Origin: a virus
Virus record (IMG/VR): IMGVR_UViG_3300025889_000581
Location: 1 to 31,255 of that record
Strand: one strand, 5' to 3'
DNA length: 31,255 nucleotides
Under the pieces are notes generated by a model. It was not told the origin of the DNA and did not search any database. It saw only the letters and a program-made list of their open reading frames with translations. Below, in pieces: positions 1 through 31,255 of the stretch. The translations under genes and the position numbers were made by a program. The first letter of the stretch is position 1, and each line of letters starts with the position of its first letter.

Positions 1-1
1 G

Positions 2-49
2 ATGTTCGACCCTGAAGAATACATTCCACCTGAAGAGGAGCCTGTTTGA
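2..49 (+). CDS. C-terminal end of an upstream gene (partial)
   Basis: An open frame enters the window at base 2 and ends at a TGA at 47-49. The visible peptide is about 15 residues, acidic and proline-rich (it ends PPEEEPV). The stop overlaps the ATG of the next gene in a TGATG arrangement, typical of translationally coupled phage genes, which supports it as a real gene end. An in-frame ATG lies at base 2, but with so little sequence it cannot be told whether that is a start. Function cannot be assigned; by position it probably belongs to the tail/baseplate module. Confidence 0.5.
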   Translation: MFDPEEYIPPEEEPV

Positions 50-1068
50 TGAAAGGAGTGGTTGAGGTTTACAGAGGGGAAGAGAAGATCCTCGAAGAGT
101 CCAACATGCTTATGGATAATCTGGGAAGCCAGATTGCCTTTTGGATGTCTCTTCCCCGTGGATTCGGAGAAATCCCCTCAGCCAAAGCCATTTACGATAC
201 ATCAAACTACACAGTCAGAGCAGCGAGTCTGGGTAAAGACGCAGCAGGATATAGCAGGCACGCACACAGTTCGAATGTTGGACAAACCTCATCTGTAATT
301 TCTGTTAGATCTAAATTTGTTGACGCGATAAACTATGACATAGAAAAAGAATCAACCTATCTCGATCCGTCTATATCTTCTATTCTAGCTACTTACACAG
401 TCTTACCTGAGGATTCTAATCCTATCATGCAGAGATTAGAAACCGCATCAACTAAAACTCCTGCTCAACCCTCACTCTTAGATCTAGGACACAATCCAAA
501 CTTAACGATATCTGGTGGAGGCTACGTCAGGGCTGGCTGTTATTCTACCTCTGCGGCGACACGTTTCCGCATTGTAAAAGCTGATGGGACTGTTCTCGCT
601 AAACCTTTTGCCCCAAACACTGAAGGGTTTAATTCCGAATTTGGAATTGAAAGAAAAGCAATAGATACAAGAGGCTTTATTAGAGTTAATGTTGCTGATA
701 TAGTTGATGGTAACAGTAAACAACAAGAAGCAAACTCAGCAAGTTATGGCTTAATTCTTACTTATACACCAACTCATTGGAATCCTTCTCAGAACCTTTT
801 CGGCGTAGATCATTTCATGACGTTAGTTCCTCAAGATGTTGTTTGTTTAAATTTCTTTGGAGGAGTATATACTATAGGCTTGTGGGGATTTGATATCAAA
901 AAGATGATGGAAAAAGGCATGTATCCCCCATACCAACAGTATCCAATAGATGATATTGAGTATAAACTATATGCAAGAAAAACCTTCACAAAAGATCTAA
1001 CTAAATTTGATAATTTAGAAGGACTTATAGAGAAATTAGATATTAATTGGCGGTTTACATTCGTATGA
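49..1068 (+). CDS. Probable virion structural protein (tail/baseplate module), 339 aa
   Basis: No family is recognised with certainty. The ATG at 49 overlaps the upstream stop (TGATG) and is preferred to the TTG at 46. The N-terminus (VEVYRGEEKILEESNMLMDN) and the C-terminus (a Tyr-Ala-Arg-Lys stretch, then a hydrophobic strand ending DINWRFTFV) resemble in pattern the two ends of the next gene product. That suggests two related beta-rich proteins of one structure. No signal peptide or membrane segment is visible. Its stop overlaps the next ATG (ATGA at 1065-1068), so the two are probably translated together. The setting, directly before large virion-type proteins and a PAAR-like spike tip, points to baseplate, tail or tail-fibre attachment. 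This is inference from context, not from a diagnostic motif. Confidence 0.6.
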   Translation: MKGVVEVYRGEEKILEESNMLMDNLGSQIAFWMSLPRGFGEIPSAKAIYDTSNYTVRAASLGKDAAGYSRHAHSSNVGQTSSVISVRSKFVDAINYDIEKESTYLDPSISSILATYTVLPEDSNPIMQRLETASTKTPAQPSLLDLGHNPNLTISGGGYVRAGCYSTSAATRFRIVKADGTVLAKPFAPNTEGFNSEFGIERKAIDTRGFIRVNVADIVDGNSKQQEANSASYGLILTYTPTHWNPSQNLFGVDHFMTLVPQDVVCLNFFGGVYTIGLWGFDIKKMMEKGMYPPYQQYPIDDIEYKLYARKTFTKDLTKFDNLEGLIEKLDINWRFTFV

Positions 1069-1688
1069 AAAATTTTATAGAAGATATGGGGATTACCGGA
1101 CACCTCCAAATTGCTAAGGTTTATTCTACAGGCAATGAAGAGGTTGTATTCGATGACCACAATATTATTGTTTCAGGTATGGGTGTAGGACTTGCTCAAC
1201 TATTTTCCCTATCAGGACCAGGCTCAATACTTGATTATCAAATTGACAGATTTCAAATAGGTGTTGGTGGGGACAGCGTTACGGAAAACGTGGAAATAAA
1301 TGCTCTTAACGCAAATCTTACCTCTCTAGAAGAATACGGCGAGAACGCCATGCTTTATGTTATTGAAGGTTATCATGCTTTCTCATACTCAAATATATCA
1401 ATTAACCGTGAGTGGTTTGGATATATTCCACAGCATAAGGTAAGTAAGGTTGGCGATAGCAGCGTTCGTTATACGATAACGATAGATAAAGACGCAGCAA
1501 ATACTCTAGAAACTACTAGAGGTGCCGGATCTGGTATTAACGAGATCGGTTTATTCATGAAAAATCCTTTAGGGGATAGAAATCAAGCTGGCTACGATAC
1601 ATCAATACTAGTCGCTTATAGAAAATTCAGAACTATAGTAAAAACTGATGACTTTGCTTTAGTGTTCAGATGGACAATTAACTGGTGA
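1065..1688 (+). CDS. Probable virion structural protein related to its upstream neighbour, 207 aa
   Basis: The start is the ATG at 1065, which overlaps the upstream TGA; the frame is open back to a TTG at 1047, but that would deepen the overlap. The protein has an N-terminal strand pattern (LQIAKVYSTGNEEVVFDDHN) followed by a Gly-rich stretch. Its C-terminal segment contains INEIGLFMKNP and ends in a Lys-Thr-Asp-Asp-Phe strand closing with FRWTINW. This layout (an 'N-x-I-V' hydrophobic N-terminus, an 'NEIGLF' strand, a terminal W-x-I-x-W) recurs in beta-rich phage tail or baseplate proteins. A tail/baseplate part is therefore likely, but the exact role is unknown. It lies only 4 bases before the next gene. 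Confidence 0.6.
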   Translation: MKNFIEDMGITGHLQIAKVYSTGNEEVVFDDHNIIVSGMGVGLAQLFSLSGPGSILDYQIDRFQIGVGGDSVTENVEINALNANLTSLEEYGENAMLYVIEGYHAFSYSNISINREWFGYIPQHKVSKVGDSSVRYTITIDKDAANTLETTRGAGSGINEIGLFMKNPLGDRNQAGYDTSILVAYRKFRTIVKTDDFALVFRWTINW

Positions 1689-1692
1689 TATT

Positions 1693-4600
1693 ATGGCTTA
1701 TGTATTAAATAACTTAATAAACCAAACCAACGTAAACAACGTAAAAAAATTACTAAGATGTTGGCAACCTGGCGTTAGTAAGTTCACTCCTGGATCTTTC
1801 TATAACTTCGAGCAGGATAACTTACCTCTTTACGACTTAGAAGAGAGAACTTACTTTAACTGGCAGAAGCTTGGTTTCCCATCTGATGTAGGCGCGGCAC
1901 CCATTCACCTACTTGTATCTGCTGATGCTCCTCAAGAGCTAGTAAACTGTAACTCAAATATTTTTCATTCACTACCTGAAGCAATTAACGCCCTCCCCAA
2001 ATATATCAATCAGTTCACTAGAATTTCAGTAGCTTCTTTTGGAGATTTAGGTGAAGTAGACATCGAAGGGTTTAATATGGACCCCAAGAGTGGGGCTTTA
2101 GAGATTGTAAATATAAATTCGTTTGATAGACCTGGGGTTTTTGCTCCTGCCCCAATAGATAATACTAATAAATCCTATTACTACGATGCTAGAGCAACCT
2201 CCATAGCCTCAGATAATAATACCTCACCTTACGGGCTCTATAAAAACTTTGCCTCCGCGCCAAGTAGGTTAGGGCCTGGTCCTGTAGATAATGATGGTTT
2301 CTGTGGAATTTCTAACTTCTTTTTAAGAGCCCCTCATAGCTTAGGCGCTCCACTTGAAATAACTTTCTGTCCCTATGTAGATAATTTTACCGGAGCAGGA
2401 TTCTTATTCTCTACTGTAAATAGCTTCGCTGCTACGAGTATGGAATTAGATGAGAGAGCAAGAGCAGCTTACACGGCATTCATTACCCCCATTCCAGGAA
2501 TTGGAAGTCTTGATGGAATACCTTCAGAGATTAGCAGATTAAGTGTAGGAAGTGTTTCCCTTGTTAACGAGATTATTGACGATTATACTCCTGAAATTGA
2601 AGGACAATTAACATTATTAGAAGAATCGCAGGAGTCTTCCATTATAGATGAAATTTATGTTTATGACCCAAGCTCTTTTGATCAAAGAAATTCAACACAA
2701 AAATTTAGAACAGCACAAAAAAGTTTATTTGATGGACCAAATGAGTTACAAAAAGCTATCAAAACTACTATTTATGGTAACTACATCTCTAGACTAAAAA
2801 TTAGTAACTGTCAGGGTAGATTATTTGTAAGAGGTTTTCATTGCAAAGGTTCTGGAATTAATTCACCAAAGATAGGAATTGAAGTAACAGATACTAATAA
2901 TCTATTTTTAGAATCTATAGCTGTCTCTAGGTATTCTGGTTTTGGTCTTCATTTAATAAACTCTACAGTAAAAATTAGTAGAAGTTTTTACGTATACCGA
3001 TGCTATGGATTTGGTCAAGAAGATTTACCAATTAGAGAAAACTTTAATAAGAGATTGTCAAAACCTTGGTCAGAAAATATTAAATCCCTCCAAGCTCCTG
3101 TCAATGATGACTCAGCAGGAATTGCTGCATACAATAGTGAAATAATATTTGATGGGGCTGATGGTCGTAGTTATGGTATTTACAACGCTTATTTAAATGT
3201 TAGTCCTACTACTCTTTCAGAGATTTTGTATAAGCCAGGTTTAAACGATTGTCGAATGATTTCAAGATGTTCAACTGGGATCAAGTTAGTTAACTCAGTT
3301 ATCTCTGGTGGAAGAGGCAAAAACGCTGAAGCTTACTCAACGACGCAGAGCTTAGAACTACAAGACTTTATCCACATAGAGGGAAATGCCAACTACGGTT
3401 TAGATCTTGAGAATAGTAGAATATCTCTAACGTCAAATCTACAAGTCTTCCACAACACTAGGGGCATTAGAGCAAGAAACTCTACATTAAATCTAGAATC
3501 ATTTAAGATAGACCATAACCATCTCTACGGAATAAGCTTAGAGAATTCTAATTTAATTTATGGATTACAACAAGTTGCTGCTACTCCTTTAGGTAGCTTT
3601 GATTATCAAAATGCTAACCTATTTGACAGTGATAATACTAAACGTAACCAATTTATTCTTCATAGCAATGGTCAACACATCTTAGCTAAAAACTCAGCTA
3701 TCAAGCTAGGATCATATAAAGATCCCAAGATAAGTTACTTTGGTAGGTTTATTTTAGGAGAATCTTTTGGCGTTGATAATAATGGGAATCAACTACCTTC
3801 AGTTTACTTGGAGAATACAAATGCCGACTTTATTCACCTAACATCCTTGAAGTCCGGGGTCGCAGGCACAAAAACGATAGGAGGTCACTTCTACCTTAAC
3901 AATAACTCTGAAGCAACTTTCTTAGGTAGCGCAAGTTCTATAACATGCCTAACTTACCCAGAAGGCACTAACCCAAGCTTCTCAAGAGATCAGAAATTTG
4001 TAGGAGTAGTTGTAAATAACAATTCAACAGCCAGATTCAGAGGGCCTACAGTTGTTTACAATGGTGCCGTTAATATATTAGCTCAAAACAATAGCAACAT
4101 TATCTTCGAGCCTCATAAGAAGACTGATGGAACTTTAGATGTCCTTGGGTTCTCCTTAGACAACGCAGCAAACCATACCATGGTTGAGCTTAAGTCTATT
4201 CGAGCTTGCCTTGTTGCTGATAAGGGCTCGAACATTGTCATGGAAGATTTAGGTTCTTTCACGAAAACTTGGACCGCAAACGAACAGCTTAATAATACTT
4301 ACTTAGCACAAAACGCACCACAAGCCGAATACACATCAGCAGGGTTCTTCCAGTTCTATCCTAACCCAAATACAAATGCAGCTACCTATAACAATCTTCC
4401 ATACTCAACAGCCCTGACTGCACGAGGTAGTGGTTATAGAATGACCGAAATTGGTAGCACTGGTAAGTATTACTGGGGTAGGGATTATACGAATTCAGAT
4501 CCCTTCACCTTATCAGATATAACAAATGGCGGTGTATGTCTTCGAGCATTAAATAATTCAAATGTTAGAGTTCGAAATGTAAACTTCCCCTGTGGATGGT

Positions 4601-5361
4601 GGAATGCGAGTGGAGTTATTTACGATATCAATGATACTGCAAATCAAGGTTACTGCGGTAAGACTTTCATTTGGAACTTCGCAAACAACTCCACATTACA
4701 TGCAGACTATATCTCCGTAAGTGGACTTTACCCTGCGACAGCAGGATATTTCGGACCTTCTGCGCTTTGGCTTTCAGGAGCAGGGCAAGCTAATTACGGC
4801 GCTCCCTCCTCTACGCCTGATACATCCTCCCTGTCTGTTCTAGATGCTTTTGGTTATGGGTTAGACAACGTCTGGCCTCTCCCAGACGGGACTAAGGTAA
4901 GATACGGCTACGCAACCCCACAAAATCAAGGACCTTTCCGTCTTTATGTTGGAGTAGATTCCATGGCTAACCAACTACAGCAAAATGGAGAGTTAGGTTA
5001 TATTCAACAGCTTTTTGCACAAGGTTACAATGCTTCCGGGAATCTTTCATCGGTTGATGGGGCGAGTTCTGTTTACGGGAAGATCCTCAGAATTGACGAA
5101 ACAGATGGGACTCTCGGCGTGTCAGGCTATTATTACTGTAACGAGTTTGTTAAGACAGATCCAAACTTAATTATGCTCGATGAATCAGCAGCAAACACCT
5201 TCGCAAACGCCAAGAACGGTGCGATGGGGACTTCCAATAGACCTCAGATATGCACTATTTATGATAACAGAACTATAGATACTGGTGAAGCATCTATTAA
5301 CAAGTTGTTTGGTATTGGATTTATGAGTCCGAACGTATTCGATATATTAGAAGAGAACTAA
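1693..5361 (+). CDS. Large beta-helix-like virion protein (tail/baseplate or spike), 1222 aa
   Basis: ATG at 1693, just after the previous stop. Residues about 35-60 hold a motif (SFYNFEQDNLPLYDLEER) that recurs near the N-terminus of the following gene product and is probably an attachment or assembly domain. From about residue 365 to 820 the chain is rich in short Asn/Ser/Gly-turn repeats such as LENSRISL, RNSTLNLES and LENSNLIYG. These are spaced like the coils of a right-handed parallel beta-helix, as in tail spikes and other adhesin-like virion proteins. No catalytic motif is evident. The C-terminal 300 residues are aromatic- and glycine-rich and do not resemble a known chaperone domain to me. 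A host-recognition or baseplate-peripheral role is inferred from fold and neighbourhood. Confidence 0.65.
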   Translation: MAYVLNNLINQTNVNNVKKLLRCWQPGVSKFTPGSFYNFEQDNLPLYDLEERTYFNWQKLGFPSDVGAAPIHLLVSADAPQELVNCNSNIFHSLPEAINALPKYINQFTRISVASFGDLGEVDIEGFNMDPKSGALEIVNINSFDRPGVFAPAPIDNTNKSYYYDARATSIASDNNTSPYGLYKNFASAPSRLGPGPVDNDGFCGISNFFLRAPHSLGAPLEITFCPYVDNFTGAGFLFSTVNSFAATSMELDERARAAYTAFITPIPGIGSLDGIPSEISRLSVGSVSLVNEIIDDYTPEIEGQLTLLEESQESSIIDEIYVYDPSSFDQRNSTQKFRTAQKSLFDGPNELQKAIKTTIYGNYISRLKISNCQGRLFVRGFHCKGSGINSPKIGIEVTDTNNLFLESIAVSRYSGFGLHLINSTVKISRSFYVYRCYGFGQEDLPIRENFNKRLSKPWSENIKSLQAPVNDDSAGIAAYNSEIIFDGADGRSYGIYNAYLNVSPTTLSEILYKPGLNDCRMISRCSTGIKLVNSVISGGRGKNAEAYSTTQSLELQDFIHIEGNANYGLDLENSRISLTSNLQVFHNTRGIRARNSTLNLESFKIDHNHLYGISLENSNLIYGLQQVAATPLGSFDYQNANLFDSDNTKRNQFILHSNGQHILAKNSAIKLGSYKDPKISYFGRFILGESFGVDNNGNQLPSVYLENTNADFIHLTSLKSGVAGTKTIGGHFYLNNNSEATFLGSASSITCLTYPEGTNPSFSRDQKFVGVVVNNNSTARFRGPTVVYNGAVNILAQNNSNIIFEPHKKTDGTLDVLGFSLDNAANHTMVELKSIRACLVADKGSNIVMEDLGSFTKTWTANEQLNNTYLAQNAPQAEYTSAGFFQFYPNPNTNAATYNNLPYSTALTARGSGYRMTEIGSTGKYYWGRDYTNSDPFTLSDITNGGVCLRALNNSNVRVRNVNFPCGWWNASGVIYDINDTANQGYCGKTFIWNFANNSTLHADYISVSGLYPATAGYFGPSALWLSGAGQANYGAPSSTPDTSSLSVLDAFGYGLDNVWPLPDGTKVRYGYATPQNQGPFRLYVGVDSMANQLQQNGELGYIQQLFAQGYNASGNLSSVDGASSVYGKILRIDETDGTLGVSGYYYCNEFVKTDPNLIMLDESAANTFANAKNGAMGTSNRPQICTIYDNRTIDTGEASINKLFGIGFMSPNVFDILEEN

Positions 5362-5362
5362 T

Positions 5363-7753
5363 ATGACAACCAATGATTATTCATTTTCTGAGAGCGACTA
5401 CCGCTTCACTAGTCCTGTAAGATACTTTACAGCTACTGACCCATATTATTGGGAGATAGACAATATCCCACTGAAGCAGCTTCAGGAAAATGACCTTTGG
5501 TTAAAGGATCAAATCGAAGATGGGTTTAAAAAGCTTAGGTTCAGCACAGGTAGAAGTGATTTTCAAGAACTTCTACCTTACAGTGATTCTGTAGACTCTA
5601 TCGTCCGCGTCAAGCCTGGACGCTACACAGCAAGAATTAACGATGCAACTAGTGACCCAAGGTTGCAGCAATTAACTAGGGTATTTGGTAAAGTATTTGA
5701 TGAACCAAATAAATGGCGCTTTGCTACTTTAGCTGACGGTGAGCTAAACGCTATAGTAGCTAAACTAAATTCGACTGTAGGCTCTGATGCCTTATTTATG
5801 AATGGTCTTACCGAGAGAGTTTTCTCTTATTCTGTAAAGAATCCTTACGAAGCCTTTGACGATATTGAATATAGTGAAGAACAAGCATGGACTTACCATA
5901 GTCCACTTCTCAAAGTTTTCTTCTGGCCTGGCGTTGAGTATCAAAGAACAGAGTGGTGGCAGGATCAGACCTCGTGGAGAGCCGAGTATGGTATGAGATT
6001 CTTACCTCTCATAGAAAACTTGTTTGTGAAGTTTTGGAGAGGAGTGTTCCGTCTTTCAGTTGTTGACGTTCCTGAAACTTTATCTATTGAAGTTCCTCCG
6101 TTCAGTCAGGATGATTTTTCTTACTATAACGAGAGCGGGCAATTAATACAAAACACTAGTGCAGAAACTCGTATAGACTTATTATTCATCTACAGTAAAC
6201 CAATAGACGCCTCGCAGGCTACAGTTAAATCAACCGAGCAGACTAACTTTAGAACAATCACAACACCTGAGTTAGGCTTAGTTCGAGGTGCAGGATTAAT
6301 ACTAAGAAAGGATAATGAGAACTACGGAGGAACTCAGACAACAGGAGAAACTCTAGATGAAGACAATAATATTCAAATCCTAGCCTCTCCCGCTGATCAA
6401 GAGAATACTAATGGTGGTTTTAAGGCTCTTGGAGTTAGAGGCTCTTTCCCTTCCCCTGATGACCTGATGAACGTAGCACCTCTGCTTCTGGAAAGCTTAG
6501 AGGCTTCTGACCCAAGACTTGTGGGTCAGTCTGTATTACCTATCGCATACATTGTAGTAAGAAAGGATGCAGCAGACAATGAATTTGGTGAAGTTATTGT
6601 TACAAATAACGACATCATTGATATCAGACCATTCTTTAGAACTGCTGAACTTGCTTACAACGAGCGTGCGGGGATAGCAGCATCACTACCTCAAATCTCA
6701 ATCTCTAATCCAGTAGTCTCAGATGTAAAGCTTAAGTATGTCACTCACGAAATCACTGAAGATTACAAAGCTAGATTAGCAAGACTTTCTGATAGAGTTG
6801 AACGAATTGCTAACCCAACAGCCGCAGCTAGGGTCGTTGGTTGTGGATTTGTTCAAGGTGGAACAAGGTTTGGTGCTGAGGGAGCAATTAGAGATTACTA
6901 CTCAAGATTCCAAGGCTTAGACAACGTAGAGTCTCTGCAAAGGTTGAGAGAGGTCTACAATTTTCCCACACAAACCAGAGCTTCCTATTACCCAGAATGG
7001 GACGTAGCTCCTTGGGTTCCTGGGAGCGCACGTAAGCAGTATCCTAATGATTGTGTCAACGTTCATATTCACTCTGATTATTTTGGAGATAGCGGTAACG
7101 ATGATAACTTTGATTATCTTGGTAAATCTGCTGCAAAGAATAACGGAGCTAAATTAGATCACCTGTTCAGCAATAGCTTAGTTTTCTTCTGCAAAAAGAC
7201 TATTAAGTTAGATAGAACTCAAGTGGAGTGGATGGATCACTACACCGTTAATGCTCACTTAGTAAACTGTGTTCCTCTTAGTCATGTAACTGACAGAATT
7301 ACTAACGTTGGGCAGTCTCATGCTGGGGCCTCTCACATTTGGGTGGAGTATCGTAGAGATGAATTTACGATTTATTGCGCTTGGGTCGGGATGCAAAATG
7401 TCTTCACGGAAGAGGCCGAAGTCAGCCAAAACTTCCCAGGATTTCCCTATACCACTAGATTTGGAACACCCGTTGGTGTCCCTAATTCAGGAGGGTCAGG
7501 AGGGACTGGCACCCCAACTATATATAAAGCATTGTTCTCTACAGGGCTAGTCACGTTAAGAGATAATGCTGAGGTTACCGCCGGATTTACGGTAATTACT
7601 CAAGAGCTAGCTGGTCTAAATAGAAATAAAGCTGTGACTGGTGGCGTGTGTATCTACCCAACAATTAAGTTCGATATCGTTGGCTATCCTAGATACTATG
7701 CTGGTATGCCTTCATCACTCTATGACCAGGACCCTGTGCTAACCTTAGTCTAA
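5363..7753 (+). CDS. Virion structural protein with DNxPL N-terminal motif, 796 aa
   Basis: The ATG at 5363 follows the upstream TAA by one base, so translation is probably coupled. Residues 27-52 contain DPYYWEIDNIPLKQLQEND, clearly parallel to the N-terminal motif of the preceding 1222-residue protein. The rest is an ordinary mix of strands and helices with many Trp, Tyr and Phe residues, plus a Gly-Ser-Gly linker near residue 710-720. There are no transmembrane segments or catalytic signatures. The shared N-terminal motif and adjacency suggest that the two proteins dock on the same site of the tail or baseplate. I do not recognise a T4 counterpart by sequence, and the size does not decide between wedge and fibre roles. 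Confidence 0.65.
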   Translation: MTTNDYSFSESDYRFTSPVRYFTATDPYYWEIDNIPLKQLQENDLWLKDQIEDGFKKLRFSTGRSDFQELLPYSDSVDSIVRVKPGRYTARINDATSDPRLQQLTRVFGKVFDEPNKWRFATLADGELNAIVAKLNSTVGSDALFMNGLTERVFSYSVKNPYEAFDDIEYSEEQAWTYHSPLLKVFFWPGVEYQRTEWWQDQTSWRAEYGMRFLPLIENLFVKFWRGVFRLSVVDVPETLSIEVPPFSQDDFSYYNESGQLIQNTSAETRIDLLFIYSKPIDASQATVKSTEQTNFRTITTPELGLVRGAGLILRKDNENYGGTQTTGETLDEDNNIQILASPADQENTNGGFKALGVRGSFPSPDDLMNVAPLLLESLEASDPRLVGQSVLPIAYIVVRKDAADNEFGEVIVTNNDIIDIRPFFRTAELAYNERAGIAASLPQISISNPVVSDVKLKYVTHEITEDYKARLARLSDRVERIANPTAAARVVGCGFVQGGTRFGAEGAIRDYYSRFQGLDNVESLQRLREVYNFPTQTRASYYPEWDVAPWVPGSARKQYPNDCVNVHIHSDYFGDSGNDDNFDYLGKSAAKNNGAKLDHLFSNSLVFFCKKTIKLDRTQVEWMDHYTVNAHLVNCVPLSHVTDRITNVGQSHAGASHIWVEYRRDEFTIYCAWVGMQNVFTEEAEVSQNFPGFPYTTRFGTPVGVPNSGGSGGTGTPTIYKALFSTGLVTLRDNAEVTAGFTVITQELAGLNRNKAVTGGVCIYPTIKFDIVGYPRYYAGMPSSLYDQDPVLTLV

Positions 7754-7757
7754 TGTT

Positions 7758-10316
7758 ATGGCGGACGATAGGATTGATGTTCTGTTTGCCTGCGGTGAGT
7801 TCATCCCAGGCACTAAATCCTTAAAAGATCGTCCAATAAAAACTCCTGGACCTCCTAAGATTATTCCTATCAATAGGAGAGTCATAACAGTTCCTAGATT
7901 ACCTAGAAGAGATGACGATGACTTGCCTGCCCGCAATCCAGGTCCAGGAAGCCCAGGAGGCAGAGGAGGTAGCCCACCAGGACCAGGAGCCGTCCCACCA
8001 GGACCAGGACCGACGACTCCAGGAGGAGTTAACCCAACAACCCCAGGCCCAGGCCCAACAACGCCCGGAGGAAATTTAGGCCCAACAACCCCAGGCCCAG
8101 GCCCAACAACCCCAGGAAATGTAGGCCCAACAACTCCAGGCCCAGGAGATACACCTCCACCAACAAGCACCCCTACAGGCCCAACAACTCCAGGCCCAGG
8201 AGGAGGGGGAGGAGACCCACCAGACGAAGAACCCCCAAGAAGATTTTCTGGGGATCCTACGCTTACTTATGCTCTTCCCATTCCACCTATTGGTTTAGAA
8301 GATGAAGGACGTAGTGGTGGCGGGGGTGGGTCCATAGGAGAACCAATAATTAATACAAGAGCTATTGGTCTTCGTGATGGATCAAACAATAACTCATTGA
8401 ATGGACCTAGCGAAGGTGAGGTTATCGCGTTTGAGCAATCTTTAAGTAATATTCAACAAGGCTCTACAGGGACAGGGAACTTTGCAGGATCTAGATCAAC
8501 CACAAACTACGACTTGAGAGATAACTCAGGCCGCTCAATGTTCTCTAATTCATTTAACAACAACAACCTGTATGACCCAATTTATAATATCTTAGACCAC
8601 AGCAACTCCCCTACAACTTTTGTCTCTAACAACAAATATAGAAATATATTTGGAAACAGAGTAACGACTGAGGTTAATTACTTCCTGAATAGTCTTAACC
8701 TTCAGTATAACTGGGAAGAACGATTCATAACAGGTCTGACAATCGAGAAGCTAACTAGAAGTTTAAATAATATTCTATTAGAAGCTTTTGACACGATAGT
8801 AGACATAAACGGAATACCCGTAACGAGAAATCATTTTCTGTCTAAAGTCTTCGGTCATCTAATCTCAGGAACTCTTGATGAGTTCGATGATACTTTCTAC
8901 ATCAAGTTAGCTGATTCAATTTCAAGTAAAAACTTAACAACTATCACTAACACACGCAACGAACAGACCAAGAAGAATCAAGTCTTATCTTTAATGTCCA
9001 ATAGCTCTTATGCGATCGACTACTCAAGATATACAGATCGACAACAAATTGAACTAGCCAGAATGAGATTTTTATTAACTGATCTTGAGTCTACGTTTGA
9101 TATTGAAACAATCGACGGCACTGAGTATCAACTTGAGTTAGAAGACGCAGGAGTTGAAGTTGAGTATGCTCCTACATTAGGTTTAGTAGAGAATGCAAGT
9201 GTTTCATCAGATTACGTCCCTCCAGGTGAGGGAGATGGGTATTACTACAAGATTGAGACTGAGCTAGGACAACTTCTGCCTCTAGTCTTAGATACTCAAA
9301 TTGATAAAGCTTTTTATATTACTAATGATACTAGAAGACTTGCCTTAAAACTTCTAGATGTAGATTCTAGCTACACGTTTACTACAACAGTAAACTTCAT
9401 TGACTCCGAGTTTTCTTCTGGATTCTCTACCGAGTATACAGCATCTGCTCATTACTTTAAACTAGATCTTAGGACTATTGATAGCACTCCTACACGCGAT
9501 AGCTTCGTAGAGAATATAGTAGCTACCTATGTAAAGCTTACTGATCCTGAGGAGATAGCAGAACATTCCAAAACTTATGGCGCTAAAGTAACTCAATTCA
9601 ATATTCAGTATGATGACCCATTCTTGCAGTATGCTGACAGGTCCGGGGCTGTTACTATTAACATGAATGATGTTACATTCAGGCAGTTTGTTCCAAAGAG
9701 AACTCCGTCTAATAACAGCATTATTACTAGGAACTTACCAGACGGCTTTGTTCTTTACCCAGTCACAGATCTTAAAGATAATCCTACAGGCGGACTATCA
9801 GAGTTTCAAACAGTGGCTGATCAAGTAACGAGAAGATTAGTTGCTGATATAGACTTCACTCTCGATGAGATAGGTTTATCTAGACGTGCTCTAAGAGAAA
9901 CTTTAGTTTGGGATGGAGAGAGTAGCTATAGTTATGGTTTGGTTGGTATTAAAGATACACAAAACGTATATTATGTATACAATCAAGAAGACTTTCCAAA
10001 TACTTTTCAAGTCCAAGAGAGATCACCCGAAGGAAATCTTATCTATAATATATTAGAACAAAAATTAAAGCAAAGATATTCATTCGATTACTTAACTTGG
10101 TGGGATTTATATAGAAGACTATCAGCTAAAGAATTCTCCAAGCTTATTTTTAGTATGCCTAATTTAATAGTAGATAAGCTATATCTGGGCTGGTTGGGAA
10201 CTCAAGCCAAAGATGTTTTATACAGAAACGGACAAGCTCCCGACAATCTTACGGAAGTTAACACAGCGATTGATGACCTTATATACTTAGACGGAAGAGA
10301 TAGAAATAATGTTTAG
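7758..10316 (+). CDS. Virion-associated protein with Pro/Gly/Thr repeat linker, 852 aa
   Basis: ATG at 7758, four bases after the previous stop. Residues 1-55 form a short N-terminal segment containing a Cys and many basic residues. Residues about 60-154 are a low-complexity linker built from GPGPTTPGG and GPTTPG units, which should be extended and flexible. A second Gly/Ser/Asn-rich stretch follows up to about residue 270. The remaining roughly 580 residues look globular, with helical segments and many charged Asp/Glu/Arg residues. The gene sits directly before and overlaps the PAAR-like spike gene by 8 bases, which supports a baseplate or tail-hub connection. Function is not recognised. The repeat makes an artefactual long frame on the opposite strand, which I do not regard as a gene. 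Confidence 0.6.
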   Translation: MADDRIDVLFACGEFIPGTKSLKDRPIKTPGPPKIIPINRRVITVPRLPRRDDDDLPARNPGPGSPGGRGGSPPGPGAVPPGPGPTTPGGVNPTTPGPGPTTPGGNLGPTTPGPGPTTPGNVGPTTPGPGDTPPPTSTPTGPTTPGPGGGGGDPPDEEPPRRFSGDPTLTYALPIPPIGLEDEGRSGGGGGSIGEPIINTRAIGLRDGSNNNSLNGPSEGEVIAFEQSLSNIQQGSTGTGNFAGSRSTTNYDLRDNSGRSMFSNSFNNNNLYDPIYNILDHSNSPTTFVSNNKYRNIFGNRVTTEVNYFLNSLNLQYNWEERFITGLTIEKLTRSLNNILLEAFDTIVDINGIPVTRNHFLSKVFGHLISGTLDEFDDTFYIKLADSISSKNLTTITNTRNEQTKKNQVLSLMSNSSYAIDYSRYTDRQQIELARMRFLLTDLESTFDIETIDGTEYQLELEDAGVEVEYAPTLGLVENASVSSDYVPPGEGDGYYYKIETELGQLLPLVLDTQIDKAFYITNDTRRLALKLLDVDSSYTFTTTVNFIDSEFSSGFSTEYTASAHYFKLDLRTIDSTPTRDSFVENIVATYVKLTDPEEIAEHSKTYGAKVTQFNIQYDDPFLQYADRSGAVTINMNDVTFRQFVPKRTPSNNSIITRNLPDGFVLYPVTDLKDNPTGGLSEFQTVADQVTRRLVADIDFTLDEIGLSRRALRETLVWDGESSYSYGLVGIKDTQNVYYVYNQEDFPNTFQVQERSPEGNLIYNILEQKLKQRYSFDYLTWWDLYRRLSAKEFSKLIFSMPNLIVDKLYLGWLGTQAKDVLYRNGQAPDNLTEVNTAIDDLIYLDGRDRNNV
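7938..8220 (+). repeat. Tandem Pro/Gly/Thr-coding repeat, G-rich on the minus strand
   Basis: Degenerate tandem units of roughly 12-24 bases (core CCAGGCCCAGGCCCAACAAC) encode the linker of the 852-residue protein. One 24-base unit occurs identically at 8033-8056 and 8081-8104. The minus strand has four runs of three or more G separated by 3-5 bases in each of these copies, which is the pattern of a potential G-quadruplex. The block is much more GC-rich than its AT-rich surroundings. Confidence 0.85.
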
Positions 10317-10626
10317 ACCAGCAAGATCAGTTGTGGATGTCACTGTAGGCCATGGTTGTGGGGCAGCTACTGTATGTCCAAGCCCTCTAGTTAACCAGTT
10401 TGTCTATCATTTAAGCCTTTTTAAATTTCTAACTCTCGGAGACACATTCAATCTTCATTCTTGCGCGGGCTTAGACTCTCATCCACCGATTGTAGTTCCT
10501 ACTACTTGCTCTACAAGAGTGTTCATAAAAAACTTACCAATGGCAATTGCAAGTCCAACTCATGTTCTTGGCTGTGGTGATAGTATACTCCCTGATCCTA
10601 GTGTTAGGATATTTATAGGAAGTTAA
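10309..10626 (+). CDS. PAAR-like tail-spike tip protein, 105 aa
   Basis: The ATG at 10309 overlaps the previous gene by 8 bases. The layout fits PAAR-repeat proteins, which form the metal-bound sharp tip on a gp5/VgrG-type spike (gp5.4 in T4). It has Pro-Ala-Arg near the N-terminus, His/Cys clusters (VGHGCGAATVCPSP and NLHSCAGLDSHPP), then a central strand (STRVFIKNLPMAIASPTHVLGCGD) and a C-terminal strand (PSVRIFIGS). The family's usual length is about 90-105 residues, which matches. The exact zinc ligands cannot be fixed by eye; His and Cys in these clusters are the candidates. It closes the baseplate module and is followed by an AT-rich gap before the head genes. Confidence 0.75.
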   Translation: MFRPARSVVDVTVGHGCGAATVCPSPLVNQFVYHLSLFKFLTLGDTFNLHSCAGLDSHPPIVVPTTCSTRVFIKNLPMAIASPTHVLGCGDSILPDPSVRIFIGS

Positions 10627-10647
10627 TCTGTAAAAATAATAGTTAAA

Positions 10648-10655
10648 TATAAAAA
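10648..10655 (+). promoter_or_regulatory. Possible late promoter core upstream of head module
   Basis: The sequence TATAAAAA matches the T4 late consensus TATAAATA at 7 of 8 positions. It lies in the AT-rich gap before the gene at 10688. A second, weaker candidate (GATACATACTTTT, 10661-10673) lies nearer the ribosome binding site AAGAGGA at 10674-10680 and resembles the leader of the gene at 18777. AT-rich sequence yields such matches by chance, so this is tentative. Confidence 0.35.
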
Positions 10656-10687
10656 TATGTGATACATACTTTTAAGAGGATAGTATT

Positions 10688-11032
10688 ATGTCAAACTCTA
10701 ACGATGTTAAAATGTTCCTGGAAGGCTGTGATTGGGAAAGCCTTGGTCTTGCTCCTAAAGCAAAGCTGGTTTCTGAGTCAGTCGAAGAAACCCAGGAGGT
10801 TAATGAGAGCGATGAGCTAGAAGCTGGTTTCTACGAAGTCGATGGTGAGATGTTCTTTGTCAACGAAGATCAGGAAATTTTTGATGTCTTCTCTGATGAA
10901 GATGAGCAGATCTTTGTTTTTAATGAAGATTATGGTCTCCATCAAGTCTTTGAAGATGGCGACGAGCTAATGTTCGAAGAAGTTGATACTGAAGGCTTCG
11001 AGGTCTTAGAAGAAGATATCGAGGCTGACTGA
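10688..11032 (+). CDS. Highly acidic small protein at the head of the capsid gene cluster, 114 aa
   Basis: ATG at 10688 with an AAGAGGA ribosome binding site just upstream. After residue 30 the protein is dominated by Glu and Asp with regularly spaced aromatic and hydrophobic residues. Short repeats such as EVDGEMFFVNEDQEIFDVF and EDEQIFVFNEDYGLHQVF suggest three or four copies of a roughly 12-16 residue unit. In T4, small acidic prohead core proteins (gp67, gp68) lie just before gp21-22-23. Position and composition match that idea, but no sequence homology can be claimed. It is the first gene of the head module, and the next gene begins one base after its stop codon. Confidence 0.55.
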   Translation: MSNSNDVKMFLEGCDWESLGLAPKAKLVSESVEETQEVNESDELEAGFYEVDGEMFFVNEDQEIFDVFSDEDEQIFVFNEDYGLHQVFEDGDELMFEEVDTEGFEVLEEDIEAD

Positions 11033-11033
11033 T

Positions 11034-11471
11034 ATGAAGCATGATAACCCAAGCATAAGTGTCTCGAAGTTTTTTGAAGACATGATAAACGAGGGTAACA
11101 TTACACCGGAGGCAGATCCTGTGACTGCCTCCGATCCTTCTATTCCTGATCTTCGAGAAATTCCTGACATTGATGTCAATTCTTTTTTTGGTAAGGCTCC
11201 GGCTCCTAAGAGGGAAGTTGTTGTTGAATCAAAATCTCCTCAAAAAGATCTCAGGCAAGAGATGTTAGAACTCATGGTTGAGTTCAAGCAAGTTGTTCAG
11301 AAGGCTAACAAACTCTTCTCTGAAATGACAGCAGGAACTACGACTGCTGGTATGCTCGGCGTAAATATGGCGGGACCTTCTAAGAAATCAAAAGACTGCT
11401 TCAAAAAAGAAACAGCAAAAAATGGGTATAAAAAACCTACTAAAATACTCATGAGGAAACGCAGTGCCTAA
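11034..11471 (+). CDS. Small head-module protein carrying a gp23-like motif, 145 aa
   Basis: ATG at 11034, one base after the previous TGA. The first 60 residues are acidic and Pro-rich. Residues 72-97 are predicted helical (RQEMLELMVEFKQVVQKANK). Residues 96-109 read FSEMTAGTTTAGMLG. The ten residues AGTTTAGMLG match AGTTTVGMLG at residues 64-73 of the capsid protein, in both cases just after an Ile/Phe-Ser-Glu that could be a prohead protease site. The tail from 116 on is strongly basic. The protein is probably a prohead core or accessory component; no family is recognised. Its stop overlaps the next GTG start by 8 bases. Confidence 0.5.
   Translation: MKHDNPSISVSKFFEDMINEGNITPEADPVTASDPSIPDLREIPDIDVNSFFGKAPAPKREVVVESKSPQKDLRQEMLELMVEFKQVVQKANKLFSEMTAGTTTAGMLGVNMAGPSKKSKDCFKKETAKNGYKKPTKILMRKRSA
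11331..11360 (+). repeat. 30-base stretch duplicated in the capsid gene (partner at 15225-15254)
   Basis: The two 30-base stretches encode AGTTTAGMLG here and AGTTTVGMLG in gp23. By eye, 25 of 30 bases are identical and all but one of the differing codons are synonymous. This suggests selection on the peptide or an old partial duplication. Confidence 0.7.
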
Positions 11472-12546
11472 TCGAAAAGACTCAGTAAAAGGCCGAAAGC
11501 TTTTTAGTCAGGAACCTCCTGATAAGGTTGCCTGGTTACTTAGAGGTCAGCAACCTCCTGAGGCTGCTGAGACGGCTTTTAATTCGTTTGATCAGGCAGC
11601 AGCAAGGGCAAGAGCAAACCTATCACCAGAAGATAAGGAAAGACTAGCAAAACAAGAAAAAGAAACAAACGCTTTTGTGAGAAGAAGACCAGGAATCAAA
11701 AGACCAGAAATCAAAAAGGAATCAACTATGAAAACGTTAAGAAAAGTTATCTTAGAGGCCAAAAGAAATAGCAGTGGCCGGAAAGCCCAGGCCAAATATG
11801 CAAGAAGGCACCCAAACTCAGACGTAGCTAAAAGAGTCGCGGCTCGCGCCCATGGGGCAAAGCCTAACTCTGCTGGGCTGGAAAACGACTTCATTGGTAG
11901 ATTCAAGCCTAAAGAAGGTCAACATGCTCGTCATATGCAGACAGGTCAAACAGCATCACAGAGACAAGCGAGTCGTGAAATTGAAGACTATGTAGTAACC
12001 AAGCCAGGCAGAATTAAGGATAGACAAAGCGTCCGTAGAGGCCAGAAGGTCGATCCCCCCAGCGAGCATGAACTGGATAGCCACATTAAAAGAGGGCGAG
12101 CCAATAAACCCCCAAGAAGAAGAGGCGATAAGGTGGTCAGAGGTGGAGTGTATGACAACACTGCCTACCCTCTAACTGCTAATCGTGTTTTCATGTTTGA
12201 AGCACGACGAAAAAACACAGTTGGTGCTCAACAAAGACAAACAATAGGCCGCGAAGCAGCACGAATGATCAGCCAAAACCCAAATAACAAAGCTGATATC
12301 GTAAAAGCAGCCCAAAAGGTAGCCAGTGAGAGAACTACTAGAGTCACTCCGAGACTTGGACTGCGGAGTAACTCTGGTAGAGTTGCGGGGAAATACTTTA
12401 AGCATGGTGCCAAGCACATAAAGCATATGGACGCCCCCGAGGCTTTGCACTTCGATGATGATAAGCCAACTTTCGGTGGTCCAAAGGCAGCTTATAATAA
12501 AGAAAAGAAGAAAATGTTAGCAGGACCGAAGAAGCAATTACCATGA
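11464..12546 (+). CDS. Basic, Arg/Lys-rich putative internal head protein, 360 aa (GTG start; internal start possible)
   Basis: The GTG start at 11464 overlaps the previous gene by 8 bases, with AGGA upstream. The protein is very rich in Arg, Lys, Gln and Ala and has no membrane segments. At residue 89 there is an in-frame ATG (11728), itself preceded by AAGGA at 7-base spacing. From that Met it reads MKTLRKVILEAKRN. This resembles the T4 internal-protein capsid-targeting sequence (MKTYQEFIAE, cut before Ala). Cutting here would follow Glu98. A second possible site is MFEA near residue 246. The C-terminus (FDDDKPTFGGPKAAYNKEKKK) resembles the basic tail of the protease gene downstream. DNA-associated packaging in the capsid is inferred from targeting signal, charge and position. 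Confidence 0.6.
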   Translation: MPNRKDSVKGRKLFSQEPPDKVAWLLRGQQPPEAAETAFNSFDQAAARARANLSPEDKERLAKQEKETNAFVRRRPGIKRPEIKKESTMKTLRKVILEAKRNSSGRKAQAKYARRHPNSDVAKRVAARAHGAKPNSAGLENDFIGRFKPKEGQHARHMQTGQTASQRQASREIEDYVVTKPGRIKDRQSVRRGQKVDPPSEHELDSHIKRGRANKPPRRRGDKVVRGGVYDNTAYPLTANRVFMFEARRKNTVGAQQRQTIGREAARMISQNPNNKADIVKAAQKVASERTTRVTPRLGLRSNSGRVAGKYFKHGAKHIKHMDAPEALHFDDDKPTFGGPKAAYNKEKKKMLAGPKKQLP

Positions 12547-12938
12547 AACTACTAACAAGACTTAACGAGAAATCTCGCTGCTGGAAAGGCTACAAACCGA
12601 CTCCCGGTAAGAAGCCTTACAGCAAGGGTTCTTGTATAAAGGAAGCTATTGTTCTCGAAAAGAAGTCCGCTGCGTGGCAACGCAAAGCAGGTAAAAACCC
12701 TGAAGGCGGTTTAAACGCTAAAGGCGTTGCATCATACAGAGCAGCAAATCCAGGCTCAAAGCTGAAGACTGCTGTTACAACCAAACCATCTAAATTGAAG
12801 AAGGGCTCTAAGGCAGCCAAGCGACGTAAATCATTCTGCGCTCGTATGGGCGGGATGAAGAAGAAGCTTACAGGCGCTAAGACCAAGAAAAATCCTGATT
12901 CAAGAATCAACAAATCATTACGGAAGTGGAACTGCTGA
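12543..12938 (+). CDS. DUF6321-type small basic protein, 131 aa
   Basis: The ATG at 12543 overlaps the previous stop (ATGA). Two conserved blocks are visible. The first is CWKGYKPTPGKKPYSKGSC at residues 13-31. The second is WQRKAGKNPEGGLNAKG (45-61), followed by a Ser-Phe-Cys-Ala-Arg-Met stretch at 97-102 and an ending with PDSRINKSLRKWNC. The second block matches, as I remember it, the uncharacterised DUF6321 family found in many T4-like phages. Biochemical function is unknown. The cysteine pattern (C13, C31, C99, C131) could bind metal. The strong basic charge and position among head genes suggest a nucleic-acid or packaging role. The N-terminus (MKLLTRLNE, then KS) loosely resembles a prohead-protease site. 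Confidence 0.75.
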   Translation: MKLLTRLNEKSRCWKGYKPTPGKKPYSKGSCIKEAIVLEKKSAAWQRKAGKNPEGGLNAKGVASYRAANPGSKLKTAVTTKPSKLKKGSKAAKRRKSFCARMGGMKKKLTGAKTKKNPDSRINKSLRKWNC

Positions 12939-13339
12939 TGAGTTTCTATTCGTTAATTATTGAAGCTAAAGGATCTAAGGTTTTCTCCTCAAAGGAAGGA
13001 ACTAAAGGTAGAAAACGGACAGGAACTGTTAAGTCTGAAAAAGCTAGAGCCAAAGAGTATCCGTCAATTATGACTGCTCTTAGGTCTGGTAATTTTGGGG
13101 ACATATTCACTACTGATGGTTCCAACAGGCTTTATGTAGTTACTAAAAGAAAGTGGGGGACTGATGATGAGCAAGCTGTTGGTAGTAAAGTTGCAAAAGG
13201 CTTTACCCCCGGCTCTGCTACCCCCTCTGCTGACTTTAGTTCAATCAAAAAGCACGCTGCTCGAACTAGGATCCGATATAGAAAGGCCTCAGATCGAAGA
13301 TTAAAAGATAAATACGGTAAGAGACTTAAAATTAAGTGA
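12938..13339 (+). CDS. Small basic protein with capsid-targeting-like N-terminus, 133 aa
   Basis: The ATG at 12938 overlaps the upstream TGA (TGATG) and is preferred to a GTG 12 bases earlier. The first residues, MSFYSLIIE followed by AKGSK, fit the length and ending of the T4 internal-protein targeting peptide (a hydrophobic decapeptide ending Ile-x-Glu, cut before Ala). The rest is Lys/Arg-rich (for example a Thr-Arg-Ile-Arg-Tyr-Arg-Lys run near residue 115, ending KYGKRLKIK). It lies directly before the protease gene that would cut it. No family is recognised. An internal head protein delivered with the DNA is the favoured reading, by inference. Confidence 0.55.
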   Translation: MSFYSLIIEAKGSKVFSSKEGTKGRKRTGTVKSEKARAKEYPSIMTALRSGNFGDIFTTDGSNRLYVVTKRKWGTDDEQAVGSKVAKGFTPGSATPSADFSSIKKHAARTRIRYRKASDRRLKDKYGKRLKIK

Positions 13340-13346
13340 GGATATT

Positions 13347-14315
13347 ATGTTATTAAAAGAAGTAAGAGTTCTGACTGATTTACAAGTTATTTCTGAATCT
13401 CGTGAGACGGGTGTAATGTGTATTCGAGGCACATTCCAACGAGCCGAGGAAGCAAACCACAATCAGCGTATCTACCCCAAAGCAGTTCTAGAAAACTGTG
13501 TTAAGAACTTAACTGAAAAGCTTAGTGGTAGAGAGCTTGTCGGTGAACTCGACCACCCTGCTGACGGCGTGGTCAAGCTTCAGAATGCCTCTCACCTAAT
13601 CACTAAACTCGAATGGCAGGGCAACGACCTAATAGGCGAAGCAGAAATCCTCCCAACCCCAGCAGGTCAGATCGCAAAGAGCCTTATCAATGCTGGTGTC
13701 AAGATCGGTATCTCAAGCCGTGGTATGGGCACTCTTTCTGAGTCTGTCAAAGGTCCCAAGATCGTCAATGATGATTACAAGATGATCACCTTCGACCTTG
13801 TTGCTGATCCTTCAACCAAGGGTGCATATCCTTCACTCGCAGAATCAAGACAGCACGCTCTTGATTTTGTTGAGAATGTTATTAAACCAGCAATCTCAGA
13901 GAAGGCATTTGTTGCACGTCTTAAGAAAGCTCTCAATGAGTCTAAAGGTAGCGACATTAATTTTAACTTTGATGTCTTACTTGAGGGCTCTAGAGGCGAG
14001 AAAAAAACCAATAGAAGACTAGCTAGTAAAAATATTCCTGCTGCTAAGAGAGCGCAATTAGCAGCGGACCGTGTGAAGAGAGAAAAATTCAGATTCGATG
14101 ATAAGCCACCCGCAACCCCGAAAAAATCAGCGAAAGCTCAGAAGCACGATGACAACATCGCTGCCATTCATAAAAAGCTGAGGCGTCTGGGAGATGAGTG
14201 GACCAAAGAAGGACAAGATCCACAGTATGAATCTCGTCGTGATGCTGCTAGAGCAAAGCTTGAAGAGATGTGTGGTCCTAAGAAGCACGGCAAGAAGAAG
14301 CTCAAGAAGATGTGA
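13347..14315 (+). CDS. 21: Prohead core protease (T4 gp21-like) with basic C-terminal extension, 322 aa
   Basis: This is the serine-type protease that matures the prohead by cutting the capsid, scaffold and internal proteins after Leu/Ile-x-Glu. Family hallmarks are VGELDHP (candidate catalytic His70) and GISSRGMGT (candidate Ser at 123-124), with LVADPS at 151-156. ATG at 13347 with GAGG upstream. T4 gp21 is about 212 residues. Here the conserved part ends near residue 205, is followed by LLEGS at 211-215, which fits a self-cleavage site after Glu213, and then by about 108 extra residues that are very basic and end in a Lys-rich tail. The tail shares FDDKP with the basic protein at 11464. 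A possible N-terminal site is VISE at 14-17. The gene lies before scaffold and capsid, as in T4. Confidence 0.88.
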   Translation: MLLKEVRVLTDLQVISESRETGVMCIRGTFQRAEEANHNQRIYPKAVLENCVKNLTEKLSGRELVGELDHPADGVVKLQNASHLITKLEWQGNDLIGEAEILPTPAGQIAKSLINAGVKIGISSRGMGTLSESVKGPKIVNDDYKMITFDLVADPSTKGAYPSLAESRQHALDFVENVIKPAISEKAFVARLKKALNESKGSDINFNFDVLLEGSRGEKKTNRRLASKNIPAAKRAQLAADRVKREKFRFDDKPPATPKKSAKAQKHDDNIAAIHKKLRRLGDEWTKEGQDPQYESRRDAARAKLEEMCGPKKHGKKKLKKM

Positions 14316-14377
14316 AAATAAAATTTATTTAGTAATTTTTTTACTGAATACGTAGATACTATTTAGAGAGGAATACT

Positions 14378-15016
14378 ATGAGCAAAAATAAAAATAAGAT
14401 GCAATCAATTGCAGAAATTCTTCCTGAGAATCTCTCAGAGGAAACTGTCAATAAGGTTGCTGAGTTAGTCAATGAGGCTATTCAAGATGAAGTTGCTCGA
14501 CAAGTTGATGCATTAAGCACGAAGTTCCATGGTCTTCTTCGTCTCAAGATTGATGAGATGAAGGAGCACGCTCGTGCAGAGCTAGAGGTAGAAGATCCTG
14601 AGTTCCGTAATCACGAGATCATGGAATCAATCAAGGGTATGCTTGCTCTCGAAGTAGCTCCACAGAATGTTGATGCGATTGTCGAAACTCAACTCAATGA
14701 AGCCGCAGAAGCAGTTGCAGATTCAAAGGCCGTCGAAGATGAACTTGATAACCTGCTTTCTGAAAACGAAACATTAAAGAGAACCCTGAAGTTAGTGGAG
14801 TCTAAGCTTCACAACCTCGATAGAAATAATAAGAAGTTGCAGATTCAGCTTGAACATAAGAAGGCTGATCTACAAGAATCCAGACTACAGGGCAAGGCAA
14901 AGCTCGAAACTCGCTCAATCGACGAGTCTCGCGCAGAGCCAAAAGCAAGATGGAATGATAGTTTAGTTCCAGGAGTTAATCTTGAGGAGCTAAGACGTTT
15001 AGCAAATATCAATTGA
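14378..15016 (+). CDS. 22: Prohead scaffold protein (T4 gp22-like), 212 aa
   Basis: The protein is charged, almost wholly helical and low in aromatics. It has a clear coiled coil at about residues 120-172 (LLSENETLKRTLKLVESK and onward) and an N-terminal segment MQSIAEILPENLSEE. Its place between protease and major capsid genes is the T4 place of gp22, the major scaffold around which the capsid shell forms and which is degraded by gp21. Possible cleavage motifs are visible, for example QLNE before AAEA near residue 108. ATG at 14378 with AGAGAGGA upstream. T4 gp22 is about 270 residues, so this one is shorter. The call rests on composition and synteny more than on a motif. Confidence 0.75.
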   Translation: MSKNKNKMQSIAEILPENLSEETVNKVAELVNEAIQDEVARQVDALSTKFHGLLRLKIDEMKEHARAELEVEDPEFRNHEIMESIKGMLALEVAPQNVDAIVETQLNEAAEAVADSKAVEDELDNLLSENETLKRTLKLVESKLHNLDRNNKKLQIQLEHKKADLQESRLQGKAKLETRSIDESRAEPKARWNDSLVPGVNLEELRRLANIN

Positions 15017-15035
15017 TAATTGGAGTAATATTAAA

Positions 15036-16727
15036 ATGAGTGATTTTCCACTAGATAATGTTGGTGGCTCCGAAAGATTAACACAGAAGTGGGAGCCAGT
15101 CCTTGAGGGCATTAACGATAACTATACTCGTAAAGTTACCGCATCCCTCCTTGAGAATCAAGCTAAGGCAATCCTGAGCGATCGCCAGAAGATGATCTCA
15201 GAAGCTTACGATGGTGCAGTCAATGCAGGCACCACGACTGTCGGTATGCTTGGCACTTTCCAAAAGTTCGCCATGCCAATCGTTCGTCGCGTTTACCCAA
15301 ACCTGATTTTCAATCAGCTTGGTGCAACTCAGCCTATGCAGGGTCCTGTCTCACAGGTCTTCTATCTTGGTCACAACCGCGTTTACGGTGACACTGTCCA
15401 GAACATCTACAGCAAGTATAACCTGACCTACCAGAACATGGTTGCTAGCTCAATCGGTTCAGCCTCAAGCACCGATAAGACCGGCACTATGACTACTCCA
15501 GCAGATGGCAGTGGTCTAACCCAAGGTCAGTATGCTAGTGGTTTCGACCTTAGCTCAGTTCTCCGTCACACGTATGGTTCACCTTCAACCACTTTTGGTG
15601 GTAAGATTGCTTCTTGGCCTGATGAAAGAACAACTCTTGGTTGGTCTGTTTCAGCAGGTGAACGTCTTGGAGGCACCAGTATCCCAGAGATCTCACTGCA
15701 AATTCAGACTCAGCCAGTCACGGCCCGCACTCGCAAGATGCGTGCTCTCTGGACCCTGGAAGCATCACAAGACCTCAAGGCTTATCACAACCTTGATCTT
15801 GAGCAGGAACTCACTTCACTCCTGTCAAACGAGCTTCAGCTCGAAATTGACCGCGAGCTGATCGAAGACATGCGAATGATTGCTTACGGTGTTGGCGATC
15901 GCGGAACGACTGATGGTTTCGGTGGTTGGTATCCTGGTTCACTCGATCCACGAAACACACCAAACAATTTCCCCAACTTCCCAGGCAGAGATCCTAAGAC
16001 GGAGAACTTAGGCTTCAACCCAGGTAGCTTTGAATACGAGTTAACTGGCGACCTGACAGGTAAAACCTCTACCGGTTCTGCCAACAAGGGCCTCAACTCC
16101 CTTGGAAATCCTCAGAAGAACTCAAACGTTTTTGTTATCGACCTGACCTACTTCCAGAACGGCACTGGCACGACCTTTGCTCCTCAGCATGTTGGTCATG
16201 TTTACGCTAACCTGCTGGCAACGATCAACTTTGCCTCACAGGACATCTACCGCACGACCTTCCGTGGTCCTGGTAGCTGGATGATCACTTCACCAATCAT
16301 GGCTGCTCTCCTAGAGTCCGCTGCCAAGCTTGAAGGTGGTCTTGCTCCTAACGATCGTCCAACCAACATTGGTAACACCTCAATCGAGTTCAAGGGCAAG
16401 TTCGCTGGCCGCTACGATCTCTTTGTCGATCCAATGTTCCCAACGGACGAGATCCTCATGGGTTACAAGGGCTCTGGTCCAATGGATTCAGGCTTTATCT
16501 ACTGCCCATACATCCCACTGCAACAGCTCCCAACGATCACTGATCCTGAGACCTTCCAACCACGTAAGGGTCTCCTGACTCGCTACGGTAAGGTTGCTAT
16601 TCAGCCTGCCTCACGCTTCTTCCGCGTGATTCGAGTTGTTGGTGCTACAACAGACTTCCTAGTCAGACCAATGGGTAGACTATCCAAGATAGACGGAACC
16701 GTAGTAGATGGCTACAGAGGCTTCTGA
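15036..16727 (+). CDS. 23: Major capsid protein (T4 gp23-like), 563 aa
   Basis: This protein builds the hexamers of the head. T4-family landmarks are LTQKWEPVLEG at residues 15-25 and ALWTLEASQDLKAYHNLDLE in the middle. Near the end come MGYKGSGPMDSGFIYCPYIP, then FQPRKGLLTRYGKVAIQP. Maturation by the prohead protease is expected after Glu56 (MISE before AYDG); T4 gp23 is cut at a comparable place after Glu65. ATG at 15036 with TTGGAG upstream. The gene uses many C-ending codons compared with AT-ending neighbours, consistent with high expression. A loop region at about 285-345 (Gly/Pro/Asn-rich) is longer than I recall for T4. A strong terminator follows. Confidence 0.95.
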   Translation: MSDFPLDNVGGSERLTQKWEPVLEGINDNYTRKVTASLLENQAKAILSDRQKMISEAYDGAVNAGTTTVGMLGTFQKFAMPIVRRVYPNLIFNQLGATQPMQGPVSQVFYLGHNRVYGDTVQNIYSKYNLTYQNMVASSIGSASSTDKTGTMTTPADGSGLTQGQYASGFDLSSVLRHTYGSPSTTFGGKIASWPDERTTLGWSVSAGERLGGTSIPEISLQIQTQPVTARTRKMRALWTLEASQDLKAYHNLDLEQELTSLLSNELQLEIDRELIEDMRMIAYGVGDRGTTDGFGGWYPGSLDPRNTPNNFPNFPGRDPKTENLGFNPGSFEYELTGDLTGKTSTGSANKGLNSLGNPQKNSNVFVIDLTYFQNGTGTTFAPQHVGHVYANLLATINFASQDIYRTTFRGPGSWMITSPIMAALLESAAKLEGGLAPNDRPTNIGNTSIEFKGKFAGRYDLFVDPMFPTDEILMGYKGSGPMDSGFIYCPYIPLQQLPTITDPETFQPRKGLLTRYGKVAIQPASRFFRVIRVVGATTDFLVRPMGRLSKIDGTVVDGYRGF

Positions 16728-16760
16728 TAGTCAAGTAAGCTAATAAACTAGCTTTGAATT

Positions 16761-16790
16761 AGGTCGGAGGAAAAATCCTCCGACCTTTTT
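16761..16790 (+). terminator. Rho-independent terminator after the capsid gene
   Basis: A perfect 10-base-pair stem (AGGTCGGAGG with CCTCCGACCT), a 6-base loop AAAAAT and a run of T follow the capsid gene by 33 bases. It should end the head transcript and separate it from the neck/tail genes. Confidence 0.92.
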
Positions 16791-16818
16791 CTATTTGTAA
16801 GCACTACATATTAGTAGT

Positions 16819-17088
16819 ATGGCAAAATATAAGAATATATCTAACTTTAAAGTTTTACTAACTGTTAATGACAAGTTAGTGTCAATTACGCCGAGTGAGG
16901 TGGTCGATCTTCCTTTTGTTTCTACAAATTACTATAATGTTTTAGTAGAAGTATTAGATAAACCTGTAAAAAAGAGTGAGCCTGAGGACTCTCTAGAAGA
17001 TTGCGTAGTAATAGTTAGCGATGCAATCATAGAGGAGTTAAAAGAGGACAAAGAATCCTCTAAAAGAGCTAAATCAAGGAAGAACTAA
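16819..17088 (+). CDS. Small beta-rich protein before the neck gene, 89 aa
   Basis: ATG at 16819, 28 bases after the terminator, with no good ribosome binding site visible. The first 40 residues alternate hydrophobic and polar (KYKNISNFKVLLTVNDKLVS), then comes ITPSEVVDLP; the second half is acidic and then Lys/Arg-rich. The first half resembles in pattern the 58-residue product at 18777 (N-x-S, a hydrophobic strand, then a P-x-E/S-x-V motif). These may be small paired tail or neck accessory proteins. No family is recognised. Reality is supported by the tight fit with the next gene, which starts 5 bases after its stop. Confidence 0.55.
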   Translation: MAKYKNISNFKVLLTVNDKLVSITPSEVVDLPFVSTNYYNVLVEVLDKPVKKSEPEDSLEDCVVIVSDAIIEELKEDKESSKRAKSRKN

Positions 17089-17093
17089 TAAAA

Positions 17094-17966
17094 ATGGCTG
17101 TATCAGGAATCAAAGCTAATATTGTTTGGGGCAGTTCTTATGCTCAGTATGACGGTTCTCGACTTACTGACTACAAGCCAACTGATGATATTGGTAAGGA
17201 GTTATATAACTCAACTGCCTCCTTCGAGACAAGTCTTGAGGAGTTAAACCCATTCTACCGTGAGATGCTAGAATTTGTATTAGCTAGACTTGGTTATCCG
17301 GTCATAAAAGTAGAACTAACTCCTTTCCAAATTAAGACTGCAATAGATGAAGCAATTCAACGCATGAGTTATCACGCTCCTGTGTGGACCAAACAATACG
17401 CGGTAATGCAGACTGTTTCAGGACAGAACCTGTATGAACTACCTCAATTCATAGCGGATAACCTGACCTATGTTGTTTATAAAAAAACCTTGCTCTCTAT
17501 TCAAGCTCAAGCTGGCACTCTTGAGTTTGATTATTTTATTAAGTATTTCCAAGATGCTCACCTATTCTCCGATTTCTCTGTAGGTGAGTTTTACATCCTT
17601 CAGATGCACTTAGAGATGGTTCGCAAGATCCTATCCCAAGAAGGGTCATGGGATGTCTTGAACAATAGAATCCTACAAGTGACCCCAACACCAGTTGTAG
17701 ATGATTATTGTATCCTAGAATATAGAGCACTTGATAGCAACACGATTCACCCAGCTTACAAGTCTTGGATCAAAAGATACTCTCTTGCTTGTTCTAAAGA
17801 AATTCTCGGTCAGATTCGTGGAAAGTTTAGCACTCTTCCTGGACCAGGTGGTGGTGCTCAACTAAATGGAGACGCTCTTATGCAGCAGGCTGCTGCTGAA
17901 AAAGATTCTTTAATTCAAGAACTCTTAACTGAACTTGAAGAACCTCCAATCATCACAACTTTCTGA
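17094..17966 (+). CDS. 13: Neck protein (T4 gp13-like head completion), 290 aa
   Basis: Neck proteins bind the filled head's portal and prepare the site for tail attachment. The family-like N-terminal part contains FVLARLGYPVIKVELTPFQI (residues about 61-80), then a helix with AIDEAIQRMSYHAP, which resembles the start of gp13-type adaptors. The middle holds Tyr/Phe-rich strands, and the C-terminus (ELLTELEEPPIITTF) also resembles T4 gp13. T4 gp13 is about 309 residues. ATG at 17094. The next gene encodes a gp15-like protein; no gp14-like gene is recognised between them, so either gp14 is elsewhere or its role is taken by another protein. Confidence 0.7.
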   Translation: MAVSGIKANIVWGSSYAQYDGSRLTDYKPTDDIGKELYNSTASFETSLEELNPFYREMLEFVLARLGYPVIKVELTPFQIKTAIDEAIQRMSYHAPVWTKQYAVMQTVSGQNLYELPQFIADNLTYVVYKKTLLSIQAQAGTLEFDYFIKYFQDAHLFSDFSVGEFYILQMHLEMVRKILSQEGSWDVLNNRILQVTPTPVVDDYCILEYRALDSNTIHPAYKSWIKRYSLACSKEILGQIRGKFSTLPGPGGGAQLNGDALMQQAAAEKDSLIQELLTELEEPPIITTF

Positions 17967-17967
17967 T

Positions 17968-18714
17968 ATGAATAATAATTTCACTACTAATGAAATAGGT
18001 TCTACTTCTTTAAATAATTTACTGAGTAGTAGCTCTAAAAACAATATAGAAATTATAAAAGATATTAGATTAGAAATTAATAATAAAAGTAGCAATAATA
18101 CTGTAATTACAGAAATTTATAAAGACTTACTGAGAGCTATTATTTCTATCTTTTCTAAACTAGTTTATAGAGATGAGCAAGAAAATTTAATTAACGTTCC
18201 TTGCTGGCATGGAAGTTCCGAACGAGTTATCTCTAAGATGAAGCAAGAGTCTAATTTAATTCTTCCTATTGTCTCTATCTTTAGATCAAATGACTCGTTA
18301 GTAGACAATAACAGAAGAAGAACTGATAATCACATAATCTTTGAAAAGTATTTTGATAAAGTAAAAAATCGAGCAGTAAGAGTTGCAAGTATAGCTTCAA
18401 CCCCTGTTGATATTAACTATAGGATTAGTGTATGGACAAAATATCAAGAAGACATGGATCAGCTATCTGAACAAATTAGAAGATACTTTAATCCTGATCT
18501 ACTAATCCCCACAAAACATAACAATCAAACCGTCTCATTCTTAAAAGAAGAAAGCTCAAATGTAGATGTAAGTTTACCTGACGGTCAGGACAGGATAATA
18601 AGAAGAGCCTTTGAAGTCGTGGTTCAGTCCTACATTCCTAACCCAAAATTTGTAATCACAAATACAGGAAAGATCGAGACACTCAACACGGAACTTTATG
18701 TTCCACTAAAATAA
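17968..18714 (+). CDS. 15: Tail sheath stabiliser and completion protein (T4 gp15-like), 248 aa
   Basis: gp15 caps the tail tube and sheath and joins the tail to the neck. Features shared with T4 gp15 as I recall it are LINVPCWHGSSERVISKM (matching its VPITYASKEHFMMKL), a stretch like its PRINL strand (LPIVSIF), and above all NYRISVWTKYQEDMDQLSEQ followed by IRRYFNPDL (T4: LSIFTRYEDDMFQIVEQILPYFQP). A late RRAFEVVVQSYIP corresponds to its last core strand. The ATG at 17968 is two bases after the gp13 stop. The first 45 residues are an Asn/Ser-rich leader not found in T4 gp15. The gene is strikingly AT-rich compared with the capsid gene. Confidence 0.82.
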   Translation: MNNNFTTNEIGSTSLNNLLSSSSKNNIEIIKDIRLEINNKSSNNTVITEIYKDLLRAIISIFSKLVYRDEQENLINVPCWHGSSERVISKMKQESNLILPIVSIFRSNDSLVDNNRRRTDNHIIFEKYFDKVKNRAVRVASIASTPVDINYRISVWTKYQEDMDQLSEQIRRYFNPDLLIPTKHNNQTVSFLKEESSNVDVSLPDGQDRIIRRAFEVVVQSYIPNPKFVITNTGKIETLNTELYVPLK

Positions 18715-18750
18715 TAATTTAGAAATCTATAGGATTTTTAATGTAACTAA

Positions 18751-18758
18751 CATAAATA
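18751..18758 (+). promoter_or_regulatory. Probable late promoter core before the sheath genes
   Basis: CATAAATA, followed by CTTTAG, matches the T4 late core TATAAATA at 7 of 8 positions and sits in the only sizeable gap between the gp15 and sheath genes. It is immediately followed by the GAGGG ribosome binding site of the small gene at 18777, so a transcript would have a very short leader. Confidence 0.5.
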
Positions 18759-18776
18759 CTTTAGAGGGAAAATATC

Positions 18777-18953
18777 TTGTATAAGTTAATTAATCAATCT
18801 CTACAAGGCTTTAACATATTTCTTAAAGCATCAGGAACAGAAAAATCATTTTGGCTTAAGCCAAAGGAATCTGTGTTGATAGAAGAAAATTCTATATCAA
18901 CACAGATTAGAAGAATGGTCAATAGAAGACTACTTAAACTAGAGAGAACGTGA
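18777..18953 (+). CDS. Small protein with TTG start before the sheath gene, 58 aa
   Basis: This short ORF starts at a TTG at 18777 with a strong GAGGGAA ribosome binding site 7 bases upstream, and it ends one base before the sheath ATG. The peptide has an N-terminal amphipathic strand pattern (YKLINQSLQGFNIFLKA), a central WLKPKESVLIEENSIS, and a basic C-terminus (RRMVNRRLLKLERT). The spacing and binding site argue that it is real. It resembles in pattern the protein at 16819. A small structural or assembly role in the tail is inferred only from position. Confidence 0.65.
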   Translation: MYKLINQSLQGFNIFLKASGTEKSFWLKPKESVLIEENSISTQIRRMVNRRLLKLERT

Positions 18954-18954
18954 T

Positions 18955-20961
18955 ATGGTTTCTATTCTTAGCCCAGGTGTATACGTCTTAGAACAGGATA
19001 CTTCAACCTATCCTGTAACAATTGGCGGTTCCACTGTTGGCTTGGTCGGTGTTGCTACAAAAGGACCTTTTGATAAGCCAACTCTGATCACCAGCCAAGA
19101 AAACTTAATTAAAACTTTTGGTTACCCTAACTCAGGCCACCCAGGTCAAGGTCTAGAGGCAGCTTTAGAGATTTTAGAAGTTACGGATAGCGTTTATTTT
19201 GTTAGAGTAGGCGACGGAAGCCAAACCGCAGCAACTGCTAATGTTGATTTAGCTTCTTGTCCTGCTGTTGGTATTGCCCCAGGAAAGAATATCGGAACGA
19301 CAGCTTCAGCTCTGTTCGTAGTTTCTGGTCTGGATAATGCAGGTAATGCGATCTACCCTGGTGGTAAATTTGTTGAAGTTCCACTAGGTTCTGTTGATAC
19401 CCAAACTGCTTTAGCTAAAGCTTTTGGAACTAATCTTGACAGCTTAAAAGTTACTGCCCAGTATCCTGTTGACTCAATAGGTGTTCCTTCAGGAATAACG
19501 GGAGCTAATGCTGATGCAGGAGCTTTAGTTCTCTCTTTTGCGGGTTCACAAGCTAGACTTTATGTCTCAAGTAACGTTGCTGCTGCTGTAGCAAGTTTTG
19601 CTGCGGATGGCACACTTGGAAGTTTCGCTAACTCGGTTAATGCACAAGGTTATGCTATAGCAACAAATGTTGCTAAGTATGAAGTAGAAAGTATTGAAAA
19701 AGGCACAGGATACAACGAAACGAGTGTTAATGGTGTTACTAGAGGCAACAGCATTGAAGTTAAGAACCTCGGAGGTGCTCTGTTCGAAGTTGTAGTCAAT
19801 GAGGATGGCGGCCAATACGAGTCATTCAAGACTAGCTTCGTTAATAATACGACTAATATCCTAAAGGTTATGGGGAACACTTCCATTACATCAAACTCAG
19901 ATGTTGTTTTCGGAGACCTTGTAGGAGCGGCTGGTTCTGTAGCTACTCTTAGCAATAGCTTTTTCTCAAATGGACTAGGCTCAATTGTTGCTGGCGCGAC
20001 TGGCCCTAGATTCGTCAAACTTCTTCCTGGAAGTTATCCTCTCAGTAATGGTGATGACGGAGAACCTACTGCTGGTGTGTATACACCATTCATAGGCGAT
20101 TCTGCTACAAAGACCGGTCTTTACTCTCTGGACGATGAAGGACTCAATCTGACCGTAGCATTAGTCCCAGGTATTCATGCTCCTTCAGTGCAGGACGCAC
20201 TAATCACTTTAGCAGAAGAAACTACAAACTTTATCGCAATAGTTTCTCCTCCAAAGGATGCAGTAGCAAGTGTGCAAGAAGCTATTGATTGGTCAAACGG
20301 TCTTTCTAACGAAAGAAGGTCTGCCATCAACTCATCATACGCAGCTATCTACTGGCCTCACGTTCATACCTTCATCCCAACTATTGGAAACGATGTTTGG
20401 CTTGATCCGGCCATTTACGGAGCTAGACAAATTGTTTATACAGCTTCAGTAAGTGAGCTTTGGTCTGCACCTGCTGGCTTTGTCAGAGGTCGTCTTACTA
20501 AGCCTCATGACGTGGACTACCCACTCAATCAGGGTGATCGTGACGCACTCTACAGTGGTGGAAACGTTATCAACCCGATTGTGAACTTCCCTCAGCAGGG
20601 TATTACGATCTTCGGTCAGAGAACTGCTCAAAGAGCACCATCTGCCCTTGATAGAATTAATATAAGACTTCTTACTATATACCTTAAGAAGGTTCTTCTT
20701 AGATCAATGGTCAATCAGATCTTTGAACCTAATGATCCAATCCTCTGGAAGAGTATTGATACAGTTGCGCGAACTATTCTAGATGATATTAAGATTCGTA
20801 GAGGAATTTCTGAATTCAATGTTGTTTGTGATGCAACAACTAACACCGCAGCAAGAATTGAAAGAAACGAACTTTGGTGTAAGATTATAATCAAACCAAC
20901 TAAAACGGCAGAAGCAATAGTCTTCGAACTTAATTTAGCTGCTCAATCAGCAACTATCTAG
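18955..20961 (+). CDS. 18: Tail sheath protein (T4 gp18-like), 668 aa
   Basis: This is the contractile sheath subunit that surrounds the tube and drives injection. The N-terminus (SPGVYVLEQDTS, then GGSTVGLVGVATKGPFDKPT) is the classic sheath start. The C-terminal domain has VNFPQQGITIFGQRTAQ, a long helix with RLLTIYLKKVLLRSM, FEPND and a final strand region FNVVCDATTNT. These are the conserved parts that form the inner contractile mesh. T4 gp18 is 659 residues, so the length is full. The variable middle (about 130-400) is Gly/Ser/Val-rich, as in the outer protease-resistant domains. ATG at 18955, one base after the previous stop. The tube gene follows in 21 bases with a GAGGA binding site. 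Confidence 0.95.
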   Translation: MVSILSPGVYVLEQDTSTYPVTIGGSTVGLVGVATKGPFDKPTLITSQENLIKTFGYPNSGHPGQGLEAALEILEVTDSVYFVRVGDGSQTAATANVDLASCPAVGIAPGKNIGTTASALFVVSGLDNAGNAIYPGGKFVEVPLGSVDTQTALAKAFGTNLDSLKVTAQYPVDSIGVPSGITGANADAGALVLSFAGSQARLYVSSNVAAAVASFAADGTLGSFANSVNAQGYAIATNVAKYEVESIEKGTGYNETSVNGVTRGNSIEVKNLGGALFEVVVNEDGGQYESFKTSFVNNTTNILKVMGNTSITSNSDVVFGDLVGAAGSVATLSNSFFSNGLGSIVAGATGPRFVKLLPGSYPLSNGDDGEPTAGVYTPFIGDSATKTGLYSLDDEGLNLTVALVPGIHAPSVQDALITLAEETTNFIAIVSPPKDAVASVQEAIDWSNGLSNERRSAINSSYAAIYWPHVHTFIPTIGNDVWLDPAIYGARQIVYTASVSELWSAPAGFVRGRLTKPHDVDYPLNQGDRDALYSGGNVINPIVNFPQQGITIFGQRTAQRAPSALDRINIRLLTIYLKKVLLRSMVNQIFEPNDPILWKSIDTVARTILDDIKIRRGISEFNVVCDATTNTAARIERNELWCKIIIKPTKTAEAIVFELNLAAQSATI

Positions 20962-20982
20962 TGATTACTAAAGAGGAATAAT

Positions 20983-21633
20983 ATGGCAACTCACTTAAAA
21001 AATAATCGTGGAGAACTTAGGACAGGTCCTGGGACAATTGATGGTCTGCCTCTATTGTCGCACAAGCTTGATTCAATTAGGACTTATAACTGGGAAGTTC
21101 AGTTTAATGGGACTTTCATTGAAAATCCAGTCATCACAACCCAACCGGTATCCGAAGCTCTAACTCTCGGTGCGAAAAAAGTTCAAGCAGCGGGCCACTC
21201 GGTCGAAGACATCCCAGTCCGCAGATTAAATGATCTTTATCATTATCCTGGTGCTGCTAACAACAAAGAATTGATTATTACTTTTGATCATTTACTATAC
21301 GGAGCACCTGTAGCCGCTCTTTATAACTGGTTTAGAAATGGTTCTTACAATGTTAAGACTGGTGTAGTCAACAACGCTAGTAATGCAAAGAAGCACAGTA
21401 TAGATGTTATGTATTACGACAACCGTAAAGAGGTTATAAGCGTGACTACGTATTATGGAGTTTTTGTGGCCGCATTTGAACCAGGAGAACATAACTATAG
21501 CACAGCAAATGATTTCCATACTTTCGATGTTACTTTTAGATACGATTTTATGGATTACTCTCAAGTTCAGCCAGTCGCACAACCGGATGCAAAGTTTGAG
21601 CCTGTAGAGTATGTGCCAAATAATTTTGCCTGA
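20983..21633 (+). CDS. 19: Tail tube protein (T4 gp19-like), 216 aa
   Basis: This protein builds the inner tube through which DNA passes. The position directly after the sheath gene is that of gp19. The sequence has the tube-protein pattern: a basic N-terminus, RTYNWEVQFNG near residue 33, a loop with YHYPGAANNKELIITFDHLL, and paired strands near the end (STANDFHTFDVTFRYDFMDY) like the strands that stack tube rings. T4 gp19 is 163 residues, so this is about 50 longer, chiefly at both ends. ATG at 20983 with AAGAGGA upstream. It is followed by a terminator and ends the neck/tail transcript. Confidence 0.82.
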   Translation: MATHLKNNRGELRTGPGTIDGLPLLSHKLDSIRTYNWEVQFNGTFIENPVITTQPVSEALTLGAKKVQAAGHSVEDIPVRRLNDLYHYPGAANNKELIITFDHLLYGAPVAALYNWFRNGSYNVKTGVVNNASNAKKHSIDVMYYDNRKEVISVTTYYGVFVAAFEPGEHNYSTANDFHTFDVTFRYDFMDYSQVQPVAQPDAKFEPVEYVPNNFA

Positions 21634-21655
21634 TAAATTATCTGATAGCTTTGAG

Positions 21656-21689
21656 AAACCCGCCTATAAATACTATAGGCGGGTTTTTT
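21656..21689 (+). terminator. Strong terminator after tail tube gene
   Basis: A perfect 13-base-pair stem (21656-21668 with 21674-21686, core CCCGCCTATA / TATAGGCGGG), a 5-base loop AATAC and a T-run follow the tube gene by 22 bases. The stem and loop also contain a T4-type late promoter core, described separately. Confidence 0.93.
21665..21672 (+). promoter_or_regulatory. Perfect T4-type late promoter core inside the terminator hairpin
   Basis: TATAAATA followed by CTAT is an 8/8 match to the T4 late promoter core read by gp55. It lies inside the hairpin after the tube gene, 24 bases before the ATG of the next gene, with a start expected near 21678-21680. A gp55-like gene is present at 25802-26170, so the recogniser exists in this phage. 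The same DNA would stop one transcript and start the next. Confidence 0.6.
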
Positions 21690-21695
21690 CATATC

Positions 21696-24491
21696 ATGAA
21701 ACATTTTTTCGAACTCTTAGACTCATATAATAAGCGCAGATGCTGTGTATCCCCTGTTAATGAAGGAGCAACAAGAGCGCAAAGAGCAGCGGCAGCAGCC
21801 ACGCAGCAACAGAAAATGGCGGATACGGCAGGTCTTATTAATCAAGCAATAAAAACCCCAAACCAAGAATTGGCCGCTCCAGGAGGGACTTGGAAACTAG
21901 TCCCCAAGGTTGATGATAGTAATCAAAAAGTTATTGGATATAGCATATTTACAAGTATAGATGGTAATAAATCATATCCTGTAGACCTAAATGGTAATAT
22001 CCAAGCTACCGGCAGTAGGCTTTCACGTATCCAAAACTTCTTACTAGGGAAAGACGAAGAGAAGAAGACTGATTCGACTCAAAATCAAGGTAAAACCCCT
22101 GGAGAAAGGTTCCCTGAAGTAGATCTAGAAGAAGCAAGAAAAAGAGCCAAAATTGAAGCTGATAACCTAGAGATTAACGAATCTCTAACAGATATTGTTA
22201 GTCAGTATGACGATGAAGCAGTATGTAGAGCTAGACTAAACATTGGAGCTTTACTAGATGTCTTTAGACCAGATAAAGATAGACCTTCTACAAAACCTTC
22301 TAGAGAGTCTGCGGAGACTAAGATCTCAGAAAAGTTAGAGAAAAGAAGACTCTTTATTACTAGGTCTACTGTAACTGCTATACACAGTGTAGTTAGAGAT
22401 AATTATCCTAAACTACAAAATAATGAGCCAGGAGCGGCTTGCGCCTTCCTCTCAGATTTAGAGAAGAAAATTGATGCGACTTTCGTAACAGATGAAGATA
22501 AAGAAGCTTTTAGATCTGTTTTTATTTTTCCTGAAGACTTAAGTCAGCATGTCATTAATCTTACTTCTAATAATCAAAACTCTATAGCAATGTCTATAGA
22601 TTTAGCTAACAATCCAAAGGTAGCTGAAACTATTGAATATATTTTGAAGGGACATTGCCAGAAAGAGGAAGATGATTGTGTTCCACCTGAGAGTTTACCT
22701 GAAGAGCAAATCAATGCTGTAAAAGATAATATGAAAATTGTTTTATCTTTAGCAGCTAAAGATGAATTAAACGACGAAGAAAAGGCACTTCTTCAAAGTT
22801 TAATTATGATAACAGACACAGGTAAGGTTGCTGTCGCAGGAGTGAGTTTCTTAGACAGCATTATTCTGCCAGATAGAGGCAGAGCTTTTGCAGATACATT
22901 GAGGTTTATAGAGAGAAAGCACGGTATAAGTTTTGATATATTAGAATTAGAAGGTAGAATTACGTCAGAAGGAGCACTCAACACTTTAATTGGAACTGCT
23001 TTTGAGCACTGGCATTCTTTAGTAGATTTGCTAAACATGAGATCTAAAACTAAAGACCCAAAGACACAAGAAGCCATAACAAGAGTTGCGACAGTCTATT
23101 ACAATAGGCTAGCTAATCTATGTGAGTCAATGCGAGCAATGAAGCAAAGATTAGGAAATATAAGTAGTAAAGGTCCTGCAATACCAACTGACGAATATGC
23201 TAAAATTGTAGACTTTAACAATGAAGTTGGCGAGGATTGTTCAGAACTTAGCGACATGAACAGAGTAATGTCTAACCACGTATACAAGTCTATCAAAAAC
23301 AGAAATCCTGATCTTATGGTTCAGGTAGGTAAAGAAGTCGGTAAGGGACTGAGAGCAGATATCGTATTAGGCTTTTATGATAGAAAACAAGCTGAGGCTG
23401 CTGCAAAAGCTTCGGGACTCAACCCTAAGAAAGCTGTTAAAAAAACTACAGTAGGGGAGATGTTGGCTAGAAATCCTAAGTATGCTGCGATGCTCATTAA
23501 CTCAGGGATCATAGGTAAGGGCAAAGAGATAGACCCAGATACAGAGATATTTACTTTTGATGAAGGATTAAAAGTTACCTCAGGTAGAGGTTCAAGTGCA
23601 GTTAAGACAGGAACAGCAAGTTTGAACAGTATTCAAGAAGATATTGAGGAAGGCGCATCAAGTCCTTGGGTTAAAAATGTAGGTGAGGCTTTAGGACTCA
23701 AAGGACAAAGCTTAGTCAATGCTGTCGAAGGTGCAAGGAAAATATTTAGGAACCTTGACAAGGTAGATAAGATCTTAGAAAGATCTTTACCTAAAATGAA
23801 TGTTGATGGGACCTTGGAATCTACAGCTAGATTAACAGCCACAGAGATTATGACTAATCTAAGAGATCAAAATATCGAAGGAGTTCTGCTACAGAAAGAT
23901 GAAGTATTTAGAGCCGCTACTGCTTTCGCAAAAGAAGCTAATAGAAAAAATCCAGACCCCAAGGCTCTCGCCTATGCAAGAGAAGAACTTGCAAAAGCTG
24001 TAAAGAAGAGAGTTCTGGAGCAGTATCTAGAAAAAAGATTTAACAGCCTTAAGAAGGACGACAGAGCAGCAGCCGCACTAATAGTTGGAATGGTCGGTGG
24101 AGTTAGAAACGATCAATCTCTACAACATGCAGATTTACTTACAGGAGATCAACATATAGTTGATCATAATACCATAGCTGTAACTCCTTTTATGGAAGCT
24201 ATAAACAATCCTGATAACAAGGTTACTATTAGACGTGCTAGAGATTCGTTCTCTGTGTCAGTAAAATGCGCTAATGGTCCCACTATTACTGTTAGATTTA
24301 CAGGACTTACTGGGGCATCTAGTATTAGTAAAAGTGTTTTTGATAAGGGGTGTGGAGGACCTAGCCCTGCTATCAAACTTGAATCTCACCAGAAAAATCA
24401 ACTCTTAGGAGTGTTAAAATCTCAACTAGAAGTTTTAGCTGAGATTTTTGGGCAAAGTTCCAAACCAAAAAACATCTTTAGTGATACTTAG
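21696..24491 (+). CDS. Large unrecognised protein after the tail tube gene, 931 aa
   Basis: I recognise no family. The frame is open back to a TTG at 21651, but that lies within the terminator stem; the ATG at 21696 is preferred, although its binding site (GGCGGG) is weak. The N-terminus MKHFFELLDSY resembles the short hydrophobic starts of T4-type internal or virion proteins and is followed by an Ala/Gln-rich helix. The bulk is helical and charged, with segments such as LNTLIGTAFEHWHSLVDLLNM near 440 and AALIVGMVGGVRNDQSLQHA near 795. The C-terminal 130 residues look more beta-rich (SFSVSVKCANGPTITVRFTG). No nuclease, ATPase or lysozyme motif is seen. A late promoter upstream points to a virion or packaging role. 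The portal, found here in T4, is not what this looks like. Its last 57 bases overlap the convergent nuclease gene. Confidence 0.7.
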   Translation: MKHFFELLDSYNKRRCCVSPVNEGATRAQRAAAAATQQQKMADTAGLINQAIKTPNQELAAPGGTWKLVPKVDDSNQKVIGYSIFTSIDGNKSYPVDLNGNIQATGSRLSRIQNFLLGKDEEKKTDSTQNQGKTPGERFPEVDLEEARKRAKIEADNLEINESLTDIVSQYDDEAVCRARLNIGALLDVFRPDKDRPSTKPSRESAETKISEKLEKRRLFITRSTVTAIHSVVRDNYPKLQNNEPGAACAFLSDLEKKIDATFVTDEDKEAFRSVFIFPEDLSQHVINLTSNNQNSIAMSIDLANNPKVAETIEYILKGHCQKEEDDCVPPESLPEEQINAVKDNMKIVLSLAAKDELNDEEKALLQSLIMITDTGKVAVAGVSFLDSIILPDRGRAFADTLRFIERKHGISFDILELEGRITSEGALNTLIGTAFEHWHSLVDLLNMRSKTKDPKTQEAITRVATVYYNRLANLCESMRAMKQRLGNISSKGPAIPTDEYAKIVDFNNEVGEDCSELSDMNRVMSNHVYKSIKNRNPDLMVQVGKEVGKGLRADIVLGFYDRKQAEAAAKASGLNPKKAVKKTTVGEMLARNPKYAAMLINSGIIGKGKEIDPDTEIFTFDEGLKVTSGRGSSAVKTGTASLNSIQEDIEEGASSPWVKNVGEALGLKGQSLVNAVEGARKIFRNLDKVDKILERSLPKMNVDGTLESTARLTATEIMTNLRDQNIEGVLLQKDEVFRAATAFAKEANRKNPDPKALAYAREELAKAVKKRVLEQYLEKRFNSLKKDDRAAAALIVGMVGGVRNDQSLQHADLLTGDQHIVDHNTIAVTPFMEAINNPDNKVTIRRARDSFSVSVKCANGPTITVRFTGLTGASSISKSVFDKGCGGPSPAIKLESHQKNQLLGVLKSQLEVLAEIFGQSSKPKNIFSDT

Positions 24492-25013
24492 TAGATCCTC
24501 TAGTTTGTATACAAGTATATTTTTGTATTTTATAGGTTCTATATCTGTATTGTTTAAGTATCCACCTGTAGGTTCATAATCAGCATGAATTACAGCTAGA
24601 ATAGTTCTATTATCCTGTTGCCATACTATAAGAGGCCACTTCGCGGATTTTTTTGCGTCTCTTTCGGCCTGTGCCCAAAATTTCCACAGATCCGAGGTCT
24701 TCTTGAAGAAGTCGTCGATGAAAACCTTGTTGTAACCCTTTTTACATTCGATAGCGAAATCGAATTCTTTTGGTGTGATTAAGTCTCCGTAGATTTGCAA
24801 ATGTTCTGGAAGATTGTGGGTCGTGGCGAACGCACCGCTGCCTGGACTACGCATGAAGTCTGTAGTGCTAAATCTAGCGTTTAAGATCTTGCAAACCTTG
24901 TTCTCAAAATTTACACCCTTCTTACGGGAGTTCACACGCTTCTTCTTACCTCCAGATAACTCTGCTAGATAGTCCTCGGCAGACTCCTCTTTTTTTGATG
25001 GTTTCCTTGGCAT
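24435..25013 (-). CDS. Hjc-like PD-(D/E)XK nuclease (possible Holliday-junction resolvase), 192 aa
   Basis: Archaeal-type resolvase features are visible in order: GVNFENKVCKIL with Glu37, RSPGSGAF (55-62), GDLI with Asp77, and FDFAIECKKG with Glu89 and Lys91. Together they match the E...D...ExK metal-binding core of the PD-(D/E)XK fold and the R-S-x-G-S-G motif of Hjc. It would cut branched DNA made in replication and recombination. It could replace T4 endonuclease VII, but a different structure-specific nuclease role is possible. The reverse-strand ATG at 25013 has GAGGAGG upstream. The N-terminal 30 residues are Lys-rich. Its 3' end overlaps the gene at 21696-24491. Confidence 0.75.
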   Translation of the reverse strand: MPRKPSKKEESAEDYLAELSGGKKKRVNSRKKGVNFENKVCKILNARFSTTDFMRSPGSGAFATTHNLPEHLQIYGDLITPKEFDFAIECKKGYNKVFIDDFFKKTSDLWKFWAQAERDAKKSAKWPLIVWQQDNRTILAVIHADYEPTGGYLNNTDIEPIKYKNILVYKLEDLLSITKDVFWFGTLPKNLS

Positions 25014-25035
25014 TTTTCGCCTCCTCGTCTATAAT
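25007..25035 (+). promoter_or_regulatory. Sigma70-type promoter driving the gene at 25041
   Basis: TTGGCA (25007-25012), a 17-base spacer and a perfect TATAAT (25030-25035) form an excellent host-type promoter. The expected start is about 25041-25043, at the ATG itself, so the mRNA would be leaderless or nearly so. Part of it lies inside the start of the opposite-strand nuclease gene. Confidence 0.7.
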
Positions 25036-25060
25036 AGGCCATGTCAGAAGACAAAATCAA
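25031..25060 (-). promoter_or_regulatory. Divergent promoter for the nuclease gene
   Basis: Reading the reverse strand, TTGATT (25060-25055), an 18-base spacer and TATTAT (25036-25031) resemble a host-type promoter. The start would leave a short leader holding GAGGAGG before the ATG at 25013. Its -10 shares bases with the forward -10, so use of the two promoters is likely mutually exclusive. Confidence 0.5.
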
Positions 25061-25397
25061 TCTAAGCTTTGATAACGCCACTGTAAAATTTAAGGAACAA
25101 AGTAGGGGTAGAATGAAAATTGTAATTAAACTAGATAAGTCTGAGGCTGAAGGCTACACTAATTTTAAGAATAGTGTTCTTCCTTCCGGGGCTAATGAAG
25201 ATGAGTTTATCAAGACAGTATTTTTCATGGGGCTAGAACAGTTCCACAAGAATGCAATCAAGATGCTTGATAAGTATGTCGAAGAGAATGCAGAGAAGCT
25301 TAAGGAGGAAGGATTTGATGTTGACGCAATCAAATCAATGAATCAGCAAATCTCTGAATACGCTGTTGAAGAAGCTCCAACAAAAGACCCTGAGTGA
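25041..25397 (+). CDS. Small acidic protein of unknown function, 118 aa
   Basis: ATG at 25041, only 5 bases after a TATAAT box and with no Shine-Dalgarno sequence, so translation is probably leaderless. The N-terminal half is strand-like (INLSFDNATVKFKEQ, then MKIVIKLDK). The middle is FIKTVFFMGLEQFHKNAIKML, a helix, followed by an acidic helix and tail. There is a loose likeness to small DNA-binding or regulatory proteins, but no family is recognised. The next gene overlaps its stop (GTGATG), so they form a two-gene operon with the thioredoxin-like protein. The promoter points to early or middle expression. Confidence 0.65.
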   Translation: MSEDKINLSFDNATVKFKEQSRGRMKIVIKLDKSEAEGYTNFKNSVLPSGANEDEFIKTVFFMGLEQFHKNAIKMLDKYVEENAEKLKEEGFDVDAIKSMNQQISEYAVEEAPTKDPE

Positions 25398-25813
25398 TGT
25401 TAATCAGAAAAAGCCCTAATTCAGCAGAACTAGTCGAAGTCCCTAATGTCACTTGGGTTACAAGTGATAGTTGGGTTTCTTATTCTGATCTTCTTGAGTG
25501 CGTAAAGAACAACGATCTGAGCAATGCTACGATCTCTCATGCACTCACACAGCATAAGAAGGATGAGAGTAAGTATGGTCTGCTGTTCTTGAATCTATTT
25601 GACGAACCGTGTGAGCGTTTGTTGAATAAGATTCAGACCCATTATCAGAGGAATGAGGATACTTATCCTCTATATATCATTAGCTCTTTCGAATGTCCTG
25701 AACTCTTTGCAACCTTCAATGTTAAGGTTGCTCCGACACTGATTGTGTCGCATACTAAGTTCTTCGTTACGAAAGACTACCTCCCGAGTATCTACTCAGA
25801 ATTAAGGGTCTGA
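25397..25813 (+). CDS. Thioredoxin-fold-like protein lacking CxxC, 138 aa
   Basis: The ATG at 25397 overlaps the upstream TGA and is preferred to the GTG at 25394. From about residue 60 it follows the thioredoxin order: a strand (YGLLFLNLF), then DEPCERLLNKI with Pro71-Cys72 where thioredoxins have CxPC. Next come a strand PLYIISS and FNVKVAPTLIV, with Pro113 at the conserved cis-proline site. The nucleophilic Cys is replaced by Asp, so ordinary disulphide reduction is unlikely. A binding or adaptor role is more plausible. The gene ends 12 bases inside the convergent late-sigma gene. The call is based on pattern only. Confidence 0.5.
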   Translation: MLIRKSPNSAELVEVPNVTWVTSDSWVSYSDLLECVKNNDLSNATISHALTQHKKDESKYGLLFLNLFDEPCERLLNKIQTHYQRNEDTYPLYIISSFECPELFATFNVKVAPTLIVSHTKFFVTKDYLPSIYSELRV

Positions 25814-26170
25814 GTGGGGGGTTGGGTCCAGGTCTCCTAGCTGTTCTCGAACTTTCGCTAGGTAGGCTTGGATCTTTTCTTTTTGTCGCTTCTCTTTACT
25901 ATACATCAGTCTGATATTGTTTAGTATCACCGTTGTAAAGAAGTTGAATGCGGTTCCCTTATCTGGGCTGAAGTTCTTGATCTTCACGAAGATCAGTAGA
26001 AAGCAATCTTGCCTCACGTCATCGAACTCAACTCCCTGAAACTTGAATCCGTCGAAGATATTCTTAATAAGAAGTTCGAAATTCTCAATGAGTTCATCTT
26101 CCCAGGTAGCCGGATGTGCCTTATAACCGGCAATAACCTTTTCGAATCTCTCATTATTTATATACGACAT
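25802..26170 (-). CDS. 55: Late sigma factor (T4 gp55-like), 122 aa
   Basis: gp55 is the small phage sigma that directs host RNA polymerase to TATAAATA late promoters. Residues about 45-100 match a minimal sigma region 2: FDDVRQDCFLLIFVKIKNF, then SPDKGTAFNFFTTVILNNIR, then SKEKRQKEK. These correspond to core-binding and -10 recognition helices. At 122 residues it is shorter than T4 gp55 (185). The C-terminus (LGDLDPTPHSDP) lacks the clear hydrophobic clamp-binding tail of T4 gp55. The reverse-strand ATG at 26170 is preceded by CCTATAATAGGATT. Its 3' end overlaps the thioredoxin-like gene. The late promoter cores before head and tail genes support the call. Confidence 0.75.
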   Translation of the reverse strand: MSYINNERFEKVIAGYKAHPATWEDELIENFELLIKNIFDGFKFQGVEFDDVRQDCFLLIFVKIKNFSPDKGTAFNFFTTVILNNIRLMYSKEKRQKEKIQAYLAKVREQLGDLDPTPHSDP

Positions 26171-26173
26171 AAT

Positions 26174-26184
26174 CCTATTATAGG
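26174..26184. promoter_or_regulatory. Palindrome in the divergent gap between late sigma and polymerase genes
   Basis: CCTATTATAGG lies between the start of the late sigma gene (reverse) and the polymerase cluster (forward). Reading in either direction gives a -10-like box (TATTAT forward, TATAAT reverse). The other divergent gap (25028-25038) has the same 11 bases with one change at the end. No good -35 is visible here, so it may be an activated promoter or an operator. Confidence 0.5.
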
Positions 26185-26193
26185 ACTAGAGTT

Positions 26194-27231
26194 ATGGCTA
26201 TCTCCGAAATCTGCAATGGTTGTTCCCAACTCAAGAAAAAGAAGCCAATTCACGGCTATCAGGATTATCTCCATGATGGACAACAAGCAGATATTCTAAT
26301 CCTCAACGACTCATTTCGCTGGGGGCAAGGAGGGATCGCACCTGTCGATGGCAGTGAACTTGCACTCCTCTTACGTGCCTACGAGGAGGCAGGCATTCCA
26401 GAAGAGGAATATCTAGCTTTCAGCCACTCTGCCTGCATCAAGTGTCCTTACGTTGGCTCAGATGATATGTCTGCGAACGACATGAAGATCTGTAGAGTGC
26501 ATCTGGAGCACACGATTAAAGTTACAAAACCAAAGCTCATCATCTGCTTTGGTAACTTGTCTTTAAAGATGCTGCTGAAAAAGAGCGGTATCATGACGAA
26601 AAGAGGGAGCCTGTTCGACTATAACGGAGTCCCCGTCATGGCAACTTACAGCCCCATCCAGGTGATCCGAGAGCCCAAGTATGCGGATCTGTTCATCAAA
26701 GATATCTCCAATGCCTACAGAATCTTCAAGGATGGAGCTAGCAGTAAGCAGAAGGACTTCACGATTGTTAAGGAAGTGAAAGCAATCACTGCTCTCACAG
26801 ATCGCTTCAAGGCGATGAAGGCAACAAATGTGCCTGTCGCAGTTGACCTTGAAACTACAGGCTTTGAGTTCAACCGTGATCGTATCCGCACGATGGGGAT
26901 CAGCTTCCGAGACCCACAAACCAAGGAGAAGGAAACCTTTGTTCTTCTCAGCCCAGAAGAGGTGTGCAAGCAAGACTACGATAACCCTTTCATGGAGTTC
27001 GTAGACTACTTCCTAACCTCACCGAAGTTCAAGAAGATCTTCCACAATGCCAAGTTCGACTTGAAGTTCCTCTACCATCTCCTCTATAAGGATAAGAGGA
27101 TTGCTTCAATGCACGCGGTCAACAATGTCGCTTGCACTAAGATCATGGCTAAGTTCGTAGATGAGAACAAGCCAAACAGTCTCTCCGATCTCGTGAAAGA
27201 ATTCTTCGGAGTGGTATTCAATGCTAACTAA
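26194..27231 (+). CDS. Family A DNA polymerase part 1: UDG-like Fe-S domain plus exonuclease motifs I-II, 345 aa
   Basis: Residues 1-180 resemble family 4/5 uracil-DNA glycosylases. Cys7-x2-Cys10 and Cys84-x15-Cys100 match the spacing of the [4Fe-4S] ligands (Cys17, 20, 86, 102 in the Thermus enzyme, from memory). PKLIICFGNLSLKMLL is the typical central strand-helix. The usual catalytic GExPG and the HPS motif are replaced (NDSFRWGQGG; TYSPIQV), so glycosylase activity is doubtful. Residues 212-345 hold the 3'-5' exonuclease start: VAVDLETTGF with Asp218/Glu220 (motif I) and FHNAKFDLKFL with Asp289 (motif II). Motif III is in the next gene. ATG at 26194. Its stop overlaps the next ATG by 11 bases. 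Confidence 0.8.
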   Translation: MAISEICNGCSQLKKKKPIHGYQDYLHDGQQADILILNDSFRWGQGGIAPVDGSELALLLRAYEEAGIPEEEYLAFSHSACIKCPYVGSDDMSANDMKICRVHLEHTIKVTKPKLIICFGNLSLKMLLKKSGIMTKRGSLFDYNGVPVMATYSPIQVIREPKYADLFIKDISNAYRIFKDGASSKQKDFTIVKEVKAITALTDRFKAMKATNVPVAVDLETTGFEFNRDRIRTMGISFRDPQTKEKETFVLLSPEEVCKQDYDNPFMEFVDYFLTSPKFKKIFHNAKFDLKFLYHLLYKDKRIASMHAVNNVACTKIMAKFVDENKPNSLSDLVKEFFGVVFNAN

Positions 27232-27712
27232 AGATGGAAGCAAAACAGACTTCGCAAACATGCCGATTGATGAGGTGGCTGAAGGCAATGCGTTGGATGT
27301 TTTCTACACGCTGGACCTATATTACCTCTTCGAGGAGAGCCTCCCGGAACACTTCCTCAAGTTCCACTCGGAGGTCATTGAACCGCTCAACTCGTATCTG
27401 GCGCTACAGACTTACAACGGCATCACAATCGACACGTCCAAGCTGGAGGAAATGGAGAAGAGCCTTCTTGAGAAGAAGGAAGCGGCTATAGACGAGATTT
27501 ACTCCATTTACCCAGCAGGTAAGAACATTAATAGCTCGAAGGACCTGAGAGAGTTCCTCTATTGCGATGAGCAGATCAATCGCGTGGAAGGTTCCTTCAA
27601 TGTCTATTGGCCCGAAACAACACCCAAAGGTGCTCCTTCCACGAACGCAGATAGCCTGTCGTTCCTACTTACAGCAGTAAAGAAAGAACTAGCAGAGAGG
27701 GGACATGAGTAG
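27221..27712 (+). CDS. Family A DNA polymerase part 2: exonuclease motif III and connector, 163 aa
   Basis: ATG at 27221, within the end of part 1 and with GGAG 9 bases upstream. Residues 14-40 (PIDEVAEGNALDVFYTLDLY) correspond to exonuclease motif III, with Asp26 as the third metal ligand. Next comes EVIEPLNSYLALQTYNGITI, typical of the start of the polymerase thumb ('E.PL...L..ME..Gi.iD'), then a helical connector. It completes the exonuclease started in part 1 and leads to the polymerase in part 3. The frame differs from both neighbours. Start codons and binding sites at both junctions argue for separate peptides that assemble, rather than a sequencing error, though the latter is not excluded. 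Confidence 0.75.
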   Translation: MLTKDGSKTDFANMPIDEVAEGNALDVFYTLDLYYLFEESLPEHFLKFHSEVIEPLNSYLALQTYNGITIDTSKLEEMEKSLLEKKEAAIDEIYSIYPAGKNINSSKDLREFLYCDEQINRVEGSFNVYWPETTPKGAPSTNADSLSFLLTAVKKELAERGHE

Positions 27713-28814
27713 AAAGAACTGGAAGGAGAAGGAGCGGTTAGAGGAGCTTTGTCGCTTCTCCGTCGAGAAGTTGCCCACGTCGGAGTTGCTCCGGCTTGAG
27801 ACCTTTCTCTCTAACCTCCTTGCATACAAGAAGCTCGACAAGCTCGATACGACCTTCGTGAAAGGTCCAAAACGAGTCATCGAGAACTTCGGTCCTAAAG
27901 TCCACTGCGACTTCAACATCGACGGGACGGTCACAGGAAGACTGTCTTGCTCGACCTATTACGGAAACAATCGACGCCCGATGGGTGTATCATTCCACAC
28001 CTTGCCTAACAAGGACAAGAAGCTGGACGTGAACATCCGCAACATTTATAGCGTGGATAAACCAAGTCAGCGGTTTATCACTGCTGACTATTCAACAATG
28101 GAGTTGCGAGTCCTAGCCCACCTTGCTGATGTGCGTGAGATGAAACACGCATTCAACACGGGCTTGGACTTGCACTCTCACACCGCATCCCTGATCTTTG
28201 AGAAGAACATAGAAGATGTGCAATCGGACGAGAGATCACAGGCCAAGACTGCTAACTTCCTTATTGTATATGGTGGTGGAGCCTCAAACCTTTCAGAAGT
28301 TGTTGGCATTACCATCAAGCGGGCGCAACATGTTATCGACCGTCACAAGGAAGTCTATCATGAGGTTCACCGACTCATGGCAGAGACTGAAGAAAAGGTT
28401 CGACACTTCAAGTATGTCGAAAATCCTTTTGGTCGTAGACGGCATCTTCCTGACATTGATAGTCCTGATGGTGGTATGCAGCATCGAGTTCTGCGTCAGG
28501 CGTTTAATATGATCATCCAGAGCACAGCCTCAGACATCCTGCTGTGCGCTGACGCCTCGCTCATGAACGAGATCAAGTATCGCAAGTATGAGGACAAGGT
28601 CCGCATTGCAGCCAACGTCCATGACTCCATGGAAGTTATCTGTGACGAGGAGATCGCCGAGACTGTCTGCCATATGGTAATCAATGCCATGAAGAACAAC
28701 CCTGTAGCCAAGAAGCTGATTGGGGAGTTTTCTGTGCCTTTCGAGGTAGAGTTAGAAGTAGGTAATACGTTCGGGGATGGTATCCCCATGGAGGAATATT
28801 TTGACCAAGATTGA
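27705..28814 (+). CDS. polA: Family A DNA polymerase part 3: polymerase domain, 369 aa
   Basis: This part copies the phage genome. Motifs are TGRLSC (77-82), motif A TADYSTMELRVLAH with Asp128, and motif B from Arg177 and Lys181 through Phe185 to Tyr189 (AKTANFLIVYGGG). IIQSTASDILL (270-280) follows, then motif C VHDSMEV with Asp307. Both catalytic Asp are present. Position 308 is Ser where most family members have Glu. The residue equivalent to E. coli Phe762 is Phe (Phe185). ATG at 27705 with GAGAGGGG 3 bases upstream, overlapping part 2 by 8 bases. ThyX follows with overlap, so the genes form one operon. Finding family A here is unusual, since most T4-type phages use a family B enzyme. Confidence 0.92.
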   Translation: MSRKNWKEKERLEELCRFSVEKLPTSELLRLETFLSNLLAYKKLDKLDTTFVKGPKRVIENFGPKVHCDFNIDGTVTGRLSCSTYYGNNRRPMGVSFHTLPNKDKKLDVNIRNIYSVDKPSQRFITADYSTMELRVLAHLADVREMKHAFNTGLDLHSHTASLIFEKNIEDVQSDERSQAKTANFLIVYGGGASNLSEVVGITIKRAQHVIDRHKEVYHEVHRLMAETEEKVRHFKYVENPFGRRRHLPDIDSPDGGMQHRVLRQAFNMIIQSTASDILLCADASLMNEIKYRKYEDKVRIAANVHDSMEVICDEEIAETVCHMVINAMKNNPVAKKLIGEFSVPFEVELEVGNTFGDGIPMEEYFDQD

Positions 28815-29487
28815 AGTAGAGCTTCAGGATACGATGGGTAGCGATAGAGCAATCGCAGAAGCTGCCTGGACATCCTCGAAGGATAATGAAAATCGCCTAG
28901 ACCGCCCAGAGAAAGATGTAGCTCGGGTGGTCAACATGCTTGCGGACTATAAACACTCAGTCCCATTCGAGAGCGTGATCTTCCGCTTCTGGATCAGGAT
29001 GCCTATTGCTATTGACAGGCAGCTCATGACCCACAGGATCGCTTCTCACAGCGGTATGAGCGGAAGGTATAGAACCATGCCCTCCGACTTCTACGATGTC
29101 CCACAGGACGTTTTCGACATCCTGGTGAACGTTCCTGACGGTTCCAAGAGAATTGAGGAATACAAGAGCCTCTGTGTAGCCACAAATGTGTGGTATCAAG
29201 AAGCCATCACTAAGTTGAGGACTGATCGGGACAATGGAATGATTGATGGTGTTGAGTTCAAGAGAGTTCGTGAATTCTTCCGAGGAGTCTTACCTCAGCA
29301 TAATATGACAGAGCGAGTGACAATTATGAATCTTCGCTCTTGGGCTAATTTCTACAAATTAAGATCTAAGCTCGATGCACAGCCTGAGATTCAGGAAGTC
29401 GCCAATCAGATGCGTGCAGAAGTGATCAAATCTGGTGTCTGCCCTATCGCCTTAGAAGCATTAGAGCGGAACGACTGGTCTATATAA
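28801..29487 (+). CDS. thyX: Flavin-dependent thymidylate synthase ThyX, 228 aa
   Basis: ThyX makes dTMP from dUMP using FAD, NADPH and methylenetetrahydrofolate, feeding phage DNA synthesis. The signature is at residues 77-90, MTHRIASHSGMSGRY (usually RHRxxSxNxxSxRY; the first Arg is Thr here). Upstream is HSVPFESVIFRFWIRMPI, and near the end NLRSWANFYKLRSK with Arg179/Arg188, the substrate-binding region. The start chosen is the TTG at 28801 with GGAGG 6 bases upstream, overlapping the polymerase by 14 bases. An ATG at 28777 is in frame but has no binding site. The length is normal for the family. Confidence 0.92.
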   Translation: MTKIEVELQDTMGSDRAIAEAAWTSSKDNENRLDRPEKDVARVVNMLADYKHSVPFESVIFRFWIRMPIAIDRQLMTHRIASHSGMSGRYRTMPSDFYDVPQDVFDILVNVPDGSKRIEEYKSLCVATNVWYQEAITKLRTDRDNGMIDGVEFKRVREFFRGVLPQHNMTERVTIMNLRSWANFYKLRSKLDAQPEIQEVANQMRAEVIKSGVCPIALEALERNDWSI

Positions 29488-29497
29488 GGAGGACTTT

Positions 29498-29911
29498 ATG
29501 AGGTTAGATCTTATGGCGACTCCAAAAATAAATTACGATAAGTTACCAAAAATTTACAAAAAGTTACTTGATAACGAAATCGTGGCGTTAGACGCCGGTT
29601 GGAGAGTCTTTCAGATTAATTTAGCTAGGCATCTCTTCGATGGCCTGGATAAGTGCCATGGGATCACAGATTTTGATTCTGCGTCAATCACTCTCGATGT
29701 CGATGTGACTGACGATTTGGCATATGAGACTTTAGTTCACGAGATCACACATGTGATTTTAGAAACTGTGGGCTGCGGGGATAATTATGGCGAACAAAAG
29801 GACCTAGTTATTTCTAACGAGAAACTAACGACCCTCACCAGCCGAGGATTAATTATGTTCATGACGCTAAATCCCAAGCTATTCCAGCTATTATTAGATG
29901 GGCCGCTATGA
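29498..29911 (+). CDS. Small HExxH metallopeptidase-like protein, 137 aa
   Basis: ATG at 29498 with a near-perfect AAGGAGG site. Residues 79-91 read LVHEITHVILETV, a zinc-binding HExxH helix (His81, Glu82, His85). Downstream, SNEKLTTLTSRGLIMFMTLNP recalls a conserved end seen in small phage proteins annotated as putative metallopeptidases; a Glu there may be the third ligand. The substrate is unknown. Similar short proteins are common in phage genomes and have no established role that I know of. Its stop overlaps the next ATG. Confidence 0.72.
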   Translation: MRLDLMATPKINYDKLPKIYKKLLDNEIVALDAGWRVFQINLARHLFDGLDKCHGITDFDSASITLDVDVTDDLAYETLVHEITHVILETVGCGDNYGEQKDLVISNEKLTTLTSRGLIMFMTLNPKLFQLLLDGPL

Positions 29912-30963
29912 ACAAGATCCTCGTCTTTGGAGACTTGCACCTCAAGTATTGGAATAAGTTTCAAATTCAAGCACAAACCAAATGTGTCTTGGATGCTTGG
30001 GATAAGTATAAACCTAAGTATACAGTTTTCTTAGGTGATGTCTTCGAAGACCGGAAGCCAAACCCAAAGACCATCCGCGAAGTTTATAGATTGTTTCAGA
30101 ATCTAGACTCTCGCTTGTCAGAGACAGACAGTCGTTGCTTCATTATTCGTGGTAATCACGACACTGATAGCAAGACTAACAATACCTCCGAGATGTGTAG
30201 TGTCTTGGAAGTGGTAGATCAGATCTCAAATCGAATTACGTTTGTAAAGGATATTGAGGTTATCAAGCTAGATCCTAACTATAAAGTTTCGATGATTGCT
30301 CACTTCGAAGATGAGCAGATGGTCAAAGACAGGTTAGAGAAGTCTAAGAGGTGTGATATTGTATTTGGGCATTTCGGCTTTGACGGGTGCCTCCATAGAG
30401 AGACCTATGATTTTAGCATTGGACTTGATGAGTTCCAATCCCGTGCTATGTTGGGTCATATCCACAAGCATGAGCACTACAAGAACTCTGATGGACATGA
30501 CATCCATCTATTAGGAACTCCATACTCCGTGTCTTGGCACGATAAGCATAGTGATTACTATGTATCTCTTATCGACACCTCGACAAAGGAGGTGGAGTTT
30601 GAGAAGATTGAAGGCGGTATTCGCCACGTCACGATCAACGATTATGAAATCGAGTCGTGGATGAAGAAAGCCGAGAAAGACAAATTTTACTGTATCCGCG
30701 TGATGCTAGACCCTCTTAATGAGAAGCAGCATGAGGATGCAATAGAGAAGCTACGAAAGAAGTTTACGGAGAAGAAGGGAACAATCGACTTCCGTTTCAG
30801 GCCGATCGTGACCAAGAAGCGAGAAGAGATGTTCACTGTCGAAGATCCCACAGACTATCTAAGTGACGAAGTTCTAACTGAGTATATCAAGTCCACAGGG
30901 ACTGAACTCCAGAAAGAAGATCTGATGCGAACACTGAAGGAGATCACTAAGGATGAAAGTTAA
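29908..30963 (+). CDS. 47: Recombination nuclease subunit (T4 gp47 / SbcD / Mre11-like), 351 aa
   Basis: With gp46 it forms a DNA-end processing complex needed for recombination-dependent replication. All Mre11-type phosphoesterase motifs are present: GDLHLK (Asp9, His11), LGDVFEDR (Asp44), RGNHD (Asn83, His84, Asp85), GHFGF (His155) and GHIHKHE (His184, His186). T4 gp47 is about 339 residues. The ATG at 29908 overlaps the previous stop (ATGA). Its own stop overlaps the gp46 start, so the two subunits are translationally coupled. The C-terminal 110 residues are charged and helical, as expected for the Rad50-binding part. Confidence 0.93.
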   Translation: MNKILVFGDLHLKYWNKFQIQAQTKCVLDAWDKYKPKYTVFLGDVFEDRKPNPKTIREVYRLFQNLDSRLSETDSRCFIIRGNHDTDSKTNNTSEMCSVLEVVDQISNRITFVKDIEVIKLDPNYKVSMIAHFEDEQMVKDRLEKSKRCDIVFGHFGFDGCLHRETYDFSIGLDEFQSRAMLGHIHKHEHYKNSDGHDIHLLGTPYSVSWHDKHSDYYVSLIDTSTKEVEFEKIEGGIRHVTINDYEIESWMKKAEKDKFYCIRVMLDPLNEKQHEDAIEKLRKKFTEKKGTIDFRFRPIVTKKREEMFTVEDPTDYLSDEVLTEYIKSTGTELQKEDLMRTLKEITKDES

Positions 30964-31255
30964 GAGCATCAAGATCAAGAACTTCTATTCCTACGAAAAC
31001 GCAGAACTGAGTTTCGAGGAACTAGATAATCTAATCTACGTTGATGGTAAGAACAAGGATGCTGGCGGCTCGAATGGCTCTGGTAAGTCGTCTTTGTTCG
31101 AGGCTGTTGTCTGGGGACTGACAGGTAAGACTATCCGTAAGAGCATAGAGGATGCCGTTGTTAATTTTAATAACACCGACTCCTGCGTTGTAGACTTGGA
31201 AGTGGATGATTACCGAATCATTCGAGGAAAACGACCCTCCAAGCTACAACTATTC
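30953..31255 (+). CDS. 46: Recombination ATPase subunit (T4 gp46 / SbcC / Rad50-like), N-terminal part, cut by the window end
   Basis: The frame runs off the window after 101 codons. The ATG at 30953 lies inside the end of gp47 (11-base overlap). The visible part starts MKVKSIKIKNFYSYENAELS, typical of SMC/Rad50 ATPases. It then has a Walker A loop GGSNGSGKSSLFEAVVWGLTG at about residues 42-62 (Lys49 the phosphate-binding residue). The remaining coiled coil, zinc hook and Walker B lie outside the window. It partners gp47 in end resection. Confidence 0.92.
   Translation, partial: MKVKSIKIKNFYSYENAELSFEELDNLIYVDGKNKDAGGSNGSGKSSLFEAVVWGLTGKTIRKSIEDAVVNFNNTDSCVVDLEVDDYRIIRGKRPSKLQLF

Follow-up and report, generated by a model that had tools for sequence, protein, structure and literature searches.

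The window analyzed here, a 31,255-base viral contig from IMG/VR, encodes a family A DNA polymerase that very probably functions as three separately translated polypeptides assembling into a replicative enzyme; assembly and activity are inferred, and there are no biochemical data. Comparison of related loci shows the genes to be separate and conserved and to descend from a single-chain ancestor, broken once in the exonuclease, at a cut that the clade shares, and once within a thumb insertion. One exonuclease site is thereby predicted to need two peptides, which follows from the sequence together with a joined-chain model, their association being inferred. The window also carries genes for a T4-type head maturation protease, major head protein, tail sheath and tail tube, with a major capsid protein about 34% identical to cyanophage gp23, and the phages that host the split polymerase are a large group of uncultured T4-like phages.

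The polymerase is spread over three overlapping ORFs in three different frames (Table 1), and the arrangement described in the original prediction was recovered at the same coordinates, with overlaps of 11 nt (ORF1/ORF2) and 8 nt (ORF2/ORF3) and a +1 step at each junction. Family A polymerases usually carry exonuclease, thumb and palm colinearly in one polypeptide, a usual rather than a defining trait; this single-chain colinearity is unmet here, with three ORFs in every clade member except one (L036, which has two). The family A polymerase here has the domain order UDG-exonuclease-thumb-palm, with cut 1 falling between exonuclease motifs II and III and cut 2 within the thumb. ORF1 matches PF03167 (UDG) and PF01612 (DNA_pol_A_exo1), the latter over profile positions 4-132 of 173, while ORF2 matches the start of PF00476 (DNA_pol_A) and ORF3 the rest of that profile (E=3.4e-73). 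The three products also match PHROG 17 colinearly (ORF1 544-786, ORF2 797-912, ORF3 931-1234), and ORF2 matches Klenow residues ~482-617. Alignment to single-chain relatives places cut 1 at Klenow residues about 470-480, near F473, and cut 2 at about 618-625 in the same numbering. Pol I of phage G20c has an insertion in the same region near F473 as cut 1 (PMC9629493).

Table 1. Features of the split polymerase locus and its downstream neighbor in the window
Feature	Positions	Strand	Description
ORF1, 345 aa	26194..27231	+	Fe-S type UDG-like domain at the N-terminus, followed by a 3'-5' exonuclease limited to motifs I and II
ORF2, 163 aa	27221..27712	+	Exonuclease motif III (GNALD) and first part of the thumb
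ORF3, 369 aa	27705..28814	+	Remaining thumb, palm and fingers; motifs A, B and C intact
Junction 1	27207..27231	+	GGAG SD-like site, ORF2 ATG at 27221, ORF1 stop TAA at 27229-27231
Junction 2	27693..27712	+	GAGAGGGG SD-like site, ORF3 ATG at 27705, ORF2 stop TAG at 27710-27712
thyX	28801..29487	+	PF02511; downstream neighbor, context, outside the polymerase

The three-way split is real and no sequencing error, as judged from close relatives. Metagenome assemblies often contain frameshift errors, which can imitate split genes, but such an origin is virtually impossible for this locus: two relatives (L002 and L003) contain both junctions and a third (L007) contains junction 1 before its contig ends, and the overlaps are identical to those of the window although these independently assembled contigs show extensive synonymous divergence (80-95% identity), the split being kept clade-wide. 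A close relative with one continuous frame would have refuted the split, and none was found, every close relative being split identically. Every ORF is under purifying selection by the measure of dN/dS (0.02-0.17 per ORF, for each pair with an estimable dS), and a pseudogene reading of the locus was considered and rejected. Both SD-like sites claimed for the junctions proved real, with anti-SD energies of -6.2 (junction 1) and -7.0 kcal/mol (junction 2), values that about 8% and 3%, respectively, of the window's remaining ATGs reach. Synonymous change is nearly absent from the opening 12 codons of ORF2 (1/33 across three relatives). The earlier interpretation of the junctions as genuine coupled starts rather than random frameshifts is thus supported, since all close relatives are split alike and cut 1 is clade-wide.

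The extent of the split clade was defined in two scans. A diverse palm alignment retrieved L024-L036, at 35-44% identity; the second scan, specific to the clade, confirmed 509 relatives, the best 80 of which were kept. HMMs built from the three parts yielded a table of 84 loci after removal of known duplicates; these still contain near-identical contigs, and once six junction-2-only loci are added there are 74 distinct palm sequences. Every member is represented by a metagenomic or single-cell contig whose completeness is unknown. Cut 1 is present in 84/84 tabulated loci, and cut 2 is absent only in L036. Single-chain relatives fall outside the split clade: in the maximum-likelihood tree, one fully supported branch (SH-aLRT 100) parts the 74 split palms from 45 single-chain palms, with L036 and the window together with L002 branching early on the split side. 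Because the palm tree is rooted at its midpoint, a single origin of the split rests on the single chain being ancestral, as it is in all outgroups. No clade member was found among 50,697 annotated phages, nor did ORF2 as a separate protein have a match in annotated phage records; almost all of the member contigs derive from environmental virus data. The genome collection yielded a single member, a 130,604-bp contig of the Prochlorococcus single-cell assembly AG-409-P03, a host lead and no proof of host. L151 alone has a shortened ORF2, of 92 aa, which may reflect a frameshift or sequence error in that contig.

The junctions themselves vary widely across the clade. At junction 1, the window group has the 11-nt overlap; four loci overlap by 7 nt, 42 by a single base (TAATG/TGATG-like), and three are abutting or separated by 3 nt (TAAATG and TAAgacATG among them), while ORF1 and ORF2 are 185-2404 nt apart in 33/84 loci. 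All three relative frames of ORF1 and ORF2 occur, in classes of 55, 15 and 14 of 84. Genes inserted between them code for GT2 glycosyltransferases and a 91-aa membrane-like protein, and opposite-strand ORFs are frequent among the inserts. One of these is a conserved lipoprotein-like gene (CSTIKHAIGGAVGGG...; L117:4952-5575 (-), also L120, L123, L133, L165 and others), which lies between ORF1 and ORF2 in several contigs; the L117 copy had no Pfam or PHROG match. At junction 2, L031 (at 2921-3475) and L032 have a gene for a dNMP kinase (phrog_139, E=2e-25) placed exactly between ORF2 and ORF3. The ORF2 N-terminus nevertheless remains MLT(I/V/K) across the clade, apart from five loci that have MLG; three loci use GTG as the start codon. 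SD sites are good for ORF3 starts and for insert-free ORF2 starts, and poor at many ORF2 starts that follow an insert.

These patterns bear on whether the pieces could be rejoined during expression. Two programmed +1 ribosomal frameshifts at the stops (AAC-U-AAA and GAG-U-AGA) could give a full-length chain, at least in the window's subclade: both shifts in the window are +1, the sequence runs smoothly through each stop, and the junction-1 DNA is nearly invariant among close relatives. Such recoding is very unlikely, given the opposite-strand inserted genes, gaps and three frames found in relatives with the same ORF2 N-terminus, the whole gene inside junction 2 of L031 and L032, the inferred poor re-pairing of the P-site codons after a +1 slip, and the conserved ATG and good SD, which account for the DNA conservation. 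A conserved relative frame with a slip site, the mark of programmed frameshifting, is not met across the clade; the +1 step noted for each junction holds in the window, but the relative frame is not conserved in relatives. Clade-common translational recoding is impossible because of the three frames, gaps and inserted genes at the junctions. Rejoining by a group I intron or a split intein has still less to recommend it and can be set aside almost entirely. Phage polymerase genes are known to carry introns (PMC10580990), but no Rfam intron was detected in the window or six relatives, the window has no intervening sequence, and ORF1 ends at its own stop and ORF2 begins at an ATG, with or without an insert and with no intein-like extensions. 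On this comparative evidence, the junctions are boundaries of separate genes, not FRAMESHIFTING; for the window itself, separate translation is inferred by homology and from its own ATG and SD sites.

Motif positions agree with the predicted placement of exonuclease motifs I and II in ORF1, motif III in ORF2 and the palm in ORF3. ORF1 contains Exo I VDLETTG (D218/E220) and Exo II HNAKFD (D289), ORF2 contains Exo III GNALD (D26, with G22 at the tyrosine position), and ORF3 contains motifs A (DYSTMELR), B (RSQAKTANFLIVYG) and C (VHDS). The family A palm signature (motif A Asp, motif B R-K-F-Y, motif C His-Asp) is met: all tested polymerase residues, from the R668 to the D882 equivalents, are invariant in 74/74 sequences, among them the equivalents of D705, E710, R754, K758, F762, Y766, Q849, H881 and D882. 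The ORF1 alignment residues are Cys 7/10/84/100, D218, E220, N285 and D289. In the UDG-like domain (window 26194-26700), which has a profile match to PDB 4zbx, C7, C10, C84 and C100 are invariant and satisfy the requirement for an Fe-S site. The UDG catalytic motifs GEAPG and HPxx are not met, the window having ILNDSF and YSPI; at the second of these motifs, HP is retained in other clade members.

In the exonuclease, the four DEDD carboxylates are invariant in the split clade wherever aligned, fulfilling the requirement for metal binding. The ExoIII tyrosine (YxxxD) that defines DEDDy enzymes is not met in the split clade: it is Gly in 72/72 split members and Tyr in 55/55 alignable single-chain relatives, a substitution that the original prediction had missed. 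In the Klenow, T4, phi29 and HSV polymerases, even a Tyr-to-Phe change at ExoIII is reported to lower exonuclease activity significantly (PMC10133059), so proofreading by the split enzyme is probably altered; with Gly in every member, it is probably weakened or changed in chemistry. The invariant carboxylates suggest, by inference, that the site still binds metal and probably retains some nuclease activity, which argues against plain loss. The missing tyrosine nevertheless leaves room for an exonuclease that is weak or off.

A decaying or accessory polymerase, in which ORF3 alone polymerises, the ORF1/ORF2 exonuclease is dead and ORF1 is kept, for example, for uracil sensing by its UDG-like domain, is unlikely. 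The clade-wide absence of the ExoIII tyrosine would fit it, as would the report of an exonuclease-dead phage PolA, divPolA1 (PMC11348598). It is countered by the invariance of the four carboxylates, by strong purifying selection on every ORF, and by the composition of ORF2, which is no known domain by itself, just half an exonuclease plus thumb. Nor was another replicative polymerase seen: contigs from seven relatives (68-131 kb) each have a single PolA palm and a single DNA_pol_A_exo1 match, with no PolB, PolC or further PolA. This suggests that the split enzyme is probably replicative, with the caveat that contig completeness is unknown.

Structural modeling is consistent with a single fold distributed over several chains. 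An AlphaFold model of the L026 ORF1-ORF2 joined chain (stop read as Q) is confident, with a mean pLDDT of 85 and values of 94-98 in the exonuclease core, about 95 in the ExoIII helix and about 70-75 in the loop at the cut. Structural matches that extend across the cut, to RNase D (Z 21.3), NrnC (21.1) and Klenow (21.0), show that it has the RNase D/Pol I exonuclease fold. In a model of L036 with its single stop read through (957 aa, mean pLDDT 79, pTM 0.78), cut 1 maps to a loop modeled with low confidence (pLDDT about 51-67), and the site corresponding to cut 2 is in the turn between two long thumb helices, 541-559 and 568-608. Both cuts are thus placed in loops, which can tolerate a chain break. 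The sequences are therefore modeled as compatible with one fold; fused models force proximity, and binding of the free chains is not demonstrated by them. The thumb linker measures about 72 residues in split members (in two pieces), 62 in L036 and about 34 in most single-chain relatives. The extra thumb residues may dock subunits, but the proposal that they evolved as docking arms after cut 2 was abandoned in that form, since some of the insertion is already present in L036, which lacks this cut.

In the preferred reading of a three-subunit enzyme, subunit A would supply the UDG-like domain and exonuclease motifs I/II, subunit B motif III and the first part of the thumb, and subunit C the remaining thumb, palm and fingers. 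These products would join non-covalently as the replicative polymerase of the phage, an inferred step, and the overlapping starts in the window may, through translational coupling, yield stoichiometric subunits (also inferred). The 3'-5' exonuclease site would be completed across subunits, with the equivalents of D355, E357 and D424 coming from A and that of D501 from B. The inferred evolutionary path leads from a single chain to cut 1, accompanied by the Tyr-to-Gly change and a longer thumb linker, and then to cut 2 inside that linker and gene insertions between the parts; L036 as a re-fusion of ORF2 and ORF3 is an alternative that is not excluded. A more tentative, possible but doubtful extension is a detachable proofreading function, in which the site, with its Tyr-less ExoIII, exists only when ORF1 is docked on the ORF2/ORF3 core and fidelity is tunable by subunit exchange.

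Split phage polymerases are known, and the present variant is apparently unreported: no report of a polymerase cut through its proofreading site was found in the open-licence literature. Gene 43 of Aeromonas phages 25 and 44RR (43A/43B) likewise encodes a replicative polymerase as separate polypeptides, and the two phage 25 proteins purify together and show polymerase activity (PMC2988022). Unlike the three-part family A enzyme described here, with its cut through the exonuclease domain, 43A/43B is a family B polymerase in two parts whose split is tied to a homing endonuclease or intercistronic sequence. The marine Methylophilales phages MEP401 and MEP402 also split a family A polymerase between two genes, gp13 and gp15 (PMC10580990), but they belong to a Zobellviridae lineage outside this clade, keep the exonuclease whole with YLKQD in gp13, and are cut before motif A with a 77-aa ORF between. 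SPO1-type polymerases (phi18, LysYB1; L010, L039), among the nearest single-chain relatives (palm about 31%), share the domain order and differ in having an uncut chain, the ExoIII tyrosine and a linker of the shorter, 34-residue type. The comparison with Rhodothermus phage RM378 (T4-like) made in the original prediction holds insofar as the exonuclease is separately encoded (gp24), and is otherwise loose: gp24 is stand-alone, has all three exonuclease motifs in one chain, including motif III (YNAVD), and reads as family B-like. Phage Aeh1 offers a split essential enzyme that reassembles and is active, NrdA (PMC2988022), but this is a ribonucleotide reductase, split by mobE.

The variant is notable because two gene products would form one active site with a changed ExoIII signature. 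Proofreading sites are usually taken as single-chain, whereas here a two-gene site is kept, and the ExoIII tyrosine lost, across a large phage clade. The series from single chain through one cut (L036) and two cuts to inserted genes constitutes a natural experiment in the passage from a single-chain to a multi-subunit enzyme, and the cuts are ready-made split points for family A polymerase engineering. Annotation pipelines that discard short fragments miss or misname genes for such polymerase parts.

Several other features of the window were recorded. Downstream, the listed start of thyX is ATG 28777, and TTG 28801, used in Table 1, is likelier, as it follows GGAGGAA and L002 has ATG there; from this start, thyX overlaps the end of ORF3 by 14 nt. 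An 85-aa ORF at 27234-27491, present in all close relatives, was rejected as a gene and is read as a third-frame shadow of ORF2 because its sequence changes much faster than that of ORF2 (an inference). Among the structural genes, an 852-aa ORF (7758-10316) contains a long Pro/Gly/Thr-rich repeat (PTTPGPGP...). A putative PDDEXK_15 endonuclease (24435-25013 (-), PF24608, E=9e-25) lies between the tail and replication genes, with similar ORFs in L003 and L007. Divergent from the polymerase, a sigma-70 region 2-like ORF (25802-26170 (-), PF04542, 24.8 bits, just over the cut-off) is conserved in L003 and L007 and is possibly a phage late sigma factor.
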